Source of the DNA: Clostridia bacterium
Lineage (GTDB): Bacteria; Bacillota; Clostridia; Christensenellales; Aristaeellaceae
Assembly: GCA_030530315.1 (NCBI GenBank)
Contig: JAUMVG010000014.1
Span: forward strand, 1-56,435
Direction of reading: 5' to 3'
DNA: 56,435 nt
The notes beneath the pieces are model-generated. The model worked only from the letters and a program-made list of their open reading frames with translations. It had not been told where the DNA came from and searched no databases. The translations under genes were made by a program, and so were the position numbers. The first letter of the stretch is position 1; each line of letters opens with the position of its first letter. Shown here in pieces: positions 1 through 56,435 of this stretch.

Positions 1-106
1 TTTCTTGCTCTACCTGTTCCTTGGCTACAATCCCACAACTTTCCGTGAAGAACCTTCAAATTGGCCTTCGGCAGCCGCCAGAGGCCGACACAGTCGCCAA
101 AACGCG

Positions 107-147
107 AAAAGCCGCTCCACCCCCGATGGGGAATGGAACGGCCTTTT
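107..147 (-). terminator. Rho-independent terminator after rplQ
   Basis: Read on the minus strand, an imperfect stem of about 17 bp begins AAAAGGCCGTTCC, has a short loop near CATC and closes with GGAGCGGCTTTT. The T run follows at once. It lies just downstream of the rplQ stop and so probably ends the long ribosomal transcript. Bases 1-106 show no gene that I can support. Confidence 0.75.
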
Positions 148-161
148 CAATATTTTGCCGA

Positions 162-671
162 TCAGATGAACTCCAGGATCACCATCTCGGCGGCGTCGCC
201 GCGACGGGGGCCCTTCTTGACGATGCGGGTGTAACCGCCGCCCTGGCCCTTCTCCTCGGCGCGCTTCTTGTACTTGGGCGCGATCTCGCGGAAGAGCTTC
301 TCGACGACCTGATGCTTGACGTCCTTCTGGCGCTTCTTGAAATCGTCCTTGTCCTCGCCCTCGTTCTGGACGGCGGGGATGTCATACAGATAGCGCATCA
401 CCTGACGACGGGCAGCCAGGCGGGCGGGGCTGTCGTTCTGCACGGTCAGCTCTTCCACCTGCTTCTTGTCGTTCATGTGCTTCTTGGTCACTTCGACGGT
501 GTTATCACACTGACGCATGGCGATGGTCACGAGGTGCTCAGCCAGAGACTGAACTTCCTTGCCGCGCGCCAGAGTGGTTTCGATCTTGCCGTACCAGATC
601 AGGTTGGTCACCTGATTGCGAAGCATCGCCATTCTCTGGTCGGTCGGCCGGCCCAGCTTGCGATTGGCCAT
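162..671 (-). CDS. rplQ: 50S ribosomal protein L17
   Basis: L17 sits near the exit tunnel of the large ribosomal subunit. The N-terminus [20 protein letters not shown] and the C-terminal [19 protein letters not shown] are the usual L17 signatures. At 169 aa it is longer than the common 115-130 aa form; the extra length is a charged stretch around residues 55-110 that separates the two halves. The start has a good Shine-Dalgarno (GGGAGG). It is the last gene of the cluster, directly after rpoA, as is typical of the alpha operon, and is followed by a terminator. Confidence 0.97.
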
Positions 672-765
672 TTCTGGTTCCTCCCTTGATGCTTATGTCG
701 GTTTCAAAGGTTGGAATCCGCTTTGGGATTCCACGCTTCGGCCCGATGCCGAAGCCGCGCCCCGG

Positions 766-1737
766 TTATTCGTCGCTGGTCTTGAGGGAGAGGCCCAGAG
801 CGATCAGCTTCTGCTCGACTTCCTCAAGGGACTTTTTGCCGAGGTTGCGCACCTTCATCATGTCCTCCTGATTGCGCTGAACCAGCTCGGCAACGGTGTT
901 GATGCCGGCGCGCTTCAGGCAGTTGAACGCACGGACGGAGAGGTCCAGTTCCTCGATGGTCATCTCAAGAACCTTGCTCTTGTCGTCGGTCTCCGGTTCG
1001 TTGTAATCGACGCGGACGACGTTCACGGTCAGGTCGATGAACAGGCGCATGTTATTGGTCAGGATCTGCGCGGCGGAAGCCAGGGCTTCCTTGGGCAGGA
1101 TGCTGCCATTGGTCCATACCTCGATGGTCAGCTTGTCATAGTCGGTGACCTGGCCCACACGGGTGTCCTCGACGGAATAACTGACCTTGCGGATGGGGGT
1201 GAATATGGAATCAACCGGGATCACGCCGATGGGCATTCCGGCGACCTTGTTGCGCTCCATTGCGAGCTGCTTGTTCCGCTCTGCAGAAACGTAGCCTCTT
1301 CCCTTCTCGAGGGTGATGGTCGCCTGCAGGTGACCGCCCTCGGAAAGCGTAGCGATGTGCAGTTCGGGGTTGACGATTTCAACTTCATCGTCCGCCTTGA
1401 TGTCGCCCGCGGTGATTTCGCAGGGACCATACGCATCGATGGAGACAGTCTTGGGCTGCTCCGTGAAGAGTTTCGCAGAGAGAAGCTTGATGTTAAGGAT
1501 CAGTTCCGCAACATCTTCCTTCATGCCGGGAACGGTCGAAAACTCATGCTGAACGCCCTCGATACGGACGCTTGTCGCGGCCACGCCCGGCAGCGAGTTC
1601 AGCAGCACGCGGCGCAGCGAATTGCCCAGCGTCTGGCCGAAGCCGCGCTCCAGCGGATTGACGACAAACTTGCCATAGCGATTGTTCTCGCCGACTTCCA
1701 CACGTTCAATTTTGGGCTTTTCGATTTGATCGATCAC
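766..1737 (-). CDS. rpoA: DNA-directed RNA polymerase alpha subunit
   Basis: This is the alpha subunit that nucleates assembly of RNA polymerase and contacts promoter UP elements and activators. At 323 aa it has the normal length. The N-terminal dimerisation domain (about residues 1-230) contains [20 protein letters not shown], and the C-terminal domain (about 250-315) contains the helix-hairpin-helix-type segment [14 protein letters not shown]. It lies between rpsD and rplQ, the standard alpha-operon position. The upstream gap of 125 bp to rpsD contains an inverted repeat (CCGCGG...CCGCGG) that could be a regulatory hairpin, but I cannot assign it. Confidence 0.98.
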
Positions 1738-1862
1738 TCAGCGTTTCCTCCTCTCCTGTCGCGAAAACGTGAAACCGTTTCCGCGGTGCTGCCTATGCCG
1801 CGGCGGGGAGCTTTGTATCCCTCCCGCGCGGCATACAGGCACTGTCTGCAAATGAACAGCAA

Positions 1863-2459
1863 TTAGCGGGAGTAGAGCTCGACGATCAGGTTTTCAGCAA
1901 CCTCATAGTCAATGTCTTCGCGGGACGGCAGCGCGGCGATCTTGCCCTCGAAGGCCTCGGGAGCCTTCTCGATCCACTGGGGAACGGTCTTCTTGCCGTA
2001 CTCCTCCAGCAGGGTCTTGAACTTCACGGAAGCCTGGGACTTCTGGCACACCGCCACCACGTCGCCGGCCTTGACCAGCGCGGAGGGGATGTTGCAGCGA
2101 CGGCCGTTCACGGTGAAGTGGCCATGGTTGACCAGCTGGCGCGCCTCGCGGCGGGTGCTGGCGAAGCCCATGCGGAACACGACGTTGTCCAGGCGGCGCT
2201 CCAGGTACTGGAGCATGATCTCGCCGGTGATGCCGCGCTTGCGCTCGGCCATCTCATAATAGTGATAAAACTGCTTTTCCAGCACGCCGTAGATGAACTT
2301 GACCTTCTGCTTCTCCATCAACTGCTTGCCGTATTCAGACTGCTTGCGACGCATCTGGGGCTTGGGGTTGCGATTGGTCTCCTTGGAGTAACCAAGCACC
2401 GCAGGAGACAGACCCAGCGCCTTGCATCTTTTCAGAACGGGCTGCGTATTCTTAGCCAT
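1863..2459 (-). CDS. rpsD: 30S ribosomal protein S4
   Basis: S4 is a primary 16S rRNA-binding protein needed for early assembly of the small subunit, and in many bacteria it represses its own operon. The 198 aa product shows the S4 N-terminal domain followed by the S4 RNA-binding fold (RRLDNVVFRMGFASTRREAR and LVNHGHFTVNGRRCNIPS). No zinc-binding cysteine cluster is seen at the N-terminus, so it is the Cys-free form. It lies 19 bp after rpsK and in the same direction. Confidence 0.97.
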   Translation of the reverse strand: MAKNTQPVLKRCKALGLSPAVLGYSKETNRNPKPQMRRKQSEYGKQLMEKQKVKFIYGVLEKQFYHYYEMAERKRGITGEIMLQYLERRLDNVVFRMGFASTRREARQLVNHGHFTVNGRRCNIPSALVKAGDVVAVCQKSQASVKFKTLLEEYGKKTVPQWIEKAPEAFEGKIAALPSREDIDYEVAENLIVELYSR

Positions 2460-2478
2460 GTCCGGTTTCTCCTTTCAA

Positions 2479-2877
2479 TTATACTCTTCTGCGCTTGGGC
2501 GGGCGGCATCCGTTGTGGGGGATGGGCGTCACGTCCTTGATCATGTTCACTTCCAGACCGGCGGCCTGCAGGGAACGGATGGCGGCCTCACGTCCGGAGC
2601 CGGGGCCCTTGACGTACACTTCGACGGTCTTCAGGCCATACTCCATGGCGGCCTTCGCGGCGGTCTCAGCAGCAGACTGGGCGGCAAAGGGCGTGGACTT
2701 CTTGCTGCCGCGGAAACCCAGTCCGCCAGCGGAAGCCCAGCTCAGCGCGTTGCCGGCGGTATCCGTGATGGTCACGATCGTATTGTTGAAAGAAGAGCGA
2801 ATATGGGCTGCGCCACGCTCCACGAGCTTCTTCTCGCGGCGCTTGCGGGTAACCCTTTTCAGCTTCGGCTTTGCCAT
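2479..2877 (-). CDS. rpsK: 30S ribosomal protein S11
   Basis: S11 lies on the platform of the small subunit near the mRNA exit. The 132 aa product has the typical core [21 protein letters not shown] and the C-terminal [17 protein letters not shown]. It follows rpsM in the usual alpha-operon order, with a 39 bp gap and a Shine-Dalgarno (GGGAGG) upstream. Confidence 0.97.
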
Positions 2878-2916
2878 AGCAAATATTCCTCCCTGATGTT
2901 ATCAGTTATCTGTGGA

Positions 2917-3288
2917 TTACTTCTTCTTCTTACCGGCAGCCTGCTTCTTCGGGCCCTTGCGGGTACGGGCATTCTGCTTGGTATTCTGGCCGCGCACAGG
3001 CAGGCCGCGACGATGGCGCAGGCCGCGGTAGCAGCCGATCTCCATCAGGCGCTTGATGTTCATGGAAACTTCGCGGCGCAGGTCGCCCTCTACCTTGACG
3101 TTGTGGTCAATGTAGTCGCGCAGCTTACCGATATCCTCTTCGGTTAGGTCCTTAACGCGGGTATCCGGGTTAACGCCCGTGGCCTCGATGATGTCGTCTG
3201 CGATGTTGCGGCCAATGCCGTAGATATACGTCAGGGCGATTTCGATGCGCTTCTCCCTGGGAAGGTCGACACCAGCAATTCGTGCCAT
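2917..3288 (-). CDS. rpsM: 30S ribosomal protein S13
   Basis: S13 forms part of the intersubunit bridge at the head of the small subunit. The frame stays open 22 codons further upstream, but the conserved N-terminus [19 protein letters not shown] begins at 3288, so that start was chosen (123 aa). The helix-two-turns-helix motif and the basic C-terminal tail ([20 protein letters not shown]) are present. It appears to be the first gene of a separate transcription unit, because an extended -10 promoter lies about 230 bp upstream and a hairpin separates it from rpmJ. Confidence 0.97.
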
Positions 3289-3517
3289 GTGTTGTTTGCA
3301 CCTCCAACATGCTTCTATGCGTTGTGTTGAAAACCGGCGATATTGCCCGTACATAGTTTGGGCAGCATCAGTCCCGCCCTTCGGCGGAACCGAAGGCCAT
3401 GCGGCCTCCGCCTGCGCCCGCGCGTCTGGCGTAACGCCCGGACAGATATTTGAAAGAATTTCGAAAAACGCACGGGTAAGTCGCGTCAGCCGCTCCGAAA
3501 TTCCGTCAGACTAAAAG

Positions 3518-3526
3518 ATTATAGCA
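3518..3526 (-). promoter_or_regulatory. Extended -10 promoter candidate for rpsM-rpsK-rpsD-rpoA-rplQ
   Basis: On the minus strand the sequence TGCTATAAT is an extended -10 element. No good -35 is seen at 17 bp, but the upstream DNA (3540-3675) is AT-rich, unlike the rest of the GC-rich window, which fits an extended -10 promoter. It lies in the 436 bp gap 3289-3724, which otherwise holds no gene; the 5' leader from here to rpsM is about 220 nt. Confidence 0.55.
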
Positions 3527-3678
3527 CAGTTTCCACTGCGCTTCTTTCATATTTTATGGACCGTCTGTTAAATTTTACGGCTTCTTATGTTATTTCTTGG
3601 ATTTTGGACGATTTTTGCATGGACTTCATTCATTCCCACGAATTCCATGCAATCCATTCCATTATTTTGAGCAGTGAA

Positions 3679-3710
3679 GAACGGCGCGGGAATCTCTCCC
3701 CGCGCCGTTC
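3679..3710 (-). terminator. Strong hairpin just after rpmJ, possible terminator or attenuator
   Basis: A perfect 12-bp stem (GAACGGCGCGGG / CCCGCGCCGTTC) with an 8-nt loop begins 15 bp beyond the rpmJ stop on the minus strand. The sequence after the stem is not U-rich, so termination may be partial. Together with the promoter at 3518-3526 it suggests a boundary between the spc-like part and the alpha part of the cluster. Confidence 0.5.
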
Positions 3711-3724
3711 GCCAATGGTCAATC

Positions 3725-3919
<195 letters not shown>

Positions 3920-4141
3920 TCAGCTCTTGGAACGCCAGGTGATTCGACCGCGGGTCAGATCATAGGGCGAGAGCTCAATCGTTACTTTGTCGCCCGGATA
4001 GATGCGGATGTAGTTCATGCGCATCTTGCCGGAGACGTGCGCCAGTATCTTGTGCCCGTTGGGCAGCTGTACTTCGAACATGGCGTTGGGAAAGGACTCA
4101 GTGACAACGCCTTCAACTTCGATAACATCAGACTTGGACAA
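3920..4141 (-). CDS. infA: Translation initiation factor IF-1, TTG start
   Basis: IF-1 binds the ribosomal A site during initiation. The 73-aa protein is a single S1/OB-fold domain ([37 protein letters not shown], and ITWRSKS at the end). A GTG 6 codons upstream would make a longer frame, but those codons read AGG-AGG-AGG, which is the Shine-Dalgarno itself, so the true start is the TTG at 4141, giving the standard length. The start overlaps the end of the preceding KOW gene by 14 bp, suggesting coupled translation. Confidence 0.95.
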
Positions 4142-4415
4142 GCTTTTCCTCCTCCTCACTCAGCCATGAGCGCAACTCATGATCCTGCACAGGCTGCCCT
4201 TTCGCCAGCCTGGCCTGCAGCTCGGTCACCACGATGCCGGTGGGCTTCAGGTGCCTGCGCCGCTTTTTCTTTTGGCGATCCATCTTTCGCAGCTCGCCAT
4301 TGGCGATCATTACGAAATCGTCGTCCACCTCCCCCACGACCAGGAAGCGTCTTCCCTGATCGCGGCCTGCCTTTGAAATGACGATGCTGCCGATCTCTAT
4401 GGGCAATTTCTTCAT
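4128..4415 (-). CDS. KOW-domain RNA-binding protein (L14e-like)
   Basis: This is a 95-aa basic protein, [20 protein letters not shown] followed by [21 protein letters not shown] and a highly basic [12 protein letters not shown] segment. It resembles the small KOW-domain proteins found between map and infA in many Clostridia and thought to bind RNA or ribosomes; the exact role is unknown. Its ATG overlaps the map stop (ATGA), so the pair is translationally coupled. A much longer upstream reading in this frame overlaps map and was rejected. Confidence 0.88.
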
Positions 4416-5185
4416 TTCAGTACCTCCGACACCTTCATGCCGGGATAAGACAGTATCTCGGGTTCCCCGTCTGTAATCACCAGGGTGTGCTCGTAATGGG
4501 AGGCCGGTCTTCCGTCCCGGGTCACGATGGTCCAACCGTCGTCCAGCTGATTGACCCGCCACGTTCCCATGGCGATCATCGGCTCGATGGTAATGGTCAT
4601 CCCCGGCTGCAGCCGAACGCCGCGGTGGGGATTGCCGTAGTTGGGCACATTCGGATCCTCGTGCATCTCGGTGCCGATTCCGTGACCGCACAGGTCACGG
4701 ACGACGCCGTAGCCGAATGATTCGGCGTAGGCCTGCACCGCGTGGCCGATATCACCCAGGTGATTGCCGGCCACCGCCTGCTGGGCGCCCAGCCAGAAGC
4801 ACCTTTCGGTGACATCCACCAGCTGCTGGTTCTCGGGCGAACCGCCGCCGACAACCACGGAAAACGCGCTGTCGGACTGCCAGCCGTCCAGTATGCAGGT
4901 GCAATCGATGGACAGAAGCTGCCCCTTGCGGAGCTTGGTTTTGTTTGGGAAGCCATGGACGACCTGATCATCCACAGAAGCACAGATCGAAAACGGAAAG
5001 CCTTCGTATCCCTTGGAAGACGGTATTCCGCCTCCCTCCCGGATCAGCCGCTCGGCCATCTGGTCCAGATGCAGCGTCGTGACGCCCGGCTCTATTTCCT
5101 TGCGCAGCTCCTCGAGCACCCCGTGCAGGAGCACCCCGGCCTTGCGCATCTTCGCTATCTGTGATTCATTCTTGATCGTGATCAT
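4412..5185 (-). CDS. map: Methionine aminopeptidase, type I
   Basis: This enzyme removes the initiator methionine from nascent proteins. At 257 aa it is a type I enzyme. The metal ligands of the pita-bread fold can be followed: SIDCTCILDGWQSDSAFSV (two Asp), GHGIGTEMHEDPNVPNYG (His), MTITIEPMIAMG (Glu) and YEHTLVITDG (the last Glu sits in the short ...SHYEHT motif). It sits between adk and infA, as in most Gram-positive spc operons, only 3 bp from adk. Confidence 0.97.
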   Translation of the reverse strand: MITIKNESQIAKMRKAGVLLHGVLEELRKEIEPGVTTLHLDQMAERLIREGGGIPSSKGYEGFPFSICASVDDQVVHGFPNKTKLRKGQLLSIDCTCILDGWQSDSAFSVVVGGGSPENQQLVDVTERCFWLGAQQAVAGNHLGDIGHAVQAYAESFGYGVVRDLCGHGIGTEMHEDPNVPNYGNPHRGVRLQPGMTITIEPMIAMGTWRVNQLDDGWTIVTRDGRPASHYEHTLVITDGEPEILSYPGMKVSEVLK

Positions 5186-5188
5186 GTG

Positions 5189-5833
5189 TCACTCCAGAGA
5201 CGCGAGGATGTTCTTGAACACGTCCTCAGGTTTGGTATCGCCGTTGACGGTCTTCAGTCGGTTGCCCTCGATCAGACGCGGTTCGGTAACGCCCTTGTAG
5301 TAGTCGATCAGCGGCTCGGTGGAATCGTGATAGGCCTTCAGGCGCGTCGCGATGGTCTCGGGCTGATCGTCGTTGCGCTGGTACAGCTCGCCGCCGCAGA
5401 TCGGGCAGGTATGCTCGTCCTCCAGCTTGGAGATGTGGAAGGTGCCGTGGCACTTGCCGCAGACCCGCCGCCCGGTGAGGCGGCTGAGAAGCCGCTCATC
5501 GGGAACGGTGATGTCCACGACCGCCTCGGGCGGATCGATCTGATCCAGCGCCATGGCCTGGTCCACCGTGCGGGGAAATCCGTCCAGCAGGTAACCGTTC
5601 TTGCAGTCGTCCATGGCCAGGCGCTCGCGCACCATGGCGATGGTCACGCTGTCGGGAACCAGTTCGCCCGCGTCCAGATAACGCTTGGCCTCGAGGCCGG
5701 TGGGGGTCTCGTTCTTGATGGCCGTACGGAACATATCGCCCGTGGAGATGTGCGGCACGCCCAGGTGCGCACTCACTCCGACTGCCTGCGTGCCCTTACC
5801 GGCACCGGGAGGGCCCAGAAAGATCAGCTTCAT
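5189..5833 (-). CDS. adk: Adenylate kinase with zinc-binding LID
   Basis: This kinase interconverts ATP + AMP and 2 ADP in the cytoplasm. The 214-aa protein has the P-loop GPPGAGKGTQ at its N-terminus, the AMP-binding segment and DGFPRTVDQA. The LID domain (about residues 125-165) has the four-cysteine zinc site CGKC...CPIC typical of Gram-positive enzymes. It is placed between secY and map, the usual spc-operon arrangement. Confidence 0.98.
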   Translation of the reverse strand: MKLIFLGPPGAGKGTQAVGVSAHLGVPHISTGDMFRTAIKNETPTGLEAKRYLDAGELVPDSVTIAMVRERLAMDDCKNGYLLDGFPRTVDQAMALDQIDPPEAVVDITVPDERLLSRLTGRRVCGKCHGTFHISKLEDEHTCPICGGELYQRNDDQPETIATRLKAYHDSTEPLIDYYKGVTEPRLIEGNRLKTVNGDTKPEDVFKNILASLE

Positions 5834-5849
5834 ACGGTACCTCCAGGGA

Positions 5850-7109
5850 TCAGTTCAGGAATCCCTTGTAGTGGCGCATCAGCATCTGGCTCTCCAGCTC
5901 GCGCATGGTCTCCATCGCAACGGAAACCGCGATCAGCAGGGAGGACGCCGCGAAGGGCAGGCTGACGCCGGCGATCGCGTAGATGATCATCGGAACCACG
6001 GCCAGGACCGCCAGATAGATCGCGCCGAACATGGTGATGCGGCGGGTGATCTTCTTGATGTAGTCGCTGGTGGGCTTGCCCTGGCGAATGCCGGGGATCA
6101 TGCCGCCATTGCTCTGGATATTCTTGGCAATCTCAACGGGATTGAAGGAAATCTCAGAGTAGAAGAAGGTAAAGCCGAAGATCATCAGAGCGAAGATCAG
6201 CTGGTACAGCAGATGGGTGGAGCTGACGTGCGCGGTCCACCAGGCATTCGCACCGGAGTTCGGGAAGAACGCCAGGATGGTGGCCGGGAACTGCATGATC
6301 GCGTTGGCGAAGATCAGGGGCAGCACGCCGGAGGCATTCAGCTTCAGCGGGATGTGCGTGGACTGACCGCCGTACATCTTGCGGCCAACCATGCGCTTGG
6401 CATACTGGATGCGGATGCGGCGCTCGGCCAGGTCGACCAGAACGATACCCACAACCAGGATGATGAAGACCACCAGGGAAGCGATGACAGCGGGAATGCT
6501 GACGGCTTCGGGATGGGTGAAGATGTTGTAGACATTGGTGCCTACGCTGCGCGCCAGGTTGGAGATGATGCCGGCGAAGATCAGCAGGCTGATGCCGTTG
6601 CCAATGCCGTTCTCGGTGATGCGCTCGCCCATCCACATGGCGATCGCGGTGCCGGCCGCCAGGCAGAAGCCGATGGTCAGCAGGCCCAGGAAGCCATTGG
6701 TGGCGTTGGCATGCAGGCCGATGGTCAGCGCGATGGCCTGAATGAAGCCGAGACCCACCGTCACGTAACGGGTGATCTGGGCGATCTTCTTGCGGCCCTC
6801 TTCGCCTTCCTTCTGGAGCTCCTCCAGCTTCGGAATGGCGACGCACAGCAGCTGCATGATAATCGAAGCGTTGATGTACGGCGTGATGCCCATGGCCATG
6901 ATCGTGTAGTTGGACAGATCAGAGCCAGTCATCGAGTTGATGAAGCCCAGCAGGGAGTACCGCTCCAGCGCGGACGCGATCATGCTGGTGTTGACGCCGG
7001 GAGTCGGAACGTAGCACAGCAGACGATAGATCAGCAGCATGCCCAGCGTATAGAGGATCTTCTTACGCAGCTCTGCAATCTTCCAGGCATTCTTCAATGT
7101 CTCGCGCAT
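5850..7109 (-). CDS. secY: Preprotein translocase subunit SecY
   Basis: SecY is the channel of the Sec translocon in the cytoplasmic membrane. The 419-aa protein has about ten hydrophobic segments, the plug region near MTGSDLSNYTIMAMGITPYI, and the C-terminal cytosolic loop signature NPVEIAKNIQSNGGMIPGIR. It starts 1 bp after the rplO stop, in keeping with tight coupling in the spc operon. Confidence 0.98.
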   Translation of the reverse strand: MRETLKNAWKIAELRKKILYTLGMLLIYRLLCYVPTPGVNTSMIASALERYSLLGFINSMTGSDLSNYTIMAMGITPYINASIIMQLLCVAIPKLEELQKEGEEGRKKIAQITRYVTVGLGFIQAIALTIGLHANATNGFLGLLTIGFCLAAGTAIAMWMGERITENGIGNGISLLIFAGIISNLARSVGTNVYNIFTHPEAVSIPAVIASLVVFIILVVGIVLVDLAERRIRIQYAKRMVGRKMYGGQSTHIPLKLNASGVLPLIFANAIMQFPATILAFFPNSGANAWWTAHVSSTHLLYQLIFALMIFGFTFFYSEISFNPVEIAKNIQSNGGMIPGIRQGKPTSDYIKKITRRITMFGAIYLAVLAVVPMIIYAIAGVSLPFAASSLLIAVSVAMETMRELESQMLMRHYKGFLN

Positions 7110-7110
7110 A

Positions 7111-7551
7111 TCAGAACACCTCTACTTTCCCGCCTGCCGCCTCGATCTTTTCTTTCGCGGTCGCGGTGAACTTCGCCGCCTTTACCGTCAATTTTTTGGT
7201 GATCTCGCCGTTGCCGAGGATCTTCACGCCATCCTGAACGTTCTTCAGGATGCCGGACTCGATCAGCTCGACGGGGGTGACGGTCGCGCCGTCCTCAAAG
7301 ATGTTGAGGCGCTCGACGTTGACCGTCGCATACTCCGTGCGGAAGTTGTTGGTGAAGCCGCGCTTCGGCAGGCGCATGGTCAGAGGCATCTGGCCGCCTT
7401 CGAAGCCGGGCCGCTTGCCGCCGCCGGAGCGGGCCTTGGCGCCCTTGTGACCTTTACCGGAGGTCTTGCCCAGACCGGAACCCGTGCCGCGCCCGAGGCG
7501 CTTCGGGGCCGTGGTAGCGCCCACGGCGGGTTTGAGATCATGAAGTTTCAT
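7111..7551 (-). CDS. rplO: 50S ribosomal protein L15
   Basis: L15 is a late-assembling large-subunit protein. The 146-aa product has the glycine-rich basic N-terminus ([20 protein letters not shown]) and the conserved RLPKRGFTN segment. It lies between rpmD and secY in the standard spc order, and a Shine-Dalgarno (AGGAGG) lies in the short gap to rpmD. Confidence 0.97.
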
Positions 7552-7566
7552 GGTTTCCAGACCTCC

Positions 7567-7749
7567 TTACTCTGCTACTTCTTCGACCTTGACCATGTGC
7601 TTGACCTTGAAGATCATGCCGCGGATCGCGGGATTGTCTTCCTTGACGACCGTCTGGCCGATCCTGTGCAGGCCCAGCGCCTGGATGGTGGCGATCTGGT
7701 CCTTCAGGCAAGCGATGGTGGACTTGGTCTGCGTAATCTTAAGCTTCAT
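7567..7749 (-). CDS. rpmD: 50S ribosomal protein L30
   Basis: This is the short bacterial L30 (60 aa), with [20 protein letters not shown] followed by the conserved [20 protein letters not shown]. It lies between rpsE and rplO as expected. Nothing is unusual about it. Confidence 0.96.
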
Positions 7750-7763
7750 ATCGTTGTACCCCC

Positions 7764-8267
7764 TTAACCGAGCAGCTCTTCAACGGACTTGCCGCGCATG
7801 GCCGCGACCTGCTCGGCGCTGCGAAGCTGCTTGAGTCCTGCCAGGGTGGCGCGAACCATGTTGATCTTGTTGTTGGAGCCGATGCTCTTGGTCACGATGT
7901 CCTTGATGCCAGCGGCTTCCAGGACGGCGCGCACCGGGCCGCCGGCGATAACGCCGGTACCTTCGGGAGCGGGCAGCATCTTGACCTTGCCGGTTCCGAA
8001 CACACCCACGACCTCGTGGGGAATGGTGGTGCCGTTCAGCGGAACGGTGATCATGGACTTCTTGGCGTCCTCAAGGCCCTTGCGAATGGCCTCGGGGATT
8101 TCAACGGCCTTGCCCATGCCGCAGCCGACGGTGCCGGGGTTCTCGGTGTCGCCAACCACCATCAGTGCGGAGAACCGCATGTTGCGGCCGCCCTTGACGG
8201 TCTTGGAAACGCGATTCACGGCAACCAGCTTTTCCAAATACCTGTTATCTTCTTCTCTGCGCTGCAT
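7764..8267 (-). CDS. rpsE: 30S ribosomal protein S5
   Basis: S5 takes part in decoding accuracy and mRNA unwinding. The 167-aa protein contains the S5 double-stranded RNA-binding fold ([20 protein letters not shown]) and the C-terminal domain with [18 protein letters not shown]. It begins [14 protein letters not shown], a typical clostridial N-terminus, and sits between rplR and rpmD. Confidence 0.97.
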
Positions 8268-8287
8268 TGCGATGTTTCCCTCCTAAT

Positions 8288-8656
8288 TTAGAAGTCCAGA
8301 CCGCCTTCGCGAGCGCCAGCTGCCAGCTCGGCCACGCGACCGGTGTAGATATAGCCGCCACGATCAAAGACGACTTCCTTGATGCCGGCCTTGATGGCGC
8401 GCTCGGCGACGATCTTGCCGACCAGACGGGCCTCGCCCTTCTTGTCGCACTCAGCCAGCTGAGCGGCAATTTCCTTCTCCACGGTGGAAGCCGCGGCCAG
8501 GGTGTTGCCGGCTACATCGTCGATAACCTGAGCGTAGATGTGCTTGTTGCTGCGGAATACGCACAGCCGGGGACGAGCGGGCGTCCCGCTGATCTTTTTG
8601 CGTACGCGCTCATGACGGATCTTGCGAACCTCGTTGCGATCACGCTTATTAAACAT
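8288..8656 (-). CDS. rplR: 50S ribosomal protein L18
   Basis: L18 binds 5S rRNA. The 122-aa product ends in the conserved [20 protein letters not shown] and REGGLDF, with [20 protein letters not shown] in the core. Gene order rplF-rplR-rpsE is standard. Confidence 0.97.
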
Positions 8657-8674
8657 TTGCGGTACCCTCCCTCA

Positions 8675-9223
8675 TTACTTCTTACCGGCTTTGCCTTCCT
8701 TATGGCGGACATACTCGTTCTCATAGCGAATGCCCTTGCCATGATACGGCTCCGGCTTACGGATGGCGCGGATGTCGGCGGCCACAGCGCCGACCAGCTG
8801 CTTGTCGATGCCCTTGACGGAGAAGTTGACGTTGCTCTTGTCCACTTCGAACTCGATGCCGGCGGGAGCGTCAACGATCACCGGGTGGGAGAAGCCGATG
8901 GCGATGTTCAGCTGATTCTTGTTCCACTCAGCCACACGCCAGCCGACGCCTTCGATGTGCAGTTTCTTCTCGAAGCCCTGGGTTACACCGACAACCATGT
9001 TGTGGATCAGGGACCGGTACAAACCATGCATCGAGCGGTGGGGCTTGCTGTCGGACGGGCGGGAGACGATCACTTCGTTGCCAACCTGCTCGACCTTGAT
9101 ATCCTTATTAACCTTCTGACTCAGTTCACCCTTGGGGCCCTTGACCGTCACGGTGTTGTCGTCCGCGATGGTTACGGTGACGCCGGCGGGAACCGGAATC
9201 GGAAGTCTACCGATTCGACTCAT
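8675..9223 (-). CDS. rplF: 50S ribosomal protein L6
   Basis: L6 lies near the factor-binding site of the large subunit. The 182-aa product starts [19 protein letters not shown] and ends with the typical repeat-domain signature [20 protein letters not shown]. Both L6 domains are complete and the position between rpsH and rplR is standard. Confidence 0.97.
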
Positions 9224-9244
9224 TCTAGTGCACCTCCAAATTTG

Positions 9245-9646
9245 TTACCAGATATAGGCCAGAACTTCGCCGCCGACACCCGCGTTGCGGGCTTCCTTGT
9301 CGGTCATCACGCCCTTGGACGTGGAAACGATCGCGATACCCAGGCCGCCCAGGACCTTCGGGATCTCGCTGCTCCTGGCGTAAACGCGCAGTCCGGGCTT
9401 GGAAATGCGCTTGAGGCCCTTGATGACGGACTCCTTGCCCTGAGCGTACTTCAGAGTCACCTTGATCTGGCTCTGAACGCCGTCATCGATATAATCAACA
9501 GACTTGATGTAGCCTTCATCCAGCAGAATCTTCGCGATTGCCTTCTTCATGTTGGAAGCGGGAATCGTTACGCTGTCGTGCCTGGCAATAAGGCCATTAC
9601 GGATTCTGGTGAGCATATCCGCGATGGGATCATTAATAACAGCCAT
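9245..9646 (-). CDS. rpsH: 30S ribosomal protein S8
   Basis: S8 is a primary 16S rRNA-binding protein and in many bacteria the repressor of the spc operon. The 133-aa product starts [18 protein letters not shown] and ends [20 protein letters not shown] followed by VLAYIW, which are the S8 signatures. Confidence 0.97.
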
Positions 9647-9662
9647 TTCGTTACCTCCTTAA

Positions 9663-9848
9663 TTACCAGCTGGCCTTGCGCACGCCCGGGATCTGGCCGG
9701 CATAGGCCAGTTCACGGAAGCAAATGCGGCATACGCCGTACTTGCGCAGAACGGAGTGCGGACGGCCGCAGATGCGGCAGCGGGTGTAAGCGCGGGTAGA
9801 AAACTTTGCGGGCCTGGCCTGCTTAATCTTCATGCTTGTCTTAGCCAC
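9663..9848 (-). CDS. rpsZ: 30S ribosomal protein S14, type Z
   Basis: This is the short zinc-binding S14 (61 aa) found in Gram-positive spc operons. The four zinc cysteines are visible in [20 protein letters not shown], followed by the conserved [18 protein letters not shown]. It sits between rplE and rpsH. Confidence 0.97.
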
Positions 9849-9867
9849 GTTGAATTTCCTCCTTCAA

Positions 9868-10410
9868 TCAGGCCTGCTGGAACGGCATGCCCAGAAGGCG
9901 GAGCAGTTCCTTGGCTTCCTCATCGGTCTTGGCAGTGGTGACGAAGATCATCTCCATGCCGCGGATCTTTTCAACCTTGTCGTACTCGATCTCGGGGAAA
10001 ATCAGCTGCTCGCGAACGCCCAGGCTGTAGTTGCCGCGGCCGTCGAAGGCCTTGGCAGACACGCCGCGGAAGTCGCGCACGCGGGGAAGCACGATGCTGA
10101 CCAGCTTGTCGGTGAACTCATACATGCGGTCGCCGCGCAGGGTAACCTTCGCGCCGACGTTCATGCCGGCACGCAGCTTGAAGTTCGCGATGGACTTCTT
10201 CGCCTTGGTCACCAGGGGCTTCTGACCGGCGATGGTGGTGAGCTCTTCGACAGCCTGCTCCAGCGCCTTGGCGTTGTCCTTGCAATCGCCCAGGCCCATG
10301 TTGATGACGATCTTCTCCAGGCGCGGAATCTCCATCACGTTCTTGTACTCGAAGCGCTGCTGGAGCGCCGGCACAACTTCCGCGCGGTACTTATCCTTTA
10401 ATCTAGCCAC
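9868..10410 (-). CDS. rplE: 50S ribosomal protein L5
   Basis: L5 binds 5S rRNA and contacts the P-site tRNA. The 180-aa product has [20 protein letters not shown] near its N-terminus and the conserved [20 protein letters not shown] near its C-terminus. It is followed by rpsZ in the standard order. Confidence 0.97.
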
Positions 10411-10431
10411 TGTGCTAATCCTCCCTTAACA

Positions 10432-10782
10432 TCAGTTGTCAAAGACCGCTTTGCACTTCTTGCACACGCGGCGCTTGCGGCGGGACATCTTGCCCTCGCC
10501 TTCGATAAACACATGGCCGATACGAGTGGGCTGGCCGCACTTGGGGCAGATGACCATCACGTTGGAGGCGCTGATGGGCGCTTCCTTCTCGATGATGCCG
10601 CCGGGCATGCCCTGTCCGCGGGGCTTCTGGTGCTTCTTCACCATGTTCATGCCTTCGACGATGATCCGGCCGGTCTCGGGGAAGACCTTCTGAACCTTGC
10701 CAGTGTTGTCCTTCTTGTTCTTGTCCTCGCCGGAGATGACCTTGACGGTATCGCCGACTTTCACTTTGAGCTTAACTGCCAT
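10432..10782 (-). CDS. rplX: 50S ribosomal protein L24 with C-terminal Cys ribbon
   Basis: L24 is an assembly initiator on 23S rRNA. The 116-aa product has the N-terminal KOW motif (VKVGDTVKVISGEDKNKKDN) and NMVKKHQKP. The C-terminal part keeps a four-cysteine ribbon (CPKC then CKKC, about residues 79-112), which likely binds zinc. It lies between rplN and rplE. Confidence 0.97.
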   Translation of the reverse strand: MAVKLKVKVGDTVKVISGEDKNKKDNTGKVQKVFPETGRIIVEGMNMVKKHQKPRGQGMPGGIIEKEAPISASNVMVICPKCGQPTRIGHVFIEGEGKMSRRKRRVCKKCKAVFDN

Positions 10783-10795
10783 GGTTGCACCTCCA

Positions 10796-11164
10796 TTAAA
10801 GCACTTCGGGCGCCAGCGAAACGATCTTCATATAATCCTTTTCGCGGAGCTCGCGAGCCACGGGCCCAAAGATGCGGGTGCCCCTGGGCTGCTTCTGTTC
10901 GTTGATGATGACGGCGGCATTGTCGTCGAAGCGGATATAGGTGCCGTCGGGACGACGATACTGCTTGCGCGTGCGAACGATAACGGCCTTGACGACCTCG
11001 CCCTTCTTCACGGCGCCGCCGGGAGTGGCGGACTTGACGGAAGCGACGATGACATCGCCAACGCTGCCGGTGCGGCGGAAAGAGCCGCCCAGCACGCGGA
11101 AGCACATGATTTCCTTTGCGCCGGAATTATCGGCCACCTTCAAACGGGTTTGAGGCTGAATCAT
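10796..11164 (-). CDS. rplN: 50S ribosomal protein L14
   Basis: L14 contributes to an intersubunit bridge. The 122-aa product starts [20 protein letters not shown] and ends [16 protein letters not shown], both diagnostic. It lies between rpsQ and rplX. Confidence 0.98.
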
Positions 11165-11221
11165 ATTATAACTTCCTCCTTGTGGGTGTTCGCGGGGCCC
11201 TTGGGGCCTCCGCTATGCGGC

Positions 11222-11482
11222 TTACTTCGCCTTCTCGATGATCTCAACCAGGCGCCAGTGCTTGTCCTTGGACAGCGGGCGGGTCTCCATGATCTTCACG
11301 GTATCGCCGATGCCGCACTGGTTCTCTTCGTCATGAGCCTTGATCTTGTTGGTCCGGTTCATGATCTTGCCATACAGCGGGTGCTTGACGCGGGTGCGAA
11401 TCGCGACGACGATGGTCTTGTCCATCTTGTCGGAAACAACCACGCCGATACGAGTCTTACGCATGCCTCTTACTTCAGCCAT
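11222..11482 (-). CDS. rpsQ: 30S ribosomal protein S17
   Basis: S17 is a primary binder of 16S rRNA with an OB fold. The 86-aa product has [20 protein letters not shown] and [20 protein letters not shown], both S17 signatures. It lies between rpmC and rplN. Confidence 0.97.
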
Positions 11483-11503
11483 TTTCAGTTGCCTCCTTTC
11501 GCG

Positions 11504-11719
11504 TTACGCCTTCTTCTCGGCCAGCTCGCGCTGACGGATGACGGTCTTGACCCGCGCGATGCTCTTCTTGCAGTCGCGGATCGCCGCGGTGTTCTGCAGC
11601 TGACCGGTCGCCAGCTGGAACCGCAGGTTGAAAAGCTCGCTCTTCTTGTCCTTCAGATCGGTGTCGAGCTCAGCCATGGTCTTGGCCTGCAGGGCCTTCA
11701 GTTCGTCCTTGGTTTTCAC
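11504..11719 (-). CDS. rpmC: 50S ribosomal protein L29
   Basis: L29 lies at the tunnel exit and forms part of the docking site for SRP and trigger factor. The 71-aa helical protein contains [20 protein letters not shown] followed by [14 protein letters not shown]. Its ATG overlaps the rplP stop (ATGA), so the two are translationally coupled. Confidence 0.97.
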
Positions 11720-12168
11720 TGCTCTTCACCACCTATCTCAGTCTCGGCAGCTTCCTTCACGACTTCACGCTTGATGAACTTGGTCGTGATGGGCAGCTTG
11801 TGGGCAGCCAGGCGCAGGGCCTCGCGAGCCACTTCCTCGGGGATGCCGGCCATCTCAAACAGCACGCGGCCGGGCTTGATAACGGACACCCAGTACTCCG
11901 GGGCGCCCTTACCGGAACCCATTCGGGTCTCAGCGGGCTTGGCGGTGATGGGCTTATCCGGGAAGATCTTGATCCAGACCTGGCCGCCACGCTTGGTGCG
12001 GCGGGTCATGGCCTGACGGGCAGCCTCAATCTGGTTGGAGGTCACCCAGCCGGGCTGGGTCGCCACAAGGCCGTAATCGCCGTAGGCGAGGAAATTGCCG
12101 CGCTGGGCCTTTCCCTTCATGCGACCGCGCTGCTGCTTGCGGTGCTTGACTCTCTTGGGCATCAGCAT
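11716..12168 (-). CDS. rplP: 50S ribosomal protein L16
   Basis: L16 organises the A site of the peptidyl-transferase centre. The 150-aa product starts [20 protein letters not shown] and contains the conserved [19 protein letters not shown]. It is between rpsC and rpmC, as standard, and overlaps rpmC by 4 bp. Confidence 0.98.
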
Positions 12169-12171
12169 GAC

Positions 12172-12954
12172 TTAATTGCCTCCTTCCTTACGCTCAGTGC
12201 GCTCGCCGCGGGGCGCGCGATCGCCGCGCGGGCCACGGTCGTTTCTGTCGTTCCTTCTGCGGTCACCGCGGCCGGCGAAGGGGCTCTTCACGTCGGTGTA
12301 GCCGGCGAGCACCTTCTTGCCGTTCTGCGGCAGAACCTGACCCTTGTAGATCCACACCTTGACGCCGATGCGGCCGTAGGTCGTCTTGGCCTCGCAGAAG
12401 CCATAGTCGATGTTGGCGCGCAGGGTCTGCAGCGGGATGGAGCCCTCGTGATAGCCTTCGGAGCGGGCGATATCGGCGCCGCCCAGACGGCCGGAAACGG
12501 TGGTCTTGATGCCCTTGGCGCCTGCCTTCATGGAGCGGGCGATGCTCTGCTTCATGGCGCGGCGGAAGGAAATGCGCTTCTCCAGCTGCTGGGCGATGTT
12601 CTCGGCAACAAGGGTCGCGTCGCAGTCGGGGTTCTTGATCTCCATGATGTCCAGGGCGACCTGGCGGCCGGTGAACTGCTCGAGCTCCTTCTTCAGGGCC
12701 TCGACGCCGGCGCCGCCCTTGCCGATCACGATGCCGGGCTTGGCGGTGTACACGGAAACGTGCAGCTTGGCGCCGGTGCGCTGGATATCAATCTTGGAGA
12801 TACCGGCGGTGTTCAGCTTTTCCTTCAGCATCTTGCGAAGGTTGTAGTCTTCGATCAGGTTGTTGGAAAAATCCTTTTTCCCTGCGTACCACTTGGTGCT
12901 CCAGTCCAGGATGACACCAACGCGGGCGCCGTGGGGATTAACTTTCTGTCCCAT
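12172..12954 (-). CDS. rpsC: 30S ribosomal protein S3
   Basis: S3 lines the mRNA entry tunnel. At 260 aa it is longer than the common 215-235 aa because of a low-complexity, Arg/Asp/Gly-rich C-terminal tail (about residues 220-260, [20 protein letters not shown]). The KH domain ([20 protein letters not shown]) and the C-terminal S3 domain ([13 protein letters not shown]) are intact. Confidence 0.97.
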
Positions 12955-12967
12955 TTTATATCCTCCC

Positions 12968-13348
12968 TCACTTCTGGTCGAGCACGATCGTAATGTGGCT
13001 GGTGTGCTTTTTGATCATGTCGGCACGACCGTGGGAACGCGCCCAGTAACGCTTCAGGGTCGGGCCCTGGTTGGCGTACACTTCCGCGACATACAGGCTG
13101 GAGCGATCCAGCTCCTTGACTTCGGCGTTCGCGATGGCGCTGTTCAGCAGCTTCTCGACCACCGGCGCGGCGCTCTTGGGCGTATACATGAGGATTGCCA
13201 GCGCATCGTCAACCTGCTTGCCGCGAATCAGATCCACAACGATCTTGGCCTTGCGGGGAGCAACGCGGACGTACTTGGCAGTCGCGCGGGGGCGCTTATC
13301 GGCATTGGCCTGGCGCGCCGCGGCCTTCTCTTTTACACGAGTTGCCAT
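12968..13348 (-). CDS. rplV: 50S ribosomal protein L22
   Basis: L22 lines the exit tunnel. The 126-aa product has [20 protein letters not shown] and ends [20 protein letters not shown]. The N-terminus ([20 protein letters not shown]) is a short basic extension. It lies between rpsS and rpsC. Confidence 0.97.
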
Positions 13349-13366
13349 ATCTTTTCTCTCCTTCCG

Positions 13367-13645
13367 TTACTTGCGGGATGACGCTTTTTCACCGGCGTGT
13401 CCCCTGAAGGTACGGGTGGGGGCGAATTCGCCGAACTTGTGTCCGACCATATCCTCGGTTACATAGACCGGAACATGCTTGCGGCCGTCATGGACGGCAA
13501 CCGTGTGCCCGATGAAATCCGGGAAGATCGTGGAGGAGCGGGACCAGGTCTTCAGAACCTTCTTGTCGCCGCTGGCATTCATCTCCTGCACGCGCTTGAG
13601 CAGCGCGGGCTGAATGAAAGGACCCTTTTTAACAGATCTGCTCAT
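13367..13645 (-). CDS. rpsS: 30S ribosomal protein S19
   Basis: S19 is in the head of the small subunit. The 92-aa product starts [20 protein letters not shown] and contains [20 protein letters not shown] and [16 protein letters not shown], all diagnostic. It follows rplB. Confidence 0.98.
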
Positions 13646-13667
13646 ATGGTTTGCCTCCTTTCAGGCC

Positions 13668-14504
13668 TTACTTGTTCTTGTTGGGACGGCTGATGATCAG
13701 CTTGTCCGAATACTTGCGATGCTTGCGGGTCTTGACGCCCTGGGTCTTCTTGCCCCACGGGGACATCGGAGCGGGCATACCCACCGGAGAACGGCCTTCG
13801 CCGCCGCCGTGCGGATGGTCCACAGGGTTCATGACCACGCCGCGGACGGTGGGACGGACGCCCATGTGACGCTTGCGGCCGGCCTTACCGATGCGCACGT
13901 TGCTGTGGTCGGTGTTGCCAACCTGGCCGATGGTGGCGCGGGCGTTCATGGACACCTTGCGAACCTCGCCGGAGGGCAGGCGGATCTGGGCGGCGTCGCC
14001 CTCCTTCGCCATGACCTGGGCGGCGGTGCCGGCGGAGCGGACCATCTGGCCGCCGCGGCCGACCTTGATCTCGATGTTGTGCACCAGGGTGCCCAGCGGG
14101 ATGTTGGCGATCGGCAGGCAGTTGCCGGGCTTGATGTCGGCGGTGGGGCCGGACATCACGGTGTCGCCAACCTTCAGGCCCAGAGGCGCCAGGATGTAGC
14201 GCTTCTCGCCGTCCGCGTAGTACAGCAGGGCGATGAAGCAGGTGCGGTTGGGATCGTACTCAATCGCCTTGACGATGGCGGGGATGCCGTCCTTCTGGCG
14301 CTTGAAGTCGATGATGCGGTACTTGCGACGCGCGCCGCCGCCCTGGTGGCGAACGGTGATCTTGCCCTGGTTGTTGCGGCCGGCCTTGTGGCGCAGATCC
14401 GTGACCAGAGAGCGCTCGGGCGTCTTCTTGGTGACCTCTTCGAAGGTCAGAACCGACATGAAGCGCCGCGCGGGCGAGGTCGGCTTGTACACTCGAATTG
14501 CCAT
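13668..14504 (-). CDS. rplB: 50S ribosomal protein L2
   Basis: L2 is essential for subunit association and peptidyl transfer. The 278-aa product starts [20 protein letters not shown] and has the conserved [20 protein letters not shown] near its C-terminus, including the His of the HPHGGGEG motif. It lies between rplW and rpsS. Confidence 0.98.
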
Positions 14505-14557
14505 AGTGTTTTACTCCCTTTCTTTCTTTGACCCTTTATCGGCGGGCCTGACCATTG

Positions 14558-14582
14558 TGGAAGCCCCGGCTCTGCCCGGGCT
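14558..14582 (-). other. Stem-loop in the rplW-rplB spacer
   Basis: The 104-bp spacer between rplW and rplB contains the inverted repeat GAAGCCC...GGGCTTC with a 10-nt spacer. No U tract follows, so it is more likely a processing or regulatory hairpin than a terminator. Confidence 0.35.
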
Positions 14583-14608
14583 TCAAGGGGTTGCCCCCAG
14601 GGGAGGTC

Positions 14609-14914
14609 TTATTCCTCCTCAGCCATGCCCTCGAAGAACGGGATCGGCTTGGAATCCTTCTTCAGGGTGACGATGGCCTTCTTGACCTCGGGGGTGCGGC
14701 CGGAGAAGCGGCCCTGGCGCTTGATCTTGCCGATCGTGCGCATGGTGTTGACGGATTCGACCTTCACGCCTTCGAAGATGCTCTCGAGGGCCTGCTTGAT
14801 CTCAGTCTTGTTGGCGCCGACGGCCACCTGGAAGGTGAACTTCTTCTCAGCCATGTCGGCGTAGGACTTTTCGGTCAGAACCGGCTTGATGATGATGTCA
14901 TATGCGCTCTTCAT
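14609..14914 (-). CDS. rplW: 50S ribosomal protein L23
   Basis: L23 is at the tunnel exit and docks trigger factor and SRP. The 101-aa product starts MKSAYDIIIKPVLTEKSYAD and contains KFTFQVAVGANKTEIKQALE and GRFSGRTPEVKKAIVTLKK. Its start overlaps the rplD stop by 4 bp (ATGA). Confidence 0.97.
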   Translation of the reverse strand: MKSAYDIIIKPVLTEKSYADMAEKKFTFQVAVGANKTEIKQALESIFEGVKVESVNTMRTIGKIKRQGRFSGRTPEVKKAIVTLKKDSKPIPFFEGMAEEE

Positions 14915-15543
14915 TCTGCATAAACCTCCTCAACCAGCTTCACGGCGTCCTGGGAGATGATGAACTTGTCGCAGTTCAGAATGTCCACGACGTTCAGGCT
15001 GCCCACGAAGGTGGTCTTGACGTCCTCGATGTTGTTCGCGGCGCGAACGACCATCGGCTCGACGTCCTTGGTCACGATGAGGGCCTTCTTGTCGGCGCCC
15101 AGGGCCTTGAGCATCTTCACGATGTTCTTGGTCTTGGCATCGGCCTCGGCCAGGGTGATGTTGTCCACCACGATGATCTCCTGCTCAGCAACCTTGCTGG
15201 ACAGGGCGCTCTTCATCGCCAGGCGGCGGACCTTGCGGGGCACGCTGATGCGATAGTCGCGGGGCTTCGGCGCGAACACCACGCCGCCGTGGGTGAACTG
15301 CGGGGCCCGGCGGCCATGATGGCGCGCATTGCCGGTGCCCTTCTGGCGATAGATCTTACGGCCGCCGCCGCGCACCTCGGTGCGGGTCAGAGCGGACTGG
15401 GTGCCCTGGCGCTGCGCGTTCATGTAGGCGCGCACCACCGCGTGCATCGCGGGAACGTGGGGCTCGACGCCGAAAACCTCGTCGGAAAGAGCGATCTCAC
15501 CGACTGCGGCGCCCTGCATGTTGAATACTTTCACATTTGCCAT
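14911..15543 (-). CDS. rplD: 50S ribosomal protein L4
   Basis: L4 lines the exit tunnel and in some bacteria represses the S10 operon through the rpsJ leader. The 210-aa product has the extended loop (GGGRKIYRQKGTGNARHHGR) and NVVDILNCDKFIISQDAVKL near the C-terminus. It is between rplC and rplW. Confidence 0.97.
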   Translation of the reverse strand: MANVKVFNMQGAAVGEIALSDEVFGVEPHVPAMHAVVRAYMNAQRQGTQSALTRTEVRGGGRKIYRQKGTGNARHHGRRAPQFTHGGVVFAPKPRDYRISVPRKVRRLAMKSALSSKVAEQEIIVVDNITLAEADAKTKNIVKMLKALGADKKALIVTKDVEPMVVRAANNIEDVKTTFVGSLNVVDILNCDKFIISQDAVKLVEEVYAE

Positions 15544-15558
15544 GTTTGCGTCCTCCTA

Positions 15559-16200
15559 TTAACCCTTGACCGCTTCGCGAACGATCACGAGGCTGCCGTT
15601 GGCGCCGGGGACAGCGCCCTTGATCATGAGCAGGTTGCGCTCGGCGTCCACCTTGACGACCTCCAGGTTCTGAACGGTGACGCGGTCGCCGCCGTACTGA
15701 CCGGCCATGTGCTTGTTCTTGAACACGCGGGACGGGTCAGAGTTGGCGCTCAGGGAGCCAACGCCGCGGTGGTACTTGGAGCCGTGGCCCATGGGGCCGG
15801 TGTGCTGGTTCCAGCGCTGGATGGCGCCGGTATAGCCGTGACCCTTGCTGGTGCCGATGACGTCGATCTTGTCGCCTTCGGCGAAGACGTCGCACTTGAT
15901 GGTATCGCCCACGGAGTAGCCGGAGATGTCCTCGAACCGGAACTCGCGCAGGTGCCGGGCGGGCTTGACGCCGGCCTTGGCAAAGTGACCTTGCTCGGGC
16001 TTGTTGAGCAGTTTCTTGGCCCGCTGTTCGCTGAGCTCATCGAAACCGACCTGTACCGCTTCGTAGCCGTCGGTCTTCGCGGTCTTCACCTGGGTGACGG
16101 TGCAGGGGCCCGCTTCGACGACGGTGACCGGCACCAGGCGACCGTCAGATACGAAAATCTGGGTCATGCCGATCTTCTTGCCGAGAATTGCCTTTTTCAT
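15559..16200 (-). CDS. rplC: 50S ribosomal protein L3
   Basis: L3 is an assembly initiator close to the peptidyl-transferase centre. The 213-aa product starts [20 protein letters not shown] and contains [20 protein letters not shown] and [20 protein letters not shown], the L3 signatures. Confidence 0.98.
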
Positions 16201-16371
16201 GGTTACACCTCTTCTGATTAGTACAAACCGCTTTGCAGTTTGCCTCGGGGCTCTCGCCCCTATTGATAAGCCGTAAGCCTCGGGGCTTCAATCGGACGAT
16301 GTCCTTCGGGCTACGCAGGATGCCCTCCGTTCAGCGCGTCCGTCCACCCTTCGTGCGGGGAGACAGGCTCC
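16201..16371 (-). other. Structured rpsJ-rplC spacer with repeated word
   Basis: The 171-bp gap between rpsJ and rplC has no gene. It carries the 11-mer GCCTCGGGGCT twice on the plus strand (16242-16252 and 16277-16287) and a GGGG...CCCC hairpin at about 16247-16260. The gap is longer than the other spacers of the cluster, which are mostly 10-60 bp. Confidence 0.4.
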
Positions 16372-16680
16372 TTACAGCTTGATCTCGATTTCAACGCCCG
16401 CCGGCAGATCCAGCTTGGTCAGAGCGTCTACCGTCTGGGAAGTGGGCCGCAGGATGTCGATCAGGCGCTTGTGGGTGCGCATCTCGAACTGCTCGCGGGA
16501 ATCCTTGTGCTTGTGGGGGGAACGCAGGATGGTCACGATCTCCTTCTCGGTGGGCAGCGGGATCGGGCCGGACACGCGGGAGCCGGTGCGCTTCGCAGTC
16601 TCGACGATGCGCGCCGCGCTCTGGTCGATGATGGAGTGCTCATAGGCCTTGAGCTTGATGCGGATCTTCTGGTTTGCCAT
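16372..16680 (-). CDS. rpsJ: 30S ribosomal protein S10
   Basis: S10 works in the small subunit head and also in NusB-dependent antitermination. The 102-aa product starts [20 protein letters not shown] and contains [20 protein letters not shown], both diagnostic. It is the first gene of the operon, with a sigma-A promoter and a leader of about 260 nt upstream. Confidence 0.98.
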
Positions 16681-16944
16681 GGTTTTTCCTCCTGTTTGAA
16701 CTCATGCACACGCTGCCGGGCGTGTTCTGTTGTTTTTTCTTTCGACGGGCATGAGCTCCGTCGTCCGATTGTCGGACATAGTCCCCGGAAATTACCGGCT
16801 GGGCGCCTCGCGCCGGGTTTAAACGCGAGCCGCGTTTAACACCGCAACCTTCCGGATCATCCCATTTGTCACCTTCGCGGGCGGGCTTGGCATCCGGCGT
16901 TTCCGGCAAAAACGCACATGGATAGCCCGGCACACGACTTTACT
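16681..16944 (-). promoter_or_regulatory. Long structured leader of the S10 operon
   Basis: This gene-free stretch of about 260 nt lies between the promoter and rpsJ. At least three stem-loops are visible: TTAAACGCG/CGCGTTTAA around AGC (16819-16839), GTCCGA/TCGGAC around TTG (16763-16777), and CGACGG/CCGTCG (16743-16763). A leader of this length fits autogenous control of the S10 operon, known from L4 in gamma-proteobacteria; whether L4 or another protein acts here is inference. Confidence 0.5.
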
Positions 16945-16973
16945 ATTATAGCCCATATCCCATGATTAATCAA
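16945..16973 (-). promoter_or_regulatory. Sigma-A promoter of the S10-spc operon
   Basis: On the minus strand TTGATT and a perfect TATAAT are separated by exactly 17 bp. The upstream sequence (16974-17010) is AT-rich and could act as an UP element, as expected for a ribosomal protein promoter. Confidence 0.8.
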
Positions 16974-17043
16974 ATTAAATATGTGATTAGATTGTTATTT
17001 TTAGGAGAAATCTTGTCCCACCCCGCCGCTTTCGGACATATGC

Positions 17044-17077
17044 CGGGAGCGGAAGGCCCTCATGCCCTCCGCTCCCG
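17044..17077 (-). terminator. Hairpin after the Big_2 protein gene
   Basis: A perfect 10-bp stem (CGGGAGCGGA / TCCGCTCCCG) with a 14-nt loop lies 25 bp beyond the stop of the gene at 17102 on the minus strand. The U tract is poor, so it is called a probable terminator only. Confidence 0.5.
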
Positions 17078-17101
17078 TGAATTATATATAGGAAATCACC
17101 C

Positions 17102-18292
17102 TCAGAACTTCAGCACCGCGACGATGCCGCCGATGGTCTTGCCGTCGTCCGTGCTGATGGCGATGCCGCGGTTGGCGTCGCCGTCCTTGGAGAAGGTGTA
17201 CACGTCCACGCCGTCCACGGTGGTCTTTTCGCCCTTCTTCCAGCCCCTGGCGGTCAGCTTGACCAGCGCCTCCTCCAGGGTCATGCTCACGTCCACGCCC
17301 TGCAGGCTGTACTTCGGCTTGGTGGCGGGGTTCAGGTCCACCTGGCAGCTGTCCTTGGTCATGATCAGCGCCAGCTGGCTGTTGTAGTACATCACGCCCT
17401 CGAAATCGGGGTCGTTGTCCTTCTTCAGCTTCAGCTTCTTGGCGTACTTCACGAAGTTCTTCGAGCTGCTGGTCAGGGTGCCGTACACGTCCGTCAGCTT
17501 GGCCTTCACGGTGACCTTCACGGTCTTGCTCAGGCCGTTGTGGGTGGTGACGGTCACGGTGGTGGTGCCCTTCTTCCTGGCGGTGATCACGCCGCTGGAG
17601 GACACGGTGGCGATCTTCTTGTTCTTGGCGGAGTAGGCGTACAGCGTGTCGCTGCCCTCGTTCAGGGCGGGCGTCACCTGGAACTTCTCCTTCACGTAGA
17701 GGGTCACCGCCTCGGCGTTCAGCGTCATGCTGGTGGGCGCCGGGCCAGCCATCACGTACACGGTGCACTTGGCGGTCTTCTTGTTGAAGGTCCTGGCGGT
17801 GATGACGGCCTTGCCGCTGCCCACGCCCTTCACGTTGCCCAGGGCGTCCACGGTGGCCACCGCGGGGTCGCTGCTGGCGAAGGCGATGGCGGAGGCGGTC
17901 TTCTTCGGCAGCGTGGCCACCAGCTGCTTGGTGTCGTCCTTGCTGATCAGCAGCTTCTTCTCGGACAGGGTCACCTTCTTCGGCGCGGACAGCACCGTCA
18001 CCTGGAAGACGGCCAGCACGGTGGTGTCGTAGCCCACGGCGATGCCCACGGTGCCCTTCTTCTTCGCGGTGATCACACCGCTGGAGCTGACCGTGGCCAC
18101 CTTCTTGTTCGAGGAGGCGTAGATCAGCGTCTTGCCCTCGGCGCCCGGGATGGACGAGCCGACGATCTGGTACTTCTCCTTCACGCCCAGCTTCAACTCC
18201 ACGGTGGCGGGCTCCGCGAAGGCGACCGCGGGCACCACCAGCGCCAGCATCAGCAGCAGCGCCAGCATCTGCTTGATGAAACGGGTATTCAT
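17102..18292 (-). CDS. Secreted protein with three Ig-like Big_2 domains
   Basis: The 396-aa product has a clear signal peptide (MNTRFIKQMLALLLMLALVV, cleavage near AVAFA-EP). Three bacterial Ig-like domains follow, at about residues 27-108, 110-190 and 193-275, each with the YxSSNxxVATVSSSGVITAxK core. The last 120 residues form a mixed charged domain ending GGIVAVLKF that I do not recognise. Big_2 domains usually mediate adhesion or carbohydrate contact on the cell surface. The frame is open 8 codons upstream, but a strong GGAGGGG Shine-Dalgarno fixes the start at 18292. It diverges from the glycosyltransferase gene and has its own promoter. A similar domain pair occurs in the caspase-like protein at 51500. 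Confidence 0.85.
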   Translation of the reverse strand: MNTRFIKQMLALLLMLALVVPAVAFAEPATVELKLGVKEKYQIVGSSIPGAEGKTLIYASSNKKVATVSSSGVITAKKKGTVGIAVGYDTTVLAVFQVTVLSAPKKVTLSEKKLLISKDDTKQLVATLPKKTASAIAFASSDPAVATVDALGNVKGVGSGKAVITARTFNKKTAKCTVYVMAGPAPTSMTLNAEAVTLYVKEKFQVTPALNEGSDTLYAYSAKNKKIATVSSSGVITARKKGTTTVTVTTHNGLSKTVKVTVKAKLTDVYGTLTSSSKNFVKYAKKLKLKKDNDPDFEGVMYYNSQLALIMTKDSCQVDLNPATKPKYSLQGVDVSMTLEEALVKLTARGWKKGEKTTVDGVDVYTFSKDGDANRGIAISTDDGKTIGGIVAVLKF

Positions 18293-18331
18293 GTTATCCC
18301 CTCCAAAATATGTCATTCACTGTGCTCTGTC

Positions 18332-18360
18332 ATTATACCCCCCGCCCATGAGCAACTCAA
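18332..18360 (-). promoter_or_regulatory. Sigma-A promoter of the Big_2 protein gene
   Basis: On the minus strand TTGAGT and TATAAT are separated by 17 bp, about 40 bp upstream of the start at 18292. It is divergent from the promoter at 18408. Confidence 0.7.
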
Positions 18361-18407
18361 GGACAGCGGTCTGAGAAAAATCAGGCAAAATATTGACCGG
18401 CGCGGCG

Positions 18408-18436
18408 TTGCGCGGGCAGGGGCGCCATGTTATAAT
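18408..18436 (+). promoter_or_regulatory. Sigma-A promoter of the glycosyltransferase-GH1 pair
   Basis: TTGCGC, a 17-bp spacer and TATAAT with an extended TGT in front of the -10. The start codon is 37 bp downstream with AAGGAG in between. Confidence 0.7.
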
Positions 18437-18472
18437 AGAAGCCGTAACAACCTTGCAAGGAGCTCAGTACCG

Positions 18473-19627
18473 ATGCGCATCGTTCAATTTTCCGATTCCT
18501 TTCTGCCCATCATGGACGGCGTGGGCAACGTGGTCTACCAGTATGCCCAGAACATCGGCCGGAAGGGGCACGAGTGCTACGTGGTGGCCCCCCAGACGGA
18601 CACCGGCTACCGGGGCGGCTTTCCCTTCGAAATCGTGGATTACATCGGCGTCCCGCTGCGGCACATGAAGAGCTACAAGATCGGCGTTCCGGTGCTGGAC
18701 ATCCACTGCCAGAACCGGCTGAACGCCATCACCGCGGACATCGTCCATGTCCACAGCCCCTTCATCGCCGGCCAGGCGGGCCTCGCCTACGCCCAGCGGC
18801 TGGGCTGCCCCGTGGTGGGCACCTTCCACTCCAAGTACTATGACGACTTCCTCCAGGTCACCGGCATCGAGCTGCTGGCGGAGGTGGGCGTCAAGCACGT
18901 GGTCAACTTCTACGAGAAGTGCGACGAGGTGTGGGCCGTCAGCGCCTCCTCCGCGGACACGCTGAGGGGCTACGGCTATTCCGGCGACATCCGCGTGATG
19001 CCCAACGGCACCGACGTGCACCCGGCGAACGACGCCCTGGCGCGGCAGGTCGCCGAGGACTACGGCCTGGACGACGGCGTGCCGGTGCTGCTCTACTGCG
19101 GGCAGATCAATTGGAAGAAGAACCTGCGCCGCACGCTGGAGAGCTGCGCGCGGCTGACCCACCCCTTCCGCCTGGTGCTGGCCGGCCAGGGCCCCCACGA
19201 GAAGGAGGTGCGCCAGCTGGCCCGGTCCCTGGGCATCGACCAGCGCGTGCTGTTCACCGGCCACATCGGCGACGCGGACACCCTGAACGCCCTCTACCGC
19301 CGCGCGGACCTGTTCCTGTTCCCCTCCCTCTACGACACCTCCGGCCTGGTGGTGCGGGAGGCCGCCGCCATGGGCACCCCCTCGGTGGTGGTGCGGGGCA
19401 GCAGCGCCGCCGAGGGCATCGAAGACGGCGATAACGGCTACCTGTGCGCGGACGACTCCGAGGACCTGGCCCGGGTGATCGACGGGATCCTGGCGGACCC
19501 CGAGGCCCGCGTCCACGCCGGGCAGCGCGCCTTTGAAACCATTCCCATCCCCTGGTCGCAGCTGGTGGACGACGTACTCGACCGCTACCAGGCCCTGCTC
19601 CAGGCCCACGGCGCCGCTTCGAAATAG
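18473..19627 (+). CDS. Glycosyltransferase family 4 (GT-B) protein
   Basis: The 384-aa product has the two Rossmann domains of GT-B enzymes. The N-terminal acceptor domain begins MRIVQFSDSFLPIMDGVGNV and has VHVHSPFIAGQAGLAYA and GTFHSKYYDDF. The C-terminal donor domain holds VLLYCGQINWKKNLRRTLES and the nucleotide-sugar motif DLFLFPSLYDTSGLVVREAA (E-x7-E type). This resembles glycosyltransferases that build diacylglycerol glucosides or extend cell-surface glycans, but the sugar and acceptor cannot be read from the sequence. The start at 18473 has AAGGAG upstream and matches the family N-terminus; the same frame is open much further back without support. The GH1 gene follows 47 bp later and is probably cotranscribed. 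Confidence 0.88.
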   Translation: MRIVQFSDSFLPIMDGVGNVVYQYAQNIGRKGHECYVVAPQTDTGYRGGFPFEIVDYIGVPLRHMKSYKIGVPVLDIHCQNRLNAITADIVHVHSPFIAGQAGLAYAQRLGCPVVGTFHSKYYDDFLQVTGIELLAEVGVKHVVNFYEKCDEVWAVSASSADTLRGYGYSGDIRVMPNGTDVHPANDALARQVAEDYGLDDGVPVLLYCGQINWKKNLRRTLESCARLTHPFRLVLAGQGPHEKEVRQLARSLGIDQRVLFTGHIGDADTLNALYRRADLFLFPSLYDTSGLVVREAAAMGTPSVVVRGSSAAEGIEDGDNGYLCADDSEDLARVIDGILADPEARVHAGQRAFETIPIPWSQLVDDVLDRYQALLQAHGAASK

Positions 19628-19674
19628 CGGGCCTCCCCCACCCCCGCTGACCGTCATTTTACAGGAGGTATTCC

Positions 19675-21024
19675 ATGATCCAGTTTCCCTCTGATTTCAT
19701 CTGGGGCGTCGCCTGCGCCGCCTACCAGTGCGAAGGCGGCTGGGACGCCGACGGCAAGGGCCCCAGCATCTGGGACGACTTCTGCCACCAGGGCCAGATC
19801 GTCAGGAACGGCGATACCGGCGACACGGCCTGCGACTCCTACCACCGCTGGCGCGAGGACGTGGCCCTGATGAAGGCCCACAACGTCAAAGCCTACCGCT
19901 TCTCCATCAGCTGGCCCCGGGTCATCCCCGACGGGGATGGCGAAGTGAACGAGGCCGGGCTGCGCTACTACGACGACCTGGTGAACGCCCTGCTGGAGGC
20001 CGGCATCGAGCCGATGATCACCCTGTACCACTGGGACCTGCCCAGCGCCCTGGAACTGAAGGGCGGCTGGCGCAACCGGCAGATTGCCCAGTGGTTTGGC
20101 CGCTATGCGGACCTCATCGCCCGGCGCTTCAAGGGCCGGGTCCGGCGGTTCATGACCATCAACGAGCCCCAGTGCATCACCTTCCTGGGCTACGGCGTCG
20201 GCACCCTCGCCCCGGGGCTGAAGCTGCCCGACGGGGAGCTGGCCCGAATCTACCACAACATCGCCCTGTCCCACAGCGCCGCCCAGCGGGCCATCAAGGC
20301 CGTCATTCCCGACGCGCAGGTGGGCTTCGTGTCCTGCGGCTCGCTGGCCTTCCCCCAGGAGGACACCCCCGAGGGCCGGGAGGCCGCCTACCGAGCTTCC
20401 TTCGACCTGTCGGACAACTGGGGCTTCCGCTTCAACCTGGTGCTGGACAGCCTGGTGCTGAAGCGCTGGGACGACAGCGCCCCGGCGGCGGTGAAGCGCT
20501 TTGTCAAAACCATTCCCGAGGGCGATTGGGCGCTGATGGAGACCCCGGACTTCATCGGCATCAACGTGTACAACGGCCAGATGGTGGACCGGGACGGCAA
20601 GCCGGTGCCCCACGTCGCGGGCGCGCCGCTGACCGCCTGCAAGTGGCCCATCACCCCCGAGGTGATGCACTACGGCCCGCTGCATGTCCACCGCCGCTAC
20701 GGCCTGCCGCTGATCATCAGCGAGAACGGCCTGTCCTGCAACGACATCGTGTTCATGGACGGACAGGTGCACGACCCCAAGCGCATCGACTTCCTGCACC
20801 GCTATCTGGCGGAGCTCTCCAGGGCCGTCGCCGAGGGCGCGCCGCTGCTGGGCTACCTGCACTGGAGCTTCCTGGACAACTTCGAGTGGAGCTCCGGTTA
20901 CGACGAGCGCTTCGGCCTGATCTACGTGGACTACGCCGACAAGCGCCGCATCCCCAAGGATTCCGCCCGCTGGTACGCCCGCGTGATCGAGACCAACGGC
21001 GCCTGCCTGAACCCCGCCGAGTGA
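19675..21024 (+). CDS. bglA: Glycoside hydrolase family 1 beta-glucosidase
   Basis: This is a retaining beta-glycosidase of family GH1, cytoplasmic as no signal peptide is present. The 449-aa length and the start IQFPSDFIWGVACAAYQCEG are standard. The acid/base Glu is E164 in the TINEPQ motif and the nucleophile is E350 in ISENGLS. The C-terminal GYLHWSFLDNFEWSSGYDER motif binds the glucose unit. No phosphate-binding signature typical of 6-phospho-beta-glucosidases is obvious, and no PTS gene is nearby, so it probably cleaves unphosphorylated cellobiose or similar glycosides. An AGGAGG site precedes the ATG; a bidirectional terminator follows. Confidence 0.93.
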   Translation: MIQFPSDFIWGVACAAYQCEGGWDADGKGPSIWDDFCHQGQIVRNGDTGDTACDSYHRWREDVALMKAHNVKAYRFSISWPRVIPDGDGEVNEAGLRYYDDLVNALLEAGIEPMITLYHWDLPSALELKGGWRNRQIAQWFGRYADLIARRFKGRVRRFMTINEPQCITFLGYGVGTLAPGLKLPDGELARIYHNIALSHSAAQRAIKAVIPDAQVGFVSCGSLAFPQEDTPEGREAAYRASFDLSDNWGFRFNLVLDSLVLKRWDDSAPAAVKRFVKTIPEGDWALMETPDFIGINVYNGQMVDRDGKPVPHVAGAPLTACKWPITPEVMHYGPLHVHRRYGLPLIISENGLSCNDIVFMDGQVHDPKRIDFLHRYLAELSRAVAEGAPLLGYLHWSFLDNFEWSSGYDERFGLIYVDYADKRRIPKDSARWYARVIETNGACLNPAE

Positions 21025-21054
21025 TGGTTCCCATAGTGCGAATGCCAAAACACA

Positions 21055-21088
21055 ATCGCCCCTGCCGGTTTTGCCCGGCAGGGGCGAT
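21055..21088. terminator. Bidirectional terminator between GH1 and the secreted acidic protein
   Basis: A perfect 14-bp stem (ATCGCCCCTGCCGG / CCGGCAGGGGCGAT) with a 6-nt loop lies between two convergent genes. Short T runs follow on both strands. Confidence 0.8.
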
Positions 21089-21126
21089 TTCATGTCAATC
21101 GTCTTTCAGCGGTCTCCCCGGGACGA

Positions 21127-23136
21127 TCAGAAGTGGATGCCCGCGACGATCTGGCCCACGGTCTCCATGTCGATGCCCGTGGTGTTGATGCTCATGTTGC
21201 CAAACACGCCGTTCTCGTTCAGGGTGACGGACAGCATTTCCTCGTCGATGCTGCTGATGCTGACCTCGCGGCCCTCTACGGGCACGAGGGAGCCATCCTC
21301 GCCCACCACGTAGTTTTCTGCGTGATCGTTGTCCGCGTAGAACATCAGGTAGGCCGCGGCTTCGCCGTTGGCGTCGGCCAGGGTGATGTCCACCCAGTCA
21401 TAGGCGGTGTCCACCTGGGTGTCGGACACGCTCCAGCCCTCGGGCAGCCAGGTGATCTCCGGCATGCCGTAGGGCAGCACGCCGTCGTCCTCGACCTCTT
21501 CCGAATAGTCGTAGTCGTCGCCGTAGTCGTCGCCCTCGCCGTCGAAGTTTTCGGCGTTGTAATCGTAGTCGTAGTTCTCAACCTCGGTCTCGACCACGCT
21601 GCCCAGGTTCATGAGCGCCTGCACGCTCTCATCGGCGGTCAGCTTCTGCGCGTCAGCGGTCAGGGAGCCCAGCACCTGCATCAGCGCACCCTGCACGCCC
21701 TGATCCTCGCCCAGGGCATTCAGCGCCTCGTCGGACAGGTCGTCGATCACCACGGCGGCCTCATGGCCGTTGGCCTGGTCCTCGATGGGCGCGTCGGTCA
21801 CGTCCACGTCGAAGCTGACGGTGAAGCTGTTGCCATCGGCCATGCCGGTCAGCATCACGGTGTTCGTGCTGGTGCCCTTCGCCTCGCGGATGCCGTTCAG
21901 GGCCAACAGGACGTCGGCTTCATGCCCGTCCACGACCCGGAAGGTCACGGCGTAGGCCGCGCCGCCCTCTTCGTCGGAGGTCTCGTTGGCGCCCATGTCG
22001 ATGTAGGCCACCTGCTCGCCCTCCTCGGCGACGTTCATGGTCATGTTGAAGCTCATGGCCTCCGCGGTGATACTGCTGTCGGCGGTGATGGACACCGCGC
22101 CCTCGTCCATTTCGTAGTCGCAGCTCATCCTGCCGGTGTTCCAATCGCCAACCTTGGTGCTGTGGATGTCGAACACCATCGGCGGCAGCTCGGGGATCTC
22201 GATCTCCTCGGGCTCTTCGGCCTCTTCGTTCTCTTCGGGCTCGTCGTCCCCGTCCTCCGCCTCATAGGCCTCCTGCTGGGCCTGGGCGATCTGCTGCACC
22301 ATGGCGCTCATGTCCACGGTCATCGTGGCGTCCATCACGTCGACCTCGCCGTCGTCGGACAGCATCTCAACCACGTCCATGCGCATCTGCAGGCCGGTCT
22401 TGGCAAACAGGTCCGCGAAGCTGGTCATGCCGTTCAGGCCGCTCTCCTCGGGCAGCATGCCGTAGAGCTTGAACATCGCCTGGTAGTAGGCATTCAGCGC
22501 GTCGTCGGAGGTGTACAGCGTGTCGATCAGCTCCGCCAGCTTGTCGCTCTCGATGGCGTAGCTGTAGCGGGTCACGGCGTACTCCTCGCCCTCGATGGTC
22601 GTGGTCACGGCCTCGCCCTCGCCCCGGTCGATGATCTGGGCGAAGATCTCGTTGCCCTTCTGCTGGATCTGGTCGCGGTATGCCTCGTCCTGCACGGCCT
22701 CGATCAGGCCCGCGTAGGCGGGAACGTATTCGTTCATCAGGAAGTTCGCCAGCTCGGCGTTTTCGCCCTCGGCAAGGCCCTGGACCATCTGGCTGGCCTG
22801 CTCGCTCAGCGCGTTCAGCGCGTCAGCGGAAACCCGCGCGGCAATGCCGCTCTTCACGAACAGCGCCGTGATGCCGTCGGCCTCGCTGGCGCCCAGCTGG
22901 ATCGGGAACAGCGCGTCGCCGTTCACATCCAGGCCGAAGTCAAACACCGCCTTCTCGCCATCGGTGTACGCGCCGAGCCTCAGGGCCGGGGCGACGTCCA
23001 CGGTTTCGTCATTGTAAGTAATGCTCAGGTCGTGGAGCGTCATCGTCCTCGCCGCCTCGGCGGGCTGGCCGTCGGCTCCGGCGCCCGTCAGCATCATGGC
23101 AAGGGAAATGAAGATTGCCAGGATATTCAACGTCAT
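21127..23136 (-). CDS. Large secreted acidic protein of unknown function
   Basis: The 669-aa product starts with a hydrophobic signal segment (MTLNILAIFISLAMMLTGAG) and has no further membrane span, so it is likely exported. The middle carries a Glu/Asp/Pro-rich linker near residues 300-335. A second acidic, tyrosine-rich stretch (NYDYDYNAENFDGEGDDYGD) lies near residue 535. The last 110 residues (LPYGMPEITWLPEGWSVSDT onwards) look like a compact domain that resembles the C-terminal domains called DUF4367; this is a weak resemblance. Charge composition is far from the neighbours. The start at 23136 is set by AAGGAGG; the frame is open 11 codons further. Function unknown. Confidence 0.75.
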   Translation of the reverse strand: MTLNILAIFISLAMMLTGAGADGQPAEAARTMTLHDLSITYNDETVDVAPALRLGAYTDGEKAVFDFGLDVNGDALFPIQLGASEADGITALFVKSGIAARVSADALNALSEQASQMVQGLAEGENAELANFLMNEYVPAYAGLIEAVQDEAYRDQIQQKGNEIFAQIIDRGEGEAVTTTIEGEEYAVTRYSYAIESDKLAELIDTLYTSDDALNAYYQAMFKLYGMLPEESGLNGMTSFADLFAKTGLQMRMDVVEMLSDDGEVDVMDATMTVDMSAMVQQIAQAQQEAYEAEDGDDEPEENEEAEEPEEIEIPELPPMVFDIHSTKVGDWNTGRMSCDYEMDEGAVSITADSSITAEAMSFNMTMNVAEEGEQVAYIDMGANETSDEEGGAAYAVTFRVVDGHEADVLLALNGIREAKGTSTNTVMLTGMADGNSFTVSFDVDVTDAPIEDQANGHEAAVVIDDLSDEALNALGEDQGVQGALMQVLGSLTADAQKLTADESVQALMNLGSVVETEVENYDYDYNAENFDGEGDDYGDDYDYSEEVEDDGVLPYGMPEITWLPEGWSVSDTQVDTAYDWVDITLADANGEAAAYLMFYADNDHAENYVVGEDGSLVPVEGREVSISSIDEEMLSVTLNENGVFGNMSINTTGIDMETVGQIVAGIHF

Positions 23137-23223
23137 GTCTCTTCCTCCTTTATGTTTCGCCTGCCGCATCCCGCGGCCCGGCGTCGGTTGTTCAGAGGGG
23201 CTCTCCCCTCGCAGGGTGTCCCC

Positions 23224-23252
23224 ATCTTAGCACGAAAGCCCCCGCAAAGCAA
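23224..23252 (-). promoter_or_regulatory. Promoter of the secreted acidic protein
   Basis: On the minus strand TTGCTT, 17 bp and TAAGAT with an extended TGC. It lies about 90 bp upstream of the start. The rest of the 370-bp divergent gap 23137-23506 holds the argF promoter and possible ARG boxes and no gene. Confidence 0.55.
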
Positions 23253-23386
23253 CCGAATTTGCCCCAAATGCGAAAAAAGGACAACCAATTGTCACTTTCA
23301 TCACACCAATGCGCAGCCCTCGCGGGGCTCTGTGTGTTTAGACGCGCGGCGGCGCGGTTTGGTTGCGCGCCCCGGAAATATAATAT

Positions 23387-23400
23387 TGCATATATATTCA
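23387..23400 (+). promoter_or_regulatory. Candidate ARG box upstream of argF
   Basis: TGCATATATATTCA matches the ArgR-family operator core TGAAT-N4-ATTCA except at one base. It is 40 bp upstream of the -35 element of argF. A second palindrome (TGAAT, 7-bp spacer, ATTCA, 23441-23457) overlaps the -35. Arginine repression of argF by an ArgR homologue is inferred. Confidence 0.45.
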
Positions 23401-23439
23401 TTCTATTCACCGATTATGCCGTTATTTAACATTATATTC

Positions 23440-23468
23440 TTGAATTTCCCGGATTCATACGTTATAAT
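23440..23468 (+). promoter_or_regulatory. Sigma-A promoter of argF
   Basis: TTGAAT, a 17-bp spacer and a perfect TATAAT. The ATG of argF is 38 bp downstream, with CGGAGG as Shine-Dalgarno. Confidence 0.8.
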
Positions 23469-23506
23469 TATAAATCAAACAGATCATTATTATCCGGAGG
23501 CACGCT

Positions 23507-24490
23507 ATGAATCTCAAGGGCAAGAGCTTTTTGAAGCTGCTGGACTTCACTCCTCAGGAGATCACCGGCCTGATCGACCTGGCCGCCGAGCTGAAGGCGA
23601 AGAAGAAGGCCGGCATCCCCCACGACACCCTGCGGGGCAAGAACGTGGCGCTGATCTTTGAAAAGACCAGCACCCGCACCCGCTGCAGCTTCGAGGTGGC
23701 CGCCTACGACCTGGGCATGGGTGTCACCTACCTGGACCCCACCGGCTCCCAGATCGGCAAGAAGGAGTCCATCGCCGACACTGCCCGGGTGCTGGGCCGC
23801 ATGTACGACGGCATCGAGTACCGCGGCTACGGCCAGGAGATCGTGGAGGCGCTTTCAAAGTATTCCGGCGTCCCGGTGTGGAACGGCCTGACCAACGAGT
23901 TCCACCCCACCCAGATCCTGGCGGACATGCTCACCATCCGCGAGCGCTTCGGCACGCTGAAAGGCATCAAGCTGGTCTACATGGGCGACGCCCGCTACAA
24001 CATGGGCAACTCGCTGATGGCCGGCTGTGCCAAGCTGGGCCTGGACTTCGTGGCCTGCGCCCCGAAGAAGTACTTCCCCGACGCGGGCCTCGTGGCAGCC
24101 TGCCGGGCGGTCGCCGACGAGACCGGCGCCACCCTGAGCTTCATCGAGGACCCTGCCGAGGCCGTCAAGGGCGCCCACGTGGTCTACACCGACGTGTGGG
24201 TCTCCATGGGCGAGCCGGACGCGGTGTGGGAGGAGCGCATCCGCGACCTCTCCCCCTACCAGGTCAACGCGGCGCTGATGGAAGCCGCCGGCCCCCAGGC
24301 CGTGTTCATGCACTGCCTGCCCGCCTTCCACGACCTGAACACCGGCATCGGACGCCAGATCCATGAAAAGTACGGCCTCACCGCCATGGAGGTCACCGAC
24401 GAGGTGTTCGAGGGTCCCCGGTCCATCGTGTTCGACGAGGCTGAGAACCGCATGCACACCATCAAGGCCGTCATGGCAGCGACGCTGTGA
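23507..24490 (+). CDS. argF: Ornithine carbamoyltransferase
   Basis: This enzyme makes citrulline from ornithine and carbamoyl phosphate in arginine synthesis. The 327-aa protein has the carbamoyl-phosphate loop [16 protein letters not shown] near residue 50, [15 protein letters not shown] near residue 130 and the ornithine-site motif [16 protein letters not shown] near residue 270. The MGxP-type loop reads [13 protein letters not shown]. It is upstream of carA and carB, which make its substrate carbamoyl phosphate, so argF-carAB form an arginine cluster. Confidence 0.96.
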
Positions 24491-24506
24491 CAGCTTACAT
24501 TATGGA

Positions 24507-24667
24507 CGGGGGAGCAAGCTCCCCCGCCATTTCCACCCCCTCCAGATTTTGCTTGAGACCCAAAGGTCTCCGGCCGCAAAATCTGCAAAGAAGGCATTTT
24601 TACTCTGGTCGACAGGCTCCCTGCCGCAAAAATGCCCGCGTCTCCGCCGCACATGTCGCCGGAGACG
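24507..24667 (+). repeat. Cluster of four stem-loops between argF and carA
   Basis: The 235-bp gap holds four consecutive inverted repeats: CGGGGGAGC/GCTCCCCCG (24507-24526); a nested hairpin with CAGATTTTGC/GCAAAATCTG arms and an inner GAGACC/GGTCTC (24543-24585); GGCATTTTT/AAAAATGCC with an inner CAGG/CCTG (24593-24636); and CGTCTCCG/CGGAGACG (24639-24667). No gene or obvious promoter is seen. The first may terminate or attenuate the argF transcript before carA. The series resembles those at 29885-30230 and 32894-33079. Confidence 0.6.
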
Positions 24668-24725
24668 AATGACAGTCGAGGCGCTGCCGCCCCCGACACC
24701 CCAGGCAAGTGAGTGAGGTAACGCT

Positions 24726-25790
24726 ATGTCCAAAGCCTATTTGATCCTCTCCGACGGCACCGTCTACGAGGGGGAGCGCTTCGGCGCGGAACGGGATTCC
24801 ACCGGCGAGCTGGTGTTCAACACCGGCGTGGTCGGCTACATCGAGACGCTGACCGACCCCAGCTACTGCGGCCAGATCGTCATGCAGACCTTCCCCGCCG
24901 TGGGCAACTACGGCATCATCGAGGAGGACTTCGAGGGCGAGTGCCGCCTGCAGGGCTACGTGGTGCGCGAGTGGTGCCCCGAGCCCAGCAACTTCCGCAG
25001 CCAGTACACGCTGAACGAGTTCCTGAAGCGCAACGGCGTGCCGGGCATCTGCGGCGTGGACACCCGCGCCATCACCCAGCACATCCGCGACAGGGGCGTG
25101 ATGAACGCCATGATCGCGGACCGCGTGCCGGAGGACCTCTCCGCGCTGCGGGCCTACGCCGTCACCGGCGGCGTGGCGCAGACCTCGGCAAAGGCGGAGG
25201 CCCTGTACCCGGCCAAGGGCGAAAAGGTCTGCGATGTCACGCTGGTGGACTACGGCACCAAGCGCAACATCATCCGCGAGCTGTGCGCCCGGGGCTGCGC
25301 CGTGCGCGTAGTGCCCGCCGACACCTCCGCGGAGGCCATCCTCGCCGGGCATCCCGACGGCGTGATGCTGTCCAACGGCCCCGGCGACCCGGCGGAAAAC
25401 ACCGCCTGCATCGCCGAGATCAAAAAGCTCCTGGGCAAGGTGCCCCTGTTCGGGCTGTGCCTGGGCCACCAGATGCTGGCCCTCGCCGCCGGCGGGCAGA
25501 CCACCAAGCTGAAGTACGGCCACAGGGGTGGCAACCAGCCGGTGATCGACCTGGAGACCGGCCACACCTACATCACCAGCCAGAACCACGGCTACGCGGT
25601 GGTCTCCGAGAGCCTGCCCGTGGGCAAGGTCCGCTACGTCAACGCCAACGACCGCACCTGCGAGGGCATAGATTACCCCGACTGGAACGCCTTCACCGTG
25701 CAGTTCCACCCCGAGGCCTGCGCCGGTCCCAGGGACACGAGCGTGCTGTTCGACCGATTCGTGGGAATGATGACTCACTCCCGGATCTGA
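24726..25790 (+). CDS. carA: Carbamoyl-phosphate synthase small subunit
   Basis: CarA is the glutaminase subunit that feeds ammonia to CarB. The 354-aa protein has the CarA N-terminal domain (LILSDGTVYEGERFGAERDS) and a class I glutamine amidotransferase domain. The nucleophile is C245 in FGLCLGHQ, and the catalytic His and Glu lie in QFHPEA near the C-terminus. It ends 25 bp before carB with a good Shine-Dalgarno (AAAGGAG) between, so the two are coexpressed. Confidence 0.96.
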   Translation: MSKAYLILSDGTVYEGERFGAERDSTGELVFNTGVVGYIETLTDPSYCGQIVMQTFPAVGNYGIIEEDFEGECRLQGYVVREWCPEPSNFRSQYTLNEFLKRNGVPGICGVDTRAITQHIRDRGVMNAMIADRVPEDLSALRAYAVTGGVAQTSAKAEALYPAKGEKVCDVTLVDYGTKRNIIRELCARGCAVRVVPADTSAEAILAGHPDGVMLSNGPGDPAENTACIAEIKKLLGKVPLFGLCLGHQMLALAAGGQTTKLKYGHRGGNQPVIDLETGHTYITSQNHGYAVVSESLPVGKVRYVNANDRTCEGIDYPDWNAFTVQFHPEACAGPRDTSVLFDRFVGMMTHSRI

Positions 25791-25815
25791 CCTCCCTCCG
25801 AAAGGAGCTATAAAC

Positions 25816-28800
25816 ATGCCACTGAACAAGGATATCAAAAAGGTTCTGATGATCGGCTCCGGCCCCATCGTGATCGGCCAGGCGGCGGAATTCGACTACG
25901 CCGGCGCCCAGGCCTGCCGCGTGCTGAAGAAGGCGGGCGTAAACGTGGTGCTGGTGAACAGCAACCCCGCCACCATCATGACGGACAAGGCCCTGGCGGA
26001 CGAGATCTACCTGGAGCCGCTGACGGTGGAGACCGTCAAGCGCATCATCGAGAAGGAAAAGCCGGACAGCATGCTGGCGGGCCTGGGCGGCCAGACGGGC
26101 CTGACCCTGGCCATGCAGCTGGACAAGGAGGGCTTCCTGCAGGCCCACGGCGTGAAGCTGATCGGCACCAACGCCGAGGCCATCGACAAGGCGGAGGACC
26201 GGCAGCTTTTCAAGGACACCATGCAGGCCATCGGCGAGCCGGTGATCCCCTCGGACATCGCCGAAGACGTGGACACCGCCCTGGCCATCGCCGAGCGCAT
26301 CGGCTACCCGGTCATCATCCGCCCCGCCTTCACCCTCGGCGGCACCGGCGGCGGCGTGGCCCACGATCCCGGGGAGATGGCCGCCGCGGCCCGCACCGGC
26401 CTGGACGCCTCTCCCATCACGCAGATCCTGGTGGAGAAGTTCATCGCCGGCTGGAAGGAGATCGAGTTCGAGACCATGCGGGACGCCGCGGGCAACTGCA
26501 TCGCCATATGCAGCATGGAAAACGTGGACCCGGTGGGCATCCACACCGGCGACTCCATCGTGGTGGCCCCGACGCTGACCCTGGCCAACAAAGAGTATCA
26601 GATGCTGCGCAGCGCGTCGCTGAACATCATCAACGCCCTGGGCATCGTGGGCGGCTGCAACTGCCAGTTCGCCCTGGATCCCGTCAGCTTCAAATACGCG
26701 GTGATCGAGGTCAACCCCCGGGTCAGCCGCTCCTCGGCCCTGGCCAGCAAGGCCACCGGCTACCCCATCGCCAAGGTGACCACCCAGATCGCCCTGGGTT
26801 ACACGCTGGACGAGATCAAAAACGAGATCACCGGCAAGACCTGCGCCTGCTTCGAGCCGGCGGTGGACTACATCGTGGTCAAGTTCCCGAAGTGGCCCTT
26901 CGACAAGTTCAGCACCGCCTCCCGCAGGCTGGGCACCCAGATGAAGGCCACCGGCGAGGTGATGAGCATCGCCCCCACCTTCGAGATGGCGCTGATGAAG
27001 GCCGTGCGCGGCGCGGAGATCAAGCTGGACACGCTGAACCGGCCCTATGACGGCGACCGCCCGGTGCGGGAGCGCCTGGCGGACTGCGACGACCACCGCA
27101 TCTTCACGGTGTTCGAGGCCATCAAGGCGGGCGTGTCCATCGACGAGATCTACGCCATCACGAAGATCGACCGCTGGTTCCTGAACAAGATCAGGAACCT
27201 GGCGGACTACGAGGCCCGCATCGCCAACGGCCTCTCCGACGAAGATTACTTCCTGGGCAAGAAGCTGGGCTATCCGGACGCGGCGCTCAGTCGGCTGTCC
27301 GGGCGGAAGGACCTGCCCACGACCCACTCCACCTACAAGATGGTGGACACCTGCGCGGCGGAGTTCGACGCCGAGACCCCCTACTTCTACGAAACCTTCG
27401 ACCAGGTCTGCGACTCCCGGAACTTCCCAAGGTCAGAAAAGCAGACCATCATGGTATTGGGCTCCGGCCCCATCCGCATCGGCCAGGGCATCGAGTTCGA
27501 CTATTCCAGCGTGCACTGCGTGTGGACTCTGAAGCAGCTGGGCTTCGACGTGGTGATCGTGAACAACAACCCGGAGACCGTCTCTACCGACTACGACACG
27601 GCCGACCGGCTGTACTTCGAGCCGTTGACGGACGAGGACGTCATGCGCATCATCGAAGTGGAGCAGCCCGTGGGCGTGGTGGTGGCCTTTGGCGGCCAGA
27701 CGGCCATCAAGCTGACCCAGCACCTGGACCAGGCGGGCGTGAAGATCCTGGGCACCTCCGCCGAGGGCATCGACATCGCCGAGGACCGGGAGCGCTTCGA
27801 CGCGCTGCTGGAGCAGTTCAGCATCCGCCGCCCGAAGGGCATGGGCGTGCACGATCTGCCGGAAGCCCTGGACGCCGCCGAGGCCCTGGGGTACCCGGTA
27901 CTGCTGCGGCCCAGCTACGTCATCGGCGGCCAGAACATGACCATCGCCCACAACCGCCGCGACGTGACCGTGTACATGAACCGCATCCTGGCCGGAGGCA
28001 TCGACAACCCCGTCCTCGTGGACAAGTACATGTCCGGCGTGGAGCTGGAGGTGGACGTGATCTCCGATGGCACGGACGTGCTGATCCCCGGCATCATGCA
28101 GCACGTGGAGCGGGCCGGCGTGCACAGCGGCGACTCCATCGCCGTCTACCCGCCCTTCTCGCTGGACGACGCCATGATGGAGACCGTGGTGAAGAGCAGC
28201 GAAAAGCTGGCCCTCGCCCTGGGCACGAAGGGGCTGGTGAACATCCAGTACCTGGTGTACCACGGCGAGCTGTACGTGATCGAGGTCAATCCCCGGGCCA
28301 GCCGCACCATCCCCTACATCAGCAAGGTCACCGGCGTGCCCATGGTGGACCTGGCCAGCCGCGTGATGATCGGCCAGCCGCTGAAGTCGCTGGGCTACGG
28401 CACCGGCCTGTACAAAACCCCGCCCTACTGGGCCGTGAAGGTGCCTGTGTTCAGCTTCGAAAAGCTCACCGACGCCAACAGCTACCTGGGGCCGGAGATG
28501 AAGAGCACCGGCGAGGTGCTGGGCATCGGCAAGACGCTGTCTGAGGCGCTGTTCAAGGGCCTGGTGAGCGCCGGGACCCGGCTGCCCCACCCCGGCGAGC
28601 GCACCGGCGTGCTGCTGAGCGTGGACGAATACGACTATCTGGAGGCCGTCGACGTGGCCCGCCGGTTCAGCGACCTGGGCTGCGCGATCTACGCCACCGA
28701 GGGCACGGCCCAGACCATCGCCACCCTGGGCATCCCGGTGACGGCCATCCCCGGCATCCGGGAGAGCGACCACGCCTTCGAGCTGCTGGAGAGCGGGAAG

Positions 28801-29841
28801 ATCAACTACATCGTCTACACCGGCGCGCTGCTGGACAGCACCATCGAGGACTACATCGCCCTGCACCGCAAGGCGCTGCTGCTGAACATCGCCTGCCTGA
28901 CCTCCCTGGACACCGCCCGGGCCCTGGCGGACATCCTGCTCTCCCGCTACAGCCAGCAGAACACCGAGCTTGTGGATATCAATCACATGCGCGCCGAGCA
29001 CCAGAAGCTGCGCTTCACCAAGATGCAGGCCACCGGCAACGACTACATCATCATCGACGCCATCCGCCAGCAGATCACCTGCCCGGAGAGCCTGTGCGTG
29101 CGGCTCTGCGAGCAGCACTACGGCGTCGGCGCCGAGGGCATGACGCTGATCGAGGCCAGCGATGTCGCCGACGCGAAGATGCGCCAGTACAACCGGGACG
29201 GCACCGAGGGCGGCATGGGCGGCAACGCCATCCGCTGCGTGGCCAAGTACCTGTACGACAACGGCATCGTCCACAAGCCGGACATCGCCATCGAGACCGC
29301 CGGCGGCGTGAAGAAGCTGCACCTGTACACCCGCTACGGCAGGGTCTCCTCCGTGGCGGTGGACATGGGGCCCGCCTCCTTCGCCCCCGACAGGGTGCCC
29401 TGTGCGCTGGACGTGGAGCGCGCCGTGAACGTGCCCGCCGAGATTGGCGGTAAGACCTACACCATCACCTGCGTCTCCATGGGCAACCCCCACTGCGTGG
29501 TGTTCACCGACGGCGTGGACGGCCTGGACCTCGCGTCCATCGGCCCGGTGTTCGAGAACGCGCCGCTGTTCCCGGAGCGCGTCAACACGGAGTTCGTCCG
29601 CGTGGTCAACCCCACCACCCTGCGCATGCGCTGCTTCGAGCGCGGCAGCGGCGAGACCATGGCCTGCGGCACCGGCGCCTGCGCTGCCGCGGCCGCCGCC
29701 GTGGAGAACGGACTGTGCCGCAGGGACGCCGACATACTGGTGCTGGTTCCCGGCGGCAAGCTGTGGGTGCGGTACACCGACGAAGCCGTGCTGCTCACCG
29801 GCAAGGTGGAGCAGGTGTTCGAGGCGGAGACGGAATATTGA
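25816..29841 (+). CDS. carB: Fusion of carbamoyl-phosphate synthase large subunit and diaminopimelate epimerase
   Basis: The 1341-aa product contains a complete CarB (about residues 1-1062) followed in frame by a DapF-type domain (about 1064-1341). CarB shows both ATP-grasp halves ([20 protein letters not shown] near residue 15; [20 protein letters not shown] near residue 550) and a C-terminal MGS-like allosteric domain ending [10 protein letters not shown]. The DapF part begins [18 protein letters not shown], has YNRDGTEG and ends with [10 protein letters not shown]...[20 protein letters not shown]. The second catalytic cysteine is C1284. At the first catalytic position the usual M-C-G-N motif reads M-G-G-N (G1135), so this cysteine is missing. 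CarB supplies carbamoyl phosphate for arginine and pyrimidines; DapF interconverts LL- and meso-diaminopimelate for lysine and cell wall. The epimerase part may be inactive or changed. Confidence 0.92.
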   Translation: [1341 protein letters not shown]

Positions 29842-29884
29842 GAAGAACAGCGCTCTGCACGCGCTTGCGCGATTGTCCAAATCA

Positions 29885-30230
29885 ATACAGCGAATTCCAC
29901 TGGTGCATTGATTCCTTCTGTCCGTTCGCTGTATAAAGAGTGAACCCAGTCTTCCCCCCTGTGGAAGGTGGATTTCGGCAGAATAGCTCGCTATTCTGCC
30001 GAAAGACGGATGAGGTCATATTCTCTTAAGCTATGTAAAGGAGAACCGAAGGACGGTCCTTCTTGGCGGCATGTTTTCCGAACAAAAGCTTCGGCGCTCG
30101 CCCCCGCGCGGTCGAGCGCCTAAGTTTTGGCCTGATCAGGAAAACAGAACCTTTTCCTGATCGCCGGGCAAGCGAGCTCGGAACTGCGACAATCCGCCGG
30201 GATTCCTGCCTCAAAAAACACGTCCCGGCG
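29885..30230 (+). repeat. Cluster of seven stem-loops downstream of carB-dapF
   Basis: This 528-bp gene-free region (29842-30369) contains: ATACAGCGAA/TTCGCTGTAT (29885-29934), competing with AATCAAT/ATTGATT (29880-29913); a perfect 15-bp hairpin TTTCGGCAGAATAGC (29973-30004); GAAGGA/TCCTTC (30048-30062); a long imperfect stem with GGCGCTCG/CGAGCGCC (30085-30128); the perfect 11-bp GATCAGGAAAA/TTTTCCTGATC (30134-30162); and CGCCGGGA/TCCCGGCG (30195-30230). The word TTGGCGGCATGT at 30063-30074 recurs at 32931-32942. One may end the carB transcript. Confidence 0.6.
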
Positions 30231-30304
30231 TGTAACATTCCACACAGGACCCGCGACACAATCGAAAAATCCCCCATCCCCCTCAAATTGCGCATGCATA
30301 CACA

Positions 30305-30333
30305 TTGACGCGCGCCGCGAAATCCTATAGAAT
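30305..30333 (+). promoter_or_regulatory. Sigma-A promoter of the GH2 gene
   Basis: TTGACG, 17-bp spacer and TAGAAT. The ATG is 36 bp downstream with GGGGG in front. Confidence 0.65.
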
Positions 30334-30369
30334 ACACACAGCGAATCAATAAACAGGGGGTATGACCCA

Positions 30370-32814
30370 ATGAAGACCCTTTCCCTGAACGGAACCTGGA
30401 CGCTGAACGTGATCTCCGAGGACGGCGCGCCGGTGTTCGCGGACGTGCCCGCGACGGTGCCCGGCTCGGTGTACCACGACCTGCTGACCGCCGGGAAGAT
30501 CCCCGATCCCTTCTGGCGGGACAACGAGAACGAAGCGCTGAAGCTGATGGAGCACCACTTCACCTATGCCCGCGCCTTTGAGGTCCCCGAGGCGCTGCTG
30601 GCCTGCGACCGCGTGCTGCTGCGCTGCGAGGGCCTGGACACGCTGGCGGACATCGCCGTGAACGGCATCCCCGCCGGCTCCGCCGACAACATGCACCGCA
30701 CCTGGGAGTTCGACGTCAAGGCCCTGCTGAGGCCCGGCGCGAACGAGATCTCCGTGGCGCTCCATTCCCCCACCCGCGCCATCCGCGCCGCCTACGCCGA
30801 GAGCCGCGCCGACGGCTCCAGCGACGCCATGACCGGCTTCCCGCTGCTGCGCAAGGCCCACTGCATGTTCGGCTGGGACTGGGGCCCGCGGCTCCCCGAC
30901 GCCGGCATCTGGCGGGACATCGCCCTCGTTGGCGTGGAGACCACCCGCATCCGGGACGTCTACGTCCGTCAGCGCCACACGTCGGGCCGGGTGACCTGTG
31001 AGATCGAGACCCGCACGGAAGACGCCCTCCCGGAGGGCCTGCGCATCGAAGCGTCGATCACCGCGCCGGACGGCGGGACCTTCACCGCCCTCGGCGAGCG
31101 CTGCGCCATCGAGATCGAAAACCCGCAGCTGTGGTGGCCCAACGGCTGGGGCAAGCAGCCGCTGTACACCGTAATCGTCCGCCTGATGGCGGGCGAGCGC
31201 GAGCTGGACCGCTGGCAGCGCCGGATCGGCCTGCGCACGCTGACCGTGCGCCGCGCGCCGGATGAGTGGGGCGAGAGCTTCTGCTTCTGCGCCAACGGCG
31301 TGGACATCTTCGCCATGGGCGCGGATTACATCCCCGAGGATAACCTGCTGCCCCGGGTGACCCCCGAGCGCACCCGTCGGCTGCTGGAGGACGCCGTCGC
31401 CGCCCACATGAACACCATCCGCGTCTGGGGCGGCGGCTACTACCCGGACGACTTCTTTTTCGACATCTGCGACGAGCTGGGCCTGATGGTCTGGCAGGAC
31501 TTCATGTTCGCCTGCGCCGTGTACAACCTGACCGACGCCTTTGAGGCGAACCTGCGCGCGGAGTTCGCGGACAACATCCGCCGCCTGCGCCACCACGCCT
31601 CCCTGGCCCTGTGGTGCGGCAACAACGAGATGGAGGGCTTCGTCGCCGCGGGCCTGTGGACCACCGACAAGCGCCAGACCGCCGACTACATCAAGATGTT
31701 CGAATACATACTGCCCCAGGTGCTGAAGGCCGAGGACCCCGACCGGTTCTACTGGCCCTCCAGCCCCTCCAGCGGCGGCAGCTTCGACGAACCCCAGGAC
31801 CCCAACCGGGGCGACGTGCACTACTGGGACGTCTGGCACGGCATGAAGCCCTTCACGGACTACCGCAATTATCTGTTCCGCTTCGCCTCGGAGTTCGGCT
31901 TCCAGGCCTTCCCCTGCATGGAGACCATCGAGGGCTTCACCCTGCCGGAGGACCGCAACGTGTTCTCCTACGTGATGGAGAAGCACCAGCGCAACGCCTC
32001 CGCCAACGGCAAGATCGCCGAATATCTGTCCCAGACCTACCTCTATCCCACCAGCTTCGATGCCTTCGTCTATGCCTCCCAGCTGCTCCAGGCCCAGGCC
32101 ATACAGTACGGTGTGGAGCACTGGCGCCGCAATCGGGGCCGCTGCATGGGCGCGGTGGTGTGGCAGCTGAACGACTGCTGGCCGGTGGTCAGCTGGGCCA
32201 GCGTCGACTACCACGGCCGCTGGAAGGCCCTGCACTACTATGAGAAGCGCTTCTTTGCCCCGGTGCTGATCTCCTGCTGCGAGGAGGGGATCCTCTCCCA
32301 GAACACCAACGTGAACGCCGAGCCCTTCCCGCTGAAGAAATCCGCCCGGCTGAACGTCAGCAACGAGACGCCCAACCCCTTCCGGGGCACCGTCCGCTGG
32401 TCGCTGCGCAGGCCGGACGCCTCCGTCCTGCGGGAGGGCAGCGCCGCCGTGGAGGTCCCCGCGCGCTCCGCACTGTGGCTGGACGAGCAGGACTTCTCCG
32501 ACGAGGACACCTACGGCTGCTACTTCGCCTACGCCCTGGAGGATGAAGGCGGCCACCCCGTCGGCAGTGGCTCCGTGCTGTTCTGCCCGCCGAAGCACTT
32601 CCGCTTCCAGGATCCGCGGCTCGAGGCCCGCGTCGAGGGCGACGAGATCGTCGTCACCGCCGGGGCCTACGCCCGCAGCGTGGAGCTGCGCTGCGGCGCC
32701 GACGTGCTGCTCGAGGACAACTTCTTCGACATGAACGCCGGGGAAAGGCGCGTGAAGGTGCTCCGCGGAACCCCCGGACAGGTCTCCGCCCGCAGCGTGT
32801 ACGACATAAGGTAA
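30370..32814 (+). CDS. Glycoside hydrolase family 2 beta-mannosidase
   Basis: The 814-aa product is a GH2 enzyme of the beta-mannosidase type, which removes mannose from the non-reducing end of mannan oligosaccharides or N-glycan cores. The N-terminal jelly-roll domain begins LSLNGTWTLNVISEDG and has FGWDWGPRLPDAGIWRDI, a beta-mannosidase hallmark. The TIM barrel shows RVWGGGYYPDDFFFDICDEL, the acid/base E420 in CGNNEMEGF and the nucleophile E508 in SEFGFQAFP. No signal peptide is seen, so it acts inside the cell on imported oligosaccharides. It stands alone between two hairpin clusters. Confidence 0.9.
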   Translation: MKTLSLNGTWTLNVISEDGAPVFADVPATVPGSVYHDLLTAGKIPDPFWRDNENEALKLMEHHFTYARAFEVPEALLACDRVLLRCEGLDTLADIAVNGIPAGSADNMHRTWEFDVKALLRPGANEISVALHSPTRAIRAAYAESRADGSSDAMTGFPLLRKAHCMFGWDWGPRLPDAGIWRDIALVGVETTRIRDVYVRQRHTSGRVTCEIETRTEDALPEGLRIEASITAPDGGTFTALGERCAIEIENPQLWWPNGWGKQPLYTVIVRLMAGERELDRWQRRIGLRTLTVRRAPDEWGESFCFCANGVDIFAMGADYIPEDNLLPRVTPERTRRLLEDAVAAHMNTIRVWGGGYYPDDFFFDICDELGLMVWQDFMFACAVYNLTDAFEANLRAEFADNIRRLRHHASLALWCGNNEMEGFVAAGLWTTDKRQTADYIKMFEYILPQVLKAEDPDRFYWPSSPSSGGSFDEPQDPNRGDVHYWDVWHGMKPFTDYRNYLFRFASEFGFQAFPCMETIEGFTLPEDRNVFSYVMEKHQRNASANGKIAEYLSQTYLYPTSFDAFVYASQLLQAQAIQYGVEHWRRNRGRCMGAVVWQLNDCWPVVSWASVDYHGRWKALHYYEKRFFAPVLISCCEEGILSQNTNVNAEPFPLKKSARLNVSNETPNPFRGTVRWSLRRPDASVLREGSAAVEVPARSALWLDEQDFSDEDTYGCYFAYALEDEGGHPVGSGSVLFCPPKHFRFQDPRLEARVEGDEIVVTAGAYARSVELRCGADVLLEDNFFDMNAGERRVKVLRGTPGQVSARSVYDIR

Positions 32815-32831
32815 CTCCTTCAAAACGATAG

Positions 32832-32864
32832 AAACGGCGCTGTCGCTCTCGCGGCAGCGCCGTC
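32832..32864. terminator. Terminator hairpin, copy 1 of a 33-bp direct repeat
   Basis: An inverted repeat (ACGGCGCTGTCGC / GCGGCAGCGCCGT) lies 18 bp after the GH2 stop. It is repeated with one change (32/33 identical) at 33083-33115. The stem ends in GTTT on the minus strand. Confidence 0.7.
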
Positions 32865-32893
32865 ACGCACTATTGACAAACTCCAGAGGGGTA

Positions 32894-33079
32894 TGGGGAG
32901 GTTCTCAAACCGCCCCATTTCCAATCAGCGTTGGCGGCATGTACGTCAACGCTGCATTTTTCGGGAACAAACGCCTGCGTTTGTGGAGAAAAATGAGTAC
33001 CTGCCAGTCAGAAAATTCGTGTCGGCAGGCGCGAATTTTCGCGTCCCCCTCTCGCTGAAAAACTTTAGTTTTTCAGCGA
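32894..33079 (+). repeat. Cluster of five stem-loops flanked by the 33-bp repeats
   Basis: Between the two terminator copies lie: TGGGGAGGTT/AACCGCCCCA (32894-32917); AGCGTTG/CAACGCT (32927-32953, containing TTGGCGGCATGT); CATTTTTC/GAAAAATG with an inner ACAAACGC/GCGTTTGT (32955-32995); GAAAATTCG/CGAATTTTC (33011-33040) overlapping CTGCC/GGCAG; and a perfect 12-bp TCGCTGAAAAAC/GTTTTTCAGCGA (33052-33079). The 329-bp gap 32815-33143 has no gene. Confidence 0.65.
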
Positions 33080-33082
33080 TTC

Positions 33083-33115
33083 AAACGGCGCTGTCGCTCT
33101 CGCGACAGCGCCGTC
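33083..33115. terminator. Terminator hairpin, copy 2, after the peptide-binding protein gene
   Basis: A perfect 13-bp stem (ACGGCGCTGTCGC / GCGACAGCGCCGT) with a 4-nt loop lies 29 bp after the oppA stop on the minus strand. It is the second copy of the 33-bp repeat. Confidence 0.7.
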
Positions 33116-33143
33116 CTTTGCCCTTTCGGGCGGGATTCATCGA

Positions 33144-34808
33144 TTAGCGGCCGAACTGGCAGTCGTTGTTGCCGGATTCGGTGGTCCACATCTCCAGCAT
33201 GTTGATCGGGTCGTTGAAGTCAGCGATCCAGCCGTTGCGGGCGATGTCGTAGTTGCCGGCCTTGCGGTCATCCAGGAACACGTTCCAGTCGCAGGTGCGG
33301 ATGGTCATGGTGATGCCCACGGCCGCCAGGTCCTGCTGGATGCACTCGGCGATGGCCACGTGACCGGAGGACTCGTTGGTCAGGTACTCGAAGGAGATGG
33401 GGGTGTTGGCGGACAGCATCTCGCCGTCGAACTCAAAGCCCGCTTCCTTCAGCAGCTCGATGGCGCCCTCGACGTCCACATCGTAGCCGAAGTAGCCCAC
33501 GTTCTCCTCGTCCGGATAGGTGTAAGCATCGTCGTTGGCCTTGAACACGCCGCCCTGGCCGTCAGCCATGCCCTCGGGGATGAAGGCGTTGGCAGGCTTC
33601 TGCTCGCACTGGCCCACGGTCTCGATGATGTAGTCGCGGTCGACCAGCTTGGAGAAGGCCAGGCGCATGGCATTGGCCTGCTCCACGGTCTTGCCGTCGA
33701 ACAGGTGGGACTTCACGTTGAAGCACACATAGTAGGTGCCCAGGTTGTCGATGATGTGGAACTCCTCGGAGTCCTTCAGGTTCTGGATCTCATCGGTGGG
33801 AACGGAGTCGATGAAGTCCACGTCGCCGGCCTGATAGGCGGCATAGATGGCGGTGTCGTCAGCGGAGAGCATGAAGGTCAGCTTCTCGAGCTTGACGTTC
33901 TCGGCATCATAGTAGTTGGGGTTCTTGGTGTACACCATGGACTCGTTGTGGGTCCACTCGGTCAGGGTGAAGGGACCGGAGGTCACGAAGCCAGCCTCGT
34001 TCGCCCAGGCGCCGGGATTCTCTTCCCAACCCTCGACGGACTCGACGCAGGCCTGGTTCACGGCGTAGAATGCCGGGAACGCCATCAGGTCCAGCATGTA
34101 GGCGCAGGGAGCATCCAGCTCGACGGTCAGGGTGGTGCCATCCTCGGAGGCAGCCACGGCCAGGTCTTCCGGATAGCCCTTGATGCCGTTGAACATGTAG
34201 CTGTAGTCGGCGGCGGTCGCGGGGTTGGCGGCGCGCTTCCAGCTGTACTCAAAGTCCTTGGCGGTCAGGTCGCTGCCGTCGGACCACTTCAGGCCCTCAC
34301 GCATGGTGAAGGTGTAGGTCAGGCCGTCCTCGCTCATCTCGTAGCCGGTGGCGAAGTCGGGCTTCAGGTTGCCCTCGGCGTCATAGGTGTACAGGCCGCC
34401 GAAGGAGGCGATGGCCAGGCACGCGCCGTCCACGGAGCTGTTCAGGGCAGGATCCAGATGGTCCGGCTCGGAGGCCAGGTTCAGGCGCAGGGTGTCGGAG
34501 CCTTCCACGGTGGCATACTGGAAGAACTTGAAGCCGAACAGGTTGGCATAGATGCCGTCCACGGTGGGCTTCTGCATGTACAGATCGTTGTAGTAGTAGA
34601 TCGGCAGGATGGCGCCGGTGGACATCAGGATGTCCTCAGCCTCATGCATCTTGGCTTCGCGGGCGGCGAAGTCGGTCTCAGACTTGACCTCGGCGATCAG
34701 AGCGTTGTACGCGCTCCAGTCGGGCTCAGAGCCTTCATCCGCCATGGCGATGGCGGCGCAGGAGATGAGCATCATCATGGCCAGCAGCGCTGCAAGCAGC
34801 TTCTTCAT
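33144..34808 (-). CDS. oppA: Circularly permuted oligopeptide ABC transporter substrate-binding protein
   Basis: The 554-aa product belongs to the OppA/DppA peptide-binding family (SBP class C). It has a signal peptide of 23 residues with a possible lipobox (LISC). The order of the mature protein is permuted. Residues 24-103 (YNALIAEVKSETDFAAREAK, then AILPIYYYNDLYMQKPTVDG, FGFKFFQYA) match the last 70-80 residues of ordinary OppA. Residue 104 onward (TLRLNLASEPDHLDPALNSS, then LKWSDGSDLTAKDFEYSWKR) matches the ordinary N-terminus. The protein ends at MLEMWTTESGNNDCQFGR, exactly where an ordinary OppA would continue into the segment now found at the front. The N- and C-termini of this fold are in the same lobe, so the permuted protein could fold. 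It is the last gene of the oppBCDFA operon. No stop or frameshift is seen. Confidence 0.88.
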   Translation of the reverse strand: MKKLLAALLAMMMLISCAAIAMADEGSEPDWSAYNALIAEVKSETDFAAREAKMHEAEDILMSTGAILPIYYYNDLYMQKPTVDGIYANLFGFKFFQYATVEGSDTLRLNLASEPDHLDPALNSSVDGACLAIASFGGLYTYDAEGNLKPDFATGYEMSEDGLTYTFTMREGLKWSDGSDLTAKDFEYSWKRAANPATAADYSYMFNGIKGYPEDLAVAASEDGTTLTVELDAPCAYMLDLMAFPAFYAVNQACVESVEGWEENPGAWANEAGFVTSGPFTLTEWTHNESMVYTKNPNYYDAENVKLEKLTFMLSADDTAIYAAYQAGDVDFIDSVPTDEIQNLKDSEEFHIIDNLGTYYVCFNVKSHLFDGKTVEQANAMRLAFSKLVDRDYIIETVGQCEQKPANAFIPEGMADGQGGVFKANDDAYTYPDEENVGYFGYDVDVEGAIELLKEAGFEFDGEMLSANTPISFEYLTNESSGHVAIAECIQQDLAAVGITMTIRTCDWNVFLDDRKAGNYDIARNGWIADFNDPINMLEMWTTESGNNDCQFGR

Positions 34809-34840
34809 AGGGTGTCTTCCTCCTAAAAGATATTATCTGA

Positions 34841-34855
34841 AACGGCTGGGCCGTT
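34841..34855 (-). other. Small hairpin in the oppF-oppA spacer
   Basis: AACGG/CCGTT with a 5-nt loop lies about 35 bp upstream of oppA in the 153-bp spacer. It could protect or attenuate the distal message. Little else can be said. Confidence 0.3.
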
Positions 34856-34868
34856 AGAGATTCAACTT

Positions 34869-34900
34869 GAGAGTTCAGAGTTAAGAGTTGAGAGTTGAGA
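34869..34900. repeat. GAGTT-type short tandem repeat, locus 1
   Basis: A run of degenerate 7-8-nt units of the form GAGAGTT, CAGAGTT, AAGAGTT, GAGAGTT lies between oppF and oppA. The same word series builds the long stem at 49896-49987 behind thrS. It codes for nothing. Confidence 0.7.
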
Positions 34901-34961
34901 TTAAGTCAGCGGCCGCCCCGCGGCGTCTGCCGACCGATCTTGGCTCTCCCCGTCTTCACTC

Positions 34962-35953
34962 TTACTCGTGGGCGTTCCAGCAGGCGATCTGGTGGCCCGG
35001 GGCGACCTCCCTCAGGCTGGGGCACTCCTGGGCACAGCGCTCGGTGGCGTAGCGGCACCGGGGCCGGAACGCGCAGCCGGAGGGCATGTTCAGCGGGCTG
35101 GGCACGTCGCCCTCCAGCGGGATGCGCTGGCGCGTGCGGGCGATCTTCGGATCCGGGATCGGAATGGCGGAGATCAGCGACTGGGTGTAGGGGTGCATCG
35201 GGTGGTCGATCACCTCGTCGGAATCGGCGATCTCCACGATGCGGCCCAGGTACATCACCGCGATGCGCTGGGAGATGTGCTGCACCACCAGCAGGTCGTG
35301 GGCGATGAACAGGTAGGCGATGCCCAGCTTCTTCTGCAGGTCCTCAAAGGTGTTGATGACCTGCGCCTGGATGGACACGTCCAGGGCAGACACGGGCTCG
35401 TCGCAGACGATGAACTTCGGGTTCACGGCCAGGGCGCGGGCGATGCCGATGCGCTGGCGCTGACCACCGGAGAATTCATGGGCATAGCGGCGGGCGTGGT
35501 CGGAGTTCAGGCCCACCAGGTTCAGAAGCTCGGTGATCCGCTCGGCGCGCTCCACCTTGGTGCTGTACAGCTTGTGGATGTCCAGCGGCTCACCCACGAT
35601 GTCGGAGACCGTCATGCGCGGGTTCAGCGAGGAGTAGGGATCCTGGAACACGATCTGCATTTCCTGGCGGAAATTCTTGATGTTCTGGGGCGTCACCTGG
35701 GTGCCGTTGTAGATGATCTCGCCGGAGGTGGGCTTGTACAGGTGCAGTATGGTGCGGCCCACGGTGGTCTTGCCGCAGCCGGATTCCCCTACCAGGCCCA
35801 GCGTCTCGCCGGGCTTGATGGCGAAGGACACGCCGTCCACCGCCTTCAGCGGCTTGCTGGTGAACCAGCCCGTGCGGATGGGAAAGTGCTGCTTCAGATT
35901 CCTGACCTCGAGCAGGTATCGCGAATCATTCGCTGTATTGCGGTTATCCATGG

Positions 35954-35957
<4 letters not shown>
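34962..35957 (-). CDS. oppF: Oligopeptide ABC transporter ATP-binding protein OppF
   Basis: The 331-aa protein is one of the two ATPases of the peptide importer. Walker A is GESGCGKTT, the signature is [15 protein letters not shown] and Walker B is [13 protein letters not shown]. The C-terminal oligopeptide/dipeptide extension has the Cys cluster [20 protein letters not shown] seen in such ATPases. Its ATG overlaps the oppD stop (ATGA). Confidence 0.95.
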
Positions 35958-37024
<1,067 letters not shown>

Positions 37025-37030
37025 CTCTTT

Positions 37031-38107
37031 TTACCTCCTCAGCTTGGGATCAAAGGCGTCGCGCAGGCCGTCGCCCAGCAGGTTGAAGCTCAGCACGATC
37101 AGGCAGATGAACAGCGCGGGGAACACCATTTTGTAGGGATAGCTCTGCATGCCGCCGCGGGCCGCGTTGGCGAGGGAGCCCAGGGAGGGCATCGGCGCCT
37201 GAACGCCCAGTCCGATGAAGGACAGGAAGCTCTCGGTGAAGATGGCCGAGGGGATCTGCAGCGCCACGGAGATGAAGATCACCGACATGCAGTTGGGCAG
37301 GATGTGCCGGCGGATGATGCGGCCGGGTTTGGCGCCCATGGCGCGGGCGGCCAGCACATACTCATTGGTTTTAATGGAAAGGATCTGGCCGCGGACCAGT
37401 CGGGCCATGCCCACCCAGTACAGCACGCCGAACACCACGAACAGCGAGATCATGTTGGTGCCCACCTTGGCCAGGGCCGTGCCCTGCAGGCTCGTGCCCA
37501 GCACCTGGGTCAGCACCACGCTCAGCAGAATGACCATCAGCGTGTCCGGCAGGGAGTAGATGATGTCGACGATGCGCATCATCACCATATCCACCTTGCC
37601 GCCGAAGTAGCCCGATATCGAGCCGTACAGCAAGCCTATCACCAGCACGATCAGGCTGGCGAACAGGCCCACCGCCAGGGACACCCTCGCGCCGTAGAGC
37701 ACGCGGATGAAGTAGTCGCGGCAGAGCTCGTCGGTGCCAAAGATGTGCGGGAAGATCTCCTGGCCCTCCTCGATGGCCTTCAGCTCGTTCTTGGAATAGG
37801 TGAAGGGCGCCAGGTTCTTGGCGGTCTTGTCGCGCTTGCCGTTCACGGTGATCATCTGCTCGTAGCTGTAGGGGTAGAACATCGGCACGATGATGATCGT
37901 CATCACCAGGCAGAACAGCACGACCAGGCTGATCATCGCCAGGGGATTCTTGCGCAGCTTGCGCATGCCGTCGCGGAAGAAGGTGGTGGACTCGCGCATG
38001 GTCTCATGCTGGGTCTTTTCCTCCTCGGTGGCCTTTTCAAACTTCTTCAGGTCGATCTGCAGGCTGAGGAATTGCTTCTTCGGCATAACGTCCGGATTAT
38101 TGCTCAT
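37031..38107 (-). CDS. oppC: Oligopeptide ABC transporter permease OppC
   Basis: The 358-aa product is an inner-membrane permease with six predicted membrane spans. A cytoplasmic N-terminal extension of about 60 charged residues precedes the first span, and an extracytoplasmic loop (FGTDELCRDYFIRVLYGARV) leads into the core. The coupling motif EYVLAARAMGAKPGRIIRRH is typical of OppC/DppC. It sits 15 bp after oppB. Confidence 0.94.
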   Translation of the reverse strand: MSNNPDVMPKKQFLSLQIDLKKFEKATEEEKTQHETMRESTTFFRDGMRKLRKNPLAMISLVVLFCLVMTIIIVPMFYPYSYEQMITVNGKRDKTAKNLAPFTYSKNELKAIEEGQEIFPHIFGTDELCRDYFIRVLYGARVSLAVGLFASLIVLVIGLLYGSISGYFGGKVDMVMMRIVDIIYSLPDTLMVILLSVVLTQVLGTSLQGTALAKVGTNMISLFVVFGVLYWVGMARLVRGQILSIKTNEYVLAARAMGAKPGRIIRRHILPNCMSVIFISVALQIPSAIFTESFLSFIGLGVQAPMPSLGSLANAARGGMQSYPYKMVFPALFICLIVLSFNLLGDGLRDAFDPKLRR

Positions 38108-38122
38108 GTCTCTTCCTCCTCC

Positions 38123-39034
38123 TCAGTCGAACGTAATCTTCGGGTCGACCAGCTTGTACACCATGTCGCTCACCAGCGTGGCCACGACCATCAGCACCGC
38201 CAGGAAGATCGTGGTGGCCATGATCATCGGGTAGTCCTGGTTGTTGATGGAGCGGACGAACTCGGTGCCCAGGCCGCCGATGGTGAACACCGTCTCCACC
38301 ACCATGGAACCGGTCAGGATGTAGGCCACCATCGGGCCGACGTAGGTGATCACGGGGATCAGCGCGTTCCTCAGCGCGTGCTTGAAGATCACCAAGCTGT
38401 CGCGCACGCCCTTGGCCCGGGCGGTGCGGATGTAGTCCTGCCCCAGCACGTCCAGCATGGAGGACTTGGTCAGCCTCGTGATGTAGCTCATCGGGTAGAG
38501 CATCAGCGAGATCACCGGCAGCACGTAGTTCGGGTTGTTGGCGGAGAACACGCCCACCCACTTCAGCGTCAGCGCGAACACCAGCAGCAGGATCGTCGCC
38601 AGTATGAAGCTGGGCACCGACACGAACAGCGTGGTCAGGAAGATGATCAGCCGGTCGGGCCAGCGGTTGCGGCACAGCGCCGCCACGGACCCCAGGATCA
38701 GCCCCAGCACGATGGCGAAGCCCGCCGCCATGCCGCCCAGCTTGGCCGACACCGCGAACTTCTCGGTGATGATCTGGGAGATGTCGCGCCCGGTCTTCAG
38801 CGAGATGCCGAAGTCCCCGTGCAACAGGTTCCCCAAGTAGATGACGAACTGCTGGGGCACGGGCTTGTCCAGGTTAAAGCGCGCCTCCAGCATCGCCTGA
38901 ACGGCGGGATCGGGCGCTTTTTCCTTGGAGAAGGGGCCGCCGGGAATGGCGTTCATCGCAAAGAACGTGATGGCAGAGATGATAAATACGGTGACCACTG
39001 CCAGCAGCACGCGCTTGACGGTATACTTCAGCAT
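38123..39034 (-). CDS. oppB: Oligopeptide ABC transporter permease OppB
   Basis: The 303-aa product is the first permease of the importer. It begins MLKYTVKRVLLAVVTVFIIS, the usual first span, contains ARFNLDKPVPQQFVIYLGNL and carries the coupling motif LGQDYIRTARAKGVRDSLVI. A longer frame upstream (to 39160) overlaps the promoter and was rejected. It is the first gene of oppBCDFA. Confidence 0.94.
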   Translation of the reverse strand: MLKYTVKRVLLAVVTVFIISAITFFAMNAIPGGPFSKEKAPDPAVQAMLEARFNLDKPVPQQFVIYLGNLLHGDFGISLKTGRDISQIITEKFAVSAKLGGMAAGFAIVLGLILGSVAALCRNRWPDRLIIFLTTLFVSVPSFILATILLLVFALTLKWVGVFSANNPNYVLPVISLMLYPMSYITRLTKSSMLDVLGQDYIRTARAKGVRDSLVIFKHALRNALIPVITYVGPMVAYILTGSMVVETVFTIGGLGTEFVRSINNQDYPMIMATTIFLAVLMVVATLVSDMVYKLVDPKITFD

Positions 39035-39140
39035 CAACAACAACCTCGCTTTGTTTAAAGGAATGCTCCCGGGGCATGCTTCGCGCCGCCGGCCCATTCC
39101 GTGAAACGCGACGCGTTCCACCTTTTTAACGCTGTCTTTC

Positions 39141-39169
39141 ATTATACCATAGTTGTTCACTAAAGTCTA
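39141..39169 (-). promoter_or_regulatory. Promoter of the opp operon
   Basis: On the minus strand TAGACT, 17 bp and TATAAT with an extended TGG. It diverges from the promoter at 39297. The 349-bp divergent gap 39035-39383 has no gene. Confidence 0.65.
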
Positions 39170-39296
39170 CAATTTGCACCAATCTTAATCTAAAAATGCA
39201 TAATCAGGCAGGTTTCACGCCGTTCTCCCACAAAAATGAAATTTCCGCGGGACCGGGAACACGATCTGTCCCCCGCCTTTCCCGCCAACGCCCTCA

Positions 39297-39325
39297 TTGA
39301 CACCCGAGGGTTTATTCTGTAATAT
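39297..39325 (+). promoter_or_regulatory. Sigma-A promoter of the GH42-GH51 operon
   Basis: A perfect TTGACA, 17-bp spacer and TAATAT. The GH42 start is 58 bp downstream with GGAGGAA in front. Confidence 0.75.
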
Positions 39326-39383
39326 ATAGATGGTGATTTCGCGCGGTGTCAAGGCCGCGCCTTTAAATTGGAGGAACTGCCCC

Positions 39384-41375
39384 ATGCCCAACCTTTCCCT
39401 GCCCTTTCTCGGCCACGGCGGCGACTACAACCCGGACCAGTGGCTGGACCGCCCCGACATCCTGGAGGAGGACATCCGCCTGATGAAGCTGGCCGGCTGC
39501 AACCTGATGAGCGTCGGCATATTCGCCTGGTCGGCCCTGGAGCCCGAGGAGGGCGTCTACGACTTCGACTGGCTGGAGGCCGTGCTGGGCCGGCTCCACG
39601 CGGCCGGCATCTCCGCCTTCCTGGCTACGCCCAGCGGCGCGCGCCCGGCCTGGATGAGCCAGAAGTACCCGGAGGTACTCCGGGTGCGGCCCGACGGCGG
39701 CCGGAACCTCCACGGGGGGCGGCACAACCACTGCTTCACCTCGCCCGTCTACCGGGGCTTCGTCCGCCGGATGAACGCGGCCCTGGCGGCGCGCTTCGGC
39801 CGCCACCCCGCGGTGGTGGGCTGGCATATCTCCAACGAGTACAGCGGCGAGTGCCACTGCGAGCTGTGCCAGCAGGCCTTCCGGGACTGGCTCAGGGACC
39901 GCTACGGCACGCTGGACGCCCTGAACCATGCCTGGTGGACCGGCTTCTGGAGCAAGAGGTACACCGACTGGAGCCAGCTGCACAGCCCCTCCCCCGTCGG
40001 CGAAACCGCGGTCCACGGCCTGAACCTGGCCTGGAAGCGGTTCGTCACCCACCAGACCGCCGACTTCATCCGCGCCGAGACGGCCCCGCTGCGCGAGGCC
40101 GCGCCGCAGCTGCCGGTGACCACCAACCTGATGGAGTTCTTCGAGCCGCTGAACTATTTCGAGCTGTCGAAGGCGCTGGATTTCGCCAGCTACGACAGCT
40201 ATCCCCGCTGGGGCGGCCCGGACGAAGCGCAGGTCGCCGTCGGGGCGGCCTTCAACTACGACGTGATGCGCAGCCTGAAGCAAAAGCCCTTCGCCCTGAT
40301 GGAGTCCACCCCCTCCCAGGTGAACTGGCAGCCGGTGTGCAAGCTGAAAAAGCCCGGCATGCACCTGCTGTCCAGCCTGCAGGCGGTGGCCCACGGCGCG
40401 GACACCGTGCAGTACTTCCAGTGGCGCAAGAGCCGGGGCTGCGCCGAAAAGTTCCACGGTGCGGTGGTGGACCACGTGGGCCACGAGCACACCCGCACCT
40501 TCCGGGACGTGCAGGACGTGGGCGAGGCGCTGCAAAGGCTGAACGGCCTGCAGGGCTCCATGCCCGGCGCGAAGGTGGCGCTGATCTGCGACACCGAAAA
40601 CCGCTGGGCGCTGGAGGACTGCCAGGGGCCCCGGGACGACCTGAAATACCTGGACACCGTGCTGGAGCACTACGCCGCCCTCTTGCGCCGGGGCGTGGAC
40701 GTGGACGTGATCGACGAGACCCGGGACTTCTCCGGCTACCGGCTGATCGCCGCGCCGATGCTCTACATGCTCCGCCCCGGCGTCGCCGAGCGGCTGACCG
40801 AATTCGCCCGCGGCGGCGGCACGCTGGTGTGCACCGCATACACCGGCCGGGTGGACCAGGACGACCTGTGCTTCCTGGGCGGCTTCCCCGGCCCGCTGCG
40901 GGAGGTGCTGGGCGTCTGGATCGAGGAGACCGACGGCCTGTACGACGGCGAGACCAACGGCATCCGCATGGACGGCGCGGTCTACGCCTGCTCCACGCTG
41001 TGCGACCTGATCCACGCCGAGACCGCCCGGGTGGTGGGCACCTACGAGAAGGACTTCTACGCCGGCCGGCCCTGCGTCACCCGCAACGACTTCGGCGGCG
41101 GCGCGGCCTGGTACGTCGCCACCCGACCGGACGCCGCCTTCCTGGACGCCTTCTACCGCGCGGCGCTGGAGAACGCCGGCGTGGCTCCGCTGCTGCCGGA
41201 GCTGCCCCTGGGCGTGCAGGCCGCCAGCCGGGGCGATGTGCTGTTCGTGATGAACTTCAGCGGAAAACCCGCTTCGGTGACGCTGCCCGAGGGCACCGAC
41301 ATCCTCACCGGCAAGCCCGTCGGCGGCGAAACGGCGCTGCCCGTCAACGGCATCGCCGTCGTCGCCCGAAAATAG
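39384..41375 (+). CDS. Glycoside hydrolase family 42 beta-galactosidase
   Basis: This retaining GH42 enzyme removes beta-galactose, often from plant galactan or arabinogalactan oligomers. The start MPNLSLPFLGHGGDYNPDQW is typical; the frame is open 18 codons upstream without support. The 663-aa product has the (beta/alpha)8 barrel with acid/base E152 in the ISNEYSGECHCELC segment, whose cysteines form the GH42 zinc site, and nucleophile E307 in ALMESTPSQVNWQ. A trimerisation domain and a C-terminal beta domain follow. No signal peptide is seen. The GH51 gene lies 39 bp downstream. Confidence 0.93.
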   Translation: MPNLSLPFLGHGGDYNPDQWLDRPDILEEDIRLMKLAGCNLMSVGIFAWSALEPEEGVYDFDWLEAVLGRLHAAGISAFLATPSGARPAWMSQKYPEVLRVRPDGGRNLHGGRHNHCFTSPVYRGFVRRMNAALAARFGRHPAVVGWHISNEYSGECHCELCQQAFRDWLRDRYGTLDALNHAWWTGFWSKRYTDWSQLHSPSPVGETAVHGLNLAWKRFVTHQTADFIRAETAPLREAAPQLPVTTNLMEFFEPLNYFELSKALDFASYDSYPRWGGPDEAQVAVGAAFNYDVMRSLKQKPFALMESTPSQVNWQPVCKLKKPGMHLLSSLQAVAHGADTVQYFQWRKSRGCAEKFHGAVVDHVGHEHTRTFRDVQDVGEALQRLNGLQGSMPGAKVALICDTENRWALEDCQGPRDDLKYLDTVLEHYAALLRRGVDVDVIDETRDFSGYRLIAAPMLYMLRPGVAERLTEFARGGGTLVCTAYTGRVDQDDLCFLGGFPGPLREVLGVWIEETDGLYDGETNGIRMDGAVYACSTLCDLIHAETARVVGTYEKDFYAGRPCVTRNDFGGGAAWYVATRPDAAFLDAFYRAALENAGVAPLLPELPLGVQAASRGDVLFVMNFSGKPASVTLPEGTDILTGKPVGGETALPVNGIAVVARK

Positions 41376-41414
41376 CCCGGTTCCCCGTTCCCAAATATCA
41401 AAGGAGGCTGATCC

Positions 41415-42878
41415 ATGAACCGCATCACCGTGAACCCCGATCGCAGCATCGGCGTCATCAACCGCAACCTCTACGGCCACTTCTCCGAGCACCTGGGCCG
41501 CTGCGTCTACGGCGGCCTCTACGTGGGCGAGGACAGCCCCATCCCCAACGTCAACGGCATGCGCACGGACGTGGTGGAGGCCCTGAAGGCCATCCGCGTT
41601 CCGGTACTGCGCTGGCCGGGCGGGTGCTTCGCCGACGAATACCACTGGCAGGACGGCATCGGCCCTCGGGAGAACCGCAAGCGCATGGTCAACACCAACT
41701 GGGGCCACGTGGTGGAGGACAATTCCTTCGGCACCCACGAGTTCCTGGAGCTGTGCCGCCAGCTGGGCTGCGCGCCCTACATCACCGCCAACGTGGGCTC
41801 CGGCACCGTGCGGGAGATGGCCGAGTGGGTGGAATACCTGAACAGCCCCGGCGACTCCACCGTGGTGCGCCAGCGCTGGGCCAACGGCCACAGGGAGCCC
41901 TGGGGCGTGAAATTCTGGGGCGTGGGCAACGAGAGCTGGGGCTGCGGCGGCAACATGCGGCCCGAGTACTACGCCGACGAATACCGGCGCTACCAGACCT
42001 ATTGCCGGGACTACCCCGGCACGAAGCTGTACCGCATCGCCTGCGGCCCGAACACCGACGACTACGAGTGGACCCGGGTGCTGATGGAGCGGGCGGGCAA
42101 GTTCATGGACGGCCTCAGCCTGCACTACTACACCACCACCGGCCCCACCTGGGAAGAGAAAGGCACGGCGCTCCGCTTCACCAAATCCGAGTATTACGAG
42201 CTGCTGAGCAACGCCGCCCGCATGGAAGAGTTCGTCGTCCGCCACGGGCAGATCATGGACCATTTCGACCCCGAAAAGCGGATCGGCCTGATCGTGGACG
42301 AGTGGGGCACCTGGCACCAGGTGGAGGCGGGCACCAACCCCGGCTTCCTGTACCAGCAGAACGCCATGCGGGACGCGCTGGTGGCGGCCATCCACCTGAA
42401 CCTGTTCAACCGCCACTGTGACCGCGTGGCCATGGCAAACCTGGCCCAGACGGTAAACGTGCTCCAGTCGGTGGTCCTCACCGAGGGCGAGCGCATGCTG
42501 CTCACCCCCACCTGGCACGTGTTCGACCTGTTCAAGGCCCACCAGGACGCCCGGGCCGTGGACTGCTTCGTGGAGACCGACGCCGTCGGCGAGGGCAAAT
42601 GGCGCATCGACCGCCTCACCGCCTCCGCCTCCGAGAAGGACGGCGTCCTGACTGTGACCGTCGCCAACTGCTCGATGGACAGCGCCGCGGACCTCGTCCT
42701 GCGCTCGCCCCACACCGGGAAGGTCAGCGGCCGGATCCTGGCCGGCGCGCCGGACGCTCACAACACCTTCGACGCCAGCCCGGTGGCCTCCGCGCCCTTC
42801 ACCGACTTCACCGCCGACCCCCACGGCATCTCGCTGTCCCTGCCCCCGTGCAGCGTGCTGGCGCTGACCCTGGCATGA
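41415..42878 (+). CDS. abfA: Glycoside hydrolase family 51 alpha-L-arabinofuranosidase
   Basis: This GH51 enzyme releases arabinose from arabinan, arabinoxylan or arabinogalactan fragments. The 487-aa product starts with the [20 protein letters not shown] region and has [20 protein letters not shown]. The acid/base is E173 in [10 protein letters not shown] and the nucleophile is E296 in [10 protein letters not shown]. It is intracellular. It shares an operon with the GH42 gene, so the pair probably handles arabinogalactan-type side chains. Confidence 0.95.
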
Positions 42879-43165
42879 GCGGCGCTCCCACTGGGGAACA
42901 GCGCCCCGACCCCCGGGACTTCTGCCCCCGCTGCCTGCTGGCGGAGGTCCCCGACGGCGAGGCGCTGGCCCGGCTGAACCGGCAGTGGATCGACGCCCTG
43001 CCCCCGGAGCGCCGGACGGACGACGCCCTCTACAATGCGCGCCTGACGGCCTGCCGCGGCTGCGGACACCTCTTCGCCGGGACCTGCGGCCTGTGCGGCT
43101 GCTACGTGGAATACCGGGCAGCCCAGGCGGACCGGCGCTGCCCGGACGTTCCGCCCCGCTGGTGA
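42875..43165 (+). CDS. Small Cys-rich protein, DUF6171-like
   Basis: The 96-aa protein has two cysteine groups: [11 protein letters not shown] near the N-terminus and [20 protein letters not shown] in the second half, ending [10 protein letters not shown]. This resembles the small clostridial proteins known as DUF6171, probably zinc-binding and of unknown role. Its ATG overlaps the GH51 stop (ATGA), so it is translated with that gene. The overlap suggests coexpression and not necessarily a sugar function. Confidence 0.75.
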
Positions 43166-43235
43166 ACGTGGCCTCACACTTTTCCTTCCAGCTGGAAGGA
43201 CGCCGCCCGACGTCCATCGCAAGCACGACAATCCC

Positions 43236-43286
43236 AAAAAACACCGCCCCGGCGGCTCGATCGAGCCGTCGGAGCGGTGTTTTTTG
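43236..43286. terminator. Bidirectional terminator between the GH51 operon and the kinase operon
   Basis: AAAAAACACCGC and GCGGTGTTTTTT arms flank an inner CGGCTCGA/TCGAGCCG hairpin. A/T runs are found on both sides, so it serves both converging transcripts. Confidence 0.85.
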
Positions 43287-43301
43287 AAAAGGGTGTAGGT
43301 C

Positions 43302-44606
43302 CTACTGCTTCTCCGCCGCGGCCTGGTAGGAGATCTCCAGCACGTCGGCGTAGGTGCCCAGCGGGTCCTCGGACAGCAGGCACATCAGTATGAAGCACTC
43401 GTAGGGGTTGGCGATGTACAGCGGGCCCATGCCGCACTGGTCCAGGATGCGGTTCGTGGACTCGATGAAGCTGCTGTAGCGCCGCCGCACGTGCAGGTGC
43501 GCGGCCAGGTTTCCGGCAAATACGAAGAAGTTCAGCGTGATCAGGTCGAAGCGGTCGATGCTCGCCCGCCCGGCCAGCACCTCGCTGACGTGCTGGCGGT
43601 TGAAGCGCTTGCCGGAGAACTGCTCGCTGAGCTCGGAGGCCTTTGCCGGCATCAGGTTGCCGTGGTCACCCACGGGCACGGCGGAGCAGATGATCCGCTC
43701 GATATCCCCGGGCTTGATGTCCTCGGGCTTCACGGTGCGCCGCTCGGCGCGGTAGTTCTCCACCTTTTCCTTCTTCTCGTATTCAAACATCCGCTCGCTG
43801 CCGGAGAGCTTTTCCTGGAGGCGTCGCGCCAGCAGGGCGCGGTCCTCGGCTTCGGCCTCGTTGAGCATCCCGGCGGCGATCTCCCGAGCGCGGTCGTACA
43901 GCGTGTTGAAGGCCTCCCGCGCCGCCACGCTCTGGCGGGCCTCGCCGCCGGGCCGCTTCAGCTTGCGCAGGAACGCCATCAGTGCCTCGTCGCTGGTCAG
44001 CCCCCGCAGGCTGGCGCGCACATTGGCCGTCTGCTCGCTGAACAGGTCCTCCGGCGCCTCGTCGTCCGGCGGCAGCGCCTCAAAGGCCTGCCACAGCTTG
44101 GCGAACCGGGCGTAGCCGTAGCCGTTCTTGTAGCAGTACCAGCAGATGGCCTCCATGGGGTCCTTCGGGTTCAGCATCTGCTCCCGCAGGGCCTTGGTCA
44201 GAAACTCGTTGACATCCGCCACGTTCATGCCCAGCCCGAAGCCCAGCAGCAGCACCACGCTGCGCTTCACCGTCTGCTGGGTCAGCCAGTTCTTCGCCAT
44301 GGCCGAGAGCCGCGCCGTGGTGGGCGTGAAGGACACCGGGGTGCCCCGCTCGGCGAAGGCGTCGCGAATGATGGCCTGGTAATCCGACAGCGGGATATCC
44401 TGGTATTCTCCGGTCAGCTCCGCGCGGCTGTAGATGTACCGCTTCAGGTAATCCCCGAAGGGCACCAGGCGCATCTGGTTCTTCAGCGCGTCGTAGATCA
44501 GAAACAGGTCCTTGTCCCTGAAATAGGGGTCGTCCACGGCGCTGTAAAAGGACTCGAGGGCGTTATCCGTAAAGTCCACCTGTGAAATTCCATCCTTCTG
44601 CGCCAT
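43302..44606 (-). CDS. Protein of unknown function linked to a Ser/Thr kinase
   Basis: The 434-aa protein starts MAQKDGISQVDFTDNALESF (start at 44606; a GTG six codons upstream overlaps the GGGGAUG Shine-Dalgarno and was rejected). I recognise no family. It has no signal peptide. The N-terminal half is helical, and RSVVLLLGFGLGMNVADVNE is the most hydrophobic stretch. A charged helix follows (LLARRLQEKLSGSERMFEYE). The C-terminal part (FSGKRFNRQHVSEVLAGRAS) looks like a helix-turn-helix or DNA/RNA-contact module, which is a guess. It follows the kinase gene by 45 bp in the same operon and could be its substrate or partner. Confidence 0.72.
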   Translation of the reverse strand: MAQKDGISQVDFTDNALESFYSAVDDPYFRDKDLFLIYDALKNQMRLVPFGDYLKRYIYSRAELTGEYQDIPLSDYQAIIRDAFAERGTPVSFTPTTARLSAMAKNWLTQQTVKRSVVLLLGFGLGMNVADVNEFLTKALREQMLNPKDPMEAICWYCYKNGYGYARFAKLWQAFEALPPDDEAPEDLFSEQTANVRASLRGLTSDEALMAFLRKLKRPGGEARQSVAAREAFNTLYDRAREIAAGMLNEAEAEDRALLARRLQEKLSGSERMFEYEKKEKVENYRAERRTVKPEDIKPGDIERIICSAVPVGDHGNLMPAKASELSEQFSGKRFNRQHVSEVLAGRASIDRFDLITLNFFVFAGNLAAHLHVRRRYSSFIESTNRILDQCGMGPLYIANPYECFILMCLLSEDPLGTYADVLEISYQAAAEKQ

Positions 44607-44651
44607 GCGCCCATCCCCTTTCACCGTATCGTCCGTTCAATGTCTTTGTTT

Positions 44652-46205
44652 TCAGTCCGCCGAGTCCTTGCCCGCCGCCGCCGCGCTCTCCAGCGGAATC
44701 TTGGTGGGCTCCGGCGTGGGCTTGTTTGAAATATCGCCGCTTCCGATTCCCGGCGTCACCGCGGGGAGCCCCGCCTGGCCCAGCTGATTCTCGATGCCGC
44801 TGGGCCGGGGCGTCTCCACCACCTCGCCCAGCTGGTTCTCGATGCCGTCCGTCTGGGGCGCTTCGCTCACCGGCGGCTCCGGCGTGGGCTTCGGCCCCAG
44901 GGTCCCCTCCGGCGGCTGGGTCACGGCCTCCGGAGAGGGTGCCTCGGAGGGCTCCTCGGAGGGCGTCGGCGACGGGGTCGGTTCCGGATTCCCGCCGATG
45001 CGGTAGCGAACGCCCAGCCAGCCCAGCGCCGCCAGCAGCAGCGCCGCCAGCGCGATCAGCAGCAGCCGCTTCCAGCGCCCGCCACCTCCGCCGCCGCTTT
45101 CATCTCCGCCGTCTTCCGCTTCGTCGCTCTCCCCCGGGGCGGGGTCTTCCTCTTTCTCATCCTCCCCGGAGGGATCGCCGTCCTCCAGTCGGGGTTCGGT
45201 CTCTTCCTCGGCCTCCCCGCCGGATTCCTCCTCCGGCTTCTCCGGCGCGTCGTCGGAGGTCTCCTCTCCGGGCAGCGCCGCCTCCGCCTGCTCCAGGGCC
45301 AGGCGCATCTCCTCCGCGCCGTCAAAGCGCGCGGCGGGATCATGGGCGCAGGCGCGCATGATGACCCGCGCCATCTCCTCCGAAGCCTCCTCGGGCGGAC
45401 CGAAGGCCTCCCCCTTCATGCGCCGCAGCACCGCCTGCCGCCGGTCCTCCGGCGTGGGCAGCTGTTTGTCGGGCACGAAGGGCAGCCGGCCCCGGTTCAG
45501 CAGCCGGTAGAGCACCAGCCCCAGGGAATAGATGTCCGCCCGCGCCGCCGCCTGCATGTCGGCCTCCGTCAGGGTCTCGTTGAACACCTCCGGAGCCATG
45601 TAGTTGTAGGTGCCGCGCCGGGTCAGGTTGGCCACCAGCGATTCCATGCTCCGGGCGACGCCGAAGTCGCCCAGCTTGTAGTCGCCCTGGTCGTTGACGA
45701 ATATGTTCTCGGGCTTGATGTCCCGATGGAGTATGTTCTTCTTGTGGCACACCGAAAGGGCCGCGCACATGTCCTTGCCCAGCCGGATGACCTCCCGCTC
45801 GGACAGCGGCGCCTCGGCGATGCGCCGGCTCAGCGGGGTCAACAGCTCCATCCGGATGAAGATCGTCCAGGCGATGCGGTCGCGGTGCTCGACGATCTTG
45901 TAGTCCTCGATGGAGACGATGTTGGTGTAGCCCTTGACGGACTCCATCAGGCGGATCTCCGCGGCCAGGTCCCTGACGATGCCCTCCAGATAGCTCCTGG
46001 ACTGCTCCGCCGACAGGCCCTCCATGCGCAGCGAATCGACCTCCCCGCTGTCCTGGGGGATGACCGTCACCTTGATGGCCGAGTCGGTCACGCCCACGAT
46101 GTCCCCGCGCTGGGCCCGGTAGACGGTGCCGAAGTTGCCCTCGCCGATCGTCTCCACGACCTCCCAGTCGGGCCACACGGAGCGAACGAATTGCCTGATG
46201 TCCAT
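44652..46205 (-). CDS. Transmembrane Ser/Thr protein kinase
   Basis: The 517-aa protein has a Hanks-type kinase domain (about residues 14-305): glycine loop IGEGNFGTVYRA, catalytic HRDIKPEN (160-167), DFG at 180-182 and activation segment ending NYMAPEVF. An acidic, proline-rich linker (about 310-376) leads to one membrane span (about 380-398). The outer part (about 400-517) is proline/threonine-rich and carries the heptad GIENQLG twice (454-460 and 470-476). It has no PASTA domains, so it is not the usual PrkC/StkP. The extracellular part may sense a cell-surface signal. It is the first gene of an operon with the unknown gene downstream. Confidence 0.92.
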   Translation of the reverse strand: MDIRQFVRSVWPDWEVVETIGEGNFGTVYRAQRGDIVGVTDSAIKVTVIPQDSGEVDSLRMEGLSAEQSRSYLEGIVRDLAAEIRLMESVKGYTNIVSIEDYKIVEHRDRIAWTIFIRMELLTPLSRRIAEAPLSEREVIRLGKDMCAALSVCHKKNILHRDIKPENIFVNDQGDYKLGDFGVARSMESLVANLTRRGTYNYMAPEVFNETLTEADMQAAARADIYSLGLVLYRLLNRGRLPFVPDKQLPTPEDRRQAVLRRMKGEAFGPPEEASEEMARVIMRACAHDPAARFDGAEEMRLALEQAEAALPGEETSDDAPEKPEEESGGEAEEETEPRLEDGDPSGEDEKEEDPAPGESDEAEDGGDESGGGGGGRWKRLLLIALAALLLAALGWLGVRYRIGGNPEPTPSPTPSEEPSEAPSPEAVTQPPEGTLGPKPTPEPPVSEAPQTDGIENQLGEVVETPRPSGIENQLGQAGLPAVTPGIGSGDISNKPTPEPTKIPLESAAAAGKDSAD

Positions 46206-46291
46206 GGATTCTCCTTCGTGGGCGGCTGACGCCCTTCCAATCGGTTCCTCCCGGCGCGCGCCTAAGCGGAGCGCGCCCCGATCCGGTTTTC

Positions 46292-46320
46292 AGTATAGCA
46301 CACTCTTGCGCCCTTCGCAA
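46292..46320 (-). promoter_or_regulatory. Promoter of the kinase operon
   Basis: On the minus strand TTGCGA, 17 bp and TATACT with an extended TGC, about 85 bp upstream of the kinase start. The 302-bp gap 46206-46507 holds this and the terminator below, and no gene. Confidence 0.6.
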
Positions 46321-46380
46321 CGGAAATTCGCGGCCCCGACGCAGCCTTTCGGCCCGGCGCGGGCGCGCCAAAAGGGAAGC

Positions 46381-46427
46381 CGGGGAGGCCGTCCCGCGGC
46401 CTTCTTCCGCCGCGGGCGCACTCCCCG
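46381..46427 (-). terminator. Hairpin after the secreted repeat protein gene
   Basis: CGGGGAG/CTCCCCG and an inner CCCGCGGC/GCCGCGGG form a long stem with an internal loop. On the minus strand it is followed by CTTCCCTTTTGG. It lies about 80 bp after the repeat protein stop. Confidence 0.55.
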
Positions 46428-46507
46428 TTTCCTCAGGGTCTCCAACCTTATTCTGTTCAGGCGCGGTTCACGGCGTCCCGGTTCCCCGCATCCCGGCATT
46501 TCCGGCG

Positions 46508-47467
46508 CTACGGGCGAATGACCTCGCCCTCGCCCAGCCTGCCGATGCCGTTTTCGCCGCCCAGAGACTGGCTGCGAACGATTGCGCCGCCGTCGCCCAG
46601 CGCGATGCCACGGCTGATGTCGTCCCGGCCGAGCTCGATGTCGATGTACTTGTCCGTGTGCTTCTCGCTGATCTCACCGTCGGCGATGACCCGCTTGTCG
46701 ATCATCTCATCCGACGGGCCGCGGACGACGTCGCTGCCCTCCTCAGGGTCGAAGGGGTTGAGCACCTTCGTCGCCCCGGCGTCCTCGATGGCCCGGTCCA
46801 CCATGTCCGCGTCCTTCTTGACGAAGGGCTCAGTGGACTCCAGCATCCCGGATTTCTCCATTCCGGCGCCCTCGAACTGCAGGGCGCGCTCCACGTCCTT
46901 CTTGGTAAAGTCAGCGTCCAGCGCCAGAGACTTTTCCACCGCCGCGCCGTCCAGTGCCACGACACACTCCACGTTCTTCTTGACGAACTCGTCGTCCAGC
47001 GCCAGCGATTTCTCCGCCGCGCCTTCGATCGCCACGACGCGCTCCACGTCCTTCTTGGTGAAATCAGCGTCCAGCGCCAAGGACTTTTCAACCGCCGCGC
47101 CGTCCAGCGCCACGACGCGCTCCACGTCCTTCTTGACGAACTCGTCGTCCAGCGCCAGAGACTTTTCCACCGCGCCGTCCAGCGCCACGATGCGCTCCAC
47201 CGGGTTCTTCAGCGCGGGCGTCCCATCGGTGCCCAGCTCAACGGACTTGTCGATCTGCCCCAGGGAATCGGCCTTGACGAGGACGTCCGCCTCGGCCAGT
47301 CGAACGATGTCCGCGGCGTCGGGCGCCATCGCCCGCACCACGGGCGCGGCGACATGCATTCCTTCCGCGAGCTTCGGAATGTCGCCCTCGGCCAGCGCGC
47401 CGGCACACAGGGTCGTGGTCGCCGCGAGGGCGCAGACCACGGAAACCGCCTTGATATATCGCTTCAT
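46508..47467 (-). CDS. Secreted protein with five 25-28-residue tandem repeats
   Basis: The 319-aa product has a signal peptide (MKRYIKAVSVVCALAATTTL, cleavage near AGALA-EG). Residues 90-219 are five tandem repeats of the consensus VERVVALDGAAVEKSLALDD, ending (E/D)F(V/T)KKD. The first four alternate between a 25- and a 26-residue form, giving a 51-residue double unit; the fifth is degenerate and 28 residues long. The C-terminal part (220-319) is acidic with GEISEKHTDKYIDIELGRDD. No membrane anchor or sorting signal is seen. I do not recognise the family. The gene is next to the kinase operon on the same strand. Confidence 0.8.
   Translation of the reverse strand: MKRYIKAVSVVCALAATTTLCAGALAEGDIPKLAEGMHVAAPVVRAMAPDAADIVRLAEADVLVKADSLGQIDKSVELGTDGTPALKNPVERIVALDGAVEKSLALDDEFVKKDVERVVALDGAAVEKSLALDADFTKKDVERVVAIEGAAEKSLALDDEFVKKNVECVVALDGAAVEKSLALDADFTKKDVERALQFEGAGMEKSGMLESTEPFVKKDADMVDRAIEDAGATKVLNPFDPEEGSDVVRGPSDEMIDKRVIADGEISEKHTDKYIDIELGRDDISRGIALGDGGAIVRSQSLGGENGIGRLGEGEVIRP
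46811..47200 (-). repeat. Coding tandem repeat array in the secreted protein gene
   Basis: Five repeat units of 75-84 nt (25-28 codons) encode the repeats described in the gene entry. Adjacent pairs form a near 153-nt unit. High similarity between alternate units suggests recent duplication or homogenisation. Confidence 0.8.
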
Positions 47468-47557
47468 AATGATTGCCTCCTTTGATCATTCGCGTCGCCC
47501 GGCCCGCAGGGGCCGCGGCCTCGCGCCCGCCGCGGGGCGCTCCGTTGACTTGATTCC

Positions 47558-47563
47558 ATTATA
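47558..47563 (-). promoter_or_regulatory. Possible -10 element for the secreted repeat protein
   Basis: TATAAT on the minus strand, about 90 bp upstream of the gene start. No good -35 is seen at 16-18 bp, so the call is weak. The ATG has GGAGG 9 bp upstream. Confidence 0.35.
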
Positions 47564-47634
47564 GCCGCCGCCGGAGGTCCTTCGTAATTCGTCTTTTACG
47601 CCTCTTCTCCGCGTCAAAATAACACATTCGCGCA

Positions 47635-47663
47635 TTGACATTCCACGGCAAACATGTTAAAAT
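47635..47663 (+). promoter_or_regulatory. Sigma-A promoter of the thrS leader
   Basis: A perfect TTGACA, 17 bp and TAAAAT with an extended TGT. Transcription would start near 47670 and run through the T-box. Confidence 0.8.
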
Positions 47664-47671
47664 CACTCTAC

Positions 47672-47891
47672 CGATCAGGTGACAGGGAACACGTCCCCCG
47701 GAGAGGCACGCAAGAGAGCACGCGCCATAGGCTGAAAGCGCGGGCCGGAGCTGCCGCGGGATACCGCCCCTCGATGGCCGGCGTCCCGCGCGCGTTACTG
47801 CGCGGCTGAGCGGCTGCGGCGAAGGCCCAGCCAGCAGGGTGGAACCACGGATGCGACGCATTCGTCCCGGCAGGGACGAGTGCGTTTTTTT
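47672..47891 (+). promoter_or_regulatory. Threonine T-box riboswitch upstream of thrS
   Basis: The leader has the T-box core AGGGTGGAACCACGG at 47836-47850 and a Rho-independent terminator at 47857-47891 (CGCATTCGTCCC / GGGACGAGTGCG followed by seven T). The stem I part has the AGAGA bulge and GGCTGAAAGC elements typical of T-boxes. A candidate threonine specifier ACC is at 47763-47765. T-boxes sense uncharged tRNA and let the gene be read only when the amino acid is short. The UGGA bulge would pair with a tRNA ending UCCA. The specifier assignment is inference. Confidence 0.88.
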
Positions 47892-47997
47892 GAATTGGAC
47901 AAGATTAGTGTCTGTTTCAAAGCAGCCCAAGCAGGGTCCCCCGCCCTCCCCGTCCCCTGAACCAGCCCAGTATATAAATATGAAGGAGCGTATGAAC

Positions 47998-49887
47998 ATG
48001 GAGCGCGAACACTTTCTGGAAGTTTACCGCCATTCCCTGGCCCACATCCTGGCCAAGGCCGTGATGGAGATCTTCGGCAGGGAAAACGTGCAGATCGCCA
48101 TCGGCCCGCAGATCGCCGACGGCATGTACTATGACTTCCTGCTGCCCCGGGGCATCAGCACCGAGGACTTCCCCGCCATCGAGGCGAAGATGAAGGAGAT
48201 CATGAAGCGCAAGGAGCCCTGGACCCGCAAGGAGGTCTCCAAGGACGAGGCGCTGGCCATCTTCAAGGGCCAGAAGTACAAGGAAGAGCTGATCAACGAC
48301 CTGCCCGAGGGCGAGACCATCACCGTGTACTACACGGGTGACGACTTCGTGGACCTGTGCCGCGGCCCCCACGTGGAGAACTCCGCCGAGCTGCTCTCCG
48401 TGGCCTACAAGATCCGCGCCGTCTCCAGCGCCTACTGGCGCGGCGACGAGAAGCGGGATTCCCTGCAGCGCGTCTACGTCTACGCCTTCCCGGACCAGCA
48501 GCAGCTGAAGGCCCACCTGGCCATGATCAAGGAGGCCCAGGAGCGCGATCACAAGAAGATCGGCAAGGAGCTGGACCTGTTCATGTTCGACGAGACGGCC
48601 CCCGGCATGCCCTACTGGCTGCCCCGCGGCTGGATCCTCTACCAGACGCTGCTGGCCTACAGCCGCAAGCTCCAGGCCAAGCACGGCTACACCGAAATCT
48701 CCGCCCCGCTGATCAACAAGAAGAAGCTGTGGGTGATCTCCGGCCACTGGGCCCACTACCAGAACAACATGTTCATGGTGCCCGGCCTGGAGGGCTTCAT
48801 GGCCGCGGACGCCGAGATCCCCGGCGTGCTGGACAACCCCGCTGACGGCCTGGACGAGACCGCTTCCGTGAAGCTGGTGGCCGGCGCGCCGGTGTTCAAC
48901 CGCGACCTGGACGACACCATGGGCGCCAAGCCCATGAACTGCCCCAACGCCATGATGACCTACAAGCGGACCCTGCACTCCTACAAGGAGCTGCCCATCC
49001 GCTACAGCGAGTATGACGTGCTGCACCGCAAGGAGAAGTCCGGCCAGATGAACGGCCTGTTCCGCGTGCAGGAGTTCCGCCAGGACGACGACCACACCTT
49101 CGTGACCGAGGACCAGATCGAGAGCGAGATCGCCGACATCATCGCCATCGCCGACGAGATCTACGCCACCTTCGGCGTCACCTACCGGGCCGAGTTCTCC
49201 ACCCGCCCCGAGGACTTCATGGGCGACATCGAGGTCTGGAACCGGGCCGAGGCCGCGCTGAAGAAGATCCTGGACAAGAAGTACGGCGAGGGCAACTATG
49301 AGATCAACGAGGGCGACGGCGCGTTCTACGGCCCGAAGATCGACCTGCAGATCAAGGACGCCCTGGGCCGCGAGTGGCAGTGCGGCACCATCCAGCTGGA
49401 CTTCCAGCTGCCCCACAACTTCGGCCTGACCTACGTGGACCAGGACGGCAGCCTGAAGCAGCCCGTGGTGCTGCACCGCGCGCTGTACGGCTCCCTGGAG
49501 CGCTTCATCGGCATCATCATCGAGAACTTCAAGGGCTCCTTCCCCTTCTGGCTCAGCCCCTACCAGGTGGCCGTGGTGCCGATCCGCCCCGAGCACAACG
49601 ATTACGCCCGCAAGGTGGCCGAGCGCCTCGAGGACGAGGGCATCCGCGTGGAGGCCGACTACGCCGACGTGAACATGAACACCAAGATCAAGTTCTTCAA
49701 GACCATGAAGGATCCCTACATCATCGTGGTCGGCGACAAGGAAGCGGAAGAAGAGACCGTGTCCATCACCGTGCGCGGCCAGAAGCAGCAGCTCCACGGC
49801 GTGCCGCTGGAGACCCTGGTCAAGATGTGCAACAGGATGAACGACACCCGCTGCCTCGATTTGATCGGCGAAGTGCCTGAGGAATAA
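47998..49887 (+). CDS. thrS: Threonyl-tRNA synthetase lacking the TGS domain
   Basis: The 629-aa enzyme charges tRNA-Thr. It starts MEREHFLEVYRHSLAHILAK, so the N-terminal TGS domain of about 60 residues is missing; the frame is open upstream into the T-box but no TGS-like sequence is there. An AAGGAG site 9 nt upstream favours this ATG over the one 6 bp earlier. The editing domain is intact (HSLAH and CRGPHV). The catalytic domain keeps zinc ligands C315 (PMNCPNAM), H366 (QDDDHTF) and H493 (VLHRALYGSLERF). An insert of about 35 residues (GFMAADAEIPGVLDNPADGL) lies before motif 2. The usual PMNCPGH reads PMNCPNA. A C-terminal anticodon-binding domain is present. Confidence 0.94.
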   Translation: MEREHFLEVYRHSLAHILAKAVMEIFGRENVQIAIGPQIADGMYYDFLLPRGISTEDFPAIEAKMKEIMKRKEPWTRKEVSKDEALAIFKGQKYKEELINDLPEGETITVYYTGDDFVDLCRGPHVENSAELLSVAYKIRAVSSAYWRGDEKRDSLQRVYVYAFPDQQQLKAHLAMIKEAQERDHKKIGKELDLFMFDETAPGMPYWLPRGWILYQTLLAYSRKLQAKHGYTEISAPLINKKKLWVISGHWAHYQNNMFMVPGLEGFMAADAEIPGVLDNPADGLDETASVKLVAGAPVFNRDLDDTMGAKPMNCPNAMMTYKRTLHSYKELPIRYSEYDVLHRKEKSGQMNGLFRVQEFRQDDDHTFVTEDQIESEIADIIAIADEIYATFGVTYRAEFSTRPEDFMGDIEVWNRAEAALKKILDKKYGEGNYEINEGDGAFYGPKIDLQIKDALGREWQCGTIQLDFQLPHNFGLTYVDQDGSLKQPVVLHRALYGSLERFIGIIIENFKGSFPFWLSPYQVAVVPIRPEHNDYARKVAERLEDEGIRVEADYADVNMNTKIKFFKTMKDPYIIVVGDKEAEEETVSITVRGQKQQLHGVPLETLVKMCNRMNDTRCLDLIGEVPEE

Positions 49888-49895
49888 TTGTGCAG

Positions 49896-49987
49896 GAGTT
49901 TAGAGTGGAGAGTTAAGAGTTTGGATAGAGTGTGCTGATCGTCGGCTATCGTCTAAACTCTCAACTCTAAACTCTAAACTCTTTTTT
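49896..49987 (+). terminator. thrS terminator with a long GAGTT-repeat stem
   Basis: A stem of about 30 positions with only a few mismatches is built from degenerate GAGTTTAGAG / CTCTAAACTC words, with a loop of about 25 nt, and ends in six T. It lies 9 bp after the thrS stop. The same words occur as a one-sided run at 34869-34900. The stem is far longer than typical terminators. Confidence 0.85.
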
Positions 49988-50018
49988 GCCACAACGATTG
50001 TCATAAGGAGAAATCATC

Positions 50019-51272
50019 ATGCTCGCTCAGACCCCTCCCATGGGCTGGAACAGCTGGGACTGCTACGGCACGGCAGTCAACGAGGCCCAGGTGCGCCAGA
50101 ACGCCGAATACATGGCCAAACACCTGAAGCCCTTCGGCTGGGAATACGTGGTGGTGGACATCCAGTGGTACAACCCTACCTCCAGCACCCACGAATACGA
50201 GCCCTTCGCCGAGGAGTGCATGGATGCCTGGGGCCGCTTCGTGCCCGCGGAGAACCGCTTCCCCAGCGCCGCGAACGGCGCGGGCTTCGGGCCCCTGGCG
50301 GACTACATCCACGGCCTGGGACTGAAGTTCGGCGTTCACATCATGCGGGGCATTCCCCGCGCGGCGGCCCATCGCCGCCTGCCCATCGCCGAGAGCGAAT
50401 ACACCTGCGCCGAGGCGGCGAACCCCAACTCCATCTGCGCCTGGAACCCGGACATGTACGGCACGCGGCAGGACCATCCCGGCGCGAAGGCCTACTACGA
50501 CAGCATCTTCCGGCTCTACGCCCAGTGGGGCGTGGACTACGTCAAGTGCGACGATATCGCCCGGGAGTATCCCCACTGCCGAAGGGAGATCGAGCTGATC
50601 TCCGACGCCTGCCGGAGCTGCGGCCGGGACATCGTGCTGAGCCTCTCTCCCGGCCCCGCGCCGCTGGAGCAGGCCGAGCACCTGAAGCGGCATGCCAACC
50701 TGTGGCGGATCACGGACGACTTCTGGGACGACTGGCAGCTGCTGAAGGGCATGTTCGAGCGGGCAGGAAAGTGGTGCGTCCACGCCGGGCCGGGTCACTG
50801 GCCGGACGCGGACATGCTGCCGGTGGGCGCGCTGCGCCAGTGCTACACCTCCCACCCCGACGGCCAGTGGACGCGGTTCACGCAGCCCGAGCAGCGGACG
50901 ATGCTCACGCTGTGGTGCATGCTCCGCTCTCCATTGATGATCGGCGGCGAGCTGACGAAGAACGACACCTTCACGTTGGAACTGCTGACCAACGGCGACG
51001 TGCTCGCCATTGGGCGGGAGAGCTTCTGCGGTCATCCGCTCTACAATGACGGCCAGACCTGCGCCTGGCTCGCGCCCCGCAGGGACGGTGCCGGCGCGTA
51101 TGCCGCGCTCTTCAACCTTTCGGACAGAGCGCGCCGGGTGAGCCTCGATCCCGCCTGCGTGGAGCATGGCTGGTCCCTGGCCACCGAGCTGTGGACCGGC
51201 ATCCCCGCAAAGCGGGGCCTGTCGTCCCGCCTCGCCCCCCACGACGCGGCGGTGTGGAAAATCGAATACTGA
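50019..51272 (+). CDS. Glycoside hydrolase family 27 alpha-galactosidase
   Basis: This enzyme removes alpha-linked galactose from raffinose-type sugars or galactomannan. The 417-aa product starts QTPPMGWNSWDCYGTAVNEA, the GH27 hallmark. The nucleophile is D178 in DYVKCDDIA and the acid/base is D233 in WRITDDFWDDW. Substrate-binding HAGPGHWPDADMLPVGAL is present. No signal peptide is seen. The AAGGAG site precedes the ATG. It lies behind the thrS terminator and has no clear own promoter in the 31 bp between. Confidence 0.93.
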   Translation: MLAQTPPMGWNSWDCYGTAVNEAQVRQNAEYMAKHLKPFGWEYVVVDIQWYNPTSSTHEYEPFAEECMDAWGRFVPAENRFPSAANGAGFGPLADYIHGLGLKFGVHIMRGIPRAAAHRRLPIAESEYTCAEAANPNSICAWNPDMYGTRQDHPGAKAYYDSIFRLYAQWGVDYVKCDDIAREYPHCRREIELISDACRSCGRDIVLSLSPGPAPLEQAEHLKRHANLWRITDDFWDDWQLLKGMFERAGKWCVHAGPGHWPDADMLPVGALRQCYTSHPDGQWTRFTQPEQRTMLTLWCMLRSPLMIGGELTKNDTFTLELLTNGDVLAIGRESFCGHPLYNDGQTCAWLAPRRDGAGAYAALFNLSDRARRVSLDPACVEHGWSLATELWTGIPAKRGLSSRLAPHDAAVWKIEY

Positions 51273-51413
51273 CCTCTTCGCCCGCCCTGCCCGCGCAGCG
51301 GCGTGCTTTGAGCGCTTATGCCCCGTGGGGAAGGCGTCGCGTCTTCCGTGTTGGCGACATCCCAAAGGCGGCAACGCCCATCATTTTTTACCCCCCGGGC
51401 CCACGCCACGGTC

Positions 51414-51442
51414 TGGACAATCGATGACGGCTATGTTAAACT
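51414..51442 (+). promoter_or_regulatory. Promoter of the caspase-like protein gene
   Basis: TGGACA, 17 bp and TAAACT with an extended TGT. The start codon is 57 bp downstream. The 227-bp gap 51273-51499 has no gene. Confidence 0.55.
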
Positions 51443-51499
51443 TATAGGGAGAGAATGTGACGTGCCGCGCTTTGGCGCGGCGTGAGAGGGAGAAGAACG

Positions 51500-53209
51500 A
51501 TGAAGAGACGCCTGCTCAGCCTGCTGGCCGCGCTGCTGATCTGCGCGCTGTGGACGACCACCGCCCTGGCGGAATTCGTGGAACCCGAGATACTCAATGA
51601 CGCCGTGGACGCGGAGATCGCCCCGGCCGAGGACACGGGGGCCGAGGGCCTTTCCATGGAGGCGGGGGCCGTCGAAGTGCCAGAAGCTGCCGATGGGCCG
51701 GAGGCCGCCCAGTTTCCCGGCGCCGGCGACTTCATCCTCCAGGAGGCGCTCGACGGCGAAATCCTGCCCGGCGGGGAGGATTCCGCAGACCTGCCTCCCG
51801 CGGCGGACCTCTATGCCATCGACGGCGAAGACGGCGACTTCGCGGCGGAGGGCGACCAGGCCGTGCTGGCGGAGGAGATGGGCGAGGCCGCGGACTCCCT
51901 GTCCCCGCGCCTGTACACCACCCAGATGATCCTGGGCGTCAAGGAGACCCGCGCCCTGGCTGGCGCCACCAGCTACACCTACACCTCCCAGAACCCCGCC
52001 ATCGCCACGGTTTCCGCCACCGGCGTCGTGACCAGCAAGAAGACCGGCACCACCACCATCGTGGTCACCAACGCCTTCAGGCGGCAGAGCACCTGCACGG
52101 TCACCGTGAAGAAAGCCCCCAAGAAGGTGACGCTGAAGCCCAAGAAGCTGTCGCTGCCGGCAAAGACCACCGCGCTGCTGACGGCCTCCCTGCCGAAGAA
52201 CACCGCCTCGGCCATCACCTACACCTCCAGCAACCCCGCCGTCGCCACCGTCGGTCCCACCGGCATCGTCACCGGCGTCAGCACGGGCAAGGCCACCATC
52301 ACCGCGAAGGCCTTCAACGGCAAGAAGGCCACCTGCAAGGTGACCGTGACCCACGAGAGGAACTACGCCATCAACTACCGCGCGCTGCTCATCGGCGAGG
52401 GCACCTTCCCCAACATGGGCAGCTCCCGCTCGCTGCCGGCGAAGAAGAACATCTCCATGATGGAGAAGATGCTGCGCAGCGTCAAGGGCCCCATGGGCAA
52501 CGGCTGGTCCATCACCACCCGGCTCGACCGCACCGCCTACCAGGTCCAGAATGACATCAGCGCCGCCTTCGCCGGGGCCACCTCCAACGACGTATCCCTG
52601 TTCTACATCTCCACCCACGGCAACTCCGGCGTCCGGTACACCCAGAACTACTACTCCGCCGGCGCGCTGTCCACCTACGCCTACGGCTCGGGCGTCAACG
52701 CCATCAGCCTGCACCAGCTGGCACGGTGGCTGAACGCCATCCCCGGCCGGGTCATCGTCATCATCGACGCCTGCGGCTCCGGCTCTGCCGTCTACAACGC
52801 CAAGGCCGCTGGCCGCTTCGACGGCGCAGCCTTCGATCAGTCCGTGGTGGACGCCTTCTCCGAGCTGGACGTGGGCGTGATGGCCCCCGGCGACCATGAC
52901 ATGGGCGCCTTCGTGCTGACGAACAAGTTCTTCGTGCTCACCTCCGCCGCCGACGGCGAGTGGGGCTGGAGCAACGCGAAGAAGGGCCACTTCTTCACCC
53001 AGTGGCTCACCGCCGGCGTCAAGACCAAGGGCAAGATGCCCGCCGACAGCAGCAAGAACAAGTACCTGACGCTGCACGAGCTGTACAAATACACCTCGAA
53101 GAAGGCCAACAAGACCTGGATCCGCAGCAATGAGGACGGCCGCCGCTACAAGCAGCACGTTCAGGTCTACCCCGCCAACTCGGGCTTCGAGCTGTTCTAC
53201 CGGAAGTAG
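51500..53209 (+). CDS. Secreted caspase-fold cysteine protease with two Big_2 domains
   Basis: The 569-aa product has a signal peptide of 24 residues (MKRRLLSLLAALLICALWTT, cleavage near TALA-EF). An acidic, Ala/Glu-rich region follows (about 25-135). Two Ig-like Big_2 domains lie at about 138-210 and 212-290. The rest is a caspase-like (C14) domain from YRALLIGEG (292) to the end. The catalytic pair is H373 in FYISTHGNSG and C425 in VIIDACGSGS. The frame is open 6 codons upstream; the GGGAGAAG site fixes the start at 51500. No membrane anchor or sorting motif is seen. The protein is likely released or cell-associated through the Big_2 domains. A strong terminator follows. Confidence 0.88.
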   Translation: MKRRLLSLLAALLICALWTTTALAEFVEPEILNDAVDAEIAPAEDTGAEGLSMEAGAVEVPEAADGPEAAQFPGAGDFILQEALDGEILPGGEDSADLPPAADLYAIDGEDGDFAAEGDQAVLAEEMGEAADSLSPRLYTTQMILGVKETRALAGATSYTYTSQNPAIATVSATGVVTSKKTGTTTIVVTNAFRRQSTCTVTVKKAPKKVTLKPKKLSLPAKTTALLTASLPKNTASAITYTSSNPAVATVGPTGIVTGVSTGKATITAKAFNGKKATCKVTVTHERNYAINYRALLIGEGTFPNMGSSRSLPAKKNISMMEKMLRSVKGPMGNGWSITTRLDRTAYQVQNDISAAFAGATSNDVSLFYISTHGNSGVRYTQNYYSAGALSTYAYGSGVNAISLHQLARWLNAIPGRVIVIIDACGSGSAVYNAKAAGRFDGAAFDQSVVDAFSELDVGVMAPGDHDMGAFVLTNKFFVLTSAADGEWGWSNAKKGHFFTQWLTAGVKTKGKMPADSSKNKYLTLHELYKYTSKKANKTWIRSNEDGRRYKQHVQVYPANSGFELFYRK

Positions 53210-53245
53210 CGCCACGGACGCTGTTCGAACCAAATACAACACTAA

Positions 53246-53287
53246 AAGGAAGAAGCGCTCTCTCCGGTCAGAAAGCGCTTCTTCCTT
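53246..53287. terminator. Bidirectional terminator between the protease and msrC genes
   Basis: A perfect 14-bp stem (AAGGAAGAAGCGCT / AGCGCTTCTTCCTT) with a 14-nt loop lies between convergent genes. Confidence 0.85.
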
Positions 53288-53298
53288 ATATATACAGG

Positions 53299-53748
53299 TC
53301 AGAATTCCACCGCGTCTCCGATGAGCTCCGCGAGGGCCTCCAGGCCCGCCTGGTCCTCCGCGCTGAAGCGGTCGAACCTCGGGCTGTCGATATCCAGCAC
53401 GCCGATCACCGCGCCGTCCCTGCGCAGGGGCACCACGATCTCAGAGTTGGAGGCGCTGTCGCAGGCGATGTGCCCCGGGAACTCGTGCACGTTGGCCACC
53501 CGCTGGGTGCGGTTCTCCGCCGCCGCCGTGCCGCAGACGCCCTTCCCCACCGGGATGTGGATGCAGGCCATCTTCCCATTGAAGGGCCCCAGCACCAGCC
53601 GGCCCTCCCGCATCAGGTAGAAGCCCGCCCAATTCAGGCCCTCCATGGAGTCGTAGATCAGCGCCGCGGCATTCGCCAGCAGCGGCACAAACCACTTCTC
53701 CTCCGCGGCCAGTCCCTTCACCTGTTCGCACAACAGCTTGTAATCCAT
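53299..53748 (-). CDS. msrC: Free methionine-(R)-sulfoxide reductase (GAF domain)
   Basis: This small GAF-fold enzyme reduces free Met-R-sulfoxide. The 149-aa product starts MDYKLLCEQVKGLAAEEKWF and has NWAGFYL and GVLDIDSPRFDRFSAEDQ. The three redox cysteines C62, C72 and C96 have the 10 and 24 spacing of the E. coli enzyme. The start at 53748 has AGGAGG upstream; the frame is open 27 codons further. Confidence 0.92.
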   Translation of the reverse strand: MDYKLLCEQVKGLAAEEKWFVPLLANAAALIYDSMEGLNWAGFYLMREGRLVLGPFNGKMACIHIPVGKGVCGTAAAENRTQRVANVHEFPGHIACDSASNSEIVVPLRRDGAVIGVLDIDSPRFDRFSAEDQAGLEALAELIGDAVEF

Positions 53749-53920
53749 GCCCGTCGCCCTCCTGACTTGATTCGCTGCGAACATGATAGCGAATGGCGAG
53801 GGGTTTGTCAATGGGGATGGACCCGCCAATGATCCGCTGGGCTGTTATTCCAAAGCCATCCGCAATTGCCGCGCCCATGTCAATCTTCTGTAAACTCCCC
53901 TCTTCGTCAATCAAAACCGC

Positions 53921-53949
53921 TTGACAGCATCCCATCCTTCGCGTATAAT
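53921..53949 (+). promoter_or_regulatory. Consensus sigma-A promoter of the ylxM-ffh operon
   Basis: Perfect TTGACA and TATAAT with a 17-bp spacer. The ylxM start is 40 bp downstream. It is the strongest promoter in the window. Confidence 0.85.
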
Positions 53950-53989
53950 GAGAAAGCTGTCAAGTAAAATCTCTTGCGGGGGCGCGACT

Positions 53990-54352
53990 ATGGCCGACAT
54001 GAATGCGCGGGTGGAATTGAATTACCTGCTGGATTTCTACGGCCCCCTGCTGACGGAGCACCGCCAGGAGGTCATGCGCCTGTACTGCGAGGAGGACCTC
54101 TCCCAGCAGGAGATCGCCGACCAGCTGAGCATCACCCGCCAGGGCGTGTTCGACACGCTGGCCAAGGCGAAGAAGCAGCTGACCGGCTATGAGGACAAGC
54201 TGGGGCTGGTCCGCCGCCACCTGGCGCAGACCGCCCAGGCTGAGAAGTGCCTGGAGGCCCTCTCGGACATGCGGCCCTCCGAGGCCGACAAGCCCGCCAT
54301 GGCCCGGGCCCGGCAGGCGCTGGACGCCATCCTGCGGGACCGGCTGGACTGA
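53990..54352 (+). CDS. ylxM: YlxM-family (UPF0122) DNA-binding protein
   Basis: The 120-aa protein starts MADMNARVELNYLLDFYGPL and contains the helix-turn-helix CEEDLSQQEIADQLSITRQG. YlxM proteins are encoded ahead of ffh in Bacillota and are thought to regulate the SRP pathway. An in-frame TTG overlaps the -35 and was rejected. ffh follows 34 bp later. Confidence 0.92.
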   Translation: MADMNARVELNYLLDFYGPLLTEHRQEVMRLYCEEDLSQQEIADQLSITRQGVFDTLAKAKKQLTGYEDKLGLVRRHLAQTAQAEKCLEALSDMRPSEADKPAMARARQALDAILRDRLD

Positions 54353-54386
54353 CAGCATATTGTGATGAAAGAGTGGTGATGTCCGC

Positions 54387-55736
54387 GTGGCATTTGAAGG
54401 ATTGACCGACAAGCTCCAGGGCGCGTTCAAGAAGCTCAGCAGCAAGGGCAAGCTGACCGAGGCCGACGTCAAGACCGCGATGCGAGAGGTTCGCATGGCC
54501 CTGCTAGAGGCGGATGTCAACTTCCTGGTGGTGAAGGACTTCGTCAAGAAGGTGACGGAGCGCGCCGTTGGCCAGGATATCATGCAGAGCCTGACCCCGG
54601 GCCAGCAGGTCATCAAGATCGTCAATGAAGAGCTGACGAACCTGATGGGCGGCACCAACGCCCGGTTGACCTACTCCCCCCAGGCCCCGACGATCTACAT
54701 GATGGCGGGCCTGCAGGGCGCCGGCAAGACCACCATGTGCGCCAAGCTGGGCAACCTGTTCAAGAAGGACAACAAGAAGCCCCTGCTGGTGGCCTGCGAC
54801 GTATACCGCCCCGCCGCCATCAAGCAGCTGCAGGTGGTCGGCGAGCAGGTGGGCGTCGAGGTGTTCGAGCGCGGCCAGGGCGACCCGGTGCAGATCGCGA
54901 AGGAAGCCGTCGAATACGCCCGCTATTACGGCCGCGACCCGGTGATCATCGATACCGCCGGCCGGCTGCACATCGACGAAAACCTGATGCAGGAGCTGCG
55001 GGACGTCCGCGAGGCGGTCAAGCCCAAGGAAATCCTGCTGGTGGTCGACGCCATGACCGGCCAGGACGCCGTAAACGTGGCAAAGACCTTCAATGAGGAG
55101 CTGGGCGTGGACGGCGTCATCCTCACCAAGCTGGACGGCGACACCCGCGGCGGCGCGGCCATCTCCGTGCGCGCGGTCACCGGCAAGCCCATCAAGTTTG
55201 CCGGCATCGGCGAAAAGCTGACGGACATTGAGCCCTTCCACCCGGACCGCATGGCCAGCCGCATCCTCGGCATGGGCGACGTGCTGACGCTGATCGACAA
55301 GGCCCAGGAGCAGTTTGACGAGAAGGCCGCCATCGACCTGACCCGCAAGATGCGCACCAACAGCTTCACGCTAGAGGATTACCTGGATCAGCTCAGGCAG
55401 ATGAGCAAGATGGGCTCCATCACCGACCTGCTGAAGATGGTCCCCGGCCTGGGCAGCAAGATCAAGGACGTGGACATCGACGAGGAACAGGTGACCAAGG
55501 CCCAGAAGAAGAACGAGGCCATCATCCTCTCCATGACCCGCATGGAGCGCCGCAACCCCGACATCCTCAACGCCAGCCGCAAGCGCCGCGTCGCCGCGGG
55601 CAGCGGCACCACCGTGCAGGACGTCAACCTGCTGCTCAAGCAATTCGACCAGGCCCGCAGCATGATGAAGACCATGATGGGCGCCGGCAAGCGCGGCAGG
55701 ATGCGCATCCCCTTCGGGAAGATGCCGAAATTCTGA
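54387..55736 (+). CDS. ffh: Signal recognition particle protein Ffh
   Basis: Ffh binds signal peptides and 4.5S/SRP RNA and delivers ribosomes to FtsY. The 449-aa product starts at GTG (AFEGLTDKLQGAFKKL). The GTPase has the P-loop GLQGAGKTT (108-116), DTAGR and TKLDGDTRGG. The Met-rich M domain at the C-terminus holds SMTRMERRNPDILNASRKRR and ends MRIPFGKMPKF. It is followed by rpsP after 150 bp. Confidence 0.97.
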   Translation: MAFEGLTDKLQGAFKKLSSKGKLTEADVKTAMREVRMALLEADVNFLVVKDFVKKVTERAVGQDIMQSLTPGQQVIKIVNEELTNLMGGTNARLTYSPQAPTIYMMAGLQGAGKTTMCAKLGNLFKKDNKKPLLVACDVYRPAAIKQLQVVGEQVGVEVFERGQGDPVQIAKEAVEYARYYGRDPVIIDTAGRLHIDENLMQELRDVREAVKPKEILLVVDAMTGQDAVNVAKTFNEELGVDGVILTKLDGDTRGGAAISVRAVTGKPIKFAGIGEKLTDIEPFHPDRMASRILGMGDVLTLIDKAQEQFDEKAAIDLTRKMRTNSFTLEDYLDQLRQMSKMGSITDLLKMVPGLGSKIKDVDIDEEQVTKAQKKNEAIILSMTRMERRNPDILNASRKRRVAAGSGTTVQDVNLLLKQFDQARSMMKTMMGAGKRGRMRIPFGKMPKF

Positions 55737-55886
55737 CGGGCCGCGCCCGCTGGCAATAGCTGCCGCGTCTTTGAAATCCGCCGGATCGGCCATTGAGCGG
55801 CCTCCCGGCGGCGTAAGTAAACCACGATATACGAGGCATAAAGCCGTATATATACAACATTCGATATCATTAAGGAGGAAATCCAA

Positions 55887-56126
55887 ATGGTCAAGATTCG
55901 TCTGAAGAGAATGGGTATGAAGAAGAAGCCCTTCTATCGTCTGGTTGTCACCGACAGCCGCAACCCCCGCGACGGCCGCTTCATCGAGGAGATCGGCTAC
56001 TACAATCCCGTTGCCGAACCCGTTGAGATGAAGATCAACGACGAGCGCGCCAAGTATTGGCTCGGCGTCGGCGCCCAGCCCACGGACACCGTCCGCGCGC
56101 TGCTGAAGAAGGGCGGAGTCCTGTAA
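55887..56126 (+). CDS. rpsP: 30S ribosomal protein S16
   Basis: S16 is a small-subunit assembly protein. The 79-aa product starts [20 protein letters not shown] and contains [17 protein letters not shown]. An AAGGAGGAAA site lies upstream. It is followed by khpA, as in the usual ffh-rpsP-khpA-rimM-trmD-rplS order. Confidence 0.97.
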
Positions 56127-56128
56127 TC

Positions 56129-56356
56129 ATGGTTGAACTGGTTAAGTATATCGCGCAGGCGCTGGTGGAGAAGCCGGATGCCGTAGATGTCCGCGAGGTT
56201 GAAAACGAGGACAGCATCGTCATCGAGCTGCGCGTCGATCCCGACGACATGGGCAAGGTCATCGGCAAGCAGGGCCGCATCGCGAAGGCCATTCGCACCG
56301 TGGTCAAGGCCGCTTCCGTGAAGGCCCCCAAGCCCGTCTTCGTGGAGATCATCTGA
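56129..56356 (+). CDS. khpA: KH-domain RNA-binding protein KhpA
   Basis: The 75-aa protein is a single KH domain with the RNA-binding loop VIGKQGRIAKAIRTVVKA. KhpA pairs with KhpB and affects RNA metabolism and cell division in Gram-positive bacteria. It begins 2 bp after rpsP, so it is translationally coupled. The rimM gene expected next is not reached in the window. Confidence 0.93.
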   Translation: MVELVKYIAQALVEKPDAVDVREVENEDSIVIELRVDPDDMGKVIGKQGRIAKAIRTVVKAASVKAPKPVFVEII

Positions 56357-56411
56357 TCCCTTCGTCCCCTGCCCCTTCGGGCCAATGTCACTAAGATAGG
56401 GCAACGAGGGG

Positions 56412-56433
56412 CACGAACAAGCGAGTTCGTGCT
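56412..56433. other. Hairpin after khpA
   Basis: GCACGAAC/GTTCGTGC with a 6-nt loop lies about 55 bp after the khpA stop near the window end. Its role is unclear; no U tract is visible. Confidence 0.35.
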
Positions 56434-56435
56434 CC

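Follow-up and report, generated by a model that had tools for sequence, protein, structure and literature searches.

A circularly permuted oligopeptide-binding protein behind oppBCDF in Clostridia, and signs of recurrent permutation in its family

Concanavalin A and the swaposins are natural circular permutants for which a route of duplication followed by deletion has been proposed, and a family with natural circular permutation usually shows just one ancient event of this kind. As in the family described here, the order of the pieces in these proteins is changed and the pieces themselves are kept, but they belong to other folds, whereas the OppA-type binding proteins seem to have been permuted several times at different points. 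We found no report of a natural circular permutation in this binding-protein (SBP) family in the open-licence literature, in agreement with an earlier note on this DNA, which knew of none; a prior mention is possible.

In OppA, domain I comprises residues 1-44, 189-269 and 487-517, domain II residues 45-188 and domain III residues 270-486, according to PMC6305025, and in related proteins domains I and II make up lobe 1 while domain III makes up lobe 2, according to PMC11192437.

The window, which here means the whole stretch of 56,435 nucleotides that was analysed, carries on its minus strand a gene whose product has the OppA segments in another order, namely a signal peptide, then the last ~65 residues of OppA, then its first ~435, each once (Table 1). 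Comparison with B. subtilis OppA (8are) by phmmer pairs residues 102-550 of the protein with OppA 17-450 and residues 34-97 with OppA 457-520, the short stretch being weak when taken alone (E 0.13). The same swapped two-stretch picture is obtained with DppE (8ay0), where the second stretch alone reaches an E-value of 2.4e-7, and with MppA. The segment 457-520 that stands last in B. subtilis OppA (8are, 8arn) stands first in the window protein, whose new termini fall in domain III and not in the lobe of the normal termini. The chain is opened at about 8are 453/457, in domain III, between a stretch ending GNND.QFGR and a helix beginning PDW..Y..LI, leaving GNNDCQFGR as the new C-terminus. The earlier note had read the tail of OppA as preceding its head, with the junction at 34499/34500, the protein ending at TTESGNNDCQFGR and every piece present once; the phmmer stretches bear out the swapped order, the junction and the end were placed correctly, and phmmer and tblastn agree on the single copy of each piece. 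With permuted as well as normal-order queries, tblastn of window positions 30-40 kb matched no SBP other than the permuted reading frame, and no second tail follows its stop codon.

Table 1. Positions of the permuted gene, its parts and its operon in the window, and of related genes on other contigs (numbered within each locus).
Feature	Sequence	Position	Strand	Remark
Whole permuted oligopeptide-binding protein, reading frame	window	33144-34808	minus	554 aa + stop; start codon at 34808, stop at 33144-33146
AGGAGG, putative ribosome-binding site	window	34819-34824	minus	~10 nt upstream of ATG; sequence reading
Signal peptide, residues 1-23 (MKKLLAALLAMMMLISCAAIAMA)	window	34740-34808	minus	sequence; putative cleavage site
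Relocated OppA C-terminal segment, residues 34-97 (= 8are 457-520)	window	34518-34709	minus	phmmer
Short link from old C-terminus to old N-terminus, residues 98-103	window	34500-34517	minus	
OppA N-terminal and middle part, residues 104-554 (~8are 18-453)	window	33147-34499	minus	phmmer, structure alignment
RNGWIADFNDP, residues 524-534, including D530	window	33207-33239	minus	alignment to OppA
Terminator-like palindrome 3' of the permuted gene	window	33077-33115	minus	putative function
oppF, ATPase	window	34962-35957	minus	
oppD, ATPase	window	35954-37024	minus	
oppC, permease	window	37031-38107	minus	
oppB, permease	window	38123-39160	minus	Pfam BPD_transp_1
Fused double, two permuted units head-to-tail	L089	3607-7593		1329 aa open frame
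Fused double, two permuted units head-to-tail	L092	5560-9480		1307 aa open frame
Normal-order SBP in permuted clade, L198/L181 (G1255:C7)	L198	5494-7248	plus	
Type 2 SBP, L174/L197 (G614:C58)	L197	1526-3346	minus	opens before AEIRQAIGLLFDRNYI, ends GTYYICWNINEDLRVW
Type 3 SBP, L192/L249 (G310:C32)	L192	1342-3120	minus	opens before PTLKYLYNTSDAHK
Type 4 SBP, L193/L250 (G504:C16)	L193	763-2619	minus	opens inside the tail before IAPLYFYTNKY

All segments of a normal OppA are present once, including the aspartate of the GW..D motif, and what departs from it is the head-middle-tail order. The Pfam model SBP_bac_5 (PF00496), whose three-domain fold the protein shares, scores 283.2 bits against a cut-off of 32.4 over residues 148-548, and the NCBIfam OppA equivalog (NF011684, PRK15104) scores 214.3 bits, under its cut-off of 947, aligning only residues 106-551. 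Since the tested profile models cover only the middle part, the permutation is invisible to ordinary annotation. The whole chain, for which the earlier note had proposed a structure prediction, is modelled confidently by AlphaFold2 (pLDDT 90.9, pTM 0.87), except that the last 14 residues at the new C-terminal end (541-554) have low pLDDT values of 57-62, and the signal peptide forms a helix at residues 2-21 with pLDDT below 50 at residues 16-24. In sequential structural matching, the model has a TM-score of 0.67, and VIA-align matched model residues from 98 onward only. We infer that the chain takes the normal OppA shape, with the moved tail probably in the place of the OppA tail. Among 26 PDB sequences collected by profile at E 1e-30, none has its best stretch starting before residue 104, so that no permuted order was seen among these solved structures.

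A scan of genome contigs gave 335 relatives, and the best 80 loci were retained and read with separate tail and core HMMs. The order is tail-core in 76 of them, tail-core with an internal gap in one (L058) and tail-core-tail-core in two (L089, L092); the remaining one (L070) has the core only, on a contig that starts inside the gene, at base 2. The homologue search that the earlier note proposed has thus shown 79 of the 80 related loci to be ordered alike, and the note's claim of a real permutation is backed by sequence, the confident whole-chain model and this shared order, which together support a complete and conserved circular permutation at the window locus. Beyond the reach of the note were the wide spread of the order, the further cut points in related operons and the place of the new termini in the opposite lobe. 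Within the genus, an SBP match was found in 28 of 28 genomes, 13 of which, besides that of the window, show a single match running from residue 1 or 23 to 554. Judged by title, records with permuted loci belong to Lachnospiraceae, Oscillospiraceae, Christensenellaceae and Proteiniclasticum, four MAGs are called Chloroflexi or Anaerolineaceae with the title as the only basis, and two records carrying the gene are titled as strains; in one genome (G051), it lies on a contig of 3.97 Mb. The 80 loci and the genomes numbered with G overlap, and the two counts are not independent. Plasmid records gave 20 matches, and among the 8 listed, none extends into the moved tail. The permuted order has been kept in dozens of bacterial species.

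In an alignment of 50 rows, D530 and W527 are invariant, and phmmer places D530 on the aspartate of 8are and of MppA, which we take to be the contact to the peptide N-terminus in OppA. The anchor varies among 72 relatives, in which the first residue of the tail segment ranges from 29 to 232. By simple patterns, and with start codons picked by a simple rule, a lipobox is seen in 33 of these 72 and an AxA site in 35, and the other 4 show neither of the two; in the window, the signal peptide reads LISC, then hydrophobic residues, then AMA/DEG. Some permuted proteins carry long front stalks, with an apparent membrane helix and a coiled-coil-like stretch in L117 (5752-7599) and L146 (964-2961), and a lipobox followed by ~200 residues of repeats in L096 (5311-7599).

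To establish how common each order is, we used a doubled normal-order query, which distinguishes the two orders by where the match starts; in these large genome searches, the best two to four candidates per genome were scored, and the counts are lower bounds. Among the matches listed from 300 genomes of the window's family, at least 54 genomes have a permuted start (483-502), and at least 29 have a closely related protein in normal order, at 68-100% identity and with the match beginning at 3-4 or 551-563 (the query's own source counted). With only the best two candidates scored per genome, no genome stands in both lists, against ~5 expected (P 0.0026 with a count of 53, 0.0023 with 54), and the permuted and normal forms seem to replace each other in one role. 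In the genomes sampled beyond the family, the permuted form is rarer. Judged by full-length match or architecture, the window's cut, called type 1, occurs in 9 of 297 genomes of the order sample, 5 of these belonging to the window's own family and including the window genome; at E 1e-160 it occurs in 3 of 391 genomes of the class sample, and at E 1e-100 the window genome stands alone among 398 of the phylum sample. The normal-order sister proteins (L131-L137, L139, L140) are 43-49% identical to the window core and differ by ~28 extra residues between core and tail. Like the window gene, 21 of the 22 distinct normal-order genes tested, a set to which L198 belongs, sit behind OppF.

The permutation would have arisen when the mature part was duplicated in tandem and in frame and the outer ends were then lost. 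A short link now connects the former N- and C-terminus, which both lie in domain I, and the opening of the chain is in domain III. This duplication-and-trimming route predicts tandem copies and fused doubles, and both exist in the family. Two permuted units stand head-to-tail in single open frames in L089 and L092, connected by Ala/Glu/Val-rich linkers, in records titled Chloroflexi and Anaerolineaceae. Tandem copies of the permuted gene are both intact in L201 (6003-9676, G023), whereas in L202 (G011) one is cut by the contig end and in L203 (5081-5673, G006) the second is broken into pieces. Beyond these, tblastn over 15 regions found neither a second tail after the stop nor leftover gene pieces near the genes of types 1-4. 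The duplication-and-trimming origin, which the earlier note had likewise proposed, stays an inference, and a similar event appears to have taken place at three other points of domain III in related operons.

Those three points define types 2, 3 and 4, each of which comes after OppF in a set of opp genes; for type 2, the contig stops before oppB. Against the doubled normal-order query, type 3 aligns in one piece (377-931, 66% identity, 820 bits), and type 4 (L193) is 62% identical to the normal-order protein L241. By tblastn with a normal relative, ~2 residues are absent at the cut of type 2 and ~10 at that of type 3. Mapped on PDB chains, the cuts fall at about DppE 285/292 for type 2, about 8are 340-369 for type 3 and about 8are 483-489 for type 4. 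Allowing for an offset of 8-11 residues between the numbering of 8are and that of E. coli OppA, an approximate conversion appears to put each of the four cuts within domain III; that domain covers 42% of the chain, giving a chance of ~0.03 for four of four, a weak figure from an unplanned sample. No second genome was found for types 2-4 in searches positive in 1 of 1, 1 of 5 and 1 of 18 genomes, and none of the three occurs elsewhere among the matches listed from the 300 family genomes.

In the permuted proteins, the front still carries the signal peptide and any anchor in lipid or membrane, which would thus be attached at lobe 2 (domain III) instead of lobe 1. This suggests that evolution can switch which half of a peptide-binding protein is tethered to the cell, and natural variants with the tether on the opposite lobe would bear on the transporter mechanism. 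We tentatively propose, at a little under an even chance, that the binding proteins encoded behind oppBCDF in Clostridia and their kin were permuted at least four times at four cut points, always in domain III, once with wide success and perhaps with one reversion, the anchored end passing from lobe 1 to lobe 2. Gene duplication, fusion and trimming where the operon ends would then have moved the tether of a Venus-flytrap receptor in a convergent manner. Recurrent permutation at several cut points appears to be the unexpected part. The permuted clade, its un-permuted relatives, the fused doubles resembling the expected intermediate and the three further cuts allow the steps of the process to be compared in living sequences.

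Phylogenetic trees were built with the protein pieces rearranged into one order. A first tree kept 99 of 169 distinct SBPs after identity thinning, a careful tree had 55 rows (35 of 37 type 1, 18 of 60 normal-order, type 2 and type 3), and a quick tree combined 10 of 37 type 1 with 55 of 60 normal-order rows; type 4, outside the first tree by the tail cut-off, was added to the quick one, and seven long or odd rows were left out in tree building. Types 2 and 3 fall at separate places among normal-order sister proteins in the first and careful trees, and type 4 falls within another normal-order group (100*, quick tree). An AU test did not reject types 2 and 3 together (p 0.108). The different cut points argue for separate permutation events in any case.

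In the careful tree, type 1 and the normal-order protein L198 form one clade (100/100). The identity of L198 to type 1 proteins reaches 64%, and it shares their operon position, but its order is normal. A reversion from the permuted to the normal order is suggested, and trimming of a fused double could also restore the normal order in this way; we go no further than suggesting it, since the AU test leaves a type 1 clade without L198 unrejected (p 0.307). That same result speaks for the alternative that the order of L198 is the ancestral one, retained on a branch next to type 1, to which we give somewhat less than half the weight. Speaking against it, none of 200 bootstrap trees shows a type 1 clade without L198, the quick tree groups L198 with two Lachnospiraceae type 1 rows (96*), and its internal linker NSSAPSWKEYD resembles, by eye, the linkers at the front of permuted proteins from Lachnospiraceae (RSSDAAPEWQEYN in L108, for example).

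Regarding function, the permuted gene is the last of a same-strand run oppB, oppC, oppD, oppF, the position that marks the binding protein of an OppBCDF importer, and it very probably encodes the binding protein of this adjacent importer in circularly permuted form. The protein would bind peptides in the usual cleft, including D530, and pass them to OppBC; peptide import by the permuted protein with OppBCDF is our best guess from sequence. Some family-5 SBPs bind oligosaccharides, and a substrate other than peptides, for instance an oligosaccharide, could be read from the GH2/mannosidase, GH42 and arabinofuranosidase genes that flank the window operon and from a nearby GH120-domain gene at L121, one of five other loci inspected. 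We consider it unlikely, as the transporter genes have Opp and Dpp models as best matches, OppA and DppE are the nearest solved relatives, the aspartate of the GW.ADF.DP motif is retained, and the flanking genes picked at other loci encode an asparaginase and an M24 peptidase (L098) or a PfkB kinase, SpoIVA and a histidine kinase (L102, L112, L120). Over the window and the five other loci, neighbouring genes give a mixed picture as a clue to the substrate.

The moved tail might also pack into a neighbouring molecule, the active unit being a dimer or a chain. The relative AliC was solved as a lobe-swapped dimer, according to PMC11192437, and fused doubles exist; the confident single-chain model and a link between tail and head of just ~5 residues, which fits an intramolecular join, make such domain swapping improbable. 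As to an assembly chimera or frame artefact, a draft genome in 144 contigs with 6.11% estimated contamination calls for the test, and with order, joint and end conserved in 79 of 80 loci on other contigs it is ruled out for type 1, its probability being negligible. For types 2-4, each seen in a single genome, an artefact may still be at work.

Around the operon, plus-strand genes with glycoside hydrolase domains (GH2/mannosidase, GH42, arabinofuranosidase) lie on both sides at 30370-32814, 39330-41375 and 41415-42878. A 92% copy of the palindrome 3' of the permuted gene is found at 32826-32864, so that both copies fall in the stretch that separates the permuted gene from the mannosidase gene.
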